Shown here piece by piece: positions 1 through 64,000 of a DNA stretch of 64,000 nt. The stretch covers positions 1 to 64,000 of the forward strand of contig JAFGKG010000219.1 of the NCBI GenBank assembly GCA_016928715.1, in the 5' to 3' direction. Under the pieces are notes generated by a model. That model searched no databases. It saw nothing but the letters and a program-made list of their open reading frames with translations, and was not told the DNA's origin. This stretch comes from Chloroflexia bacterium. GTDB taxonomy: Bacteria; Chloroflexota; Chloroflexia; DTKN01. Position numbers and translations under genes: made by a program. Numbering within the stretch: the stretch's first letter is position 1; every line of letters starts with the position of its first letter.

Positions 1-138
1 ACCCAGACGACCAACCCGCCGCCCAAGCCCAGCGGTTCCAGCCGCAGCGGGGGCGGCGGTGGCAGCGGCGGCTGCGCCTGTGCCTGCGCCTGTGCCTGTG
101 CCGGGTGCGCCTGTGCCTGTGCCGGGGGGGGGAGGTAA
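1..138 (+). CDS. 3' end of a CDS truncated by the window edge; C-terminus ...TQTTNPPPKPSGSSRSGGGGGSGGCACACACACAGCACACAGGGR*
   Basis: Frame 1 is open from base 1 to TAA at 136-138. It has no A at third codon positions before the stop, and its composition (Pro/Ser linker, Gly run, Cys-Ala alternation) looks like a real low-complexity tail. Missing from the ORF track because the start lies outside the window. Confidence 0.7.
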   Translation, partial: TQTTNPPPKPSGSSRSGGGGGSGGCACACACACAGCACACAGGGR

Positions 139-149
139 GCGGTTCGATC

Positions 150-300
150 AACCGCAAAGACACAAGGTACTGGAACCACAAAGGCTCAAAGGCACCAAGA
201 AAGGAACGTAAGGACCTTTGCGTTGGTGTCTTTGCGGTCGCTGGAATGAAGGATCCTCGTGCCTTGGTGCCTTTGTGGTTGATAGAACCAAGAGTCTTTC
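150..300. repeat. Imperfect inverted repeat with AACCACAAAGG / CCTTTGTGGTT arms (174-184 and 270-280) and further complementary segments
   Basis: Direct reading: AAGGCACCAAG near 190-200 also pairs with CTTGGTGCCTT near 263-273. The same arms occur at 17499-17588. Confidence 0.6.
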
Positions 301-319
301 TGTGCCTTAGGTGACCTGG

Positions 320-1681
320 ATGGCTTTCCTCGATCGGCTGCGCGACATCATGCGGGCGCCACAGAAGCTTCCCCCCGGCCTGCACGCCTACGAGCGGCGG
401 GATGGGGCCGGCGGGCGGGTCAAGGTGCACCTGCGCCTGGAGGCCGATGGCCGCGGGCTGCTGGCGATCAACGCCTCCCGCATCCTGCACCTGAACCAGA
501 CCGCCGCCGAGTACGCCCGCCTGGTGCTGGAGGAGGTGCCCGAGGCGGAGGCGGTCGATATCGTCTGCCGGCGCTACCAGGTGGAAGAGAACACCGCGCG
601 GGCCGATTTCCGCCGCATGGACCAGCAGCTGCAGGCCCTCCTCCAACCCGAGGGGGGCACCTGCCCGGTCCTGGGGCTGGACCTGGAGCGGGTCGACCCC
701 TTTTCGGTGCCCTTGAGCGCGCCGTACCGCATGGACCTGGCCCTGACCTACCGCTGCCAGAACGCCTGCCCGCACTGCTACGTGGCCCGCTCGGCGGAGC
801 ATCCCGAGCTGGACACGACCACCTGGCAGGCCATCCTAGAACGGGTCTGGGAGCTGGGCATCCCCCACGTCTGCTTTACCGGCGGCGAAGCCACCCTGCG
901 GGCCGACCTGCCCGAACTGGTGGCCTATGCCGAGAATCTGGGCTTGGTGACGGGCCTCTTGACCAACGGCCGGCGGCTGTGCAGCCGCACCTACGTCCAG
1001 AGCCTGATCCAGGCCGGCCTGGACCACGTCCAGATCACCATCGAGTCGGCCGAGGAAGCCGTGCACGATGCCATGGTGGGCGCCCCCGGGGCCTGGCAAG
1101 AGACCGTGCAGGGCATCCGCAACACCTGCGAGGCCGGCCTCTATACAACCACCAACACGACCATCACCCGCCAGAACGTGGCCGGGCTGCAGGGGACCAT
1201 CGCCCTGATCGCCTCGCTGGGCGTGCCCACCTTTGCCTGCAACAGCCTCATCTACAGCGGCGGGGGGACGAGTGTCGGCACCGGTTTTCGCGAGGGCGAG
1301 CTGGCACCGGTCCTGGAACGGGTGCGCGAGTGGGCCGCCGAGCACGGCCTGCGCTTGGTCTGGTACACCCCCACCCAATACTGCGCCCTTTCACCACTGC
1401 AGTTAGAGCTGGGCGTCAAGGCCTGCACCGCCGCACTCTACAATATGTGCGTGGAGCCGGACGGGGCCGTGATCCCCTGCCAGAGCTACTACCACGCCTT
1501 GGGCCACATCCTGCAGGATTCCTGGGAGAGCATCTGGAACCACGATCTGGCCCAAGGCCTGCGGGAACGGCGCTATGTGCCGGCCAAGTGCCGGGACTGC
1601 CCCGAACTGCCGCTCTGCGGCGGGGGCTGCCCGTTGTATTTGCTCCACCAGCAGGAGAATGAGGGTTCAGATACCGCCTAG
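320..1681 (+). CDS. Radical SAM protein with PqqD-like N-terminal region and C-terminal SPASM-like Cys-rich domain
   Basis: CxxxCxxC motif (TYRCQNACPHCYVA), FTGGE motif, C-terminal CVEPDGAVIPCQSYYHALG...CRDCPELPLCGGGCP. ATG at 320 has an AGGTG just upstream and matches the paralogue's N-terminus (MAFLDRL/MSFVQKI). Confidence 0.9.
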   Translation: MAFLDRLRDIMRAPQKLPPGLHAYERRDGAGGRVKVHLRLEADGRGLLAINASRILHLNQTAAEYARLVLEEVPEAEAVDIVCRRYQVEENTARADFRRMDQQLQALLQPEGGTCPVLGLDLERVDPFSVPLSAPYRMDLALTYRCQNACPHCYVARSAEHPELDTTTWQAILERVWELGIPHVCFTGGEATLRADLPELVAYAENLGLVTGLLTNGRRLCSRTYVQSLIQAGLDHVQITIESAEEAVHDAMVGAPGAWQETVQGIRNTCEAGLYTTTNTTITRQNVAGLQGTIALIASLGVPTFACNSLIYSGGGTSVGTGFREGELAPVLERVREWAAEHGLRLVWYTPTQYCALSPLQLELGVKACTAALYNMCVEPDGAVIPCQSYYHALGHILQDSWESIWNHDLAQGLRERRYVPAKCRDCPELPLCGGGCPLYLLHQQENEGSDTA

Positions 1682-1704
1682 ATAAAACTTGGAGGAAACG
1701 GCCC

Positions 1705-2925
1705 ATGTCCTTTGTGCAAAAAATCAAAGACTGGTTTTCCCCCCCACAGCCCCTCTCTCAGGAGATGCTGCACTACCAGACCCCGCCGGATGCCGAGCAG
1801 CAGTACCGCCTGCACCTGCGGGTAGAGCCAGACGGCCACGGCCTGCTAGTGGTCAACGCAGCCACCGTGTTGCACCTGAACCAGACCGCCACCGAGTACG
1901 CCCACCTCCTGCTGCAGGGCGCCGACGAGGAAGAGGCCGTGCGCACAATGACGCAGCGCTACCGGGTGGGGGCCAGCCAGGTCCAGGCCGACTATCGGCA
2001 CCTGCGCGACCAGATCACCACCCTGGCCACCTCGGTGGATCTCTGCCCGGTGACCTACCTGGATATGGAGCGGGTCGAGCCCTTTTCGGCAGCGACGAGC
2101 GCCCCTTATCGGGTGGACCTGGCCTTGACCTACCGCCTGGACGAGAGCGGCACACTCGATCCGGAGGCCCGCCGGCGAGTGGATCGCGAATACAGTGCCC
2201 AGGAGTGGCAGCAGGTGCTAGAACGCCTCTGGAACGTGGGCGTGCCCCACGTGACCTTTACCGGGGGCGAACCCACCCAGCGCAAGGACCTGGTGGACCT
2301 GGTCCGCCACGCCGAGAATCTGGGCCTGGTCAGCGGCCTGCTCACGGACGGCCGCCGCCTGAGCGATTGGGATTACCTGGAGCGACTGCTGCTGGCGGGC
2401 CTGGATCACCTGCAGATTACCCTGGCCTCGCACATTCCCGAACTGCACGACCGCCTGGTGGGCCGGCCGGGGGCCTGGGAGGAGACCATGGCCGGCCTGC
2501 GCAATGCCCGCATCGGGGATATCTATGTGGTGGCCCACGTCGTGGTCGGCCCGGAGAACGCCCCCAGCATCGCCGAGACCGTGGCCTACCTAGCCGAACA
2601 GGGCGTGCCCGCGTTGGCCCTGAGCAGTCCTCTGCGCGGCGCCCCGGAGGAGACGCGGGCCGGCCTGGAAGCGGCCCTGGAGCGGGCGCAAGAGGCGGCC
2701 CACACCCACGGACTGACCCTGGTCTGGGACCTGGCCGCACCCTACTCCCAGGTCAACCCGGTGGAACTAGAGACCGAGCTGTCGTCGGAGCAAATCATCC
2801 GCCAGTATCTCTACATCGAGCCGGATGGCGACGTACTGCCGGCCCAGGGCTACAATGCGGTCCTGGGCAACATCCTGCGCGATCCGTGGAAGGCGATTTG
2901 GGAGAATCCCGGCCGCAGATCATGA
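1705..2925 (+). CDS. Degenerate radical SAM paralogue lacking the CxxxCxxC and SPASM cysteines
   Basis: Co-linear with the preceding protein (VLHLNQTATEYA, VDLALTYRLDE, HVTFTGGEPT, GLLTDGRRL, YIEPDGDVLPAQGYNAVLGNILRDPWKAIW). Only one Cys is visible in the translation. Confidence 0.85.
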   Translation: MSFVQKIKDWFSPPQPLSQEMLHYQTPPDAEQQYRLHLRVEPDGHGLLVVNAATVLHLNQTATEYAHLLLQGADEEEAVRTMTQRYRVGASQVQADYRHLRDQITTLATSVDLCPVTYLDMERVEPFSAATSAPYRVDLALTYRLDESGTLDPEARRRVDREYSAQEWQQVLERLWNVGVPHVTFTGGEPTQRKDLVDLVRHAENLGLVSGLLTDGRRLSDWDYLERLLLAGLDHLQITLASHIPELHDRLVGRPGAWEETMAGLRNARIGDIYVVAHVVVGPENAPSIAETVAYLAEQGVPALALSSPLRGAPEETRAGLEAALERAQEAAHTHGLTLVWDLAAPYSQVNPVELETELSSEQIIRQYLYIEPDGDVLPAQGYNAVLGNILRDPWKAIWENPGRRS

Positions 2926-2933
2926 TCTGCGGC
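2912..2933. repeat. 22-bp perfect palindrome gccgcagatcatgatctgcggc spanning a stop codon
   Basis: Direct reading; TGA stop at 2923-2925. Confidence 0.85.
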
Positions 2934-2935
2934 TC

Positions 2936-3060
2936 AATAAATTGCCGGGGTTGACCGGCTAAAGCCTCCACTCCTGTCCAGGAAAGCGAGACCTTTTACG
3001 GATCTTTTTGTCGAGGCTTTAGCCGGTGAGAGAGGACAGGCAGCAAAACCGCAAGTTATT
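2936..3060. repeat. MITE-like/intergenic inverted-repeat element, copy 1
   Basis: Inner arms accggctaaagcctc (2954-2968) and gaggctttagccggt (3013-3027); outer arms aataaattgccgg...cgcaagttatt. Similar to 19316-19446. Confidence 0.75.
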
Positions 3061-3085
3061 TAATTCCCGTTCCAAGTGAGAGACG

Positions 3086-4525
3086 ATGAAAAGACCGGGC
3101 CAACGGATTTTCGAACGCATCCTCCTCTCCGCCCTGCTGCTGCTCCTGCTCGTTCGTCTGGGCCTACTGCTCGCCCGCAGTGGGCAGACCCTCGCCCTGC
3201 CCTTCCAGTTGGACCCCACCGAGGGCATCGTGTTCAGCGAGTGCGCCATGCTGGGCCGGGGCGTCAATATCTATGCCCGTTTTAGCCCGGAGCGTTTCAT
3301 TTCGGCGCCCTATCCGCCCGCCTACTATATCATCACCGCCCTGCTGATGCGCCTGACCGGGGTGAACCTGTTGGCCGGCCGGCTCGTCTCGCTGCTGGCC
3401 ACTTGGGCCACGGCCGGGGCGATCGTCTACGCCCTGCGGCCGCAGCGCCGGGCTTGGCAGTGGCCCCTACTGGCCGGCCTGCTCTGGGTGGGCACAGCCC
3501 CGACCTTTGTCTGGGCGGCCCGGCTCAAACCGGACCTGCTGGCCGTGGCCGGCTCGCTGGCCGGAGTGGCCTGGACGCAGCGCCACCAGGGGAGCAAGGC
3601 CCAACTGTGGGCCGTCCTGCCGCTGACCGTGGCCGTTTGGAGCAAACAATCCGCCCTGGCCGGGGTGGTCGCGGTAGGCCTGGCCCTGCTGCTGCAGGAC
3701 CGCAGGGCGGCGCTGCGCTTTGGCCTGCTCTACGCTGCGGTGGCCGGCCTGCCCCTGCTGCTGGCCGATTTTCTGCTGGACCACGGGCTTTGGGAACACC
3801 TGGTCACCTTTCACGTCCTGCCCTGGTCGGCCGGCCGCTTTCTGGGGCACCTCTGGGACGTGGTCAGCGCCCATCCGCTGCTCTTTGCGGCCGGCCTGGG
3901 CCTGCTGGCCTGGGAATTGACCCGGCGGAAGCGGCCCTCCCTACTGTCGCTCTATATCCTGCTGGCGCTGGTTTTCTCCTTCTCCGGGGGCACCTTTGGC
4001 GGGTACCACAATCACTACCTGGAGGCCCTGGCTGCGGCCTGCCTGCTGACCGGGGCGGCGCTGCAGAGCGTGCCGGCCGGAGGCTGGCGCCTGGCCGCCC
4101 TGGCCCTGCTGCTGCTGCAGGTGGGCGCTTTTTGGTGGGTGCCGGCCTGGCTGCGCTACGAATTCCACAGCCCCGTCTTTGAGCAGGCCGGCCGGCTGGA
4201 GGGGCTAGCCCAATACGTCCGCGACCACGGCGGGCCCGAACGGGAGTTTTTCAGCGACAACGTGGCCCTGCTGGTCTGCAATGGACAGGAGGTGCGCTTT
4301 AACGATCCCCTCATCATGGCCCAGGCGGCCCTGCTGGGCTTGTGGGATGAGAGCGAGTTCCTGCGCACCATCGAGCAGGGCGGCTTTGAGGCCATCCTCT
4401 GGCGGGACGACCTGGCCGAAATGGGGCAGCGCAGCAACGACCTCTCGCCGGCCGCCTTTGCGGCCATCCGCCGGCATTACCGCATTCTCTACCGCGACGT
4501 GGAAAATGTCTATGTGCCGCGATAA
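3086..4525 (+). CDS. Polytopic membrane protein, GT-C/ArnT-like glycosyltransferase-type
   Basis: 479 aa, many hydrophobic segments; early acidic motif QLDPTEGIVFSECAMLGRG and PPAYYIITALLMRLTGVNLLAGRLVSLLA are typical of GT39/DUF2029-like proteins. Confidence 0.6.
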   Translation: MKRPGQRIFERILLSALLLLLLVRLGLLLARSGQTLALPFQLDPTEGIVFSECAMLGRGVNIYARFSPERFISAPYPPAYYIITALLMRLTGVNLLAGRLVSLLATWATAGAIVYALRPQRRAWQWPLLAGLLWVGTAPTFVWAARLKPDLLAVAGSLAGVAWTQRHQGSKAQLWAVLPLTVAVWSKQSALAGVVAVGLALLLQDRRAALRFGLLYAAVAGLPLLLADFLLDHGLWEHLVTFHVLPWSAGRFLGHLWDVVSAHPLLFAAGLGLLAWELTRRKRPSLLSLYILLALVFSFSGGTFGGYHNHYLEALAAACLLTGAALQSVPAGGWRLAALALLLLQVGAFWWVPAWLRYEFHSPVFEQAGRLEGLAQYVRDHGGPEREFFSDNVALLVCNGQEVRFNDPLIMAQAALLGLWDESEFLRTIEQGGFEAILWRDDLAEMGQRSNDLSPAAFAAIRRHYRILYRDVENVYVPR

Positions 4526-4549
4526 CAGGGGCAGGGTACGCCGTGCCCG

Positions 4550-6865
4550 CTACGCCTCTCCGCCTCCCTGCGGCAAGGGAGACTCCAACACCGTCCGCAC
4601 CTTTCGCGCCAACTCTTGGGGAGTGAAGGGTTTTTGCACGAGCTCCGAGCCCGGTTGGAGCATGCCGTGCTGGGCGATAAAGTGGTTGGTATAACCGGAC
4701 ATGTAGAGAACGCGCAGTTCGGGGTAGCGCTGGCGGATCTTGTCGGCCAGGACGAGTCCGCTCATGTGGGGCATGACGACGTCCGTGAGCAGTAAATCGA
4801 CAGCTCCCTCGCAAGAGGCCACCATATCCAGGGCTTGGTCGCCGTTCTCCGCTTCCAGAATTTGGTATCCCAGGCGGCGCAGGATGCGGGTGGTCAATCG
4901 CCGCACCATGTCGCTGTCCTCGACCACCAGGATGGTTTCGCTACCCCCCGACCAAGTTGCCTGCTGCCGCAGTGGCGTCTCGGGCTGTACGACTTGATCG
5001 ACCCGGGGCAGGTAAATCTTGAAGGTAGTGCCCTGGCCGACTTCGGAATAGACCTGGATGTGGCCGTTGAACTGCTTGACGATGCCATAGACGATGGCCA
5101 GGCCCAGGCCGGTGCCCTCCTCTTTGGTCGTAAAAAAGGGCTCAAAGATGTGCTCCTGCACCTCGGGGAAAATTCCAGACCCGGTATCACTGATCGATAG
5201 CAGGATGTAATCGCCGGCCTGTACCTGGGCGTGGTGCCGGGTGTAGGATTCGTCCAGTTCGACGTTGGCCGTTTCCAGGGTCAGCAGGCCCCCGGAGGGC
5301 ATGGCCTCGCGCGCGTTCACGACCAGGTTGACAATGACCTGCTCCATCTGCTGGGGATCCATACGCGCATTGCCCAGTTGGGGGTCCGGGATCACCTTGA
5401 GCCGAATGTCCTCCCCAATCAGGCGCTGCAGCATCTGTTCCAGTCCCTGCAGCACATGGTTCAAGTTCACCACGCGCAGGCTGATCACCTGACGCCGGCT
5501 AAAGGTCAGCAGTTGTTGGGTGAGCTGGGAGGCCTTGACCACCGCCTCGCGGATGGCCTCGGCCTCGTGTCGGAGGGGGTCGTTGATTTTGAGCGAGCCC
5601 AGCAGCAGCTCGCTGTAGCCGCCGATGGCGGTGAGCAAGTTGTTGAAATCGTGGGCCACGCCGCCGGCCAGTCGGCCGATGGCCTCCATCTTTTGGGCCT
5701 GGCGAAGCTGGGCCTCCAGTTGTCGGCGTTCGCTGACGTCGCGGACGACGACCAGCACGGCCGGCCGGCCCTCATAGTTCAGCGCGCTGGCCTGGACCTC
5801 GACGTTGACAATGCTGCCGTCCTTGCGTAGAAAACGCTCCTCCTGCCAGGGCACCGTGCAGCCGGCGGCCAAATGCTTCATCCGTTCCAACACCTGCGGG
5901 TGATCCTCTGGATGCACGGCCTCCAGCGCCGGCCGGCCGAGCATTTCCTGGTCCGAGTCGTAACCCAGCATGTCAACCCCGGCCTGGTTGATCATGCACA
6001 GCCGCCCGTCCTGATGGATGGCCAGCCCCAGGGGCATAAATTCCACCAGATGGCGGTAGCGCTCCTCCGACTCGGAGAGGGCTTCCAAGGCCTGTTTGTG
6101 CACGGTGATATCGCGTACCACCCCCTGGGTAGCCAGGCCGCCGCGGTAGGGGATGTAGGAAACGGAGGTCTCGGCCTGAAACTCGCGTCCACCGGCGGTC
6201 AGCGCCGTAAATTCGTAGCGCAGGGGCACCGGTTCACCCCGGTCGATCTTGTTGTCCCGCTCTTGAATCATGGGCCGGCTTTTGGACGCGATCAATTCCA
6301 AAAAGCTGAAATCCGGCGAACGCACCTGCTCGCGGCTGATTTCGAACATTTCCTCAAAGCGCGTGTTGGTCAGCACAAAACGACCATCAAAGAGCAGGTA
6401 AATCCCATCATTGGACTGTTCAAACAGGGTGCGGTAGCGTTCCTCGCTCTCCCGCAGGGCGTTCCAGGTCTGCCACCGCTCCGTAACGTCCTGGGCCACC
6501 AGGAGGGCCGCGGAGGCCTGGCCCTGCTCATCCAAAATGGGCGAGATCCGTCCCTGGAACCACCTTTCCTCATCGGCGATGGGCAACATGTACTCGATGG
6601 TAGTGACCTGACCCGTTTCGATGGTCTTGCGCACGGCCGTATGAAAAAAGTCCGCCTCCTCGGGGGGAAAGAGCTCGTAGGGGGTCTTGCCGATAATGTC
6701 CTCCGCAGGGCGGTAGAGCAGATGCTGGCGGGTGGGGGCAACATCCAAGTAGCGGCCATCTCGACCAATGACAATGATGATATCCTCCATCGCCTGGAGA
6801 AAGGAGCGCAGGCGACGAACTTGATGTTCGGGAGAGCCTTCCGGCATCGTTTTCGCTTGGGGCAT
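4550..6865 (-). CDS. Multi-PAS hybrid sensor histidine kinase with C-terminal receiver domain
   Basis: PAS repeats, [14 protein letters not shown] (H-box), [10 protein letters not shown] (N-box), [13 protein letters not shown] (G-box), and receiver [10 protein letters not shown]...[12 protein letters not shown]...QKPFT. Start set at [10 protein letters not shown], because the longer ORF runs into the next gene. Confidence 0.9.
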
Positions 6866-6893
6866 TGTTTCGTCTCCTAACGGTGGGTCCTGG

Positions 6894-8321
6894 CTAATCC
6901 TCCCAAAAGGGGGCGACGTAGCCTCGCCGAACCATAAGCGCCCGCATCTCCAGCATCGCGGTGTAGGTAGGCAGCAGGTAGACCGTCTCGCCGGCCGCGG
7001 CGTGTTGAAAGGCCGTATCGAGGGCCGGGGCCAGCTCGGGGCGCACCAGGATGCGGGATGGCTCCACGCCGGCGTACTTGAGGCGCACGGCCATATCCTG
7101 GGCGCGGGTCCCCGCGACCACGGCAAAGTCCACCTGCCCGGCCAACGCTTCAAAGGGGGCATCCCAGAGCCAAGACACGTCCGTGCCATCGGCGATGAGG
7201 TCATTGATCACGATCAAGTAGCCTTGGGGTCGTTCAGCCTGGTGCAGCATGTGCAGCACCTGTCCAGCACCCACCGGATTTTTGATCAGGGCGAGCAGGA
7301 CGCGGCGTCCCTGCGCCTCGACCCGTTCCAGGCGGCCAAAAGCAGCCTGGAAGCGGCCCAGGGTATCCAGCACCCGCTCCAGATCCAGGCCCAGGGCCAG
7401 GGCTGCACTGATGGCGGCCAGAGCATTGTAGGCGTTGTACAGGCCGGGCAATGGGAGCCGAATGCTCTGCGCTCCGGCCGCCGTGACCAGGACGCCGTGA
7501 GCCGCGTTCGTTCCGTCCAAATGCAGCTCGGACAGGCGCACATCCGGGCGGGGCCGACCGTGGCCGCAGACCGGACAGCGATAGCGGCCAATGTGCCCAT
7601 AGTAAGCCGGGTCATAGTCGTAAGGTGCGCCGCAGCGCCGGCAAAAGCGGGCATCGGCGGTGTGATCCGGGCCGGCGCGCCCCAGTTCCGGCGCGTCCAG
7701 GCCATAGTAGAGCACCCGGGCGTCCAGTCCTGGGCCCAGGCTGGCCACAGCCGGATCGTCGGCGTTGAGCACGACCGTGGCGTCGACCGGCAAGGTCCGC
7801 AGGGCCTCGGCCCAACGATTGCGCACGTAATCCACCTCGCCGTAACGGTCCAGTTGATCGCGAAATAGATTGTGCAGGAGGATCAGCCGGGGTTGGGAGA
7901 GGGCCGCCGCCCGGGGCAGGTGCGCCTCATCCACTTCAAAGAGGCCGCAATCCCCGGCCGGCCGGCCACGCCAATCGCTGCTGTAGAGCAGCGCAGTGGC
8001 AATCCCCTCTACCAGATTGGCCCCAGCCCGATTGTGAATGGGGCACCAACCAGCCGCACGCAGGATTTGCACCAGCATGCGAGCAGTAGTTGTCTTGCCG
8101 TTCGTCCCGGTAACCAGGAATACACCCAGAGGCAGCTGCGCGGAGAGAGAGGGCACCAATTGGGGATCTAGCCGCTGGGCTATACTACCGGGTAGCGTCG
8201 TCCCTCCTCCCAGCCCCAAGCGGCGACTGAGAAAACCCGCACTCTTGCCTGCCAACAGGGCAATCCATCGCAAGGGCCGCATCTCTGTAAAATTCCATGG
8301 GAGCAGTCGTCCAGCATCCAA
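6894..8321 (-). CDS. murT: Mur ligase family protein, MurT-like (DUF1727)
   Basis: GTNGKTTTARML P-loop, Cys4 motif CRRCGAPY...CPVCGHG, MurT-type C-terminal domain. Confidence 0.85.
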   Translation of the reverse strand: MDAGRLLPWNFTEMRPLRWIALLAGKSAGFLSRRLGLGGGTTLPGSIAQRLDPQLVPSLSAQLPLGVFLVTGTNGKTTTARMLVQILRAAGWCPIHNRAGANLVEGIATALLYSSDWRGRPAGDCGLFEVDEAHLPRAAALSQPRLILLHNLFRDQLDRYGEVDYVRNRWAEALRTLPVDATVVLNADDPAVASLGPGLDARVLYYGLDAPELGRAGPDHTADARFCRRCGAPYDYDPAYYGHIGRYRCPVCGHGRPRPDVRLSELHLDGTNAAHGVLVTAAGAQSIRLPLPGLYNAYNALAAISAALALGLDLERVLDTLGRFQAAFGRLERVEAQGRRVLLALIKNPVGAGQVLHMLHQAERPQGYLIVINDLIADGTDVSWLWDAPFEALAGQVDFAVVAGTRAQDMAVRLKYAGVEPSRILVRPELAPALDTAFQHAAAGETVYLLPTYTAMLEMRALMVRRGYVAPFWED

Positions 8322-8336
8322 GATCGAAAAGTACCG

Positions 8337-8621
8337 TTAACAGAGTTCTATGCGATAGTCCACCAGGGTCACGTCGGGACGCTTTTGCTCGATCCAGTGG
8401 ACAATATTCTCCAACTGGCGATGGGCATAGGCGCTGTCGTTGGAAATACAGGCCACCCCCAGGCAGCTCGACTGCCAGACGTCCTGGAGGTCCAGTTCAA
8501 CGATCGAGACGTTGAATTGCTGGCGAATCCGCGTGACGATCGAACGGACAATGCTCCGTTTTTCCTTCAGGGAGTGGTTGTTGGGAATATGCAAGTCGAT
8601 TTGGCAGATCCCCACAATCAT
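8337..8621 (-). CDS. DUF503 (YlxP-like) family protein
   Basis: MIVGICQIDLHIPNNHSLKEKRSIVRSIVTRIRQQFNVSIVE signature. Confidence 0.85.
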   Translation of the reverse strand: MIVGICQIDLHIPNNHSLKEKRSIVRSIVTRIRQQFNVSIVELDLQDVWQSSCLGVACISNDSAYAHRQLENIVHWIEQKRPDVTLVDYRIELC

Positions 8622-8629
8622 CGTCTACC

Positions 8630-9736
8630 TCAAAAGTAATCGCTCAAGCGACTGATCGTCTGCAGCAGGACAGCTTGCGCATGGCGCAGTTGGTCCGCCG
8701 AATCCAGTTCGGCCAGGAGAAAGGCAAAATAGTCCTCATTCAGGGGGGATAGCAAATAGGTCTCGTCCCCAGATCGAAAAGCCAACGTCATCAGTGTCCC
8801 CATATCCAGAGCGGCCATCGACGGCCAGGTGCTGCCCACAAAATCGGCCAGCTCGACATAGACCAGTTCGTCCAGCTCCCTCTCGGGCCGTTTGGCCGTC
8901 TCAACGTTCAGGCCATCGCGACCAAAAAGGCCTACCGCTTTGGCTGTGGGCAGATTGTTCAGAGACTCCTGGAGCAAGCTCTCCAGGACGTCAGCGATCG
9001 CCATGTCCTCCGGCAGGGGAGCCAGCACGAACTCTTCCTCGGGAAGGACCGCCACGGCCTCTTCCGCGACCCCCTCCGCGGGAGGAACGACCGCAATCTC
9101 TTTCTCGGCAGGGAGAACCAGGACCTCCTCGGTGGGCGGGACGAGCGAGACCTCCTCCGCGGCAGGAACAGGCACGACCGGCGGAAGGGACGCCTTGGCC
9201 AGGGTGGCCTCAATGTTGGCCAGTCCCTGTCGCAGATGGGATACTTCTTCCTGCACCAGCGAACGGATCTGGATCAGGCTCTCGTCCTGGAGGACCAGGC
9301 GGTTTTCCAGGGAGGACAGGCGCGCCACAATCTGTTGGAGGGGCTCCTCTCCCACCTCGGTCGTACGTCCAAGCAAGAGGGTTTCGGCCTGGGACAACTG
9401 CTCCTGAAGGGCCTGGATTTTGGACTCCCGCTGGGCCAATTGGTTGCGCAGTTCCTGCAGTTCCTGATCCTGCTGGGACGAAATACTCGCGCCGGCCTCC
9501 AGGTGGCTGCGCAGCTCGGCCAACTCTCGCTCCCGTTCCTCCAACGTCGCTGTCAGTTCGTCGATGCGGCTCTGCTGCTCGACCAACTGTTCATCGCGCT
9601 GACGGATGAGGAACTCTAGCTCTTCCAACTGGCTCTGCTGATTGCGGGCGACCGTCTCGAGCTCTTCGGCCTGTTGGGCCAAAGTGTCCATTTCCTCGCG
9701 CAGGTCGCCCATACGAGATCGAAAATCCTCAAGCAT
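8630..9736 (-). CDS. Coiled-coil protein with C-terminal roadblock/LC7-like domain
   Basis: Long Glu/Gln-rich heptad region. The C-terminal ~110 aa (AVGLFGRDGLNVE...YLLSPLNEDYFAFLLAE) resemble the roadblock/LC7 pattern. Confidence 0.65.
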   Translation of the reverse strand: MLEDFRSRMGDLREEMDTLAQQAEELETVARNQQSQLEELEFLIRQRDEQLVEQQSRIDELTATLEERERELAELRSHLEAGASISSQQDQELQELRNQLAQRESKIQALQEQLSQAETLLLGRTTEVGEEPLQQIVARLSSLENRLVLQDESLIQIRSLVQEEVSHLRQGLANIEATLAKASLPPVVPVPAAEEVSLVPPTEEVLVLPAEKEIAVVPPAEGVAEEAVAVLPEEEFVLAPLPEDMAIADVLESLLQESLNNLPTAKAVGLFGRDGLNVETAKRPERELDELVYVELADFVGSTWPSMAALDMGTLMTLAFRSGDETYLLSPLNEDYFAFLLAELDSADQLRHAQAVLLQTISRLSDYF

Positions 9737-9801
9737 TGCCCCCTCCTGCCGCAGGCTGAGAACAAAACGAGGCCATCCGGCCGCCGCAGTCTCTGCCCCA
9801 G

Positions 9802-10155
9802 TTATTCCTGATCGTCGGCCTGAGCCACCATCACCACGGGTTTATAGCTCAGATCTTTGGACTCAAAAAGCAGCACCAGCGCGCTGGCGGTTCGGGTAAT
9901 GGGGCGATGGTGCTGACCGGCCTGGACCAATAAACCCTCTTTTTCGTGCAAGGTGACGGTGCCGGCCCCTTCAATCTCGATATCCACTGTGCCCTCCAAC
10001 ACCAAAAAGAACTCGTCCTTGTCGTGGTGGTGAGCGGGATAGGAGCCCTGGTAGAGAACCAGCAGACAGTGATAGTCCCCCAGCCGAGCAACCTCCAGTG
10101 GCAACCAAGGAGTCTCTAGCCTGGCCCCCAAGGCCGCAAGATTCATTTTGGCCAT
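9802..10155 (-). CDS. Cupin-domain protein
   Basis: YPAHHHDKDEFFLVLEGTVDIEIEG cupin motif; start at MAKMNLAALG. Confidence 0.8.
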   Translation of the reverse strand: MAKMNLAALGARLETPWLPLEVARLGDYHCLLVLYQGSYPAHHHDKDEFFLVLEGTVDIEIEGAGTVTLHEKEGLLVQAGQHHRPITRTASALVLLFESKDLSYKPVVMVAQADDQE

Positions 10156-10204
10156 GTCTGCCCCCCTACTACTGACCCCAAAGGGTGGTGGTCGATATGT
10201 CCAC

Positions 10205-10233
10205 ATTATAGCATGTTCATTGTGTTTTGGCAA
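10205..10233 (-). promoter_or_regulatory. Sigma70-type promoter for the cupin gene (TTGCCA-17-TATAAT)
   Basis: -35 at 10228-10233 and -10 at 10205-10210 on the minus strand, 17-bp spacer. Confidence 0.65.
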
Positions 10234-10249
10234 TGAGCGAGTCTGGCCG

Positions 10250-11551
10250 CTAGCCTTGGTCCAAATTCAATTCCCAGTGATGATCGGGCCGGTAAACCCC
10301 CTTGTCGCTGACCTGAGAATAGACCGAGAACTCGCAACAGCGCTGCCAATAGTCATAGGGAGTTCCATCACGGGCATGGACCGCTACCGACAGCCAATAC
10401 TGCCCCTCCAGCAGGTTCAGCTTGGGGAATTGAAAGCGCACCCCCCCCCGCCGCTCCACCCGCCGGATGGCGATGCGCTCGATATCGGTATTGGTGCCAT
10501 ACACCCACAGGCCATCCTGGCGATAGAGGCCTATGCCAAAGACGGGGTTCTCTGTGGGCACACAGGCCTCGTAGGACAACTCGATGGTCGCCGGATCGCC
10601 GCTTTTGTGCAAAAAGCAGTCCTCTCCGGCCGCATCCAAAAAGCGCACCTCTAGCAGGCGCACCTCGCCCGAGCCCCAACGCTCCTGCCCGTCCAGCTCA
10701 GTTCCTTGGGGCTGGCAACTGGGAGCGGGTATCTCGGCCTGTTCGGTTGGGGGTATAGATTGTTCCACTTGGATTTGGGCACGGCGCTTGGCCAGCTTTT
10801 GGGCCTCTTGTTCGTGGACGAGAAGCAGGTAAGCATCGACGACCTGTTCCACGTCACCCATGGCCCGTACCCGGCCCTCGTGCAGCCAGAGCACCTGGCT
10901 GCAGATATTGCGGATGGTGTCCATACTGTGAGAAACAAAGAGGATGGTCTTGCCCTGCTGCTGTAGGTCGGCGATCTTGTCCATGCACTTGCGCTGGAAG
11001 GATTCGTCCCCCACGGCCAGGACCTCATCGGTCAAGAGGATATCCGGGTCCACGTGGATGGCTACCGAAAAGCCCAGCCGCATGTTCATTCCTGAAGAGT
11101 AGTGTTTGAGGGGGATGTCGATAAAACGGTCCAGTTCGGCAAACTGGACGATCTCGTCCACCTTGTCGCGGATTTCGCGCCGGCTAAAGCCCAGCACGGC
11201 CGCGTTCAGGTAGATATTCTCCCGGCCCGTCAGATCGGGGTGAAAGCCGGCGCCCAATTCCAGCAGCGCCGAGACGCGCCCATTCACGACAATGCGGCCC
11301 GTCGTCGGCTCCAGGATACGGCTGATCAACTTGAGCGTGGTGCTTTTGCCCGAACCGTTCTCCCCAATGATGCCCAGGGTCTCGCCGGGCCGGACCGTAA
11401 AGCTGGCGTCCCGCAGCGCCCAAAAGTCCTCGCGCTCGCGGGTCTGACGCAGACGCCGCCACAAGTTCACGAGCAACTCCTGGAAGGAGCGGTCCCGCTC
11501 GTGTTCCAGCACAAAATGCTTGGAGACGCGGGAAAACTGGATGGCAACCAT
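10250..11551 (-). CDS. Polysaccharide ABC transporter ATP-binding protein with Wzt-type C-terminal domain
   Basis: GENGSGKSTTLKL Walker A, YSSGMNMRLGFSVAIHVDPDILLTDEVLAVGD, Wzt-like C-terminal beta domain. Confidence 0.9.
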   Translation of the reverse strand: MVAIQFSRVSKHFVLEHERDRSFQELLVNLWRRLRQTREREDFWALRDASFTVRPGETLGIIGENGSGKSTTLKLISRILEPTTGRIVVNGRVSALLELGAGFHPDLTGRENIYLNAAVLGFSRREIRDKVDEIVQFAELDRFIDIPLKHYSSGMNMRLGFSVAIHVDPDILLTDEVLAVGDESFQRKCMDKIADLQQQGKTILFVSHSMDTIRNICSQVLWLHEGRVRAMGDVEQVVDAYLLLVHEQEAQKLAKRRAQIQVEQSIPPTEQAEIPAPSCQPQGTELDGQERWGSGEVRLLEVRFLDAAGEDCFLHKSGDPATIELSYEACVPTENPVFGIGLYRQDGLWVYGTNTDIERIAIRRVERRGGVRFQFPKLNLLEGQYWLSVAVHARDGTPYDYWQRCCEFSVYSQVSDKGVYRPDHHWELNLDQG

Positions 11552-13332
11552 CAGAGTTCCTCTCCAAAACGGGGACTGTAGCGCACAAAGACCAGGTAGC
11601 CCAGCAGCAACACCAAGAGGGAGGTGATCAAAGTACGGATCAGGGCATCCCAGGCCGGCATGCCGCCCAGGTAGAGAATGTCACGATAAAAGTCGACCAA
11701 GGCGGCCATCGGATTGAGCCAGCGCACCAGCCGGGCCAGTCGCTCGTTGACGATATCGTCGAGTCGGTAAAAGATCGGGGTGAGAAAGAACCAGGCGGTC
11801 AGGAATACCTCAATGATTACCTGTGTGTCCCGGAAAAATACGTTCAGGCAGGAGAGCAAAAAGGCCACCCCCAGCAAAAACATGGTTTGGATCAAGGCGA
11901 TCAAGAAAAAGAGTAGGGCCACCCACTCAAATTTAGCATTGAGCAGGACCATGATCAGCACCATGGCCGGCATGGCAGCGAAAAAGTTGATCAGGTTGGC
12001 CAACACGACGGCGATGGGGATCACCTCGCGCGGAAAGTACACCTTTTTGACCAGGTTGGGCTGACCGGTGATGCTGACCACCGCACTCGATACCGCCGCC
12101 GCGCAAAAGTTCCAGGGCAGCAGGGCCACGATGATAAAGACGGGAAAGTTGGGGATGCTGCCCGCCAGCAAGAACTTGAAGAGGATCGTAAAGACCACCA
12201 TGAGCAACAGCGGGTTGATCAGGGACCAGAGATAGCCCAAGAGGGAACTTTTGTAGCGCCCTTTGAGGTCGCGCATGGTCAAGTTCCAGATGAGGTCCCC
12301 GTAGGAGCTCAATTCGCGCAGCCGGCCCACCAGGTCCAGGGACCCGTCAAAGAGGGCCAGCAGTATGCCCAACAGCAGCCCGGCCGCCGTCCCGAGCGGC
12401 AGATAGATCCAGCGCGGCAGACCGAGGGGTCGCTCTGGCGGCCCATCCGACAGGAGCACCTGGGGACCGCCAACGCCATTTTCGGCCTGGGCAATCTCGC
12501 TGCCCTGCCGATAGAGCGTAATCAGGGTCTCGCGCAGGATCTCGCGCTGCCAGATCAGCCGATCCACCTCGGCCTGGACGGCAGCCTCCTCAGTGGAACT
12601 GCCGGCCCGCTCCTTTTGAGCAAAAAGCTGGTTGATCTCGGTCGTCAGGCGCTGCTCCATCTGCTGCATGGCCAGGGTCACGTCGGCGACGTCCTGGGCG
12701 GTAAGCGAGGTCGGAGCAGCGGCAAAAGCGGGGTCGTAGCGCAGAAAGCCGGCCTCCAGCAGGGCGTAGAGATGCGGGGTCAGGGCTGTGGGCTGCTCCG
12801 GCCGGCCCTGTCCCTGCAAATAGATCTCCCGCCGCAGCAAGCCGCGCAGCAGGTTCCAACCATACATGCTGCGCAGGGAGGCGGAAAGAGACTGGCTGGC
12901 GTGGTCGGCGATCTCGTAGGCACGCTGTGCATCCGTGGCTCGAACGATAGCTAGTATCGTCCCCGGGGCATCGCCCGGGACAAAGCGCACCGGCTGGCCA
13001 ATGATCTCGGTGCCCCGCTGGTCGGCGAGGTACTGCCAGGAAAGCCCCTCCCGCGTCTCCTCCAGCAGCAGGGGGTCTATCGAGGCCGATCCCTCCCCTT
13101 CCTGTAGTGCAAATCCATAGCGCTGCGGGTCAAAGGCGACAACACTCTGGACCTCATAGACCGGTGGACGGGTCCACAACAGTACAGCGCCCAGCATGGC
13201 GCCTATGAGCGTGCAGAGCAGCAGGAAGCGCCAGCTCTTGCGCAGGGAATGGCCCCAGTATTGTTTTGGGCGATCTTGACGGCTCGTATACAAACAAAGT
13301 CTCCACGTAAATAAGCTGTGATCGCTTTGCAT
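11551..13332 (-). CDS. Fusion protein: N-terminal Wzz-like chain-length determinant plus C-terminal ABC-2 (Wzm-like) permease
   Basis: N-terminal TM, coiled-coil and second TM segment as in Wzz, then LIWNLTMRDLKGRYKSSLLGYLWSLINPLLLMVVFTILF...FFRDTQVIIEVFLTAWFFLTPIFY typical of Wzm. Start chosen at MQSDHS; upstream Met codons are possible. Confidence 0.8.
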   Translation of the reverse strand: MQSDHSLFTWRLCLYTSRQDRPKQYWGHSLRKSWRFLLLCTLIGAMLGAVLLWTRPPVYEVQSVVAFDPQRYGFALQEGEGSASIDPLLLEETREGLSWQYLADQRGTEIIGQPVRFVPGDAPGTILAIVRATDAQRAYEIADHASQSLSASLRSMYGWNLLRGLLRREIYLQGQGRPEQPTALTPHLYALLEAGFLRYDPAFAAAPTSLTAQDVADVTLAMQQMEQRLTTEINQLFAQKERAGSSTEEAAVQAEVDRLIWQREILRETLITLYRQGSEIAQAENGVGGPQVLLSDGPPERPLGLPRWIYLPLGTAAGLLLGILLALFDGSLDLVGRLRELSSYGDLIWNLTMRDLKGRYKSSLLGYLWSLINPLLLMVVFTILFKFLLAGSIPNFPVFIIVALLPWNFCAAAVSSAVVSITGQPNLVKKVYFPREVIPIAVVLANLINFFAAMPAMVLIMVLLNAKFEWVALLFFLIALIQTMFLLGVAFLLSCLNVFFRDTQVIIEVFLTAWFFLTPIFYRLDDIVNERLARLVRWLNPMAALVDFYRDILYLGGMPAWDALIRTLITSLLVLLLGYLVFVRYSPRFGEEL

Positions 13333-13361
13333 TATACTTGGGAAAACGGGGGGCGTCAACC

Positions 13362-13390
13362 TTGCGTCCTGCCCCATGTTGCAGTACAAT
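13362..13390 (+). promoter_or_regulatory. Sigma70-type promoter for lpd (TTGCGT-17-TACAAT)
   Basis: -35 at 13362-13367, -10 at 13385-13390, 17-bp spacer. Confidence 0.6.
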
Positions 13391-13441
13391 GCAGACAGCC
13401 AACACTTGCATGACAGTAGATCGCTTTTCAGGAGGGCAAAT

Positions 13442-14860
13442 ATGAGCGAACATTTTGACCTGGCCATTATCGGTGCCGGCCCCGGCGGTTACGTCGCCGC
13501 GATCCGCGCCGCCCAACTGGGCGCCCGCGTGGCCCTGTTGGAGAAGGAGCGGGTCGGCGGGGTCTGCCTGAACCACGGCTGTATTCCGACCAAGGCCCTG
13601 CTCTGGGGCGCGGAGGTGCTGCACCTGGCCCGCGAGGGGGAACAGTATGGGATTCTAGGCAGCGAGTCGGCCCGTCCCGACTGGGCGCGCATGCAGGACC
13701 GCAAGGCCGAGATCGTGGAAAGCCTGGTCTCGGGGGTCGAAAAGCTGCTCCAGTCCCACAATGTCCAGGTAATGGCCGGCCGCGCCGCACTGCTGGATCC
13801 GCAGACCTTGCAGTTCGGCCCGGACGATGGGGGCGAGTCCCTCACGCTGCAGGCCGATCGGCTCATTTTGGCCACCGGCTCGCTGCCGATCCCACTGCCC
13901 GTACCCGGGGCCGATCTGCCCGGGGTGCTCAACTCGCGCCAGGCGCTGCAGTTGGAGCAAATCCCCCATCGCCTGGTCGTAGTGGGGGCCGGCGTTATTG
14001 GCATCGAACTGGGAGTGCTCTTTAGCCTGCTGGGCAGCGAGGTGACCGTGGTGGAAATGCTGCCGCGCATTCTGCCAGCGGTGGAGGGCGACCTGGCCAA
14101 GCGTTTTGGCCCAAGCCTGCGCCGCCTGGGCCTCACAGTGCGCACCAACTCGCGGGTTGAAGAGATTGTACAGGGGGAGGACGGCGCACTGGGCGTGGTA
14201 ATGACCGGGCGCAAGGGCGAGGAGACGATCTGGGGGGAGCGGGTCCTGGTAGCGATCGGCCGGCGGCCCTGCGACGGCGGGCTGGAACTGGAGCGACTGG
14301 GCATCGATCGAGAGGGTCGGGCCATCGCGGTCAACGGCTACCTAGAGACCACAGTCGAGGGCGTCTATGCCATTGGGGACTGCACCGGCGGCAGCCTACT
14401 GGCCCACCGGGCCTCTTATCACGGCGAGGTGGCGGTGGAGAACGCCATGGGCCACCGCCGCCAGGTGGACGAACGGGCCCTGCCCTACGTCGTCTATACC
14501 ATGCCCGAGATCGCCGGCGTCGGTTTGACCTCCGAACAGGCCCAGGAGATGGAGCGTCCCTTTGAGCTGGCCACCTTTCCCCTGCGTGCCAACGGCCGGG
14601 CACTGACCCGGGGCGAGAGCGATGGCCTGGTACGACTGCTCTACGATCCCGACGAGGGCACCATCCTGGGCGTGCACCTGTTGGCGCCCCATGCCAGTGA
14701 ACTATTGGCCGAGGCCACCCTGGCTGTACAGGCGCGGCTCAAGGTCGGGCAGTTGGCCGACACCATGCACGCCCACCCCACCCTTTCCGAGGCGCTGATG
14801 GAGGCGGCCAAGGCGGCGGCCTATGGCGAGGCCATCCATTTCCGCACGCTGCGGCGTTGA
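13442..14860 (+). CDS. lpdA: Dihydrolipoyl dehydrogenase
   Basis: FDLAIIGAGPGGYVAAIRAAQLG...GGVCLNHGCIPTKALL; C-terminal HAHPTLSEALMEA. Confidence 0.95.
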   Translation: MSEHFDLAIIGAGPGGYVAAIRAAQLGARVALLEKERVGGVCLNHGCIPTKALLWGAEVLHLAREGEQYGILGSESARPDWARMQDRKAEIVESLVSGVEKLLQSHNVQVMAGRAALLDPQTLQFGPDDGGESLTLQADRLILATGSLPIPLPVPGADLPGVLNSRQALQLEQIPHRLVVVGAGVIGIELGVLFSLLGSEVTVVEMLPRILPAVEGDLAKRFGPSLRRLGLTVRTNSRVEEIVQGEDGALGVVMTGRKGEETIWGERVLVAIGRRPCDGGLELERLGIDREGRAIAVNGYLETTVEGVYAIGDCTGGSLLAHRASYHGEVAVENAMGHRRQVDERALPYVVYTMPEIAGVGLTSEQAQEMERPFELATFPLRANGRALTRGESDGLVRLLYDPDEGTILGVHLLAPHASELLAEATLAVQARLKVGQLADTMHAHPTLSEALMEAAKAAAYGEAIHFRTLRR

Positions 14861-14864
14861 GGGA

Positions 14865-15956
14865 TCAGCCGCGCTCGATCTCTTCCATGAGGGCCTGCAG
14901 CAGTTCATCCTCCGGCACGGTGCGCACGATCTGGCCGTGCCGAAAGACGGCGCCCTGGCCGCGGCCGGCGGCGATGCCGAAATCGGCCTCGCGGGCCTCA
15001 CCCGGTCCATTGACCACGCAGCCCATCACGGCCACCGTAATCGGCGCCTGCATCCCCTGCAGGCGCTCCTCAACCTGGCGGGCCAGCGCCGGCAGGTCCA
15101 CCTCGGTCCGGCCGCAGGTGGGGCAAGAGATCAAGGTCGGCCCGCACTGGCGCAGGTTCAGCGCCCGCAGCACCTCATAGGCCACCCGCACCTCCTCCAC
15201 CGGATCGCCGGTGAGGGAGACCCGGATGGTATCGCCGAGCCCCTCGAAGAGCAGGAGGCCCAGTCCCACGGCGGAGCGGATGGTGCCGGCCCAGGGCAGG
15301 CCGGCCTCGGTAATGCCCAGGTGCAGGGGATAGGGGACCTGTCGGGCCAGCAGCCGATTGGCGGTCACGGTCAAGGGCACATCAAAGGCCTTGAGCGAGA
15401 CGACGATATCCTCGAAATCCAGATCCTGCAGGATGCGAATGTGGCCCAGGGCGGCCTCGACGAGGCGATCGGGGAGGCCGGCCCGCAGTTCCTGCACCGT
15501 CGGCGGCGGTTGATCCGGCGGCGTCTCGATGGGCGGCAGCGAGCCGGCATTGACGCCGACGCGGATGGGCACGCCCCGCTCTTGGGCCGCCCGCGCCACC
15601 TGGCGCACCTTGTCCGCGCTGCGGATGTTGCCGGGGTTGAGGCGGAGGCCGTGTACGCCGGCCTCCAGCGCGGCCAAAGCCAGGCGGTAGTTAAAGTGGA
15701 TATCGGCGACAACGGGAAGGGGGCTCTGCCGGAGGATCTCGGGCAGAGCGGCAGCCGCGGCCCGGTCGGGAACGGCCAGGCGGACCAACTCGCAGCCGGC
15801 CTCGGCCAGGGCGGCTATCTGCGCGCTCGTGGCGGCGACGTCGCGGGTATCCGTGCTGCACATCGACTGGACCACGATGGGCGCCGTGCCGCCAATGGTC
15901 ACGGCCCCTACCTGCACCGGGCGCGAGGGACGGCGGGACGGCGGCGAAAACGTCAC
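14865..15956 (-). CDS. ispG: 4-hydroxy-3-methylbut-2-enyl diphosphate synthase
   Basis: IVVQSMCSTDTRD, VADIHFNYRLAL, LNPGNI, CPTCGRTEVDL, VAVMGCVVNGPGEAREAD. Confidence 0.95.
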   Translation of the reverse strand: MTFSPPSRRPSRPVQVGAVTIGGTAPIVVQSMCSTDTRDVAATSAQIAALAEAGCELVRLAVPDRAAAAALPEILRQSPLPVVADIHFNYRLALAALEAGVHGLRLNPGNIRSADKVRQVARAAQERGVPIRVGVNAGSLPPIETPPDQPPPTVQELRAGLPDRLVEAALGHIRILQDLDFEDIVVSLKAFDVPLTVTANRLLARQVPYPLHLGITEAGLPWAGTIRSAVGLGLLLFEGLGDTIRVSLTGDPVEEVRVAYEVLRALNLRQCGPTLISCPTCGRTEVDLPALARQVEERLQGMQAPITVAVMGCVVNGPGEAREADFGIAAGRGQGAVFRHGQIVRTVPEDELLQALMEEIERG

Positions 15957-17272
15957 GGTGTGCCCCCATTCGTAAAGATGCGCACCAGGTCATAATAGGT
16001 AACCAGCACCAAAAAACCCATCAGCAGCAGGAAAAAGACCATGTGCAGCAGGCCCTCTCTTTCTGGGGAGATCCGCTTGCCACCCCGGACCCATTCCAGC
16101 AGGGCAAAGGCCATGCGCCCGCCATCCAGCGCCGGGATGGGCAACAGGTTGACCAGGAAAAAGTTGACGCTGATGAGAGCGCTCAGGTGCAGGATGCCAT
16201 ACAGGCCGGCCGCGCGGGCGACCTGGGCGGTGGCATAAGTAATCCCGACCGGGCCCGAGATGTCGCTGACCGGCACGGAACTGCGAAAGATGCCGGCCAG
16301 GGTCCGGGGAACCAGCGCCGCCGCATCCACGGTCTCGCGCCAACCCTCTGCCAGGCCCTTTCCCAGGGGGGAGGACTTGTGCGCCAGACGCATAAAGTCC
16401 AGGCCCAGGGGGATGGCCTCGTAATCGGGGTCGTTGAACAAACTCAGTTCCAGGTACTGCCCGTCCCGCTGCACATTCAGGACGACCTCCTCGCCCATCG
16501 CAGCGCTGGCCAGGCGCATATACTGCAGGCTGTCCTGCACGGGCTCCCCATCCAAGGCCATCACCACGTCCCCCTCCTGCAGACCGGCGGCGGCGGCCGG
16601 CGAGTCCTCAAAGACGTACTGCACCTCCAGGGGCGCTTCGTAGTAGGCCATACGGATGCCGATGGGCCCCTGCCCCTCGGGCGGGTCCTTGCGCGGCACC
16701 AACTCGGTGGTGATCAACTGGCCGTCCCGCTCGATCACCAAGGTCACCGGGTGGCCCCGCTGCAGGGTGGTCTCGATCTGCAGTTCCTCGTAAGAAGTGA
16801 TGGGCCGTCCATTGATCGAGACAAAAAGGTCCCCGGGCTGCAGACCGGCCTCTTGGGCCGGCGAGCCCAGCTCGACGTAATAGACACCCACCTGCTGGCT
16901 GACAATTTCCATGTGGCCGGCCATGGCCAGTCCGGTAAAGAGCAAAAAGGCCAGCACCAGGTTCATGAGGGGTCCGGCGCTCAGGACGATCAGCCGTCTC
17001 CAGGGCGGGGCCGAGGACAACCCTCCCCCTACATCCGGGTCATCCTCACCGGCCATGCGCACAAAACCGCCAAAAGGGATCCAGTTCAGGGTATATTCGA
17101 CGCCATTTTTCTCAAACAACCTGAGCGCGCGGGGGGGCATACCGATGCCAAACTCCTCAATGCCCACCTTCATCCAGCGGGCCGCCCAAAAGTGGCCAAT
17201 TTCGTGGATCAAGATCAAGATGCCCAGGATAGGGATGGCCAACAGGATCAACACCAGAAACGGTACCTGCAT
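15953..17272 (-). CDS. rseP: RIP metalloprotease (site-2 protease, RseP-type) with PDZ domains
   Basis: HEIGHFWAARW zinc motif, PDZ repeats, LLPIPALDGGR. The start of ispG overlaps its stop. Confidence 0.93.
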   Translation of the reverse strand: MQVPFLVLILLAIPILGILILIHEIGHFWAARWMKVGIEEFGIGMPPRALRLFEKNGVEYTLNWIPFGGFVRMAGEDDPDVGGGLSSAPPWRRLIVLSAGPLMNLVLAFLLFTGLAMAGHMEIVSQQVGVYYVELGSPAQEAGLQPGDLFVSINGRPITSYEELQIETTLQRGHPVTLVIERDGQLITTELVPRKDPPEGQGPIGIRMAYYEAPLEVQYVFEDSPAAAAGLQEGDVVMALDGEPVQDSLQYMRLASAAMGEEVVLNVQRDGQYLELSLFNDPDYEAIPLGLDFMRLAHKSSPLGKGLAEGWRETVDAAALVPRTLAGIFRSSVPVSDISGPVGITYATAQVARAAGLYGILHLSALISVNFFLVNLLPIPALDGGRMAFALLEWVRGGKRISPEREGLLHMVFFLLLMGFLVLVTYYDLVRIFTNGGTP

Positions 17273-17418
17273 GAATATCCTCCTGGATGGCGCCCCCAAC
17301 AGGGGTCGAAAGGCCGATTCCACGGCGGGCCGGCCGAATTTACGCCATCCCATTATTCTATTGCCAGCGCTATTCTAACGGAATGTGGGTCGGAAGTCAA
17401 CTTGGCACGCAGCACGGG

Positions 17419-17447
17419 TTGACGTCGTTGCCGCAGCATGCTATACT
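17419..17447 (+). promoter_or_regulatory. Sigma70-type promoter for trpS (TTGACG-17-TATACT)
   Basis: -35 at 17419-17424, -10 at 17442-17447. Confidence 0.7.
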
Positions 17448-17498
17448 AACGTGGATCATATAGCCCACAGTGGAATTCCTGCCAAATGACAGGATTTC

Positions 17499-17595
17499 AA
17501 CCACAAAGGCCTGTCCTGAACCGGTCGGAAGGGGCCTGTCAAAGGGACACAGAACTTGTAAAGGAATTTTTTTGTGTCCTTTGTGGTTCTTTTTG
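17499..17595 (+). promoter_or_regulatory. trpS leader: long-range hairpin plus T-run (candidate attenuator)
   Basis: AACCACAAAGG (17499-17509) pairs with CCTTTGTGGTT (17578-17588), followed by CTTTTTG. A competing stem is ggacaca (17545-17551) with tgtgtcc (17573-17579). Confidence 0.45.
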
Positions 17596-17625
17596 ATTCC
17601 GGCTCAGCCGGGTTAGGAGATAGAC

Positions 17626-18615
17626 ATGAGCAGAGAGCGCGTCTTTTCGGGTATCCAGCCCACGGGTACCCTACAGCTAGGCAATTACCTGGGTGCGATC
17701 AAGGGCATGATCGAGCTGGTCGAACACTATGAGTGCATCTATGGCATCGTCGACTATCACGCCGTGACCGTGCCTTATAACGTAGAGAAAATGCCCCAAA
17801 ACAAGCTGAACGTGGCCATTGGCTATCTAGCGGCCGGCCTGGACCCCCAAAAGGCCACCCTCATGGTCCAATCGGACGTCCCCGAGCACACCGAGCTGGC
17901 CTGGCTCTTTGGCTGCATTACCTCGGTCAACAAGCTGGAACACCTGCCCACCTTGAAGGACAAGCTCGAGACGGTGGATTTCTTTAGCTCTGGCCTGCTC
18001 AACTATCCCATCCTGCAGGCGGCGGACATTGTGATCTACAAGGCCACCCTGGTGCCGGTGGGCCGGGATCAGGAGGCCCACATCGAGTTCACCCGCGAGG
18101 TGGTCCGCAAGTTCAACAACACCTTTGGCCAGACCTTTCCCGAGCCGGCCTCCTACAACACGCCCGGGGCAATCGTGCCCAGCCTGAGCGGGGAGGGCAA
18201 GATGAGCAAGAGCGTTCCCGGCAGCTACATCGCGCTGACCGATACGCCCGAGGAAATCTGGCAGAAACTGGCCCAGACCCTCACCGACCCCCGCCGGGTG
18301 CGGCGCGATGATCCCGGCGACCCCGAGGCCTGCCCGGTGATCTGGCAACTGCACCATATCTATACCCCGGAGGAAAAACGGGCCGAGCTGGCCGAGGGCT
18401 GTCGCACCGCCGGCATTGGCTGCCTCCAGTGCAAGCGCGAACTATACCGCTTGATGATGGAGGACCTCAGCCCTCTACAGGAGCGTTGGCGCGACCTGGC
18501 CGCCCACCCCGATTACGTGCGGGACGTGCTGCGCGAGGGCGCCGCGCGGGTGCGGCCCATCGCCCAGGCCACCATGGCCGAGGTGCGGGAAAAGATGGGC
18601 CTGGCGGGCGTGTAA
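17626..18615 (+). CDS. trpS: Tryptophanyl-tRNA synthetase
   Basis: SGIQPTGTLQLGNYLGAIK and GEGKMSKS motifs. Confidence 0.97.
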   Translation: MSRERVFSGIQPTGTLQLGNYLGAIKGMIELVEHYECIYGIVDYHAVTVPYNVEKMPQNKLNVAIGYLAAGLDPQKATLMVQSDVPEHTELAWLFGCITSVNKLEHLPTLKDKLETVDFFSSGLLNYPILQAADIVIYKATLVPVGRDQEAHIEFTREVVRKFNNTFGQTFPEPASYNTPGAIVPSLSGEGKMSKSVPGSYIALTDTPEEIWQKLAQTLTDPRRVRRDDPGDPEACPVIWQLHHIYTPEEKRAELAEGCRTAGIGCLQCKRELYRLMMEDLSPLQERWRDLAAHPDYVRDVLREGAARVRPIAQATMAEVREKMGLAGV

Positions 18616-18639
18616 TAGGACGACTGGACTGGAGAACTA

Positions 18640-19125
18640 GTGAAAATCGCCGTGATCTCGGACGTCCACGACCATCTGCAGGAGTTGGGTCGGGCGCTGG
18701 ACCAGGTGCAAGGGTGCAAGGCGCTCTTGTGCTGCGGAGACCTCTGCGCACCTTTTAGCCTGAGGGCGATGGCCGAAGGATTCCCAGGGGAGATCCACGT
18801 CGTCTCGGGCAACAATGACGGCGACCCCTTGCTCTTGTCCCGGGTGGCCCAACAGTACGACCAGGTCATCCTGCACGGCGTCTATGCCGAGATCGAACTG
18901 GACGGCCAGCGCATCGCCCTGGTCCACTATCCCCGCCTGGCCGAGGGGCTGGCCGCCACCGCGGACTATGACCTGGTCTGCCACGGCCACGACCACCAGG
19001 CCCGCCAGGCACGGGTGGGCAGGACGCTGCTGCTGAACCCGGGCGAGGTCATGGGCTGGAAGGGGCGTTCCTCCTGCGCCATCTATGATACCACAACCAG
19101 GAGCGCAGAGATTATTGACCTCTGA
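18640..19125 (+). CDS. YfcE/MJ0936-type metallophosphoesterase
   Basis: KIAVISDVHDHLQEL, CCGDLCAPF, VSGNNDGD, CHGHDHQARQ, LLLNPGEV. Confidence 0.9.
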   Translation: MKIAVISDVHDHLQELGRALDQVQGCKALLCCGDLCAPFSLRAMAEGFPGEIHVVSGNNDGDPLLLSRVAQQYDQVILHGVYAEIELDGQRIALVHYPRLAEGLAATADYDLVCHGHDHQARQARVGRTLLLNPGEVMGWKGRSSCAIYDTTTRSAEIIDL

Positions 19126-19315
19126 GAAAAGCACAAAGCGATACGCCGGGCTGGATATCGCCGGCACCCAGCGGAGGACTATCCCGCCACCGCCTCCATC
19201 CCCAGCCTGACCTACAAGACCGACTCCGCGGAGGAAAGTCCGCGCGTGGTCTATTGGAGATCCTATGTTTAGTGTCTGTGGGGTCATAGCTTGTAGACCC
19301 TAAAGAGACGGCAAG

Positions 19316-19446
19316 GAATAACTTGCCGGTTTTGACCGGCTAAAGCCTCAACTCCGGTCCGGGAATTAAAGACCTTTTACGGGTCCTTTTGGAGTCGAGG
19401 CTTTAGCCGGTGACGGTAAACAGGCAGCAAAACCGGCAAGTTATTC
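19316..19446. repeat. MITE-like/intergenic inverted-repeat element, copy 2
   Basis: 18-bp perfect terminal arms aataacttgccggttttg (19317-19334) and caaaaccggcaagttatt (19428-19445); inner 15-bp arms 19335-19349 and 19397-19411. Confidence 0.8.
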
Positions 19447-19481
19447 TTTTACAGGCCCTTAGCGTCTCGAGGAGTAATGGA

Positions 19482-20726
19482 ATGGCCCCCACAGCGGACC
19501 GCTCCCCTGATCTAAAGTTGAGCAGGACCGAGGCCCGCCGCTTTATGCTGGCCCATCAGCGGCTCTGGCCGCCGCGCCAACTGCAGGGCCAAGAGGGCGT
19601 GCTGTCCCTGATCGGCCACCTCGGCTGCATCCAGTACGACCCCATCAACGTTGTCGGGCGCAACCCCGACCTGGTGCTGCAGTCCCGGGTGGCCGATTAC
19701 CGACCGCCGCTGCTGGACGAAATGCGTTACCAGGAGCGCATCCTGCTCGATGGCTGGGACAAGATGGCCTCCATCCACCTCGCCACGGACTGGCCCTATT
19801 TCGCCCGCCAGCGGGCGCGCATGATCGAGCAGCACGGGCGGGAGGACAATCCGGCCTGGGAGGTTGCACCCCGGGTCCTGCAGGCCATGCACGAACGGGG
19901 GCCGCTTTCCTCCATCGACCTGAAATACGAGCAAAAGGTGGATTGGTTCTGGGCGCCCACGCGGCTGGCGCGGGCCGCGCTGGAGACGCTCTACGCGATG
20001 GGCCACCTGGGCATCCACCACCGCATCGGCACCCGCCGCGTCTTTGACCTCATCGAACGCCTGCTGCCGGCCGAACTGCTGCAGGCCCCCGACCCCAACG
20101 AGACGCTGGAGGATTACCAGCGCTGGCACGTGCTGCGCCGCCTGGGCAGCCTGGGGCTGGCCTACCCACGCCGCGACGCCCACTGGTACGGCATCATCGG
20201 GGTCAAGACGCGGGAACTCGAGGTCGTGTTGGCCCAGTTGATCGAGCGTGAACAAGTGCTGGCCGTGGAGGTGGAGGGCCTGTCCGACCGCACCCTGTTT
20301 ATACGCCAGACCGATCTGCCGACCCTGGAGGCCGTCCGGGGCGGCACCCCCCCCCGGCGACAGGCGGCGCTGATCGCTCCCCTGGACAACCTGATCTGGG
20401 ATCGCCAGTTGGCCGAGTGGATTTTTGAATTCAACTACAGGTGGGAGGTCTATACTCCCGTGGCCAAACGGCAGTACGGTTATTACGTGCTGCCGGTGCT
20501 CTATGGGGATCATTTCGTGGCCCGCTGCGAGCCGGTCCTGGACAAGAAAAGCCGCCACCTGATCCTCCAGAGCTGGTGGTGGGAGGACGGAGTGCGGCCA
20601 GATGGGGAGATGCTGGAGGCCTTGGGCGGCTGCCTGTGTAGCTTTGGGCGCTATTTGGCGGCAGAGCAGGTCCAGTTTGGCCCGCAGGCAACGGCCCAGT
20701 TTGACGACCTTCCCCATGTCTGCTAA
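19482..20726 (+). CDS. YcaQ-like winged-helix DNA glycosylase family protein (HTH_42/DUF1006)
   Basis: LGCIQYDPINVVGRNPDLVLQSRV, MASIHLATDWPYF, APLDNLIWDRQLAEWIFEFNYRWEVYTP, YGYYVLPVLYGDHFVARCEPVLDKKSRHL. Confidence 0.85.
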   Translation: MAPTADRSPDLKLSRTEARRFMLAHQRLWPPRQLQGQEGVLSLIGHLGCIQYDPINVVGRNPDLVLQSRVADYRPPLLDEMRYQERILLDGWDKMASIHLATDWPYFARQRARMIEQHGREDNPAWEVAPRVLQAMHERGPLSSIDLKYEQKVDWFWAPTRLARAALETLYAMGHLGIHHRIGTRRVFDLIERLLPAELLQAPDPNETLEDYQRWHVLRRLGSLGLAYPRRDAHWYGIIGVKTRELEVVLAQLIEREQVLAVEVEGLSDRTLFIRQTDLPTLEAVRGGTPPRRQAALIAPLDNLIWDRQLAEWIFEFNYRWEVYTPVAKRQYGYYVLPVLYGDHFVARCEPVLDKKSRHLILQSWWWEDGVRPDGEMLEALGGCLCSFGRYLAAEQVQFGPQATAQFDDLPHVC

Positions 20727-20729
20727 AAT
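20701..20729 (+). promoter_or_regulatory. Sigma70-type promoter (TTGACG-17-TAAAAT) overlapping the 3' end of the ycaQ-like gene
   Basis: -35 at 20701-20706, -10 at 20724-20729; upstream of the HdrA-like gene. Confidence 0.55.
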
Positions 20730-20810
20730 GCCTTTGCAATTGACTTTGACGCAAACAACTAGATCCATCCAAAAGCTTCTGCCCCCTGCTGAGTGCAAAG
20801 GAGGACACTG

Positions 20811-23800
20811 GTGTCAGCGCACATTGTCGTGCTGGGGGGAACACTGGCAGGGGTCCGGGCTGCGCGCCGCCTGGCGGCGGCCGGCCTGGAGGTCACCCTG
20901 CTGGAACCCTCCCCCTTTCTTGGCGGTGATCTTGCCGGCAGCCTCACGGACTGGATGTCGGCCGCACCGGACCTGTTCGAGGCCGCACGGGAACCCCAAA
21001 TCCACTTGATGACCCAATCCACGGTCCAGAACGTGGCCCGGCATCCGGACGGGCTGCAGTTAGTAGTCCAGCAGGAGCCCCGCTACGTGGACCTGAGCCG
21101 CTGCACCGCCTGCGGCGAATGCGTGTTGGTCTGCCCGGTCGCCGTGCCGGTCGACAGCGCCGAGCCACAGCGGCGGGCCATCTACCGGCTGCCCCTGGAA
21201 CGTTCCGCGCCTAACGTCTATGCCATCCAAAAACGCGGAGAAGCCCCCTGCAGCCACACCTGCCCCGGGGGCATCCACGTCCAGGGATATGTCGCCCTCG
21301 TGGCCCAGGGCAAATTCCTGCCGGCCTACGACCTTATCTGTCAAGCCATTCCCTTTCCGGGGATCTGCGGCCGGGTCTGCCACCATCCCTGCGAGGCGGA
21401 GTGCAGCCGACGCGACCTGGACGGGCCGGTGGCCGTGCGCCCGCTGAAGCGCTTTGTGGCCGACTATGCCGTCGAACACGGGCACACGGCCTGGGAAGCG
21501 GTAGAGCCGGACCCCGATCTTGCCCCCGTAGCCGTGATCGGCGCCGGCCCGGCCGGCCTGACCGTGGCCTGGGAACTGGCCCGGCAGGGCGTCCGAGCCA
21601 CCGTTTTCGAGGCCCTGCCGGTGGCCGGCGGCATGATGGCCGTGGGCATCCCGGCCTACCGCCTGCCCCGCCAGGACCTGCAGCGCGAGATCGAGGCCAT
21701 CGAGGCCCTGGGCGTCGAGATCTGTTTGAACACGCCCCTGGGCCCCGAATTGACCCTGGACGAACTGTTCGACCGGGGCTATGGGGCCGTCTTTTTGGGG
21801 CTCGGGGCACACCGCGGCCGCGAACTGGGCGTGCCCGGGGAGGATCTGTGCGGCGTGGTGCCGGCGCTGGACCTGCTGCGCTCTGTCAGTATGGCCCAGT
21901 GGGAGGGCCTGCCCGATCCAGAGCTACCGGCGCACCTACAGCAGGACTGCGCGATATCGATCGGCCGGCGGGCCGCCGTCATTGGCGGCGGCAATACCGC
22001 CGTGGACTCGGCCCGCAGCCTGCTGCGCCTGGGCGCGGAAGGCGTCTATATTCTCTACCGCCGCTCCCGCCAAGAGATGCCCTGCCTGCCCGAAGAGATC
22101 GACGCCGCCGAGGAGGAGGGCGCCGTCCTCGAGATCCTGGTGACCCCCAAACGCATTTTGGGCCAGGATGGCCGGGTAACGGCCATCGAGTGCCTGCGCA
22201 TGGAATTGGGCGAGCCCGACGAGAGCGGCCGCCGCCGGCCCATCCCCATCCCGGGCAGCGAGTTCACCCTGGAGGTGGACATGGTCGTGCCGGCCATCGG
22301 CCAGCAGTTGGACCTGCCGCCGCAGTTGAAATCGCTGTGCGACGAGCGCGGCGGGCTGTGCGTCGACCCCGAGACGGGCTGTACACCCCGGGCCGGCGTC
22401 TTTGCCGCAGGCGACGTGGTCCGGGTACGCTCTGTGATCGACGCGGTCGGCGAGGCCAAGCGCGCCGCCGAAAATATCCTGCACTATCTGCGCGACGAGG
22501 AACTGTCCTGCCCCACCGCCGAAGCGGAACGCACCGTAGCCCATCCCCCGGCAGAGGAACTCGAGGCTGCCAGTAGAGAAACGCGGCATAATCCGATCGA
22601 GATTCCTCTCGTTCAGCGCCAGCGCAGTTTTGCCGAGGTCGAGTGCGTGCTGACGGAGGAGGAGGCCCTCGCCGAGGCCGGCCGCTGCCTGGCCTGCGGG
22701 ATCTGTTCCGAATGTATGGAGTGCGTCGCCGTCTGCGAGCCCCAGGCCATCCACCACGAGGCCCGGCCCCGTCACCTGACCCTGGAGGCCGATGCCGTCC
22801 TGCTGGCCAACGGCCAGGGATTGCCCCCCATGGAAGGCGTGTACCGCCTGCAGGAAGGCGATCCCGAGGCCATGGTCCGGGCGATGCTGACGGCCTTTGG
22901 CCAAGAGCAAGCACGGCCATCCCCGCTGCGCCAACGCCTGCAGCCCGCAGCGAGCGAAATGTCCCGCCTGGGCATCTTTCTCTGCCGCTGCGGCGAACAG
23001 ATTGCCGGGGCCGTCGACCTCGATGTCCTGCAGGCCCGCCTCTCCAAGCTGCCCCACGTGGTACGCGTGGAACAGGTTCGCTTTGCCTGCCTGCCCGAGG
23101 GCATCGAATTCCTGCGGCAGGCCAGCGCGGACCTGGACGGCGCCGTCCTGGCGGCCTGCTCCTGCTGCAACCTGGCCCAAACCTGTTACAGTTGTACCAG
23201 CCAGCGCGTGCGCTGCCGCGAGGGACTGGGCCTCTGGCAGGAATCCTTGGCCGAAAGCCTGCCCTCCTGGGCCTGGGAGTTTGTGAACCTGCGCGAGCAC
23301 TGCGCCTGGGTGCACGGCCCGGAGGATGCCCTGGAGACGGCCGGTGACTATATCGCCGCCGCCGCCGCGCGCCTGCGGGCCGATCCGCTGGTCCCCCTGG
23401 TCGCCCGGGTGGACGCGGCGCTCTGCCGGGCCTGCGGCACCTGCGAGAGCCTCTGCCAGGCCGAGGCCATCCGCCTGGAAGTGGACGCCCAGGGACGCCT
23501 CTGCGCCCGGGTAGACGAATCCCGCTGCCTGGCCTGTGGCACCTGCGCCGCGCACTGTCCCACCGGCGCGGTCGTGGCCGGCCGGGTCAGCGACCGCCAG
23601 ATCGAGGCCACGGTCGAGGCCATGGGCTATGCCGGCCCGGCCGAGCGCGTGGTCGTCTTTGCCTGCAACTGGGGCGGCCACAGCGGCGCCGAGGCGCTGG
23701 GCATGCAGCACCGGCAACTGCCGGCCGAGGTGCGCACCGTGCGGGTGCCCTGCCTGGGCCGCCTCTCGCCGGGGCTGCTGCTGCGTACATTGGAATTGGG

Positions 23801-24032
23801 CGCAGCCGGGGTGCTGCTGGCCGGCTGCCACGAGGACAGCTGCCGCTTTGAGTTTGGCCGCGAGTGGGCCGGGCAGGCCCTGCAGCAGGCCCAGGTGCTG
23901 GCCGACCTGGTCGGGCTGGGAGCGCAGCGCTTGGACATGGTCGGCATTGCCCCAGGCGATGCCGAGACGCTGGCCCAGGCCCTGGAACGCTTTGTGCGGC
24001 AGCTTACCCCGGAGCAATTGGCTCCCGTCTGA
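20811..24032 (+). CDS. HdrA-like Fe-S flavoprotein with inserted GltD-type NAD(P)H/FAD module and C-terminal MvhD-like domain
   Basis: GTG start preceded by AAAGGAGG. HdrA-like N-terminal FAD motif, CTACGECVLVCP, GltD-like SHTCPGGIHVQGYVALVAQGKFLPAY...VAVIGAGPAGLTVAWELARQG...AIGQQLDLP...AAGDVVR, HdrA-like CACSCCNLAQTCYSC region, two more 4Fe-4S motifs, MvhD-like FACNWGGHSGAEA...GCHEDSC. Confidence 0.88.
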   Translation: MSAHIVVLGGTLAGVRAARRLAAAGLEVTLLEPSPFLGGDLAGSLTDWMSAAPDLFEAAREPQIHLMTQSTVQNVARHPDGLQLVVQQEPRYVDLSRCTACGECVLVCPVAVPVDSAEPQRRAIYRLPLERSAPNVYAIQKRGEAPCSHTCPGGIHVQGYVALVAQGKFLPAYDLICQAIPFPGICGRVCHHPCEAECSRRDLDGPVAVRPLKRFVADYAVEHGHTAWEAVEPDPDLAPVAVIGAGPAGLTVAWELARQGVRATVFEALPVAGGMMAVGIPAYRLPRQDLQREIEAIEALGVEICLNTPLGPELTLDELFDRGYGAVFLGLGAHRGRELGVPGEDLCGVVPALDLLRSVSMAQWEGLPDPELPAHLQQDCAISIGRRAAVIGGGNTAVDSARSLLRLGAEGVYILYRRSRQEMPCLPEEIDAAEEEGAVLEILVTPKRILGQDGRVTAIECLRMELGEPDESGRRRPIPIPGSEFTLEVDMVVPAIGQQLDLPPQLKSLCDERGGLCVDPETGCTPRAGVFAAGDVVRVRSVIDAVGEAKRAAENILHYLRDEELSCPTAEAERTVAHPPAEELEAASRETRHNPIEIPLVQRQRSFAEVECVLTEEEALAEAGRCLACGICSECMECVAVCEPQAIHHEARPRHLTLEADAVLLANGQGLPPMEGVYRLQEGDPEAMVRAMLTAFGQEQARPSPLRQRLQPAASEMSRLGIFLCRCGEQIAGAVDLDVLQARLSKLPHVVRVEQVRFACLPEGIEFLRQASADLDGAVLAACSCCNLAQTCYSCTSQRVRCREGLGLWQESLAESLPSWAWEFVNLREHCAWVHGPEDALETAGDYIAAAAARLRADPLVPLVARVDAALCRACGTCESLCQAEAIRLEVDAQGRLCARVDESRCLACGTCAAHCPTGAVVAGRVSDRQIEATVEAMGYAGPAERVVVFACNWGGHSGAEALGMQHRQLPAEVRTVRVPCLGRLSPGLLLRTLELGAAGVLLAGCHEDSCRFEFGREWAGQALQQAQVLADLVGLGAQRLDMVGIAPGDAETLAQALERFVRQLTPEQLAPV

Positions 24033-24115
24033 TCGACAGGTGTGGTATAATGGTCCTGTAGCATATTGTGTCTGGACCATGGAAGGGAGTGGACCCGATA
24101 GGGTCGGAGGCTACG

Positions 24116-25081
24116 ATGGACGAACAATCATTGCCCGGATTGACCGCAGAGGCCTACCGTGCGGTCGTCGCCCTGATCGATGACCGCATGCGGGAGATTC
24201 GCGTCACCCGCGAGGATTTTGACCGGCTGACCTCCAGGGTCGCCGCGCTGGCCGAGGCGCAGTGGCGCACCGAGGAGCGCGTGAACGCCCTGGTCGAGGC
24301 GCAGCAGCACATCCTGGAACGGTTGGAACGCTTGGAGGCCACCGTCCAGGCCCTGGCCGAGGCGCAGTTGCGCACCGAGGAGCGGCTGGAGCGCTTGGAG
24401 GCCACTGTCCAGAATCTGGTCGAGGCGCAGCAGTACATCCTGGAACGGCTGGAACGCTTGGAGGCCACCGTCCAGGCCCTGGCCGAGGCGCAGTTGCGCA
24501 CCGAGGAGTGTGTGAACGTCCTGGTCGAGACGCAGCAGCACCTCCTGGAACGGTTGGATCGCTTGGAGGCCACCGTCCAGGCCCTGGCCGAGGCGCAGTT
24601 GCGCACCGAGGAGCGCGTGAACGACATACAGATCGACCTGGCCGGGATCAAGGGACGCGTCCTAGAGATGGATTACCGGGACAAGGCGCCCTCTTACTTT
24701 GGCCTGCTGCTGCGCCGGCTGCGGCTGCTACCCCTGGTCGAGATCGAGGACGAGATAGAGGCGCATCTTTCCGCCGGCGAGGTCGGAGAGATATTCCGTC
24801 TCGATTTCCTGCTGAGCGGCCGGCCGCGGCAGGTGCAGGATGCCCCGGAGGTCTGGCTGGCGGTGGAGGTCTCGTCGGTGGTGGACCGGCACGACGTCGA
24901 GCGGGCGCTACGCCGGGCCCGGCTGCTGCAGCGGCTGGGCCGGCCGGTGGTGCCGGTCGTCGCCGGGCTGGAGGCGACCCTGGGCGCCGCGCAGCAGGCC
25001 GAAGCGTCCGGCCTCCTGCTGCTCCAAGACGGCCGGACATTGTATTGGGAAGAGGCCCTGGCGGCGGCCTTGTCGGCATAA
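24116..25081 (+). CDS. Coiled-coil protein with C-terminal PD-(D/E)XK-like domain (DUF3782-type)
   Basis: Heptad-repeat region followed by EIFRLDFLLSGRPRQVQDAPEVWLAVEVSSVVDRHDVERALRRARLLQRL, reminiscent of PD-(D/E)XK-like proteins with long coiled coils. Confidence 0.65.
   Translation: MDEQSLPGLTAEAYRAVVALIDDRMREIRVTREDFDRLTSRVAALAEAQWRTEERVNALVEAQQHILERLERLEATVQALAEAQLRTEERLERLEATVQNLVEAQQYILERLERLEATVQALAEAQLRTEECVNVLVETQQHLLERLDRLEATVQALAEAQLRTEERVNDIQIDLAGIKGRVLEMDYRDKAPSYFGLLLRRLRLLPLVEIEDEIEAHLSAGEVGEIFRLDFLLSGRPRQVQDAPEVWLAVEVSSVVDRHDVERALRRARLLQRLGRPVVPVVAGLEATLGAAQQAEASGLLLLQDGRTLYWEEALAAALSA
24270..24625 (+). repeat. Intragenic coding tandem repeats (63- and 105-bp spacing)
   Basis: cgcttggaggccac occurs at 24329, 24392, 24455 and 24560 (spacings 63, 63, 105; all multiples of 21 nt = 7 aa). 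Confidence 0.85.
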
Positions 25082-25090
25082 GAGGAAACG

Positions 25091-26239
25091 ATGAACTCAA
25101 TCAGAACCATTTCGTCCCAAACCCGTGCCGTGGCCTGCCTGGAGTGCGGCAAGTGCACGGCCGTCTGCCCGGTGGCCCGGCGCGACCCGGCCTTTTCGCC
25201 GCGGCGGCTGGTGGAGGAGGTGATCCAGGGCCGGCCGGGGGAGACACTGCACAACCCGGCCCTCTGGGAATGCCTGACCTGCCGAGCCTGCCACGAGCGC
25301 TGCCCGATGGGCGTGGACTATATCTCCTTTGTCCGCGACGTGCGTGCCCTGGCCCGGGAGGACGCGGTCGAAGCCCCCTGTTCCCACGGCGGTCTCTTGC
25401 AGACCCTGATGCGCCTGACGGCCGAACCGGCCCGCCGGCCGAACCGGCTGGGCTGGCTCGACGACAATCTCGAAATCTCGGAGGACGGCGAGACGCTCTA
25501 CTTTGTCGGCTGCACGCCCTTTTTCGAGGTCGCCTTTGCCGATCTGGAGGTCCCCGCACTGGAGACGGCCCGCAGCGTGGTGCGGCTGTTGAACGCCGCC
25601 GGCGAGCGGCCGCAGGTACTGGCCGAGGAGCGCTGCTGCGGGCACGACCTGCTCTGGGAGGGCGATGTGGAAAGTTTTGAGCGGCTGGCCGAGGCCAACC
25701 AGGCGCTCATCCGCGAGAGCGGGGTAAAGCGCATCGTCAGCGCCTGTCCCGAGGGCGTGCGCACGCTGGCGGTGGACTATCCGGCGCACGGCTACGACCT
25801 GGGGGTGGAGGTGCTGCACATCTCGCAGTGGCTGGCCGAGGCCCTGCGGCAGGGCCGGCTGGCGCTGCGGCCGCAGGAGCGGCGGCTGACCTACCAGGAC
25901 CCCTGCCGGCTGGGCCGGCACCTGGGCGAGTACGAGGCGCCCCGGACCGTGCTGGGCGCGCTGGGTGACCTGGTCGAGATGGAGCGCAGCGGCCGGCTGG
26001 CCCAATGCTGCGGCACGAGCTGCTGGACCGCCTGCGGGGCGGTGAACAAGCAGCTCCAGTTGGACCGCCTGCGCCAGGCCCGGGCTACCGGCGCCGACCT
26101 GCTGGTCACGGCCTGCCTCAAGTGCCAGATCCACTTTCTCTGCGCCATGGATGATCCGGATGTGGAGGAGGGGGAGCGGATCGAGGTGATCGACCTGGCC
26201 CAACTGGCGGCGCGGGGGCTAGAAACAGTTGAAGGATAG
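25091..26239 (+). CDS. HdrD/HdrCB-like heterodisulfide-reductase-type Fe-S protein (two 4Fe-4S motifs plus CCG domains)
   Basis: CLECGKCTAVCPVA, CLTCRACHERCPMG, two CCG motifs (ERCCGHDLLWEG, QCCGTSCWTACG). Confidence 0.85.
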   Translation: MNSIRTISSQTRAVACLECGKCTAVCPVARRDPAFSPRRLVEEVIQGRPGETLHNPALWECLTCRACHERCPMGVDYISFVRDVRALAREDAVEAPCSHGGLLQTLMRLTAEPARRPNRLGWLDDNLEISEDGETLYFVGCTPFFEVAFADLEVPALETARSVVRLLNAAGERPQVLAEERCCGHDLLWEGDVESFERLAEANQALIRESGVKRIVSACPEGVRTLAVDYPAHGYDLGVEVLHISQWLAEALRQGRLALRPQERRLTYQDPCRLGRHLGEYEAPRTVLGALGDLVEMERSGRLAQCCGTSCWTACGAVNKQLQLDRLRQARATGADLLVTACLKCQIHFLCAMDDPDVEEGERIEVIDLAQLAARGLETVEG

Positions 26240-26245
26240 ATTCCC

Positions 26246-27334
26246 CTACTCCACCACGCTCAACCTGTCATTGGGCTCGTAGTGCACGCCGGCCCGGGCG
26301 CAGGGCGCGCCGTCCACCTCGACAATGTCGGCGTAATAGGCCAGCCGGCCCCGCAGCAGGGAACGGCCCACCGCGTAGGCGTCCACCGGCACACCGGCCT
26401 GCTCAAAGGCGCGGATGCGCTTGGGCGAAAAATCGCCGGCCACCACGATGCGGATAAAGGCAAAGCCGGCCTCGTCCAAGGCCTGCCGGACATTGCGCAC
26501 CAACTGCGGGTTCACACCCGTGGGCTTGAATTGGCCCATCTGCTCCAACAGCGAACGGTCCACCATGGTCTCGTCCGTGCCCAGGCGCACTCCCCACAAC
26601 CGCCGCTCCATGCGCCGCGCGACCGCCAGCGCGGCGCCCACGCAGTCGTTGTCAAAGTCCACCGAGACGATCAGGTCGACCTCGGGCTCCAGGTGGGCCT
26701 CGAACTGCAAGGCCGCCCGCACCGTGTCCCCCCCGTAGCAGGCGATCAGCGAGGCCGGCACCGTGGCCAGACCCGGCCGGCCCCACCAGGCCCCCTGAGC
26801 GTCCGTGCCCACCCCCAGCGCGCCGCTGATGTAGGCGGCGTAGCCGTCGCCGGTCTGGACCAGGTGGTGGTCGAAACGGGCGGGGAAAAAGAGCACCGGC
26901 TTGCCCCCCGCCGCCTCCACTACCGCCGCCGTGTTCGTGGCCACCCGCGTCCGCCGGGCCAGCACGCCCAGAAAATCCGTCTCTAGCTGGGCGAACAGGG
27001 CATAGTCCCCCTCGATGGTCATGACCGGCTCGTAGGGCGTGGCCCGCTCGCCGTCGTAGAGGCTCTGCACCCGCAACTGCTCCCAGCCCTCGACCCAGTC
27101 GCCCCCCTCCCCAGGATGCCCGCTGCATAACTTGAGGATGGCGATGGCCTCGTCCGTCCCGCCGACAACCACGGCCTGCCGCTGGTACACCACCATCAGC
27201 ACCCGCGGGTGCCTGTCCTCCCGCAGCAGGACCTGCTGGGCCCGCGAGAGGTCCTGGTCCGCATAGTAGCCCACCCGCATCTTTTCCACGGGCAGGTTCA
27301 AAATGGCCGGGTCCAAGCGTTTCCGCAGCAACAT
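26246..27334 (-). CDS. Nicotinate phosphoribosyltransferase family protein
   Basis: LRKRLDPAILNLPVEKMRVGYYADQDL..., VDFDNDCVGAALAVARR, LGVRLGTDETM, family-typical C-terminus. An alternative start at 27373 is possible. Confidence 0.8.
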   Translation of the reverse strand: MLLRKRLDPAILNLPVEKMRVGYYADQDLSRAQQVLLREDRHPRVLMVVYQRQAVVVGGTDEAIAILKLCSGHPGEGGDWVEGWEQLRVQSLYDGERATPYEPVMTIEGDYALFAQLETDFLGVLARRTRVATNTAAVVEAAGGKPVLFFPARFDHHLVQTGDGYAAYISGALGVGTDAQGAWWGRPGLATVPASLIACYGGDTVRAALQFEAHLEPEVDLIVSVDFDNDCVGAALAVARRMERRLWGVRLGTDETMVDRSLLEQMGQFKPTGVNPQLVRNVRQALDEAGFAFIRIVVAGDFSPKRIRAFEQAGVPVDAYAVGRSLLRGRLAYYADIVEVDGAPCARAGVHYEPNDRLSVVE

Positions 27335-27396
27335 GCTCCACCTCTTTTTTTCAGCTAGGGCCGTCACTCCCATGATTCCCGGCCCGGTGGGGGAAG

Positions 27397-27480
27397 GTGG
27401 GCAAGGAGGGATTCGAACCCTCACGCCTGGCGGCATATGCTCCTAAGGCATACGTGTCTGCCGTTCCACCACTTGCCCAC
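27397..27480 (-). tRNA. tRNA-Leu (anticodon UAG)
   Basis: Reverse complement GTGGGCA...anticodon arm TATGC-CTTAGGA-GCATA...GGTTCGAATCC...TGCCCAC; 84 nt with a variable arm, class II tRNA. Confidence 0.93.
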
Positions 27481-27525
27481 GGATTTATGATAACACAACT
27501 TGCAGGCCGGTGCAACTGCCGGCGT

Positions 27526-27554
27526 TTGCGCGTCCGGGGGGGTTGTAGTACAAT
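27526..27554 (+). promoter_or_regulatory. Sigma70-type promoter (TTGCGC-17-TACAAT) for the glcF-like gene
   Basis: -35 at 27526-27531, -10 at 27549-27554. Confidence 0.55.
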
Positions 27555-27626
27555 GCGGACACAGGGTCCGAGCAGCGCTGCTGCCTGTTCAAGTGGCCGG
27601 CGAGGCCGCCGACCAGAGGATAAAAG

Positions 27627-28955
27627 ATGTCAGAGAAGGAAATCCAGAGCAAACCATTTCCCCAGGGGGCGCTCCCTGACGAGGCCCAGATCCAGTCCTG
27701 CATCCGCTGCGGGCTCTGCTCCGCCGTCTGCCCCATCTACCAGGAGACGCGCATGGAAACCGACGCGCCGCGCGGCCGCATCGCCCTGGTGCGGGCAGTC
27801 CTGGAGGGCCGGCTGGAGCCCAGCCCGCGCTTTAAAAAGATCGTCTACCAATGCCTGGCCTGCCAGGCCTGCGTCGATATCTGCCCGGCCGGCGTGCGCA
27901 CGGACCAACTGATGATGGCCGCCCGCGCCTACCTCCTTGAATTGGAGGGCCGCCACTGGTTCCGCAACATGCTCTTTGGCTGGCTCCTGCCCAAACCGGC
28001 CCGCCTAGAAAAGGCCACCATGCCCCTGCGCTGCTACGAACGGCTGGGCCTGCGCCGCCTGGTCGACCGCGCCGGCCTGGATCGGCTGCTGCCCCGGCGC
28101 CTGCGCGAGATGTCCTGGCTGCTGCCCCCCATCCCCCGCCGGCCCCTGCGCCCCCAGTTGGAGCGGGTGACCCCCGCCTATAACGGTTCGGCCGGCCAGG
28201 AGCCCCGCTGCCGGATTGGCTATTTCCTGGGCTGCGCCCAGGACGTCATGTTCGCCTCGGCCAGCGCGGCCACAGTGCGCGTCCTGACCCGCAATGGCTG
28301 CGAGGTCTATACGCCCGCGGTGACCTGCTGCGGTATGCCCCATCTGGGCTACGGCGAACTGGAGCGGGCCAAGGACCTGGCCCGCCAGAACATCGACGCC
28401 TTTACCGGCCAGGACCTGCAGGCCGTCATTACAGACTGCGCCTCCTGCGCCTCCACCCTGCACGAGTACGGCGAACTGCTGGCCGACGACCCCGCCTACG
28501 CCGAAAAGGCCCGTGCCTTTTCGGAGCGGGTGCGCGATATCAGCCAATTCCTCGACGAGATCGGCATCGAGCCGCCCCAGGGCCGGCTGGACGTGCGCGT
28601 CACCTATCACGATCCCTGCCACCTGGTGCGCGGAATGGGTGTCTCGGCCGCGCCGCGCCGGCTGCTGCAGTCCATCCCCGGCCTCGAACTGGTCGAGATG
28701 GAGGAGGCCAATTGGTGCTGCGGCAACGCCGGCAGCCACGCCATCACCGAGACGGAGGAATCGGGCCGCCTGCTGGACCGCAAGATGGCCCACGTGGCCG
28801 ACACCGATGCCCAACTCGTCGCCAGCGGCTGCCCCGGCTGCCAACTGCAGCTCTGGCGCGGCGTGCGCCGCTGGAACCTGCCCATGCAGGTGGTCCACCC
28901 CATCGAACTGCTCGACCAGGCCTACCGCAACGGAGAAAAGACAAACAAGCGCTGA
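27627..28955 (+). CDS. Glycolate oxidase iron-sulfur subunit-like protein (GlcF family)
   Basis: CIRCGLCSAVCPIY, CLACQACVDICPAG, CCG motifs TCCGMPHLGY and WCCGNAGSHA. Confidence 0.88.
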   Translation: MSEKEIQSKPFPQGALPDEAQIQSCIRCGLCSAVCPIYQETRMETDAPRGRIALVRAVLEGRLEPSPRFKKIVYQCLACQACVDICPAGVRTDQLMMAARAYLLELEGRHWFRNMLFGWLLPKPARLEKATMPLRCYERLGLRRLVDRAGLDRLLPRRLREMSWLLPPIPRRPLRPQLERVTPAYNGSAGQEPRCRIGYFLGCAQDVMFASASAATVRVLTRNGCEVYTPAVTCCGMPHLGYGELERAKDLARQNIDAFTGQDLQAVITDCASCASTLHEYGELLADDPAYAEKARAFSERVRDISQFLDEIGIEPPQGRLDVRVTYHDPCHLVRGMGVSAAPRRLLQSIPGLELVEMEEANWCCGNAGSHAITETEESGRLLDRKMAHVADTDAQLVASGCPGCQLQLWRGVRRWNLPMQVVHPIELLDQAYRNGEKTNKR

Positions 28956-28976
28956 TCGCAGCCAAAGGAGAGAGCT

Positions 28977-30074
28977 ATGGCGGAAAAGATTCGGGTGGCC
29001 ATCATTGGCGTGGGCAACTGCGCCTCGTCCCTGGTGCAGGGGGTGCAGTATTACCGCGAGGCCAAGACCGGCGATGTCGTCCCCGGCCTGATGCACGCCG
29101 TGTTGGGGGGATACCACGTCCGGGACATCGAGTTCTCGGCCGCCTTTGACATCGACAAGAACAAGGTGGGCCTGGACCTGTCCCAGGCTATCTTTAGCCC
29201 GCCCAATAACACCCGCCGCTTTGCCAAGGTCCCCAAGCTGAACGTCCCCGTCCACCGGGGCATGACCCACGATGGGCTGGGCAAGTACCTTTCGCAGATC
29301 ATCGAAAAGGCCCCCGGCCCCACCGACGACATTGTGGGCATCCTGCGCGACAGCGGCACCGACGTGGTGGTCAATTTCCTGCCCGTCGGCTCCGAGATGG
29401 CCACCAAGTGGTACGTGGAACAGATCCTGGACGCCGACTGCGGTTTCGTCAACTGCGTGCCCGTCTTTATCGCCTCCCAACCCTACTGGCAGTGCCGCTT
29501 TGCCAAGCGCGACCTGCCCCTCATCGGCGACGACATCAAGTCCCAGGTGGGCGCGACCATCGTCCACCGCGTCCTGACCCACCTCTTTCGCCTGCGCGGG
29601 GTGCACCTGGACCGCACCTACCAGCTCAACTTTGGCGGCAATACCGACTTTCTCAACATGCTGGAACGGGAGCGCCTCGAATCCAAAAAGATATCCAAAA
29701 CCGGCGCCGTGACCAGCCAACTCGACTACCCCCTGGCGGAGAAGGACGTCCACGTCGGGCCCAGCGATTACGTGCCCTGGCTGGAGGACCGCAAGTGGTG
29801 CCACATCCGCATGGAGGGCGAGGCCTTTGGCGGCAGCCCGCTGAACCTGGAACTCAAGCTGGAGGTCTGGGACAGCCCCAACTCGGCCGGCGTGGTCATT
29901 GACGCCATCCGCTGCTGCCGGCTGGCCCTGGACCGCGGCCTCAAGGGCGCCATCCTGGCCCCCTCGGCCTATTTTATGAAGACCCCACCCGTGCAGTTGT
30001 CCGACGACGAGGCCTATCACCGCACCGAGGCCTACATCGCCGGGGACGAAGAGGCGGCGCTGACGGGCGAGTAG
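28977..30074 (+). CDS. ino1: Inositol-3-phosphate synthase
   Basis: [51 protein letters not shown], family-typical C-terminus. Confidence 0.93.
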
Positions 30075-30079
30075 CGCCA

Positions 30080-30214
30080 CTGAGCGGCGAACACGAGCAG
30101 TCCCAACACGAGCACTTGATCTCGACCGAGTGGGGCTATGCCTGGGCCCACTACCAGGCACCCGACGGCTGGAAGCGCAAATATTGGAAACGTGTACCAG
30201 AGAGAAAAGAATGA
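30080..30214 (+). CDS. Putative microprotein (up to 44 aa, non-ATG start) ...EHLISTEWGYAWAHYQAPDGWKRKYWKRVPERKE*
   Basis: Open frame from CTG 30080 (or TTG 30116) to TGA 30212-30214, with ATGA overlap to the next start at 30211. Aromatic- and Lys/Arg-rich; absent from the ORF track. Confidence 0.45.
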   Translation: MSGEHEQSQHEHLISTEWGYAWAHYQAPDGWKRKYWKRVPERKE

Positions 30215-32460
30215 GGTCGCGCCAACCCAAAAAACAAACCAGCGCCCTCCTGCTGTTGCTGGGGATCCTGCTCTGCGCCTGCGGGCCGGCCCTGACCTCC
30301 CCCGCGGCCTCCTCGCCGCCGGCAGTGGCCACGACCTCGCTGCCGTCTACCCAGGTCCCGCCGGCGACTGCAGTCCCCTTGGCCACGCCCGCGCCGCCCA
30401 CAGCGACGCCCATTCCCACGGAGCGGCCCACCCCCACCCCGCCGCTGCCGCCCCCGCCGGCCCTGGGCCTCAGCCGCCTGTGGGCCTGGACGGCCGACGA
30501 CATTATCAACGACTTTTTGCCGCGCGACCTGGACGGGGACGGCCTTCCCGAGATCGTCGTCGCCTCCTACGACCGGCGGGTCTATGTCGTGGACGCCTGG
30601 GGACAGACCTGGTGGTCCTGGGACACTGGCGCTTCGGTGTTCAGCCTGGAGTTGGCCGATCTGGACGGCGACGGCCGGGACGAGATCCTGGCCGGCACCG
30701 AGGCCGGCGAGCTGCTGGCCCTGGATGCCGGCGGGGGCCTGCTCTGGCAGGTACCCCTGGCCGGCCGCGTCACCGCCATCGCCGCGGTCGACCTGGAGGG
30801 CGACGACCGCCCCGAGATCCTGGCCGGCGCCCGCCCGGCCGGCGCCTGGGCCCTGCGGGGGGACGGCAGCGTGCTCTGGCAGCAGCAGACCACCGGCGCC
30901 CCCACCGCCTTTGCCAGCTTTGCCAGCGGCCACAACCAGCTCATCGTGCTCAGCACCGAGGCCGGGGCCGTGCAGGCGCTGGACGCCGCCGGCGTCCCCT
31001 CCTGGCGCTGGGAGGACGCCGGCTATATCCGCGGTATGGCGGCCTTGGAGGGCGGCGTGCTCGCCGGGGGCCGCGACGGCCTGCTGCGCCGCTTTGGCTT
31101 TGGCGGCGACCTGGCCGCCGAGATCGACCTGGACAGTCCCATCCCCATCGTCCTCCCGGTCGAACTGTACGGGGACGCCCAGCCTGAGATTCTGGTCGGG
31201 ACCCGGAAACGCCTGATCGCGCTAGAGTCCAACCCCTCCGAGGAGCGGGCACACCGCCACTGGGACGTCTTTGTCGAGGGCGGCGTCTGGTCGCTGGCCC
31301 TGGCCGACCTGGAGGGGGACGGCCAGCCCGAGATCGCCGCCGGCACCGACACCGGCCAGATACTGATCGTCGAGTCCCACGGCATGCCGCGCGGCTATAC
31401 CTGGGTGCCCTTTCGCGTGCACGGCCTGTGGGCGGCCGACCTGGACGGCGACGGCCAGGACGAGCTGCTGGCGCGGGCCAGTAACCACCTCTACGCCTTT
31501 GTGGGCAATTCCCGGGGCGAGGTCGGCGAGCCGCAGCCGCTGGTCCGCACCCTGGAGCGCTGGCCGGAGGAGACCGTCCTGCTGCAGCCGGCCGAGGACG
31601 AGATCGTCCTGGCCGCCGTGGGCGATATCATGATCGGGCGGGCCGTGGAGCCGCGCATGCTGATGTACGGGGCCCTCTTTCCCTTTGAAGCCCTGCTGCC
31701 CCTGCTGCAGGGGGCCGACCTGACCACCGGCAACCTGGAGGGCGTGCTGGCCTTTTATGGCGAGCCCCTGCAGAAATCCTACACCTTTCGCGGGCACCCC
31801 GGCCTGGCCACGGGCCTGCAGCAGGCCGGCTTTGACCTGCTAAACCTGGCCAACAACCACGCCAGGGACTTTGGCCAAGAGGGCCTGGACGAGACCATAG
31901 CCACCCTGGAGGAGGCTGGCATCGCCGCGGTGGGGGCCGGGCCGGCCGCCTACGAGCCGGTTTTCATCGAGGTCAAGGGCATTCGCCTGGCCTTCCTGGG
32001 CCGCACCGCCGCGATCGGCCCCCAGGAGGGCGTGGCCTGGACCGAAGCGGAGGAACTGCGCCAGGCGGTGATTGCGGCCCAGCAGCAGGCCGACCTGGTC
32101 ATCGTACACCTGCACGCGGGCTACGAATACTGGACGACTTACGAGGCCACCCAGCAGCAGTTGGCCCAGGCCGCCGCTGCCGGCGGGGCGGCCCTGGTCA
32201 TCGGCCACCACCCCCACGCCCTCCAGGAGGTGGAGTGGATCAGGGAAACGCTGGTGGCCTACAGCCTGGGCGATTTCGTCTTTGACATTGACGACCACAA
32301 CGTCGCCCGCGACGCGGTAGTGCTGCGGGTGCTGCTCTCCCGCCAGGGCGTCCAGGGCGTGGAGTGGATCCGGGCCCGCATCATCAATGATGTGCAGCCA
32401 CGGCCGATGGTCGACGAGGAGGGTGGCCCCTGGGTCGAGGTGCTGTTCGGGGAGCCATGA
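30211..32460 (+). CDS. Lipoprotein: FG-GAP/PQQ-like beta-propeller fused to CapA-type (PGA_cap) phosphoesterase domain
   Basis: Lipobox LLCAC; repeated DLDGDGxxEI motifs; VGDIMIGRAVEPRM...TTGNLEGVLAFYG...NLANNHARDFG...HLHAGYEYW...IGHHPHALQEVE. Confidence 0.88.
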   Translation: MRSRQPKKQTSALLLLLGILLCACGPALTSPAASSPPAVATTSLPSTQVPPATAVPLATPAPPTATPIPTERPTPTPPLPPPPALGLSRLWAWTADDIINDFLPRDLDGDGLPEIVVASYDRRVYVVDAWGQTWWSWDTGASVFSLELADLDGDGRDEILAGTEAGELLALDAGGGLLWQVPLAGRVTAIAAVDLEGDDRPEILAGARPAGAWALRGDGSVLWQQQTTGAPTAFASFASGHNQLIVLSTEAGAVQALDAAGVPSWRWEDAGYIRGMAALEGGVLAGGRDGLLRRFGFGGDLAAEIDLDSPIPIVLPVELYGDAQPEILVGTRKRLIALESNPSEERAHRHWDVFVEGGVWSLALADLEGDGQPEIAAGTDTGQILIVESHGMPRGYTWVPFRVHGLWAADLDGDGQDELLARASNHLYAFVGNSRGEVGEPQPLVRTLERWPEETVLLQPAEDEIVLAAVGDIMIGRAVEPRMLMYGALFPFEALLPLLQGADLTTGNLEGVLAFYGEPLQKSYTFRGHPGLATGLQQAGFDLLNLANNHARDFGQEGLDETIATLEEAGIAAVGAGPAAYEPVFIEVKGIRLAFLGRTAAIGPQEGVAWTEAEELRQAVIAAQQQADLVIVHLHAGYEYWTTYEATQQQLAQAAAAGGAALVIGHHPHALQEVEWIRETLVAYSLGDFVFDIDDHNVARDAVVLRVLLSRQGVQGVEWIRARIINDVQPRPMVDEEGGPWVEVLFGEP

Positions 32461-33242
32461 CGATAAAACGTCTGATCGTCAACGCCGACGACTATGGTTA
32501 CACGCCCGGCGTCTCGGCGGGCATCCGCCGGGCGCACCTGGAGGGCATCGTCAGCAGCACCACGGCCATGATGACAATGCCGCCGGCCGCGGCGGAACTG
32601 CGCCTGGCCCGGGAGCAATGCCCCCATCTGGGTATCGGCGTGCATCTGACGGTGACCAAGGGGCACTGCCTGCGGCCGGCCGGGTCCATCCCCTCCCTGG
32701 TGCCGGCCTCGGGACAGTTTCCGGGGGTGCGGGAACTGTCGGCACTGCTGGAGCGGGCCGCGCCCGGGGAACTGCGGGACGAGTGGCGCGCCCAGATCGA
32801 GGCCCTGCTGGCCCTGGGCATCCAGCCGGATCACCTGGACAGCCACCACCACGCATTTTACTGCCACGAAAAGGCCCTGCTGGTGACACTGGACCTGGCC
32901 GAGGAGTACGCCCTCCCCCTGCGCACCCCCCCGCCGCCCCTGGCCGGCCGCGATTTCGTCCAAAGGCTGCTGCAGCAGCGACAGCCTCCCCGTCCCGACC
33001 GCACCCTCTTTTCCTTCTACAAGCAGCGGGCCACCCTGGATCACCTGCGACAGCTCATCAGTTCGCTCCCCCCGGGGACGAGCGAGTTGATGTGCCACCC
33101 GGCCTATGCTGACGACGCGCTGTACGCCCTCAGCAGCTACCACGACCTGCGCGAACAGGAATTGGCCGTGCTGGCCGACCCGACCCTGCCCGCGCTATTG
33201 GAACAATGCGGGGTGGAACTGGGGCGGTTTCCCGAACTTTAG
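32457..33242 (+). CDS. ChbG/HpnK-type carbohydrate deacetylase (YdjC family)
   Basis: LIVNADDYGYTPGVSAGIRRAH, GIGVHLTVTKG, PDHLDSHHHAF, ELMCHPAY. Confidence 0.9.
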   Translation: MTIKRLIVNADDYGYTPGVSAGIRRAHLEGIVSSTTAMMTMPPAAAELRLAREQCPHLGIGVHLTVTKGHCLRPAGSIPSLVPASGQFPGVRELSALLERAAPGELRDEWRAQIEALLALGIQPDHLDSHHHAFYCHEKALLVTLDLAEEYALPLRTPPPPLAGRDFVQRLLQQRQPPRPDRTLFSFYKQRATLDHLRQLISSLPPGTSELMCHPAYADDALYALSSYHDLREQELAVLADPTLPALLEQCGVELGRFPEL

Positions 33243-33487
33243 CCATCCCCCTCGGCCCAACGTCCCAGCCAAACCAGCAGCAGCCAGAGCAGCGATCCCA
33301 GAGCCAGCGGGCCCAGGATACAGGCCAGCCCGCCCAAGACCCCGCCCCAGCCATAATTCCAAAAGATCAACCCGCCCCCCACGACCAGCAGCAGCAGGAT
33401 AAAGCCAAACAGCAGCCAGCGCTCGGTCTGCTGCCGGTGGGCGCGCAGGTCTCGCGGGGGGCGCTCATCGAGCGGCATGGGTTCCAC
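33239..33487 (-). CDS. Small two-TM hypothetical membrane protein
   Basis: 82 aa with two hydrophobic stretches; overlaps ogt by 23 nt in a same-strand arrangement. Confidence 0.6.
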   Translation of the reverse strand: MEPMPLDERPPRDLRAHRQQTERWLLFGFILLLLVVGGGLIFWNYGWGGVLGGLACILGPLALGSLLWLLLVWLGRWAEGDG

Positions 33488-34004
33488 CCGAAGGGGGTGG
33501 CCCGACCTCGCCGCCGCCCTCCAACCGGAGCAGTGCCCGCTTCAGAGGCAGGCCGCCGCCATACCCCCCCAAAGAGCCATCGCTGCGCACGACCCGGTGG
33601 CAGGGAATGATAATGGGCAGGGGATTGGCCCCGTTGGCCGCCCCCACCGCCCGCACCGCCCGCGGTCGGCCGATCGCGTCGGCCACCTGGGCGTAACTGC
33701 GCGTCTGTCCATAGGGAATCTCCAGCAGGGCCTGCCACACCTGGAGTTGAAAGGGGGTGCCCCGCAGATCCAGCGGCAGGTCAAAGGAGCGGCGTTCCCG
33801 GGCCACGTACTGCTCCAGTTGGGCCGCGGCCTCCCGGAGCAGATCGCCCCCCTCGATCGGCGTGTGGCTGGAAAGATGCCGCCCCATCCAGGAGGCCACG
33901 GGGCCGCCTGCGGGCAGAGCCAGCAGGCAGAGGCCCTCCGGGGTGGCGAAAAGGCGCAGTGTGCCCCAGGGAGAGGGAAAACGCTTCCAGTACAGGTAGG
34001 GCAT
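33465..34004 (-). CDS. ogt: Methylated-DNA--[protein]-cysteine S-methyltransferase
   Basis: IIIPCHRVVRSDGSLGGYGGGLPLKRALLRLEG. Confidence 0.92.
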   Translation of the reverse strand: MPYLYWKRFPSPWGTLRLFATPEGLCLLALPAGGPVASWMGRHLSSHTPIEGGDLLREAAAQLEQYVARERRSFDLPLDLRGTPFQLQVWQALLEIPYGQTRSYAQVADAIGRPRAVRAVGAANGANPLPIIIPCHRVVRSDGSLGGYGGGLPLKRALLRLEGGGEVGPPPSGGTHAAR

Positions 34005-34081
34005 GGGCTTTTTCCTTTCCAATCGGCGATCCAGTACGGACCCCGTTCTCTGGCCCTGATCCTTTCTGCGGCCGGCAGGGC

Positions 34082-34109
34082 AAAAAACGCCGCCGGTATC
34101 AGCGGCGGC
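34082..34109 (-). terminator. Intrinsic terminator (7-bp GCCGCCG stem, then T-run on the minus strand)
   Basis: Plus-strand aaaaaac-gccgccg-gtatcag-cggcggc. Confidence 0.7.
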
Positions 34110-34144
34110 ATTCGCTAAAAGATCACTTGAAAGCGGACCGGGAG

Positions 34145-34363
34145 CTACTTTTTGCCCAGCCCTCCCAATAGACCCTCCAGGCTTTGGCCCAGATCCCCGG
34201 CCTGCTCGAGCAAATCATCGCTACCCAACAGGGTTTCCAGGTGCCCAGAGATAGAAGATGGCAATTTCTCTTTCACAAAATTGATCACCATGTCCACCGC
34301 CTGCTGGGCGTCCTCCTCGGACAGGTTGAGTTTCTGCGAGATCATTTTGACCAATTCGTCCAT
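34145..34363 (-). CDS. Small DUF2267-like helical protein
   Basis: MDELVKMISQKLNLSEEDAQQAVDMVINFVKEKLP. Confidence 0.6.
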   Translation of the reverse strand: MDELVKMISQKLNLSEEDAQQAVDMVINFVKEKLPSSISGHLETLLGSDDLLEQAGDLGQSLEGLLGGLGKK

Positions 34364-34550
34364 GTGGGCGCTCCTTTTGCTCACCGCGATTCCCCGGATG
34401 AGCAGCACTCATCCTAACCCGGCAGAGCCGGACCCAAAAAGGGAAGAAATCCCAAGTCCATTCCCTTTGTGGTTGAAATCCTTGTTTTTTTGTGCCAGAA
34501 TTTCGGTGGTAAGGTACTAAAAGCCCGCTTGTAATGGGGCAGGCCCGGAT

Positions 34551-34979
34551 TCAGTACGAGACCACCCGGGGCAGCTCTTTGGCCTGTTCCACCCAACCCG
34601 CCACCTTTTTGAGGCTGGGGGTCTGCCGGACCAGCTTTTTCTCCGCGTTCACCTCGAGCATTTTCTGCAGCAGGTTCTGCGGATTGCGCTGGGCCAGCTC
34701 AATTACAGTATCGACCCCGGACTGCTCCAGCAGGTCCGCGTATTCCTCCCCGACGCCCGAGATCCGCATGAGATCGGCCTGGTTGACCCAACCGAGGATC
34801 TTTTTTTCCGCAAGGCCCGTCTGGGCTGCCAATTCTTGACGGCCGTTGGGTGTGGCCCCCTTTTGGAGCAGGTCCTCTACACTGCAAAGACCTGCGCCCT
34901 CTAGTTTCTCGGCAAAAGCCGGACCGATGCCCTCAATCGTCTGTAGTTTAGCCATTTGGAACCCCCCAATCTTGCTCAT
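34551..34979 (-). CDS. DUF4332 helix-hairpin-helix protein
   Basis: LQTIEGIGPAFAEKLEGAGL and LMRISGVGEEYADLLEQSGV HhH motifs. Start may be MAKLQT. Confidence 0.85.
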   Translation of the reverse strand: MSKIGGFQMAKLQTIEGIGPAFAEKLEGAGLCSVEDLLQKGATPNGRQELAAQTGLAEKKILGWVNQADLMRISGVGEEYADLLEQSGVDTVIELAQRNPQNLLQKMLEVNAEKKLVRQTPSLKKVAGWVEQAKELPRVVSY

Positions 34980-35123
34980 GTCGGTGCTCTATACGTGGAG
35001 CAAGCCACGACCCTATTCAAAAAACTGCTTTGTGGTCAGGCAAGTAACGAAACTCACCTGACATGTTACGAGGCGGCCTTGAAAATCACTCCCCACAAGA
35101 GGCCCACCCTCTGGCTAGGATTC

Positions 35124-35152
35124 ATTATAGCACTTTTTTACGTTCAGGGCAA
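35124..35152 (-). promoter_or_regulatory. Sigma70-type promoter (TTGCCC-17-TATAAT) for the DUF4332 gene
   Basis: -35 at 35147-35152 and -10 at 35124-35129 on the minus strand; divergent from the TGTGGTATAAT at 35162-35172. Confidence 0.55.
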
Positions 35153-35161
35153 GCCCTCATT

Positions 35162-35172
35162 TGTGGTATAAT
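35162..35172 (+). promoter_or_regulatory. Extended -10 promoter element TGTGGTATAAT for trmFO
   Basis: Consensus TATAAT with upstream TG. Confidence 0.5.
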
Positions 35173-35211
35173 GAACACATCATTGGAGCCGAACAGATTT
35201 GAGGCAAAATC

Positions 35212-36564
35212 GTGGACAAGCCAAGTGAAGAGCAACTCGACGTGATCGGTGGGGGGCTGGCCGGCAGCGAGGCGGCCTGGCAGGCGGCCGAGCGCGGCCT
35301 GCAGGTGCGCCTTTACGAAATGCGCCCCCGGCAGATGACGCCGGCGCACCAAAGCGAGTACCTGGCCGAATTGGTCTGCAGCAATTCGCTGGGCGCCCGG
35401 CAGTTGGACCGGGCCCTGGGACTGCTCAAACAAGAACTGCGCCGGCTGGGTTCAATGCTGCTGGAATGCGCCCAAGAGACCGCCCTGCCGGCCGGCGGCG
35501 CCCTGGCCGTAGGGCGGACGGCCTTTGCCCGGGCCGTGACCGCCCGCATCCAGGCCCACCCGCGCATCACGGTGGTGCGGGAAGAGATCGACAGGCTGCC
35601 CGGCGGGCCGGCCATCGTCGCCACCGGACCCCTGACCTCGCCGGCCCTGGCCCAGGAGATCGCCTCTTGGGCCGGCCAGGAGCACCTGTACTTTTACGAC
35701 GCCATGGCCCCCATCGTGACCGCCGAGTCGGTCGACATGGAGGTAGCCTTTCGCGCCTCCCGCTACGGCCGCGGCGGGGACGACTATATCAACTGTCCCC
35801 TGGACGAACAAGCCTACGACCGCTTTGTGCAGGCCCTGCTCTCGGCCGAGACGGCCCCACGCCGCGAGTTTGAGGACCCCTGTTTCTTTGAGGCCTGCCT
35901 GCCCGTGGAAGAGATCGCCCGGCGTGGTCCCCAATCGCTGGCCTACGGGCCGCTGCGGCCGGTCGGACTGACGGACCCCCGCACCGGCCGGCGGCCCTAT
36001 GCGGTGGTGCAACTGCGCCAGGACGACCTGGCCGGCCGGCTCTACAACCTGGTCGGATTTCAGACCAACCTGCGCTGGCCCGATCAGCGGCGGGTCTTTC
36101 GTCTGATTCCAGGCCTGGAGCAGGCCGAGTTCGTCCGGCTGGGCCAAATGCACCGCAACACCTTTTTGCACAGCCCGGCCCTATTGCAGCCGAGCATGCA
36201 AAGCCGAGCCCGCCAGGATCTCTTTTTTGCCGGGCAGCTCATCGGCAGCGAGGGCTATGTGGGATCGATCGCCACGGGCCTGCTGGCCGGCATCAACGCC
36301 GCGGGGCTGCTGCAGGGCCGCCCCCTCTGCGTTCTGCCCCAGACCACCATGCTGGGGGCGCTGGCGGCTTATCTCAGCGGCGGGGATCCGCGGCGGGAAT
36401 TCCAACCGATGAAGGCCAACTTTGGCCTGCTGCCCCCGCTGGAGCCGCCGGTGCGGGGTAAACGCGAGCGCTATGCCGCCTACGCCAGGCGGGCGCTGGA
36501 GGCGCTGGAGACGTTTCTGCAGCGCGAGCGATCCCAGGAGGCTGAGGATGGCCGCCGAGATTAG
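35212..36564 (+). CDS. trmFO: FADH2/methylenetetrahydrofolate-dependent tRNA (uracil-54-C5)-methyltransferase
   Basis: [29 protein letters not shown]...[22 protein letters not shown] start. Confidence 0.95.
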
Positions 36565-39500
36565 TTGTCGGGCGCTGCACCCGCTGTTCCAAGCCCTTAA
36601 CGAACGCGGCATTCCCCTCTCGGATCTCTTGGGGAATTTTCCTGAGGGCCATACTTTTTTCTGTGCGGAGAGCTGGATCAGCCAGGCTACCTTTGCCAAA
36701 TTGTTCGACCGGGCGATCGCGCTCAGTGGCAGCCCCGACCTCATCGCCTGGGTGGGCCGGCTGGCGGCGGAACCCTGCGTGGCCGGGCTGGTGCAGCCGC
36801 AGGCTGTTTTGGAAAAGAGCCCGCTGGAGCTGCTGCGCCAGGCCGATCGCTTTTTGGGCCCACTGCAGCGGGAGGGCCAGGTCATCGTCCAGGCCGGCCG
36901 TCCTGGATACGTCCGGCTGGCCTGCCTGCCTCCCCCGGGTGGGCGGCGCAGCTATCACCTCTGCACCTACACCCGGCACCTGCTGGCGGCCATCCCCGGT
37001 CTCTGGCAGATCGAGGACGTCCAGGTGCGGGAGATTTGCTGTACCGTCCCTTTGGTCGAACTGCGGCCCGCCTCCGGCGAGCGCTATGCCATCGAGGAGC
37101 AAGGGCAGGTCTGGCAAGTTCTGGCCCAAGGAGAGTTCGCCAGCCGGCGTTGCTTGGGCAAATTGAACGAGGATGGCACATTTCAGCAAGGGGGCACCCT
37201 CTATGGTGCGGAGCACTGTCTCTACGAGATCCGCTGGTCGCATCCCCGCTCCCGCCGCCGATCCTGGTCCCCCCGTTTTGTACCTCGGGCCCATCACTGC
37301 GAACGGGCTCTGCGCGTGGTACAGCGTCAGGAGCATACGATCCAGGCACTGCACGAGCAGATCCAACACATGCAGCGCACCATGGAGGCGCGCATGCTAG
37401 AGCGCACGGAGAAACTGCGCGCCAAGGCCCGGCAGTCCGCCCTGGTTGAGCAGGCCGGCCGGCGATTTGCTTCCATTCTGGACCCCCAGGCGCTCTGGCA
37501 GGAAGCGGTGAGAACCTTGCGAGAGGACCTGGGCTATTTCAGCGTGGCCATGTACCTGCAACACGAGAACCGCTGGACCCTGGTTGCGCTGTCCAGTGGT
37601 GACGAAACTGTGCAGCGGCAGATCGGCGCGATCTTTTATCGGCAAGCAGCCCTGGACGATCTCCTGGATCGCAGCGGCCGGCCCCTACGGCAGGACGACC
37701 TGGAACAGCAGCCCCATCCGCTGGGGCTGCCCCGATGGGGACGGGGGCGCTCTCTGCTCTGTGTCCCGTTGGTGGCCTCCAATCGCCTATTGGGCATCCT
37801 GGATCTGCAAAGCCCGCTGGCCGGGCACCTGAACGAGGAGGATGCCCTGCTGCTGTACACCCTGGCCCCGCAGATTGCGATTGCTCTGGAGCGCAGCCTC
37901 CTCTACCAGGAGGAACAATGGGCTCGCCAAAAGGCCCGGGCCATGGCCAACCTAGCCCGGGTGGTGACCACCTCTCTAGAAATGGACCAAGTGCTTAGTT
38001 CGGTCCTGGAGCAACTCCGCAGCGTCCTACCCTACGACAGCGCGATCATCCTGCTGCAACAAGGGACTCGGCTTTCCTCGGGGATAAGCCATGGCTTATC
38101 CCCGCAGGCGGAACACGGTCTACTCCAGTTCTGCCTGAAGCGGACCAAGGGGCCACTGGCGCTCCTGTTCCAACAAGGCCGCTCTTTTCTGCAGAGCAGT
38201 CCCGGCGGAGCCACCGGGTACCTTCCACCGCAGTTGGCCCATTTGCGCTCCTGGCTGGGGGTGTCCCTGACCTCCCGGAACACCGTGATCGGAGCCGTGA
38301 TCCTGGCCAGTCAACAGCAGGGGCTTTACGGCCCGGAGGACCTGCGCCTGGCCGAGGATTTAGCCGGACAGGTCTCCACAGCCATCGAGAACGCCCGCCT
38401 GTACAGCCGCATCCGCCAGGAGCGGGATCGCCTGGAAAGCCTCTATGAAATCGCTCGACAACTGCACGCGAACTTGGGGATTGAAGATATCCTGAGCCAC
38501 GTTCTAGAGTTGGCCCTAACCAGTGTGGGAGCGCTGGCCGGCAGCATCATCCTCTTGGATGGGCAAGGCCAATTGAGGCACAGCATCCTCTCCCGACCTG
38601 GGCAGGATTCCTTCTCCCTGCTGCAGCGGGTCATTCGCGAAGGGGCGGCCGCATGGGTCATTCGGGAAAAACAAGCGCTGCTTATACGGGATACCCACAG
38701 CGACTCCCGCTGGATCGAACTGCAGGGCAAGCCCTGGGTGACCCGTTCCGCTATCCTGGTCCCCCTGTTGGTCCAAGACCAGATCCTGGGGGTGCTGACA
38801 GTGGACCACCCGCAGGTCAACCGCTTTAACCAGGACGATCTGGCCCTGCTGCTTTCCGTGGCCAGCCAGGCCAGCGTCGTCGTCCAACGGGCTCACCTCT
38901 TTGCGGCCATCCAAAATGAGCGGGCCCGCCTGGAAGCGGTGATCGAGGGCACCGCCGACGCCGTCGTTCTATTGAACGAGTCCGGCCAGGTACTACACAT
39001 GAACCACTCCGCAGCCCATCTTTTCGGATTGGAGAGCCCAGATCCGACCAGCAAATCCCTGGATTGGCTGGCCATCAGTCCAGCACTGCAATCATTGATC
39101 ACCCCGCAGTCCCTGCGGGAAGGGCCGCGCCGGGCCGAGATCCCCCTAGAGGACGAGCGTATTTTTTACGCCACGCTCAACCCAATTCCATCGGTGGGCG
39201 CGGTGCTCACTATGCAGGACATCAGCCCTCTCAAAGAGCTGGATCGGCTGAAAAGCGACTTTATCGCCACTGTCTCACACGACCTGCGCAGCCCCCTGGG
39301 GGCTGTACAAACACTGACCGAGATGATAGAGGTAGCCGGCCCCTTGAACAAAGACCAGCGCCGCTTTATCGAACAAGTCCTGTTCTCTGTGGACAAAATG
39401 ATCGCCCTGGTCCAAGACCTCTTGGACCTGACCCGGATTGAAGCCGGGGTAGAGATGTCAATGGCCCCCTGCCAACTCGCGGCCGTGATCGCCGACGCCG

Positions 39501-39946
39501 TGGACCAGGTAGAGGCCCTGGCCGCGATCAGGTCGGTTTCCCTCCAGGTTGTTGTTGCCCCGGACCTGCCCCTGGTCTGGGGCAACGGGCGGCGGTTGGG
39601 CCAGGTCATCACGAACCTGTTGGATAATGCCATCAAGTACAGCCCAAGCAGGAAAGAGGTCCTCTTTCGCGCCTATCCCCAGGGGGACATACTGCAGGTA
39701 GACGTCACCGACTATGGACCGGGCATTCCCAACGCGGACCTGCCCTATGTGTTTGAAAAGTTCTACACTATCCGACAGAATAAACCAGGCGAAAAGGGAA
39801 CTGGTTTGGGACTCTCCATCGCCCGCTCTATTATCCTGGCTCACGGGGGCAAAATTTGGGTTAAAAGCAAAGAAGGAGAAGGTTCCACCTTCTCCTTCAG
39901 TCTTTTATGTCGGGATATGCCGGCTCAGACGTCCGACAAGCTATGA
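36548..39946 (+). CDS. Multi-GAF/PAS sensor histidine kinase
   Basis: GAF-like repeats, [27 protein letters not shown]-box, [23 protein letters not shown]; start [14 protein letters not shown] overlaps the trmFO 3' end. Confidence 0.9.
39872..39898. terminator. 11-bp perfect stem hairpin GAAGGAGAAGG-TTCCA-CCTTCTCCTTC between convergent genes, inside the kinase ORF
   Basis: Direct reading. T-rich tracts flank both sides (agtcttttatg on plus; tttgctttt on minus). Confidence 0.6.
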
Positions 39947-42900
39947 GTCCTCTTCGGCAGCCGGTTTGAGCGAATCCCAGGGCAGGCTTTCAAACTCTGG
40001 GCTATCGCTCTCCTCCAGGTCATCACCGCGCAAGAAGCGCATCGCCTGTTCACGCTCGAGACTGCGGGAGCCTTCCTCCTCCAGCGCGATGCGGGCCAGG
40101 CGCTGACGCTCTTCGGCCCGTTTACGGCGGATCTCCAGTCCTGTCCCAGCCGGGATCAGCCGCCCGATAATGACATTTTCCTTCAGGCCGCGCAAATAGT
40201 CCATCTTGCCCATCACGGCCGCCTCTGTCAGCACACGGGTTGTCTCCTGGAAGGAGGCCGCGGCCAGCCAGGAATCGGTGTTCAAGGCCGCCTTGGTAAT
40301 GCCGAGCAGGACCAGGTGCGCCGTCGCCGGTTCCCCACCGGCGGCGATCACGCGTGAATTCTCCTCTTGGTAGCTAGAACGATCCACCAGGTCCCCGGGC
40401 AAAAAGTCCGTATCCCCGGGGTCATCCACCTGGACCCGGCGCAGCATCTGCCGGATGATGATTTCCAGGTGCTTGTCATTGATGTCCACGCCCTGCGAGC
40501 AGTAGACGCTTTGGGCCTCATTGACCAGGTACGACTGGACCGCTTCGCGGCCGGCAATCTGCAATAGAGCTCGCGGATCGATCGAGCCCTCGGTCAGGCG
40601 ATGGCCGGCCTCGATCCACTGTTCTTCGCGTACACGCAGGCGAACGGGAATCGGCACTTCGTACTCGCGCACCTCTTCCTCGGCCCCCCGCAGCACAATC
40701 CGGCCGTCCTCCATAAAGACCTGACCGGCGACGCTGGCTACAATCGAAGGGCGGTCGTCGTCCTCTACATTAGTCTCGGCCAACAGATCGCCCTCCTCGA
40801 CCTCATCACCTTCCTCTACCCGGCAGACGAATTGTTCGGGGATCTCGTACACATCGCTGTAGGCCTCGCTGTGGACCACCCGGATAATGCGATGGTCGCC
40901 CTCGCGAATGATCTCGACGGTGCCATCGATATCGGCGATCTCGGCTTTCCCCTTGGGCAGGCGGGCCTCGAAAACCTCCTGCACCCGGGGCAGACCCTTG
41001 GTAATATCCAACTCGGATTTGACCCCACCGGTGTGAAAGGTGCGCAGCGTAAGCTGGGTACCCGGCTCACCAATGGACTGGGCGGCGATGATACCAATGG
41101 CCTCGCCGATGCCCACCAGATTGCCGGTGGCCAAATTGCGGCCATAGCAGAGCGAGCAGAGACCGATCGGGGCCTGGCAGGAGAGCGGCGAGCGGACGAA
41201 AAAGTTGGTGAGGGCCTCCTCTTCCAAGAGACGCCGGGCCTCCGCGGGCACCTCTTCGTCTCCTCGCAGGATCGCCTTGCGGCGCTCTGGCCGCAGCAAG
41301 GGCAGGGGGCGATCGAGGATCTTGGCCACCTGCTGCCAGACCTTTTGATTGATCTGGTCCACCCGCTCCCAGGCCTGTTCGTCAAATTCGTCGTTGCGGT
41401 CCACCAGGATTTCGCCACTGCTCGGATCGGCTACGGGCAAGGCCATCCGGCGCCCAATCAGGCGGGCGCTCAGTTCCTCGATAGTATGGTCGGCCTCGCG
41501 GACCCAGATGCCGCCTTCCGTCTCGCAGTCCTCACTGACAATGGTGACATCCTGGGCCACATCGACCAGGCGGCGGGTCAGATAACCGGCCTCGGCCGTA
41601 CGCAGAGCGGTATCGGCCAGGCCTTTGCGTCCACCGTGGGTAGAGACAAAGTACTCCAGAACCGAAAGTCCCTCACGAAAGTTGGAACGAATGGGCAGGT
41701 CGATAATCCGGCCCGCCGGATCGGTCATCAGACCGCGCATGCCGGCCATCTGGCGAATCTGCTCGATATTGCCGCGGGCGCCGGAGGTGGCCATCATATA
41801 GACCGGGCCAAAGCGATCCAGTGTATTCGAGACCTCGGAGGTAATTTTTTGCGTGGCCTCGGTCCAGACCTCCACAGTGCCCCGATAGCGCTCGCCCTCG
41901 GTAATCAGACCGCGCCGGAACTGCCGCTCCAGGTTTTCCACCTCGCTATCGGCCTTGGAAAGGAGCTCCGTCTTGCCCTCGGGGATCTCGATATCCTCTA
42001 TCCCGATGGTCAGGCCGGCCCGCGTGGCAAAGCGAAAGCCCAGTTGCTTAATCCGGTCGGCCATAGCGGCCGTCTCTTCGGCGCCATACTGACGGTAGCA
42101 CTCGGCGATGATGCGACGCAAGGCCTTTTTATCCATAATCTCGTTGCGGAAGCGCAAACCTTCGGGCAGTACCTCATTGAGAATGACCCGACCCAGGCAG
42201 GTTTCCAGAAGCTCATTGCCGATCTGGTAAGAGGGGGGAAGCAGGATGCGGATCTTGGTCTGGAGTCCGATCAGGCCGGCATCGTAGGCCATCAGGGCCT
42301 CCTCCAGGCTGGAGAAAGCCTTGCCCTCCCCCCAAGCACCCGGCCGAACCAAGGTCATATAGTAGCAACCCAAGACCATCTCCTGGCTAGGGGTAATGAT
42401 GGGGGAACCGGTGGCCGGAGAGAGCAGATTGTGCACTGAAAGCATACGATTGCGCGCTTCCTGCTGTGCCCGTTCTGAAAGCGGCACATGCACGGCCATC
42501 TGGTCGCCATCAAAGTCGGCGGCAAAAGCCGTACAGACGAGCGGGTGCAATTGGATGGCACTGCCCTCGATCAGGACGGGCTCAAAAGCCTGAATGGAAA
42601 GGCGGTGCAGGGAGGGAGCCCGGTTCAGCAGCACCAAATAATTCTGCACGACCTCTTCCAGGACATCCCAGACCTCTGGACGGATCCGCTCGACACTGCG
42701 TTTGGCACTCTTGATGTTATGCGCATAGCCCCGTGCGACCAGGCCACGCATCACAAAAGGCTTGAACAGCTCGAGGGCCATCCGCTTGGGCAGACCACAC
42801 TGGTGCAGCTTGAGATTGGGGCCGACCACAATGACCGAGCGGCCGGAATAGTCGACCCGCTTGCCCAAGAGATTTTGCCGAAAGCGGCCCTGCTTGCCCT

Positions 42901-44398
42901 TGAGCATATCCGAGAGGGACTTGAGGCGGTGTTTGCCCCGCCCAGAGACGGCCCTCCCGCGCCGACCATTGTCAATGAGTGCGTCTACAGCCTCCTGCAG
43001 CATACGCTTTTCGTTGCGGATAATGATCTCTGGCGCTTTGAGTTCCAACAAGCGGCGCAGGCGGTTGTTACGGTTGATCACGCGGCGGTACAGGTCGTTG
43101 AGATCCGAGGTAGCGAAACGACCCCCATCCAACTGCACCATCGGTCTCAAATCCGGGGGCAGCACGGGCAGCACCGTCATGATCATCCACTCCGGACGGT
43201 TGCCAGACTTGCGGAAGGACTCGACCACCCGCAGCCGTTTGCCCGCCTTTTTGCGGCGCTGGGCCGACGTACTGGTCTCCATTTCCTCCTTCAGTTCCAC
43301 GGACAAGAGATTCAGGTCCAAGCGCCCCAAGATGTCCCGCACGGCCCCCGCGCCCATATCGGCCCGAAAGATGTTGCCGCAGGCCTCTCGATACTCGCGG
43401 TACTGCGCCTCTGTGAGGAGCATAGAGCGATACAGTTCCTTGACCATACGCTGGCGGCGATCGGCTTCTTGGCGAATCTGGTCTATCTGCTCCTGGGCGG
43501 ACTCTTCCAGGCGGGCGCTCTCTTGCTCGGCCACGTAGGAACGCTGGTCGCGCTCGGCCTCGGTTTGCATCCGGGCATCCGATTGTTTTTGGCGTCCGAT
43601 AGGTTCGACGGTCTCGATAGCCGCCTGGACAACATGGGTCAACTCGACCAAGTTGTCAGCAGTGACGGTCTCTCCCTCCTGAACAATGACCTCTCCAGTG
43701 GGCTCAAAAACGAGGGTGCGATGGGCCGGCCCGCCTTTCCAGGCCTCCAGTTCGGCTTCGATCTCTTTGGCCGCCTGCACAAAGGTCTCGGTCTGCTCCA
43801 GCAGCTCTTCCTCAAAGCGCTCCAGGGTAGCCTCCAGGGCGCGATCCAGCACGCCGAGTTCCCCTGCCAACTGCTCGCGGAGGCGTTCTATTTGCTCGCC
43901 GGTCTCGGCTTCCACCTGGGCAATTTCCTCGGACACTTGTTTTTCGATGCGCTCCAGCAGGCTGGCCCGGCGGTCCTCATCCACATCGGTGACAATATAG
44001 GCAGCAAAATAGATGACCCGTTCCAGATTGCGCAGGGTGACGTTCAGCAGCAGACCCAGGCGGCTGGGAGTCCCCTTGACAAACCAGATGTGGGTAATCG
44101 GCGCCGCCAACTCGATGTGGCCCATGCGTTCGCGGCGCACGCGGGAACGCGTCACTTCGACCCCACACTTGTCGCAGATAATGCCATGGTGGCGCACGCG
44201 CTTGTACTTGCCACAGGCACATTCCCAGTCCTTGGTAGGACCAAAGATGCGTTCACAAAACAGCCCGTCCCGCTCGGCCCGCAGAGTACGGTAGTTGATC
44301 GTCTCCGGTTTGGTCACTTCTCCGTGAGACCAACGGCGGATTTCCTCCGGCGAAGCCACACCAATGCGAATGGCCGTAATCTCGTTGATTCTTGTCAT
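39941..44398 (-). CDS. rpoC: DNA-directed RNA polymerase subunit beta'
   Basis: [23 protein letters not shown] zinc motif, [60 protein letters not shown]. Confidence 0.98.
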
Positions 44399-44459
44399 TC
44401 AGCTATCCTCTCAGTCCAGGCAGGTCAGCACAAGCCCCCGGCCGGATCTCCTAACAACG

Positions 44460-47400
44460 CTATTCTCTTTCGATACCAGAGAGGTTGATCCCCTCCAGCC
44501 CAATCAGGGGCCGAGTTTGTTGCCCCGCGTTGTCAATATCCACTGCCGCCTCATCGTCGCCATAGATCTCGACCGACAATCCCAAGCTTTGCAGTTCCTT
44601 GACCAACACCTTAAAGGCCTCAGGGATACCCACCTCCTGAATGGGCTCCCCTTTGACAATCGCCTCATAGGTCTTGCTGCGGCCATTGATATCATCGGAC
44701 TTGACCGTGAGCATTTCTTGCAGCGTATAAGCCGCCCCATAAGCCTCCAGCGCCCAGACCTCCATCTCGCCAAAGCGCTGCCCACCGAACTGGGCTTTGC
44801 CGCCCAGGGGCTGCTGGGTGACCAGGGAATAGGGGCCGGTAGAGCGGGCGTGGATTTTGTCCTCCACCAGGTGGGCCAGCTTCATCATATAGATATAGCC
44901 CACCGCGACAGGATTTTCAAAGGGCTCTCCGGTGCGGCCATCGTAGAGCGTGATCTTGCCATTATCGGGGAGGCCGGCTTTTACCAGCATATCTTCGATA
45001 TCCCTTTCCTCGGCGCCGTCAAAGACGGGGGTGGCGACCTTGATCCCCAATCTGAGTGCGGCCCAGCCGAGATGGGTCTCGAGTAGCTGCCCAATGTTCA
45101 TGCGCGAGGGCACGCCCAGCGGGTTGAGGACAATATCCACCGGCGTACCATCGGGCAGAAAGGGCATATCTTCAACGGGCAGGATACGCGAGATGACGCC
45201 CTTGTTGCCGTGCCGCCCGGCCATCTTGTCCCCGGCGGCGATTTTACGCCGCTGGGCAATGAGGACCCGCACCATCGTGTGCACGCCAACCGAGAGTTCG
45301 TCGCCCTGGTCGCGGGAAAATATCTTGACATCAATCACCCGGCCGGAGACCCCATGGGGAACCCGCAGGGAAGAATCCCGCACCTCGCGGGCCTTTTCTC
45401 CAAAGATCGCCCGCAGCAGGCGCTCCTCGGCGGTCAGGTCCGTCTCTCCCTTGGGCGTGATCTTGCCCACCAGGATCTCACCCGGCCCGACCTCGGCCCC
45501 GATATAAACCACGCCGGCTTCGTCCAGATTGGCGAGCAGGTCCTGACCTACATTGGGGATATCCCGGGTAATCTCCTCCGGGCCCAACTTGGTATCGCGG
45601 GCCTCACATTCGTACTTTTCGATGTGCACGGAGGTATAGACGTCCTCCCGTTCCAGCCGCTCGCTGATGAGGATGGCGTCCTCAAAGTTACCTCCCTCCC
45701 AGGGCAAAAAGGCCACCAGGACGTTGCGCCCCAAGGCCAGTTCTCCATTGTCGGTAGAAGGCCCATCGGCGATGACCTGCCCGGCGACCACCCCATCCCC
45801 CTTTTGCACAATCGGCCGCTGGTGAATGCAGGTATCCTGATTGGAACGACGGAATCCAATCAGCGGATAGGTGCGCTCAAAACCATCCTCTTCCCGCACC
45901 AGGATTTCGTCGGCCACCGCCCGCAGCACCTCGCCGTCAGCGGCGGCAATAGCCACCAGGCCGGAATCACGGGCCGCCTGGTACTCCATGCCCGTACCGA
46001 CCAGGGGCGATTCCGGCACCAGCAGGGGCACGGCCTGTCGCTGCATGTTGGAACCCATCAGGGCACGGTTGGCATCGTCATGTTCCAGGAAGGGGATCAG
46101 GGCCGTGGATACCGAAACAACCTGTTTGGGCGACACATCCATAAAGTCGATTTGGTCGGCGCGCTCCAGGGTGGGCCGGGAACCTCGCCGGGCCGTGACC
46201 CGCTCGTCGATGAAGCGATTGCGCTCGTCCAGGCGGGCATTGGCTTGGGCAATGGTATACCGATCGTCCTCGTCGGCGGAGAGATAGGTGATCTCTTGGC
46301 TTACCGTCGGATGCACCGCAATGCGTTTCAAGGGCAGCGCCGCGATCCGCTTGCTCAGGGCCTCGTCAATTTCTGTGCCGGCTGCCGCGACCAACTCGCC
46401 GCTCTGCGGATCGGTTACGTCCTGGCGCAACAGATGCCCTTCCAGGAGTACCGCCCGGTTCTCCAACTCGCGGACGACCCGGCGATAGGGGGTCTCGATA
46501 AAACCAAGCGGGTTAACCCGCCCATAGGTCGCCAGGCTGCCAATCAAGCCGATGTTGGGGCCCTCGGGGGTTTCTACCGGACAAATACGCCCATAGTGTG
46601 AATGGTGCACATCTCGGACCTCAAAGCCGGCCCGATCACGGGAAAGGCCACCCGGCCCCAGCGCCGAAAGGCGCCGCTTGTGGGTCAACTCGGCCAAGGG
46701 GTTGGTCTGGTCCATGAACTGGGAAAGCTGGCTGCCACCAAAGAATTCTCGAATCGCCGCCACCAGCGGTCGAATGTTGATCAGACGATTGGGCATCACT
46801 GTTTCGGGCTCGCTCATGGTCATCCGCTCACGGATGATGCGCTCTATGCGCAGCAAGCCAATACGGAATTGGTTCTGCACGAGCTCGCCCACCGTGCGGA
46901 CCCGGCGATTGCCCAGATGGTCAATATCATCCGGTTCGCCCCAACCATTGTTCAGACGGATCAGCTCTTCAACGATGCGAATAATGTCCGCCGTAACCAG
47001 GGTGCGCTGGTTCAAGGGCGGCGGATCCTGATGCCCACTGATCACGCGCACGTAAAAGCGGCTGCAAAGATGCTCAAACTCGTATTCCGCAGGACCAATC
47101 CAAAGGTCCTGGCCCTCTTGACACATCTCGCAGCCCGGGCAGATGTACCAGCCGCACTCGGGGCACATCTCGACTTTGCTCGAGTCAATCAAATGGGCCT
47201 CATCCCGCCAGCAGGTCACGGATTCCCCACTCAGGGCCAGTTCTACCACCTCTTGGGTCTGGGCCCGCAGTGCTTTTATCTCGTTCTCTTCCAGGCTGAG
47301 CCCCCCCCTGGCCCGCTCCAACCACCAGACGCGCTGCTGCACCATGTCATCAACAAGTTCTTGATCCGCCCCATGCTCGCGGGCCTGCTGCCAAAGATCC

Positions 47401-48380
47401 AGCCAGGCGCGCCGGCGCTCCAAACCCTCTCGGACCTCCGGCTCCAGCGTGCGATTCTCCCACAAGCGGCGGTTCAATTTGTAGCGTCCGACCTTGGCCA
47501 GGTTGTAACGCCGCTCATCAAAGAGCATGCTCTCCAGTAAATTGCGCGCATTGTCCAAAGTAGGGGGATCGCCGGGACGAAGCCGCCGATAGATTTCCAG
47601 CAATGCCTCCGGCTGGTCCGTACTGGGATCCCGGCCCAGCGTGGCCTCGATAAAGGAACGATCCGTCGAGGTATCCACATGTTGGAAAAGAGCCCGAAGC
47701 TCGTCATCCGTATCGTAGCCCAACGCTCGCAATAGAATGGTCACCGGGATTTTGCGCCGCCGATCCATCTTGACCGAGAGAACATTGCGGCGATTGGTCT
47801 CGAAATCCAGCCAGGCTCCCCGCGCCGGAATCAACTTGGCTGCGTACAGGGGCAAACCATCGCGGGTCTCGTCCTTGAACTGAAAATAGCAACCCGGGGA
47901 ACGGACCAACTGGGAGACCACCACCCGCTCAGCCCCGTTGATGATAAAGGTAGCCCGGTTGGTCATCCAGGGAAAATCACCACAAAAAATCTCTTGCTCC
48001 CGGACCTCACCCGACTCTTTGATGTGGAGTTGGACTTGAACGCGCAGAGGACGAGCGTAGGTGGCATCCCGTTCCCGGGCCTCGCTCTCACTGTAACGGG
48101 GCTCCCCAAAGTAATAGTGCAAAAAGTACAGCTCCATCTTGCGCCCGGTGAAATCCTGTACCGGCGAGATCTCGGTAAAAATCTGCTGCAGGCCCTCCTC
48201 GACAAACCAATGGAAGGACTCCAACTGGGTCTGGATCAGGTGGGGCATGGGTAAAATTTCAGGGATCCGCGAGAAGGAATGCCGCTCGGGTCGCTTGACC
48301 TCTCGAATGGGGTGCTGTGGACCCGGTAAAGAATCCTCTACCGTCACAGACTGTTCAGGAGTACGAACAACAACGGACAT
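44460..48380 (-). CDS. rpoB: DNA-directed RNA polymerase subunit beta
   Basis: [74 protein letters not shown]. Confidence 0.98.
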
Positions 48381-48496
48381 TCAACGCCTCCACAGTGTTA
48401 AGGCCGGTCCTCACAGACCAGGCGAGCTTTTCGATAGGTTGGGGGTACCGTTCTTTAGGGGGATAAAACACCAACGAACCGCCCATCCAGTAGCAC

Positions 48497-48525
48497 TGGA
48501 CAGGAACCTTGGTTTTGTGTATAAT
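48497..48525 (+). promoter_or_regulatory. Sigma70-type promoter (TGGACA-17-TATAAT)
   Basis: -35 at 48497-48502, -10 at 48520-48525; upstream of the 48688 CDS. Confidence 0.55.
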
Positions 48526-48687
48526 ACCCTTGATCCAGGAAAGCACATCGCTTGGAGAGAATGCCCCAGAGACCTGTTGGTCCAGGTATGTTTTTGCGAG
48601 GAAACAGGAACTCAAATCTTGCCGCCTACCGCTCGGTTTCCGTTCCTGGCAACGTACCAATTTTTGTGCCCCACCCCCGAGGACACA

Positions 48688-51600
48688 ATGCCCCACTTTA
48701 AGAAAACTTCAATCGAACAGTATACCATAAAAAGAATTATTTGTCAACTCACCGCCTTGACCATTCTAACGAGCCTGCTGGCGACGCTGCTGGCCGCCGT
48801 CGTCTGGCTGGATAACAACTATAACCGCGGGGTCTCCTGGGGGCCAGAGCTGCCCCGCATCGCCCAAGCCGACGTACATCCCTTGGGCGTCAACCTCTTT
48901 TTGGACCGCGAGCCGGCAGAGAGCAACATCCGCCGCACTCTGAAGCTGACGCAGGACATGGGCGCTCATTGGGTCAAGCAGCTCTTCCCCTGGGACCAAA
49001 TCGAGCCCACGGCCAAGGGGGACTTTTGGGACGAGCGCTACGGCCACAGCACCTGGTCCCATTATGATCTCATCGTCCAGCTCTGCCAGGAGCATAACCT
49101 GTCCTTGATCGTCCGCCTGGACCGTCCACCCGAGTGGGCCCGCCAGGAGGCACTGCGCAACCCGACCCTGCAGGCAGCCCTACAGGAAAACCCAGCCCTC
49201 GATATCACGGGACCCCCGGACCACCTCTCCGATTATGGCGATTTTGTCTATGCCGTCGTCTCCCGCTATCGGGGCCAGATCCACTACGTCCAAATCTGGA
49301 ACGAACCCAATCTGGCCAATGAATGGAACTGGGACGCCATCGATCCAGAGCACTTTGTCGAGCTACTGCGCATCGCTTACAGCCGCGCCAAAGAGGCCGA
49401 TCCGGACGTGCAGGTGATCTTTCCCAGCCTGGCCCCCAATGATGGCCGCGATCCCCGTCACATGAGTGACCTGGAGTTTTTAAAACGAGTTTATGAGGCC
49501 GGCGGGGGAGGCTATTTTGACATCATGTCCGCCCAGCTCTATGGCCTGGGCCAACCCCCCACAGAGCACTCCCCCCTAGGTCTGGACCGAACCCAGGGGC
49601 GCTTACTGACCCGCACGGACGTCTCGCGCATTGTCCTGCTGCGCGAGATCATGGAGCAGCACGGAGATTGGGACAAGGCTATCTGGATCGGCGAACTGGG
49701 CTGGAATGCTGTCCCCAATGATTGGGCCGGCCAAGCCAGTCCATGGGGCGCCTCCGTCGACGAGCAGACCAAAGGCCGCTACATCACAGCCGCCCTAGAC
49801 CGTTCCCTGCACGAATGGCCCTGGGCAGGCGTGCACAACCTCTGGTTCCTGCACTGGGATGGCCCTGCGCCCAAGGCGGATGACCCCACACCCTTTTTTG
49901 CCCTGGTGGACCATGATTACAATGCATTGCCGGCCTACGCGGCTGTGCAAAAGTGGGCCACCCAGGGCATTCCCCTCGGCGTGGGCTATCACCGTCTCCC
50001 GCCCCAATCCGGCCTGGACCTGCGCTTTGTGGGGACCCGCCTGGACCTGCTGCTGCCGGCGAACGATGACGCCCAGGGGCTAGAGTTCATTGTGGATGGC
50101 GTCCGCCAAGAGCCGCACTTTTGGCGCTATGAGGGCACCGAGTCTCGCTACATCGTCGCCCGGGACCTGCCGGATACAACGCATACACTGCGGCTGTCCG
50201 CCCCAGCCGGGCTCTCCTGGTCTTGCTACGTCGTGCGCGAACAGCCCTGGCCCTGGCTTTTCCCCAGCCTGAGCGCCCTCCTGGCCATCGCCCTGCTCAT
50301 CAGCGTGATCCTCCTACTGCGACGCCTGCCGGCCAGCCTGGCCGCGCTCTGGACCTGGGCCTGGCGCGCCAGGGCCCGCTTCCACGCCTGCCCGAACGCG
50401 CTGCAGAACGGACTGATCCTCGGCGGTATGGCCCTGAGCCTGCTCCTGTTCTACCTCCTGCGCGGGCAGCCCTCCCTCCTGGCCCTGCCGGCCGCCCTAT
50501 TGCTGTTAGCCGCCCAGGTCCTCTTGGCCCTGCTGCGCCTCGACCTGGCCCTGCTGGCCGCGGTTTTCTTTATCCCCCTCTACGCCCAACCCGTCCAGTT
50601 CGCCGGACGGCAGTTCGCCCCCTTTGAGCTGATCATCCTGGCCTGCCTGGCCGCGGCCGGCCTGGAACTGCTGCGCTCGGACCGCCGGCGCGCTTTTCTA
50701 GCCCGGCTGAACCTCTCGCAACTGCTGCCAGCCCTGCTCTTTATGTTAGTCTGCGCCGGTTCCCTGCTCTGGTCGACCGATCGCTCCTTCGTCACCGACG
50801 AGGGGATCGGCCTGCTGCGAATTTCCCTGCGCGAGTTCCGCGTCACCGTGCTGGAACCTTTCCTGCTCTACCCCCTGCTGCTGCTGGCCCTGCCCCGGCT
50901 CCGTTCGGCCGGCGCGCCGGTCGGCAGTCCGGAACGAGAAGCACAACTGCAGCAACAGCATCGGCAGGCGGGACAATTCTGGTGGCCCATCGACGCCCTG
51001 GTCTTCAGCGCTGCCTTGGTCTCGCTGGGGGGGATCGTGCAGGTGCTCAACCCCGCCCTGCACGCCGAGGTCGCCGATGGCGTACGCCGGGCCAGCTCGG
51101 TCTATGGGACCTTTTCGCCCAACAACCTGGCCCTCTTTTTGGGCCGGGTGCTGGCCCTGGCCGCCGCTGGCGGGATCTTTTTGGCACGGGGCCGGCGCAA
51201 GCGGCTGTACCTGGCCGCGCTGCCCCTGCTGGGAACCGCCTTTTTGCTGACCTACTCTCGGAGCGGGCTCATCGCCTTGGCCCTGCTGCTGCTGTTCTAC
51301 GGCCTCCAGGTCAGCCGATTGCTGCTCTGGGCGGAACTGGGACTGGGTGCCGCAGGGTCTCTTTTCCTCTGGCTGACCGGGGGCCTGCAACGTCTACTGG
51401 CCACAGATACCCTGGGCAACCGCCTGACCATGTGGCGCAGGGCCTGGGTCCTGGTACGCGAGCACCCCTGGCTGGGCCTCGGCCTGGATGCATTTTACCA
51501 TCACTACCACCGACGTTATCCCGAGCTGGGAGCAGAAGCCTACTGGACGCCGCATAATGTTGTACTGGAATTTTGGACGCGCTTGGGCCTGTTGGGGCTC

Positions 51601-51813
51601 GCCGGGGCGGCCTGGCTCTATGGGGCCTTTTTCGCCCGGGCCGGCCGGCTCTACCGGCAACTGCAGGATCCCCAGATGCGCTGCCTGCTGCTGGGGCTCT
51701 TGGGAAGCGTGGTCTATGGACTGGCCCATGGCCTGCTGGACGGCACCTTTTTTGCCCCAGACTGGGCGGCCCTCTTTTGGCTGGCCTACGGCCTGGTGGC
51801 CGCACTGCCCTAA
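48688..51813 (+). CDS. Fusion: clan-A-like glycoside hydrolase (TIM barrel) plus O-antigen ligase-like polytopic domain
   Basis: HYVQIWNEPNLANEW (acid/base-type) and AIWIGELGWNAVP (nucleophile-type) motifs; C-terminal multi-TM half with SSVYGTFSPNNLALFL...LLTYSRSGLIALALLLL...GLGLDAFYHHY typical of Wzy_C/O-antigen ligase. Confidence 0.82.
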   Translation: MPHFKKTSIEQYTIKRIICQLTALTILTSLLATLLAAVVWLDNNYNRGVSWGPELPRIAQADVHPLGVNLFLDREPAESNIRRTLKLTQDMGAHWVKQLFPWDQIEPTAKGDFWDERYGHSTWSHYDLIVQLCQEHNLSLIVRLDRPPEWARQEALRNPTLQAALQENPALDITGPPDHLSDYGDFVYAVVSRYRGQIHYVQIWNEPNLANEWNWDAIDPEHFVELLRIAYSRAKEADPDVQVIFPSLAPNDGRDPRHMSDLEFLKRVYEAGGGGYFDIMSAQLYGLGQPPTEHSPLGLDRTQGRLLTRTDVSRIVLLREIMEQHGDWDKAIWIGELGWNAVPNDWAGQASPWGASVDEQTKGRYITAALDRSLHEWPWAGVHNLWFLHWDGPAPKADDPTPFFALVDHDYNALPAYAAVQKWATQGIPLGVGYHRLPPQSGLDLRFVGTRLDLLLPANDDAQGLEFIVDGVRQEPHFWRYEGTESRYIVARDLPDTTHTLRLSAPAGLSWSCYVVREQPWPWLFPSLSALLAIALLISVILLLRRLPASLAALWTWAWRARARFHACPNALQNGLILGGMALSLLLFYLLRGQPSLLALPAALLLLAAQVLLALLRLDLALLAAVFFIPLYAQPVQFAGRQFAPFELIILACLAAAGLELLRSDRRRAFLARLNLSQLLPALLFMLVCAGSLLWSTDRSFVTDEGIGLLRISLREFRVTVLEPFLLYPLLLLALPRLRSAGAPVGSPEREAQLQQQHRQAGQFWWPIDALVFSAALVSLGGIVQVLNPALHAEVADGVRRASSVYGTFSPNNLALFLGRVLALAAAGGIFLARGRRKRLYLAALPLLGTAFLLTYSRSGLIALALLLLFYGLQVSRLLLWAELGLGAAGSLFLWLTGGLQRLLATDTLGNRLTMWRRAWVLVREHPWLGLGLDAFYHHYHRRYPELGAEAYWTPHNVVLEFWTRLGLLGLAGAAWLYGAFFARAGRLYRQLQDPQMRCLLLGLLGSVVYGLAHGLLDGTFFAPDWAALFWLAYGLVAALP
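48719..48747 (-). promoter_or_regulatory. Strong sigma70-type promoter (TTGACA-17-TATACT) directed toward rpoB
   Basis: -35 at 48742-48747 and -10 at 48719-48724 on the minus strand. Confidence 0.6.
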
Positions 51814-51828
51814 CAACGAGGGCGCTGC

Positions 51829-52539
51829 CTAGAATCCCGGCGGCCGCTCGATCGTCACCGGGGCCTCCCAGTTGGAGAACTGGAGCAGCCAAATCGTGGG
51901 GTAACCATCCTCCTGCGGCGGGGGCTCCTCAAAGCGCAGTTGGTAGATGCGCCAGTCCGCCTGCCCCACCCAGGCCTCTACCTCAACCTGTTCCGAGGTG
52001 ATGAGCCAGGCCGTCAGGGGCGCCAGCAGCTGGCCGGGGGCCTGACCACGCAGATGATAGCAGCGCACCCCCTGGATCTTTTCGTCGCCTAGTTGCTCGG
52101 ACCACTGCACCTGGGTAATCGCCGTCTCGACGCCAATCTCCCGATCAAAGAGCACCGTGGGATCAAAGCCCCAGCCTGCCGGCATGCGTTGCCACTCCCC
52201 ACTGATGGGCTTGGTCAGGAACTGCTCCGACCCGATCCCGATAAAGCGCAGATCGATAACGGCCAGACCACCGGCACCAACCTTGAGATCGGCCTGCACC
52301 CGATCTGGGCGGACCATATCCCCCTCGGCGGAGCGCAGGGACAGCGAGGACTCGGTATCGATGTAGGCCGGGCCGCCCTCCACACCAATGTTGAAATGGA
52401 GGCTTTCCAGCTCGGCCATGGCCTGGCCGGCCCGCTGGGCGATCTCTTCCATAGAGAACGCTGGGGCGCCACAGGCGAACAAGAGCAGGGCCAGCAGCAG
52501 GCTCTGCAGCCATAGAGGTCCTCGCCACCTTGGAGACAT
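51829..52539 (-). CDS. LppX/LprAFG-like lipoprotein
   Basis: Signal/lipobox LLLFACG; LolA/LppX-like beta-strand-rich sequence. Confidence 0.65.
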   Translation of the reverse strand: MSPRWRGPLWLQSLLLALLLFACGAPAFSMEEIAQRAGQAMAELESLHFNIGVEGGPAYIDTESSLSLRSAEGDMVRPDRVQADLKVGAGGLAVIDLRFIGIGSEQFLTKPISGEWQRMPAGWGFDPTVLFDREIGVETAITQVQWSEQLGDEKIQGVRCYHLRGQAPGQLLAPLTAWLITSEQVEVEAWVGQADWRIYQLRFEEPPPQEDGYPTIWLLQFSNWEAPVTIERPPGF

Positions 52540-52572
52540 CGTTCCTCCTGTAGGCCTGTTCCGGAAACAGCT

Positions 52573-53625
52573 CTAGAGGTTCTCAATCTCTTCCAAAATT
52601 GCCCGCAGTCCGCCGGCTGACTCCGCCTGACCGGCCGCATCCATCTCTTGAGCACGCTCGTGCAGATAGTCCAGGGCTTCCTCGTTGAGCAGGATGGGGT
52701 ACTGGCTCAAGAGTTCGCCTATTTCGGCGGATGACATCTCGGGCGACAAGGTCAACAGATGCTGCTGGATCTCTTGCAGCAATTTCTCAGCCTCTTCCAG
52801 GGGCAGGCCACTGATTTTCTCCAAAAAGGCCGCCTGCAGGCCCACCCGACGACAGCGCTGCAGCAGTTGGCGGTGCTCCTGCAGCATGTCGACCGTCTCC
52901 TCATCCTGGCGATCCTGAGCATAGTCAATCATCCGGGCCAGCTCGCTGTCAGAGGGCGGGGCCAACAACTCGGGATGTGACTCCAGCATCTCTTTGGATT
53001 CCCCCCAAGTATCCAGTTGGGCAAAGGTGAGCAGGTCCTGCTGCAATTGGGATGTCGCGATGCCGGCAATCTCCAAGGCTTCGCGCAGCTCGGGCCGCTC
53101 GTCCAGAAAGGCGCTCATGCCTTCAATGGTCTCGACCTCCGCAGCCTTGAGTTCCCGCAGGGCCGTCTGCACGTGAGGCGGAAATCGACGCATCGACTGC
53201 TCCCACATCTCATCCAGAGCCGCCTCTACCGCTTGATTTCCCCCGGTCAGGTAGGCCGGCAAGAGGGGCAACGGGACAAAGACCGGCTGCTCCAGGTGGG
53301 AAACATCCGCTGCATCGGGCAGCGCCTGCTGCAGCCGTTCCAACAATTGTACAAAATCCTGGCTGTCCCGATCCCGGGTGGTTCCTTGGGAGGGGGCAAA
53401 GATCAGTTGTTCCTGGCTCGCGTCGTGGTAGAGTAGGGGTGCATCGAGCCAGCCAATGGTCTCTTGGCAGTGGGGGCACTGCACCTGGCGCAGCGTACCT
53501 GCCTGGACCTGTGCCGCCAGTTCGGGTCGCTCGACTGCGTCGACCAGGAGCCAGAGGGTGTAGCCAAAGTTTTGCTCGCAGTGGGGGCAAGTCAGCCAGA
53601 TCTCTTCATAGTGGGAAATATTCAC
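52573..53625 (-). CDS. CpXC-domain protein
   Basis: LTCPHCEQNFGYTLWLLVDAVERPEL...VQCPHCQETIGW. Confidence 0.75.
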   Translation of the reverse strand: MNISHYEEIWLTCPHCEQNFGYTLWLLVDAVERPELAAQVQAGTLRQVQCPHCQETIGWLDAPLLYHDASQEQLIFAPSQGTTRDRDSQDFVQLLERLQQALPDAADVSHLEQPVFVPLPLLPAYLTGGNQAVEAALDEMWEQSMRRFPPHVQTALRELKAAEVETIEGMSAFLDERPELREALEIAGIATSQLQQDLLTFAQLDTWGESKEMLESHPELLAPPSDSELARMIDYAQDRQDEETVDMLQEHRQLLQRCRRVGLQAAFLEKISGLPLEEAEKLLQEIQQHLLTLSPEMSSAEIGELLSQYPILLNEEALDYLHERAQEMDAAGQAESAGGLRAILEEIENL

Positions 53626-53746
53626 AGCTATCTCCTTTTTAGCAGTCAGGCCTATCCGTCCAGAGCCGCAACCCAGAAAATAGCCTTCACCAACAAATTA
53701 GCCGCCAGCGAGTGGCGGCCAGCAGAAACAAGCTTTGGCCAGAGGA

Positions 53747-55075
53747 TCACTGCAAATAGCTCAACGGGTCGACGTAATTGCCCTCGTAACGTATCTCAAA
53801 GTGAACATGAGAACCTGTACAATAGCCAGTGCAACCCATAAAGCCGATCAACTGGCCCCTTTCGACCCATTGCCCGGTACCCACCTCGGGGAACTGGCAC
53901 ATATGGCCATAGCGAGTCACCCAGCCCTCGCCGTGGTCGATCTCGACCATATAGCCCATATTGCCGCGCCATCCGGCATAGGACACGGTACCGGCGGCGG
54001 AGGAGTAGAGCGCCGTGCTCCAGGGGGCGGCGATATCCAGGCCGGTGTGCCAACGGGTGCCGGTCCAGCCAAAGTGGTCGGTGATGCGGCCCCAGGCCGG
54101 CCAGGAGAAGCGTTCTCCACCAGGCAGAGCGGCATAGGGTGGAGTGTTCGAGGAGGAGATATACGAAGGGGTTCCTTTATGGGTAACGGCCGGCTGAGGG
54201 ATCGGCTTGGCCGCACCGGGTACAAAGATCTCCTGCTCTACCTGCAACGTATAGGGTTCGCGCAGGTCGTTGGGCTTGTAGGCGATCATGTTCCCTTTGC
54301 GCACCCCATAGTCCTCAGCTATGCTGTCCAAAGTCTCCTCTTCTTCGACCTTGTGCAACAACCCATCCACCGGTGGAACCAATAGTTCCTGATCAATGGA
54401 CAGCACTTCGGCGCTTTCCAGATCGTTGAACCAATAGAGCGTCTCGACACTCAGGTCAAAGCGGGCGGCAATAGACCCCAGCGTGTCCCCTTCCTGCACC
54501 ACGTAGGTAATGACCTCCCCGTGCAGGGGGATTTCCGAGTTCAAATCCTGCTCCTGTTCAACCGGCATCGGCGGTGGGAGCACCTGGCGGGGCTGCGAGA
54601 TGATCACGGGCATAGGCGGGATGCTGTCATAGGCGTTCGCGGTAGCAGCAATCTCGTCGGGAACCCGCAGAATATGCCAGGAGGGATCCTTGCCGCTGGT
54701 GTTCGCCGTGATGGGTTGCGCCAGCGCTCCCCGAAAGCCGCTAAAGAACAGCATCAGGCCCAACACAAGCAACAGGACCAGGTGCGCGGGAAGGCGTTGC
54801 AAGGAAAGAAAAGAATTCCCCGACCGGGTAGGCCGGCGCTTTCGCGCCAAAAGGCCGGGGGCGGAAAAGCGCTCCCCTCTCTGTCGGAGACGGGATAGCC
54901 AAACCATCCCTCCACGCAGCCAGGGAGGCTTTTGCGAGACGGTAGAAATACCGCTGACTTGTTCTAGAGCTGAACGGGCTTCAGCTACCGCTTCCCCCAG
55001 GCAAATCCGCCGGGAGAGAGCGGCAGCAGACCGCTTTTTTTCCAGACCGCGCGAGCGCGGCGAGCGCTTCATCAT
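53747..55075 (-). CDS. LysM-domain M23 family metallopeptidase
   Basis: TM segment, LysM YVVQEGDTLGSIAARFDLSVETLYWFN, M23 motifs RWHTGLDIAAPWSTALYSSAAGTV and GYCTGSHVHFEIRYEG. Confidence 0.92.
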   Translation of the reverse strand: MMKRSPRSRGLEKKRSAAALSRRICLGEAVAEARSALEQVSGISTVSQKPPWLRGGMVWLSRLRQRGERFSAPGLLARKRRPTRSGNSFLSLQRLPAHLVLLLVLGLMLFFSGFRGALAQPITANTSGKDPSWHILRVPDEIAATANAYDSIPPMPVIISQPRQVLPPPMPVEQEQDLNSEIPLHGEVITYVVQEGDTLGSIAARFDLSVETLYWFNDLESAEVLSIDQELLVPPVDGLLHKVEEEETLDSIAEDYGVRKGNMIAYKPNDLREPYTLQVEQEIFVPGAAKPIPQPAVTHKGTPSYISSSNTPPYAALPGGERFSWPAWGRITDHFGWTGTRWHTGLDIAAPWSTALYSSAAGTVSYAGWRGNMGYMVEIDHGEGWVTRYGHMCQFPEVGTGQWVERGQLIGFMGCTGYCTGSHVHFEIRYEGNYVDPLSYLQ

Positions 55076-55213
55076 CCATAGGCTCCTTATACAGGATACC
55101 CTCAAATCCTAGGTTACTACAACAATACGGATTTGTCAAGTGCTTCTCAGAACAAGGGTTTCAAAGTAGGGCGTGGAAACGCAACATTTACAGCAATTCT
55201 GTCCTAAAACCGC

Positions 55214-55242
55214 TTGACCGCGCTGCTTGTTTGGGATACAAT
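55214..55242 (+). promoter_or_regulatory. Sigma70-type promoter (TTGACC-17-TACAAT)
   Basis: -35 at 55214-55219, -10 at 55237-55242; upstream of the HD-domain gene. Confidence 0.7.
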
Positions 55243-55324
55243 AGCAGCAGACTGATGGATCCCCTGCCAGTTCACGCCCGGCGGGAAACCTTTCCTGTAA
55301 AAATTCCAGATCAAGGAGGCGACG

Positions 55325-55894
55325 ATGCCAGTCAATCGTGAAAAGGCCTGGGCCTTGCTGACCGAGTTTACCGAGAGCCCAAACTTGCTCAAGCACGCCC
55401 TAGCGGTGGAAGCATCCATGCGAGCCTATGCCCGACATTTTGGCGAGGATGAGGAGACATGGGGAGTGGTGGGACTGATCCACGACTTTGACTATGAACA
55501 ACACCCCACGCTGGAAGAGCACGTCTTTGCCGGCATGGAGATTTTGCGAGAGCGGGGCTGGCCAGAGGATGTGATCCGGGCGATGGCCGGTCACAGCAAC
55601 CACAGCGGTGTGCCTCGGGACACCTTGATGGCAAAAACGCTATATGCAGTGGACGAACTCACCGGGTTGATTGTTGCCGTGGCACTGGTCCGGCCCAGCA
55701 AGAGCATCCTGGATGTCAAACCCAAGTCGATCAAGAAAAAATGGAAGGATAATGCCTTTGCCCGCGGGGTCAATCGAGAGGAAATCGAGGAGGGCGCCGC
55801 GGCCATTGGTGTGCCCCTGAACGAGCATATTGCCCTGGTCCTGGAAGCGATGAAGGGCATCGCTGATGAGCTGGGGCTGTGTGGCCAAGCCTAG
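55325..55894 (+). CDS. HD-domain (HDIG-type) phosphohydrolase-like protein
   Basis: LLKHALAVEASMRAYARHFG...GLIHDFDYEQHP...AMAGHSNHSGVP. Confidence 0.88.
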   Translation: MPVNREKAWALLTEFTESPNLLKHALAVEASMRAYARHFGEDEETWGVVGLIHDFDYEQHPTLEEHVFAGMEILRERGWPEDVIRAMAGHSNHSGVPRDTLMAKTLYAVDELTGLIVAVALVRPSKSILDVKPKSIKKKWKDNAFARGVNREEIEEGAAAIGVPLNEHIALVLEAMKGIADELGLCGQA

Positions 55895-55905
55895 GAGAAT
55901 GGGGA

Positions 55906-57354
55906 ATGCGTCGAGCCAAGATTGTCGCTACATTGGGGCCGTCCAGCAATTCTGAGGAGATGATCCGGGATTTGATCGAGGCCGGGGCTAATACCTTCCG
56001 CCTCAACTTTTCTCACGGCAGTCACGAGGATCATCGGATTCGCCTGGAAACGATCCGACGCGTTTCGCGTGAATTGGAACGACCCGTGGCCATCCTGCAG
56101 GATCTGTCCGGCCCCAAGATCCGGACGGGCCGCCTGCGCGGCCGAGAGCCAATTGAACTGCAGGAGGGCGCCTCCGTCCTTCTGAGCAATCGCGCCGTGG
56201 AGGGAACGGAGGATATCCTCCCCATTAGCTACCCACACCTGGTCGACGACGTCGAGCCGGGACATCGTATTTTGATCGATGACGGCAATATCGAGCTAGA
56301 GGCCATCGAGGCCGAGGGATCGGATCTGCGCTGTCGCGTGCTGCACGGCGGGCTGGTCAAGGAGCGCAAGGGGGTCAATTTTCCCGGCGTGCCCCTGCGG
56401 GTCTATGCCCCGACAGAGAAGGACCGCCGCGATCTGGCCTTCGGGCTTGCTCTGGATGTGGATTACGTGGCCCTATCCTTTGTCCGGCGCGCCGAGGACA
56501 TCCTGGCGACCAAACGGCTGATGGCCCAGGAGGGCAAAGAGGTCCCCCTGATCGCTAAAATTGAGAAACCCGAAGCCCTGGAGGATCTGCCGGCCATCCT
56601 GGAGGCCAGCGAGGGCGTCATGGTGGCCCGGGGCGATTTGGGCGTAGAGATGCCCCCTGAGCGGGTCCCCATCTTGCAGAAACAGATCGTAGAGCAGGCC
56701 AACCAATGCGACTGTCTCTGTATCATTGCCACCCAAATGCTCGAATCGATGATGCACCACCCCCGCCCGACCCGGGCTGAGGCCTCTGACGTGGCCAATG
56801 CCATTATCGATGGGGCCGATGCGGTAATGCTCTCCGGGGAAACGGCGGTGGGGGAATTCCCCGTGGAGACCGTGCGCATGATGGGGCGCATTGTGCAAGA
56901 GGCCGAGAGCAGTGGTCGCCCCCAAATGACAGCCGGCCTGCCGCGCCGTACGCCCCCCACCTATGCCCACGCCATCGCTCACGCCGCGCGGGAAATCGCC
57001 CACGACCTGGAGATCAAGGCAATTGTGGCCTTTACCCGTTCCGGATTCAGCGCTCGCCTGATTTCCAAAGAGCGTCCAAGAGTTCCCATCCTGGCCATTA
57101 CGCCCAGCGATATCGTCTGGCGACAGTTGGGATTGGTCTGGGGCGTGACTCCCATCTGCTGTCCTTTTGTCCAAGGCACCGATGGAATGATCCACGTGGT
57201 CGAGGCCGAACTCGTCGCGCGGGGCCTGGTCCAACCGGGCGACCTGATTGTCATTATGGGCGGGATGCCCATGACCACCCGCGGCAGGACAAACTTTATC
57301 AAGGTCCAGGTGGTCGAGAGCACGGGCAAAATCCGCATGATTCGCCCTGACTAG
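55906..57354 (+). CDS. pyk: Pyruvate kinase
   Basis: RRAKIVATLGPSSNS, FRLNFSHGSHEDH, VMVARGDLGVEMP, ATQMLESM, SGETAVGEFPVETVRMM. Confidence 0.97.
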   Translation: MRRAKIVATLGPSSNSEEMIRDLIEAGANTFRLNFSHGSHEDHRIRLETIRRVSRELERPVAILQDLSGPKIRTGRLRGREPIELQEGASVLLSNRAVEGTEDILPISYPHLVDDVEPGHRILIDDGNIELEAIEAEGSDLRCRVLHGGLVKERKGVNFPGVPLRVYAPTEKDRRDLAFGLALDVDYVALSFVRRAEDILATKRLMAQEGKEVPLIAKIEKPEALEDLPAILEASEGVMVARGDLGVEMPPERVPILQKQIVEQANQCDCLCIIATQMLESMMHHPRPTRAEASDVANAIIDGADAVMLSGETAVGEFPVETVRMMGRIVQEAESSGRPQMTAGLPRRTPPTYAHAIAHAAREIAHDLEIKAIVAFTRSGFSARLISKERPRVPILAITPSDIVWRQLGLVWGVTPICCPFVQGTDGMIHVVEAELVARGLVQPGDLIVIMGGMPMTTRGRTNFIKVQVVESTGKIRMIRPD

Positions 57355-57397
57355 CCCTCGATTGAGGCGCTTGGGGCAATTTTTTCCGGAGGGAACC

Positions 57398-59131
57398 ATG
57401 CCGCCAGCTACAGATGTACCCCCCTATAGCCGCCAGTTGCCCCCGGTCCATCCCGGTCAGCCGCGCGAGACGGTGCAGGTTCGTTTTCCAGACGGCCGTA
57501 TCTTGGAAGGACCGCGCCATGCCCCCCTGGAGGCCTTTATCGCTGCCATGCGCCGGCCGGGAGACCCCCCCGTGGTCTCGGCCATCGTGGAGGGCAAGCT
57601 CGTCGAACTCGCCCACCCAGTGGAGCACGAAATCGACGTGGAGCCCATCTCGATCCGCCACAGCGACGGCACCCGCATCTACCAGCGATCCCTCTGCTTT
57701 CTGCTGATCGTCGCCGCCCACGAGTTATTCCCCGAGGCGCTGATCCACATCGATTACTCCCTGACCCTGAACGGGCTGTATTGCCGGGTGGAAGGAAGAG
57801 ATACGTTCAGCAAAGAGGATTTGGAGCAACTGGAATCGCACATGCGCGCCTTGGTGCAGGCCGACCTGCCCATTGTTAAAAAGCGGATCTCCCTGGAAGA
57901 GGCGCGGGAGATTTTTGAACAGCAGGGCTACCTGGATAAAATTCGCCTGCTGGTCTTTCGACAGAAAGGCTATCTGAAGGTCTATGGCCTGCGCGGGCTG
58001 TACGACTATTTTTACGGCCATATGGTGCCCTCTACGGGCTATCTGCACCTTTTCGCCCTGCAGCCTTATCCTCCGGGCTTTATCCTGCGCTTCCCCCGCC
58101 GATCCCAACCGGGCCGGCTGCCCCCCTTTCGCGATTCCCCCAAACTGGCCGCAGTCTTTGAGGAATATGGCGAGTGGATGGATTTCTTGGAGGTCAAGGA
58201 CGTCGCCGGCCTCAACCGGGCCATCGCCGAGCGGCGCATCCGGGAGGTCATCCTGGTGGCCGAAGCCCTGCATGCCCAACGGGTGACCGAGATTGCCCAA
58301 GAGATCGCCCGGCAGCGCGAAAGCATCCGCCTGGTCTTGATCGCCGGCCCTTCTTCCGCCGGCAAGACCACCTTTACCAAGCGCCTGGCTGTGCAGCTTC
58401 TGGCCAACGGCATCCGCCCCCTGCCCATTGGCCTGGACGACTATTTTGTCCCTCGGGCCGAAACCCCCCGCGACGAGGAGGGCCAGTTCGATTACGAGAT
58501 CCTGGAGGCCATCGACCTCGAGTTGTTCAACGAGCAGCTCCTGGCACTGCTGGAGGGAAGGGAAATCCGCCTGCCCCACTATAACTTTATCAGCGGACTG
58601 CGCGAGGAAGGGCCAACCCTGTCGTTGCAACAAGGCCAGGTGCTGCTCATCGAGGGCCTGCACGGCCTGAACCCCCGCCTGGTGCCCCGCATTCCCCCGG
58701 CCTCGGTCTATCGGGTCTATGTCTCGGCTCTGACCCAGTTGAATCTGGATTGGCACAACCGTGTACCCACTACGGACACCCGCTTGCTGCGCCGGCTGGT
58801 GCGGGATGCCCGCGACCGCGGCTACAGCGCCCACGAGACCATCACCCGTTGGGAAAAGGTGCGCCGGGGAGAGACCCGCAACATTTTCATCTACCAGGAG
58901 AACGCCGACTGCATGTTCAACTCGGCCCTGGTCTACGAACTGGCCGTGCTCAAACCCCTGGCCGAGCCCTTGCTGCGCCAGATCGAGCCCGGCACGCTGC
59001 CCTGGGTCGAGGCCCGGCGGCTCCTGGCCTTCCTGGAATGGTTCCTGCCCTGTCCCCCGGACCTGATCCCGGATAATTCCCTGCTGCGTGAATTTATCGG
59101 CGGCTCCATTCTGCGAGATTTTCGCTTTTAG
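57398..59131 (+). CDS. TGS/ThrRS-N-like domain fused to uridine kinase-like P-loop domain
   Basis: VQVRFPDGRILEGPRHAPLEAFI, then LIAGPSSAGKTTFTKRLAVQLLANG and LIEGLHGLNPRLVP. Confidence 0.85.
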   Translation: MPPATDVPPYSRQLPPVHPGQPRETVQVRFPDGRILEGPRHAPLEAFIAAMRRPGDPPVVSAIVEGKLVELAHPVEHEIDVEPISIRHSDGTRIYQRSLCFLLIVAAHELFPEALIHIDYSLTLNGLYCRVEGRDTFSKEDLEQLESHMRALVQADLPIVKKRISLEEAREIFEQQGYLDKIRLLVFRQKGYLKVYGLRGLYDYFYGHMVPSTGYLHLFALQPYPPGFILRFPRRSQPGRLPPFRDSPKLAAVFEEYGEWMDFLEVKDVAGLNRAIAERRIREVILVAEALHAQRVTEIAQEIARQRESIRLVLIAGPSSAGKTTFTKRLAVQLLANGIRPLPIGLDDYFVPRAETPRDEEGQFDYEILEAIDLELFNEQLLALLEGREIRLPHYNFISGLREEGPTLSLQQGQVLLIEGLHGLNPRLVPRIPPASVYRVYVSALTQLNLDWHNRVPTTDTRLLRRLVRDARDRGYSAHETITRWEKVRRGETRNIFIYQENADCMFNSALVYELAVLKPLAEPLLRQIEPGTLPWVEARRLLAFLEWFLPCPPDLIPDNSLLREFIGGSILRDFRF

Positions 59132-59139
59132 GGGCGCTT

Positions 59140-62100
59140 ATGGGCACGCTGCGTATCTTTCTCTTCGGGGGCTTGCACCTCTCTTATGGGCAGCAGCACC
59201 TGCCCACGTTTCCCACCCAGAAAACGCGTTCCCTGTTCGCCTACCTGGTAACGTTCCGCGATCGGCCGCACGCCCGAGAGGATCTGGCCCGTACCTTCTG
59301 GCGCCACAGCCCCCTGGACCGCGCTCGCCGCAGCCTCAACACCACCGTGTGGCGACTGCGGCGGATCGTGCCGCCCGGCTATCTGCAATCCGTTGGGGAA
59401 CAGCTTGCCTTTGAGCCCAGCGGGGACTATTGGGTCGACGTGGTCGCCTTTGAACAGGCCCTCCAACAGGCGGGCTGGACCCCGGGGCGGGACGCGTCCT
59501 CGTTTTTCCCAGCCCATCCCCAGGCTTTCGAGGCCCTGCAGCGGGCGGCGGAACTCTATCGGGGCGATTTCCTGGACGGTTTTGGCGAGGAGTGGCGCCT
59601 GGTTGAGGCCGAACGGCTGCGCTCCCTCTACCTGCAGGCACTGAAGCAATTGTTGGCCGGCTATCGCGATCGAGGCGATGACGAACAGGCCCTGCAGATC
59701 GCCCAGCGCTTGCTGCAGCTTGACCCACTGCACGAACAAGCCCACCAGCAGGCCATCGAACTGTACGCCCGGCTGGGCCGGATGAAGGATGCCCATACCC
59801 AATTCGAGACCTGTCGCCGCTTGCTTAGGGAGGAACTGGACGTCAAACCAATGCCCGAGACAGTGTCCGTATACCAGCGCATTTGCCGCACCAGCCCTAA
59901 CGCTGCGCTCCCACCGCCTTCCTCCAACTTGCCTTTTAGCGACCAATCGATACCTGGACCTCTCTCCCGCAGCCCCTTTGACAATTTCGGACAGGTACCG
60001 ATGGTGGGCCAGGAGCAGGTCTGGTCCTCCCTGTTGTCTCGTTTTTCGCTGGCCGCCCGGGGAGAGGGTGGGTTGGTCATGCTGATGGGTCGAGCCGGCG
60101 AGGGTAAAACCCGCCTGGCCCAAGAGTTAGCCCGTTATGCCAAAAGCCGGGGTTGGCTATCCCTTTGGGGGAACTGCCACGAGTTCAAAGAGCCCCCTCC
60201 GTATCAGGCCTGGACTGAAGCGCTTCGCTCCGCCCTCTCCTGGCTGGGCCGGCAAAACTGGAATTTACTGCCCTCAGCCTGCCTGAGCGAGATCACGCTG
60301 CTGCTGCCCGAGTTGGGCCGGCTGCTGCCGAGTTTACCGCCCCCAGCGAACGTCCCCGCCCCGCAGCGGCGGGAACAATTGCAGCAGGCCCTATGGGGCT
60401 TTTTGCTTGGCCTGGGCCGGGTGCGCCCCTGCCTGGTCGTCCTGGACGACCTGCACTGGGCGGACGAGGCCACCCTGCAGGCATTGGCCAGCTTGACCCG
60501 CTTGCCGGACTGCCCCCTGCTCATCCTGGGAACCACCCGCTCGGACGAGCAGCCCCCCCTCCTGCACACACTGCTGCAGGAGGGGACCGACACCGAGGCC
60601 CTGCAGCAGTACAAATTGAAGCCCCTCTCGCGGTCAGAGGTCGGCGAGTTGAGCCAGGCGCTGCTGGGCCGGGCCTTGCCCGATGCACTTTTTGTCGAAC
60701 GTCTCTATCAAGAAACGGGGGGAAATCCTTTCTATATCATCGAGTCGCTCAAAGGCCTCTACGAGCAGGGCCTGCTCTCACAGGATCGTCAGGGCCGGTG
60801 GCACCTTGAGCAGGACTCCACCCAACTGCTCCAGGCCGACTGGCCCCTCCCTCGTGGGATTGGCCAGGTGGTGCGCCGCCGCCTGGAGCAACTTGCCCGG
60901 AACGAGTGTGCCCTGTTAGAACTCGCCGCAGTTCTGGGAAGGAGAATGCCTTTTGACCTGCTCTGGCAGTCCAGCGGCTGGTCGGAGGAGCGGGTACTGG
61001 AGGTCACGGACGAACTGCTGCGGCGGCAGTTCCTGGTCGAGGGGGATGACGCCCTGAGATTTGTTCACGATCACGTGCGCCAAATCATCTACCAGGGCAT
61101 CGGGCCGGCTCGTCGTCAATTTTTGCATCGGCGTGCGGGGGAAGTGTTGGAGGCATACGACGCCGGGTGCATTGAGGAATTGGCCCACCATTTTTTCCTG
61201 AGCCGGCAACTAGAGCGGGCGATGCCATACTGCTTGCAGGCGGGAAATCGGGCCATGAGTCTCTATGCTTACCAGTCCGCCCTGACTTATTACAATTGGA
61301 TCGTCCAGGCCGCCCAAGAGTTGGGTGAAATAGAGCACGCGACGGAATTATTGAGGGCTTATGAGTGTTTTGGTTACGTGTGGGGACACCTGGGTAACAT
61401 TGACCGAGCGCTGGAAAATTATGCCGCTATGCGCCAGGTGGCCCAATCCGCCAAAAATTGGGCCGCTGTTGCCCGATCCGAGAGACGAGTGGCCTGGGTA
61501 TATGGAAGTATGTTGCATGATTGGAATGAGGGGCTATCTCGCGCTCGCCAGGCCGGCCAATTGGCCCGCGAGGCAGAGGATTGGCGGGAAACGGTCATCG
61601 CTATGCTGGATACAGGCTTTTTCCACAACATGTTGGGGCAATATGCCCAGGCACTGGATACCCTGCAGCAGGCCCTGGCCCTCTCTAGAGAACAGGGCGA
61701 AGCCGGACCGGCGGCGCACTGCTTACAATATATTGGCCTGGCACAGCAAGCCCTAGGTCAATATCAAGAATCCCAGACCGCATTTCAGGAAGCCTTGCAA
61801 GTCTTTGTAGAGATCGGTAATCGATGGGCACAAGCCAGTACTTGGGCCGATCTCGGTTATCTTTACCTGAGTATGGGAAATCTGGCCCTGGCGGAAGACT
61901 CTTTTTTCAAGACCCAGTCCGTGTTGAACGACACGGTCTCTTATCTTGGCTCTCCCTATGAACTGATTGGCCTGGCGGCCGTGCAGCGCTGGCGGGGAGC
62001 GTGTGCTAAAAGTCTGGAATGGCTGGACCAGGCCTCCAAGGTGGGGCATCGTTTTGAGGAGAGCCACTATACCGCTGCTCTATATCTCTTTTATCGATCG

Positions 62101-63195
62101 TTGGTTCACTGGGACCTGGGCCAGATTGGGGCCAGCCTCGACGATCTGTGGCTGGCCTTGGAGCGGGCTCGCCAAAGCAATACCCCAACGCTGGTGATCG
62201 ACCTGTTGAATAGCCTGGGCTTTAGCCTGCGTGTTTTGGGCCAGGTCGAGCAGTCCGCTGCCTGTCATCAAGAGGGGCTGGACCTTGCCAACCGATCAGC
62301 ATCTCTCTCCGGTAAGAAAGAATCCCTGGTCGGACTCGGTCTTGTCCATGTCTATCAGGGCAATCTCGTGGGAGGGCGTGCACACCTGGCGCGGTCCGTG
62401 CAACTGGCCCGTCTCCTGGGATCAAAGCATCGGGCGACAGCTCTCGCCGCGCTGGCCGAGGGCTGCCTGGTCAATTGGGACCTAGAACCAGCCCGGTCGT
62501 TGGCCCAAAAATCCTTGGGCTTGGCCGAACAAATGGACCTGCTTCCCCTGCAGGTCCACTCGCTGCATTTGCTGGGCTGGGCCTTGCTTGGACTGGGCTA
62601 CCCCGAGCAGGCCAGGACCGCACTGGAACAGGCCCTGCACAGGGCTTCCCCACCCGGTTATCCCATGCGGCGGTGGATGATTCTCGTGGGACTGTCGAAT
62701 ACACTGGCAGAACTGGGCGAACAGGCCGAGTCCGTACGACTGCGGCGACAGGCCGTCAGCCTGGTCCAAGGGATACTGGACGGCCTGGAAGACGAGGATA
62801 TAAAGCGTTCTTTTAAATCACAGGGGGCCGTGAGGACATTACTTGGGGAGAGCGAGCCGGTTCCTTTAGAGTCCGGCCAAACTTGCGTTGGCTTGGCCCG
62901 ACTGGGGGCGCCCACCGGCAGGCACCTGCTCCCGGAGGAACAGGTGCTCGTGCTGTGGACGGCACAAGTCGATCCCTTGCCGGGTGAGGACAAGGTCGCC
63001 CGCCGCAGGCGCCATATCCTGCACCTGTTGAGCGAGGCTGCTGTGCAGGGCGGCGATCCCACAGAGGCCGATTTGGCCGCCGTCCTCGGAGTGAGTACGC
63101 GCACCGTGCGCAGCGACGTCGCCGCTCTGCGCGCGTCCGGCCGGACGATCCGCACCCGCGGCGGCCGGACGACCACAAGGCGGGCTCCCGCGTAA
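59140..63195 (+). CDS. Large BTAD/AfsR-like regulator: N-terminal wHTH-BTAD, AAA ATPase, TPR array, C-terminal HTH
   Basis: LRIFLFGGLHLSYG..., BTAD-like AERLRSLYLQALKQL, P-loop GRAGEGKTRLAQELARYA, LVVLDDLHWADEATLQAL, TPR repeats, C-terminal TEADLAAVLGVSTRTVRSDVAALRASG. Confidence 0.88.
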   Translation: MGTLRIFLFGGLHLSYGQQHLPTFPTQKTRSLFAYLVTFRDRPHAREDLARTFWRHSPLDRARRSLNTTVWRLRRIVPPGYLQSVGEQLAFEPSGDYWVDVVAFEQALQQAGWTPGRDASSFFPAHPQAFEALQRAAELYRGDFLDGFGEEWRLVEAERLRSLYLQALKQLLAGYRDRGDDEQALQIAQRLLQLDPLHEQAHQQAIELYARLGRMKDAHTQFETCRRLLREELDVKPMPETVSVYQRICRTSPNAALPPPSSNLPFSDQSIPGPLSRSPFDNFGQVPMVGQEQVWSSLLSRFSLAARGEGGLVMLMGRAGEGKTRLAQELARYAKSRGWLSLWGNCHEFKEPPPYQAWTEALRSALSWLGRQNWNLLPSACLSEITLLLPELGRLLPSLPPPANVPAPQRREQLQQALWGFLLGLGRVRPCLVVLDDLHWADEATLQALASLTRLPDCPLLILGTTRSDEQPPLLHTLLQEGTDTEALQQYKLKPLSRSEVGELSQALLGRALPDALFVERLYQETGGNPFYIIESLKGLYEQGLLSQDRQGRWHLEQDSTQLLQADWPLPRGIGQVVRRRLEQLARNECALLELAAVLGRRMPFDLLWQSSGWSEERVLEVTDELLRRQFLVEGDDALRFVHDHVRQIIYQGIGPARRQFLHRRAGEVLEAYDAGCIEELAHHFFLSRQLERAMPYCLQAGNRAMSLYAYQSALTYYNWIVQAAQELGEIEHATELLRAYECFGYVWGHLGNIDRALENYAAMRQVAQSAKNWAAVARSERRVAWVYGSMLHDWNEGLSRARQAGQLAREAEDWRETVIAMLDTGFFHNMLGQYAQALDTLQQALALSREQGEAGPAAHCLQYIGLAQQALGQYQESQTAFQEALQVFVEIGNRWAQASTWADLGYLYLSMGNLALAEDSFFKTQSVLNDTVSYLGSPYELIGLAAVQRWRGACAKSLEWLDQASKVGHRFEESHYTAALYLFYRSLVHWDLGQIGASLDDLWLALERARQSNTPTLVIDLLNSLGFSLRVLGQVEQSAACHQEGLDLANRSASLSGKKESLVGLGLVHVYQGNLVGGRAHLARSVQLARLLGSKHRATALAALAEGCLVNWDLEPARSLAQKSLGLAEQMDLLPLQVHSLHLLGWALLGLGYPEQARTALEQALHRASPPGYPMRRWMILVGLSNTLAELGEQAESVRLRRQAVSLVQGILDGLEDEDIKRSFKSQGAVRTLLGESEPVPLESGQTCVGLARLGAPTGRHLLPEEQVLVLWTAQVDPLPGEDKVARRRRHILHLLSEAAVQGGDPTEADLAAVLGVSTRTVRSDVAALRASGRTIRTRGGRTTTRRAPA

Positions 63196-63282
63196 GCGGG
63201 GGGGATTTGCGTTCTTTGGGGTGGCCGCCCCGGCTGCGCCGGGGTTGGATCGTGGGCACCTGCTCCGGAAATAGACCGTAAA

Positions 63283-63304
63283 GGCGTCCGCCTGCGCGGA
63301 CGCC
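63283..63304. repeat. 9-bp perfect stem hairpin GGCGTCCGC-CTGC-GCGGACGCC
   Basis: Direct reading; no clear T-run. Confidence 0.75.
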
Positions 63305-63320
63305 CGGCCAAAGGCCCGTC

Positions 63321-63570
63321 AGGCTTCAGCCGGCGCTTGAATTCCCCAGGCGGCTAAAGCCTCTGCTGGGGGGACTCAAACCGCATGCCATGCCCGCTTT
63401 TGGCCCGGCGGTATGCTGGAGCACAGAAACTTCAAGTTTCTGGGTAGCGCAGTCGAGGAATCGCGTGGATAGCAAAACGATTCCTCGTCTCCGGGCCAAA
63501 CCCGGCGGAGTTTGGGAGCAAAAGTCGGCGGAGCCATGTGCCAGACTCGGCTGAGTCATGTGCCAGACTC
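63321..63570. repeat. Cluster of intergenic inverted/direct repeats
   Basis: aggcttcagccg (63321-63332) with cggctaaagcct (63351-63362, 1 mismatch); cagaaactt-c-aagtttctg (63424-63442); cgaggaatcg/cgattcctcg (63454-63487); direct repeat catgtgccagactc at 63535 and 63557. Confidence 0.7.
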
Positions 63571-63665
63571 TCGCCTCATTTTTTCCTCATGGTTCCTCCC
63601 TACAGCCGATCCTTGTGATAGCCTTCGACTATACTGGGTCCAACGATTGCATTCAAGGAGCGCCC

Positions 63666-63899
63666 ATGACGTTAATTCCGCGCCGCAGCGCCGCCTTTGT
63701 CGTCCGCATCTGGTGGGAACGCCCCGAAGGGGAGCAGTCGCTCTGGCGGGGCCAGGCGATCCACACGGACAGCCGCCAGGTTCAGTACTTCGACTGTCTG
63801 GAGGATCTGTTGGAATTCATCGAAACCTGGACGGGCGAACTGCATGGACAGTCACCGTCCTCTGAGGCCTCCCCAAAGGCCCCGAGAAAAATGGGGTAG
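63666..63899 (+). CDS. Small hypothetical protein (77 aa)
   Basis: MTLIPRRSAAFVVRIWWERPEGEQSLWRGQAIHTDSRQVQYFDCLEDLLEFIETW, a compact, natural-looking sequence. Confidence 0.6.
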   Translation: MTLIPRRSAAFVVRIWWERPEGEQSLWRGQAIHTDSRQVQYFDCLEDLLEFIETWTGELHGQSPSSEASPKAPRKMG

Positions 63900-63949
63900 G
63901 ATAATGGACCCGGAAATTTACCCTCGAAACAAGCCTGGAGGTCTCCCCA

Positions 63950-64000
63950 GTGCAAACGCCCCCGGCAAAAAGCACTTGGCCCCACCGGCGCTCAGCCGGC
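63950..64000 (+). CDS. Possible start of a CDS truncated by the window edge (GTG start)
   Basis: GGAGG about 9 nt upstream of GTG at 63950, open to the window end. Confidence 0.25.
   Translation, partial: MQTPPAKSTWPHRRSAG

Follow-up and report, generated by a model that had tools for sequence, protein, structure and literature searches.

A Cys-Ala tail at the C-terminus of a membrane protein is usually encoded beside a radical SAM/SPASM enzyme in many anaerobic bacteria from a range of phyla and in Asgard archaea, and modification of this tail by a dedicated radical SAM/SPASM maturase is, in our judgement, the probable explanation for the whole arrangement. The arrangement stands at the beginning of the window (the whole stretch of DNA that was analysed, 64,000 nucleotides of a Chloroflexia contig), where the 3' end of a tail-protein gene is followed by the enzyme gene (ORF1) and by a paralogue without Fe-S ligands (ORF2) (Table 1). 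No Pfam or NCBIfam model covers the tail-enzyme system, and searches of the open-access literature (PMC) gave no paper on DUF2207 with radical SAM, on CACACACAG, or on an ACGX or Cys-Ala system. This points to a widespread radical-SAM modification system that looks undescribed.

Table 1. Features at the beginning of the window
Feature	Position (nt)	Strand	Basis or remark
Tail-protein gene, 3' end	1..138	+	start cut off by contig start; carries putative recognition motif, Gly/Ser linker, Cys-Ala tail and stop
Putative recognition motif TNPPPKP	10..30	+	inside tail-protein gene
Cys-Ala tail CACACACACA-G-CACACA-GGGR	73..135	+	sequence; kept in 144 loci despite synonymous variation
Spacer with two inverted-repeat pairs (143-163/226-246, 174-200/254-280)	139..319	+	
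Catalytic radical SAM/SPASM enzyme with N-terminal PqqD/RRE (ORF1)	320..1681	+	Pfam; ATG 320, alternative start GTG 311
PqqD/RRE-like domain of enzyme	458..637	+	Pfam PqqD 3.1e-06; model E23-E61, H63-H111
CxxxCxxC (CQNACPHC), radical-SAM [4Fe-4S] ligands	755..778	+	
SPASM region, C372-x12-G-x4-C390 ... CxxCx5Cx3C, auxiliary Fe-S ligands	1424..1630	+	Pfam SPASM 1.4e-10
Fe-S-less paralogue, pseudo-radical-SAM (ORF2)	1705..2925	+	RRE and barrel with GGE kept; cluster cysteines and C-terminal SPASM Cys region gone

The tail gene of the window and its sister copy

Translated in frame 1, bases 1-138 give ...TQTTNPPPKPSGSSRSGGGGGSGG-CACACACACAGCACACAGGGR-stop, in agreement with the initial annotation. 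The coding sequence that closes at position 138 ends in frame as ...TTNPPPKPSGSSRSGGGGGSGG-CACACACACA-G-CACACA-GGGR-stop, and ORF1 and ORF2 follow it. The distances reported earlier, 181 nt from the tail gene to ATG 320 and 23 nt between the two ORFs, were reproduced. An out-of-frame, untranslated tail was ruled out by the reading frame at the listed loci and by synonymous DNA variation. The spacer contains repeat arms of 21 and 27 nt, about 85% complementary; it is probably a dispersed REP/MITE-like element and is outside the mechanism.

The first base of the window is also the first base of its contig (C64), so that the tail gene is truncated by the assembly. Retrieval of the upstream sequence, which had been proposed, succeeded only by way of a sister copy: when the assembly of the metagenome-assembled genome (MAG) was searched for the 5' half of the window's own gene, only a copy on contig C69 and the stub were found. 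The tail protein on C69 is complete (about 566 aa), starts with MRPKHLARL and ends with GGGSGCACACACACAGCACACAGGGR. The C69 enzyme is 64% identical to ORF1 and has lost its start at the contig end, and the spacer of its locus is short, in contrast to the repeat-bearing spacer on C64. Both contigs end within homologous copies of one gene pair, with the ends facing each other. A tandem duplication breaking the assembly would fit this; alternatively, with 5% contamination in the MAG, a strain mixture may be the cause.

Conservation and spread of the tail

A DNA pattern for CACACAGCACA alone was employed to scan the GTDB genome collection (85,000 species), which gave at least 117 loci. In 79 of the first 80 loci the motif closes the protein as ...CACACAGCACACA(CA)GGGR-stop; in the one exception, from Hungatella, it was followed by GGGRAGCSQKDFY.... 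The invariant form of the C-terminus is CACACA...GCACACA(CA)GGGR-stop on a DUF2207-like membrane protein, whereas the protein bodies are only 18-51% identical. Among the matches listed, at least 83 came from Chloroflexota, and the others from ten or more further bacterial phyla and from four lineages of Asgard. These bacteria were Fermentibacterota, Planctomycetota, Acidobacteriota, Coatesbacteria, Edwardsbacteria, Armatimonadota, Actinomycetota, Zixibacteria, Myxococcota, Hydrogenedentota, Chrysiogenota, Bacillota and Aminicenantes; the archaea were Hodarch-, Heimdall-, Loki- and Sigynarchaeota. Many loci come from MAGs, and cultured genomes carry the system too (Bellilinea caldifistulae, Levilinea saccharolytica, Ornatilinea apprima, Leptolinea sp. 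HRD-7 and Hungatella hathewayi).

Over 144 loci (the locus counts hold a few duplicates, because some organisms entered via two collections), the 11-aa searched core was encoded by 129 different 33-nt sequences with a mean third-position identity of 0.46. The residues past this core, which lie outside the pattern, read ...CA(CA)GGGR-stop in 142 of the 144 loci. A reversed control pattern gave 0 matches in 399 genomes. The synonymous codon variety, the preserved but unsearched GGGR ending and the empty control together indicate that the tail is not a product of chance. The window by itself, as one truncated case, would agree with a low-complexity tail lying by accident beside an unrelated enzyme, but all of the conservation and linkage data contradict this explanation; it is refuted here, and its probability is negligible.

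Linkage of the tail to the enzyme

A search with ORF1 matched 30 of 399 Chloroflexota genomes, and in the type A genomes of that search the protein encoded directly upstream of the enzyme ends in a Cys-Ala tail. Without exception, the 27 of the 399 genomes that match the tail pattern are also the 27 that have an enzyme with an E value below 1e-100 (Fisher 1.6e-42; the genomes are not independent and represent 13 of 225 genera). In the 80 loci analysed (of at least 117), an enzyme-family gene, catalytic or Fe-S-less, adjoins the tail gene in 68: it lies immediately downstream in 63 and immediately upstream in the other 5, which have the type C order of enzyme, second paralogue and tail protein. 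No enzyme-family gene was present in the 8-kb slice of the other 12 loci, and all 12 genomes, searched whole, hold a family member, mostly with E below 1e-120. Partial or divergent matches were obtained for G508 (2.1e-78), G512 (2.6e-63) and G514 (6.7e-56), and the sole match of G514 looks like the Fe-S-less copy. These results showed that the tail is conserved and genomically linked to a radical-SAM gene across phyla. A tail lacking either property in relatives, named in the initial annotation as grounds for refutation, was looked for and not encountered.

Among 200 genomes of the Hungatella family, 12 carried a (CA)nGGGRAGC(S/T)xKDFY tail, and this Bacillota GGGRAGC variant had a radical-SAM gene immediately upstream in 12/12. 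The Bacillota scaffold has a homologous ectodomain, several members with a cytosolic zinc ribbon of their own, and Bacillota tails such as CAHSSCACACAHSCACACACACAGGGRAGC join Cys-Ala and AC-x-x motifs. Type B tails consist of AC-x-x repeats on homologous scaffold proteins; in four genomes they stand beside an enzyme 31-36% identical to ORF1, with no adjacent paralogue. The type B pattern scan gave three in-frame matches, all from the same 399-genome sample. HSAC-type tails also occur in the system. AC-H-x repeat matches in G311 and G427, with neither a homologous scaffold nor a radical-SAM neighbour, were discarded as chance. In one locus (L068, G481:C163) the intact enzyme is followed, at 4614-4844, by a 76-aa fragment left from a second copy.

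The radical SAM/SPASM enzyme

ORF1 had been read as a radical SAM protein with a PqqD-like N-terminus and SPASM cysteines, and Pfam found these three domains (PqqD 27.8 bits against a cut-off of 23.4, Radical_SAM 78.5, SPASM 41.7), with CQNACPHC present. The ten Fe-S cysteines are invariant in 27/27 enzyme homologues, which places them in the radical SAM/SPASM superfamily, and ORF1 has, according to both Pfam and the model, the PqqD/RRE domain of RRE-bearing RiPP maturases. The nearest solved folds to the AlphaFold model of the enzyme (mean pLDDT 89.1, pTM 0.88) were SkfB, SuiB, CteB, PqqE and anSME, of which the first three, all maturases that modify peptides, were the best; EpeE was also significant. 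In a profile search against PDB sequences, PqqE and SkfB ranked first. None of the NCBIfam models reached its cut-off for the enzymes. Pfam did not detect the RRE in the Hungatella enzyme, whose tree position is unreliable owing to a long branch. The enzyme of locus L090 carries its own Cys/Gly-rich C-terminal extension, GGGGCSGCSGSCGTGG.

The Fe-S-less paralogue

The description of ORF2 as a co-linear paralogue without cluster cysteines was correct: it has the same three Pfam domains (PqqD, Radical_SAM and SPASM), no CxxxCxxC and only one Cys in all. In 27/27 paralogues the ten cluster cysteines are lost and GGE is retained, and the C-terminal Cys region is deleted; the CxxxCxxC expected of the radical SAM/SPASM superfamily was found neither in ORF2 nor in any of the 27. 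The RRE of the paralogues is slightly more conserved than the barrel (identity 0.55 versus 0.54), while the enzymes show the reverse (0.49 versus 0.68). In the tree, ORF2 groups with its homologues in a single clade (16 rows, support 100) that branches next to the enzyme of the window, and a second Fe-S-poor clade accompanies the type C enzymes.

In nearly all type A Chloroflexota loci the paralogue is intact beside the enzyme. Such copies are limited to Chloroflexota, apart from a second pseudo-enzyme clade in Planctomycetota/Armatimonadota; in the remaining phyla the tail is accompanied only by the enzyme. The suggested co-occurrence of CACACA C-termini with both paralogues was therefore upheld for the enzyme, but not for its Fe-S-less copy, which most phyla lack. 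At four Chloroflexota loci (L090, L096, L099 and L148) the paralogue adjoins the tail gene and the catalytic enzyme found is of type C and encoded elsewhere. In genomes such as G515 and G516, too, the paralogue sits next to the tail gene, and the only catalytic enzyme found is the distant type C form. The type C enzyme found for L090, L099, G515 and G516 is divergently encoded or distant. An orphan paralogue with neither tail protein nor enzyme was present in G244:C35 (L071), in a genome that is 97% complete.

The absence from most phyla, this orphan copy and the faster evolution of the paralogue barrel could be taken to mean that ORF2 is a decaying duplicate without a role. We consider this unlikely, given that the paralogue is kept intact in the type A loci, forms a single clade with conserved RRE and GGE, is retained where its catalytic sister was lost and has a counterpart in the second Fe-S-poor clade of type C loci. 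Its persistence near the tail gene despite a type C enzyme elsewhere, together with the conserved RRE, favours a retained recognition role over decay, and the paralogue is, as judged from sequence conservation, under selection. The earlier idea of a non-catalytic partner is consistent with this conserved Fe-S-less protein and seems to us somewhat the better choice, but such a partner is not general to the system.

The scaffold protein and its recurrent neighbours

The tail protein (300-680 aa) is composed of an N-terminal signal/TM segment, an ectodomain, further TM segments (by hydropathy, one in type A and three in type C), a cytosolic domain, a helix and a tail predicted to be disordered (pLDDT about 32-36). 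In 94 of 117 loci among the matches listed, the helix is followed by a TNPxP-type motif that lies 16-29 residues ahead of the searched core. TM parity would place the tail in the cytosol, on the same side as the enzyme. The tail protein had no match by sequence in the PDB, most tail proteins had none in Pfam, and none was found in NCBIfam at E<1, TIGR04222 included.

Two neighbouring genes are found repeatedly in different phyla. One encodes a zinc-ribbon protein with two TM segments and a PKW ending (40 of the 49 loci whose upstream sequence was long enough), the other a Methyltransf_11-type methyltransferase (30 of the 40 loci whose downstream sequence was long enough), which matches strongly in Chloroflexota and Asgard and less well in other groups. 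The MAG of the window has its zinc-ribbon gene on C69 and one methyltransferase match on C113. Neither a peptidase nor an exporter was among the recurrent neighbours of the tail loci, nor did DUF692 appear in the general tally of recurrent neighbours.

Discussion

According to the sequences, the proposed substrate is a protein with a signal/TM anchor, in which a DUF2207-like ectodomain is followed by a TM segment, another domain and a disordered tail that contains nothing but Cys, Ala and Gly apart from a terminal Arg. The RRE of the enzyme would bind the conserved pre-tail segment (FTxxVTxxTNPxP in type A), and the enzyme would then oxidise the tail; the most likely result is several thioether bonds (S-C, sactionine-like) that link Cys to Ala/Gly and span the central Gly turn. 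In Chloroflexota, the Fe-S-less paralogue may serve as a non-catalytic RRE/scaffold partner, and the methyltransferase and the membrane zinc-ribbon protein probably work on the modified tail or together with it. In RumC1, Ala is known to accept a sactionine bond (PMC8172795). We propose Cys-based chemistry because the composition of the tail permits little but C-S bonds, Cys oxidation or Ala/Gly changes. That the enzyme acts on the tail is, from these sequences, highly likely; that the product is a thioether has about an even chance. The most far-reaching form of the proposal is that bacteria and Asgard share an undescribed system in which an invariant (Cys-Ala)n tail is turned into a polycyclic thioether, or into some other oxidised structure, that remains attached to a sensor-like membrane protein and has its function in the cell; the methyltransferase and the zinc-ribbon protein would be partners, joined in some lineages by a dead enzyme as scaffold. 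We put this forward tentatively.

Several observations weigh against parts of this mechanism. Co-occurrence by itself fits any obligate partnership, such as electron transfer or Fe-S delivery; the many Cys-only positions make regioselective crosslinking unusual; and Bacillota and type B tails carry His/Ser/Asp, which argues against a fixed acceptor. The enzyme could act on the tail to give a different product, either formylglycine or another oxidised Cys, as with anSME, or Ala epimerised from L to D. The Cys/Ala/Gly tail suits either, the SPASM cysteine set is complete, and both anSME and EpeE gave significant fold matches. We regard such products as improbable, though worth keeping in mind, because the CxPxR/sulfatase context is absent, the closest matches are SkfB, SuiB and CteB, and EpeE-type epimerases are not known to have the full two-cluster SPASM. 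A lower probability is given to a tail whose thiols bind metal or Fe-S and serve as a cluster or electron donor or a membrane dock, the enzyme having some other target (lipid, tetrapyrrole). A Cys-rich, membrane-anchored protein, the high NCBIfam ranking of the AhbD/NirJ models and the recurrent zinc-ribbon membrane protein would suit that role, but an RRE implies a peptide substrate, metal-binding tails can do with much looser constraints than the exact repeat spacing and terminal GGGR seen here, and enzyme subtype and pre-tail segment co-vary in part (types A and C).

Radical SAM/SPASM maturases are best known for short secreted peptides and cofactors, and the apparent target here is the C-terminus of a resident membrane protein. 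The presence of the same tail in Chloroflexota, Asgard archaea and gut Bacillota implies a core role in the cell, and if maturation of the tail is true, the modified element would function inside the cell rather than being secreted. The recurrent Fe-S-less paralogue is a clear example of a radical SAM enzyme that is no longer catalytic and has become a possible partner. The cultured hosts put the system within direct experimental reach.

Sactipeptide/ranthipeptide maturases (SkfB, AlbA, CteB) share with ORF1 the combination of RRE, radical SAM and SPASM/twitch, act on a Cys-containing ribosomal substrate and include the best fold matches. They differ from the present system in the substrate, which is here the C-terminus of a long membrane protein rather than a short secreted peptide, and a short secreted precursor with exporter/peptidase was not found among the recurrent neighbours. 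PqqE/PqqD is the top NCBIfam and PDB sequence relative and has a PqqD-like domain, but the tail has no Glu/Tyr target, the gene context is different, and PqqE membership (TIGR02109) was rejected at 132 bits against a cut-off of 381. The ACGX-repeat system (TIGR04340), by its name an AC-x-x repeat, resembles the type B tails; the substrate here is instead a membrane-protein tail, and the enzymes scored 47-88 bits against a cut-off of 400. The TIGR04347 pseudo-SAM/SPASM protein of haloarchaea, whose context is tetrapyrrole, is likewise a radical-SAM relative without catalytic cluster ligands, but the window paralogue reached 68 bits against a cut-off of 525. The nearest precedent for a modified Cys-rich membrane-protein tail is found in the TIGR04222 membrane proteins with MNIO (DUF692) enzymes, a different enzyme class. 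These proteins have a Cys-rich low-complexity C-terminal tail beside a modifying enzyme; they occur mostly in Actinomycetota, and the tail is predicted periplasmic, with no invariant motif and looser co-occurrence (PMC12452194). In contrast, the enzyme here is a radical SAM/SPASM protein, the tail is invariant and predicted cytosolic, and TIGR04222 membership was rejected for the tail proteins.

The scaffold resembles DUF2207 (PF09972/PF20990) in its signal/TM architecture and, marginally, in the ectodomain (E 0.0013, one Bacillota member); membership was rejected, the best score being 19.4 bits against a Pfam gathering threshold of 24.4. In a fold search with the model of one tail protein (L003), the ectodomain resembled the beta domains of ribophorin-I and the M1-peptidase N-domain, a lead only, as the whole-chain TM value was low. 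With an ectodomain modelled as similar to OST ribophorin I and with members in Asgard, the family may be relevant to the origin of ribophorin I.
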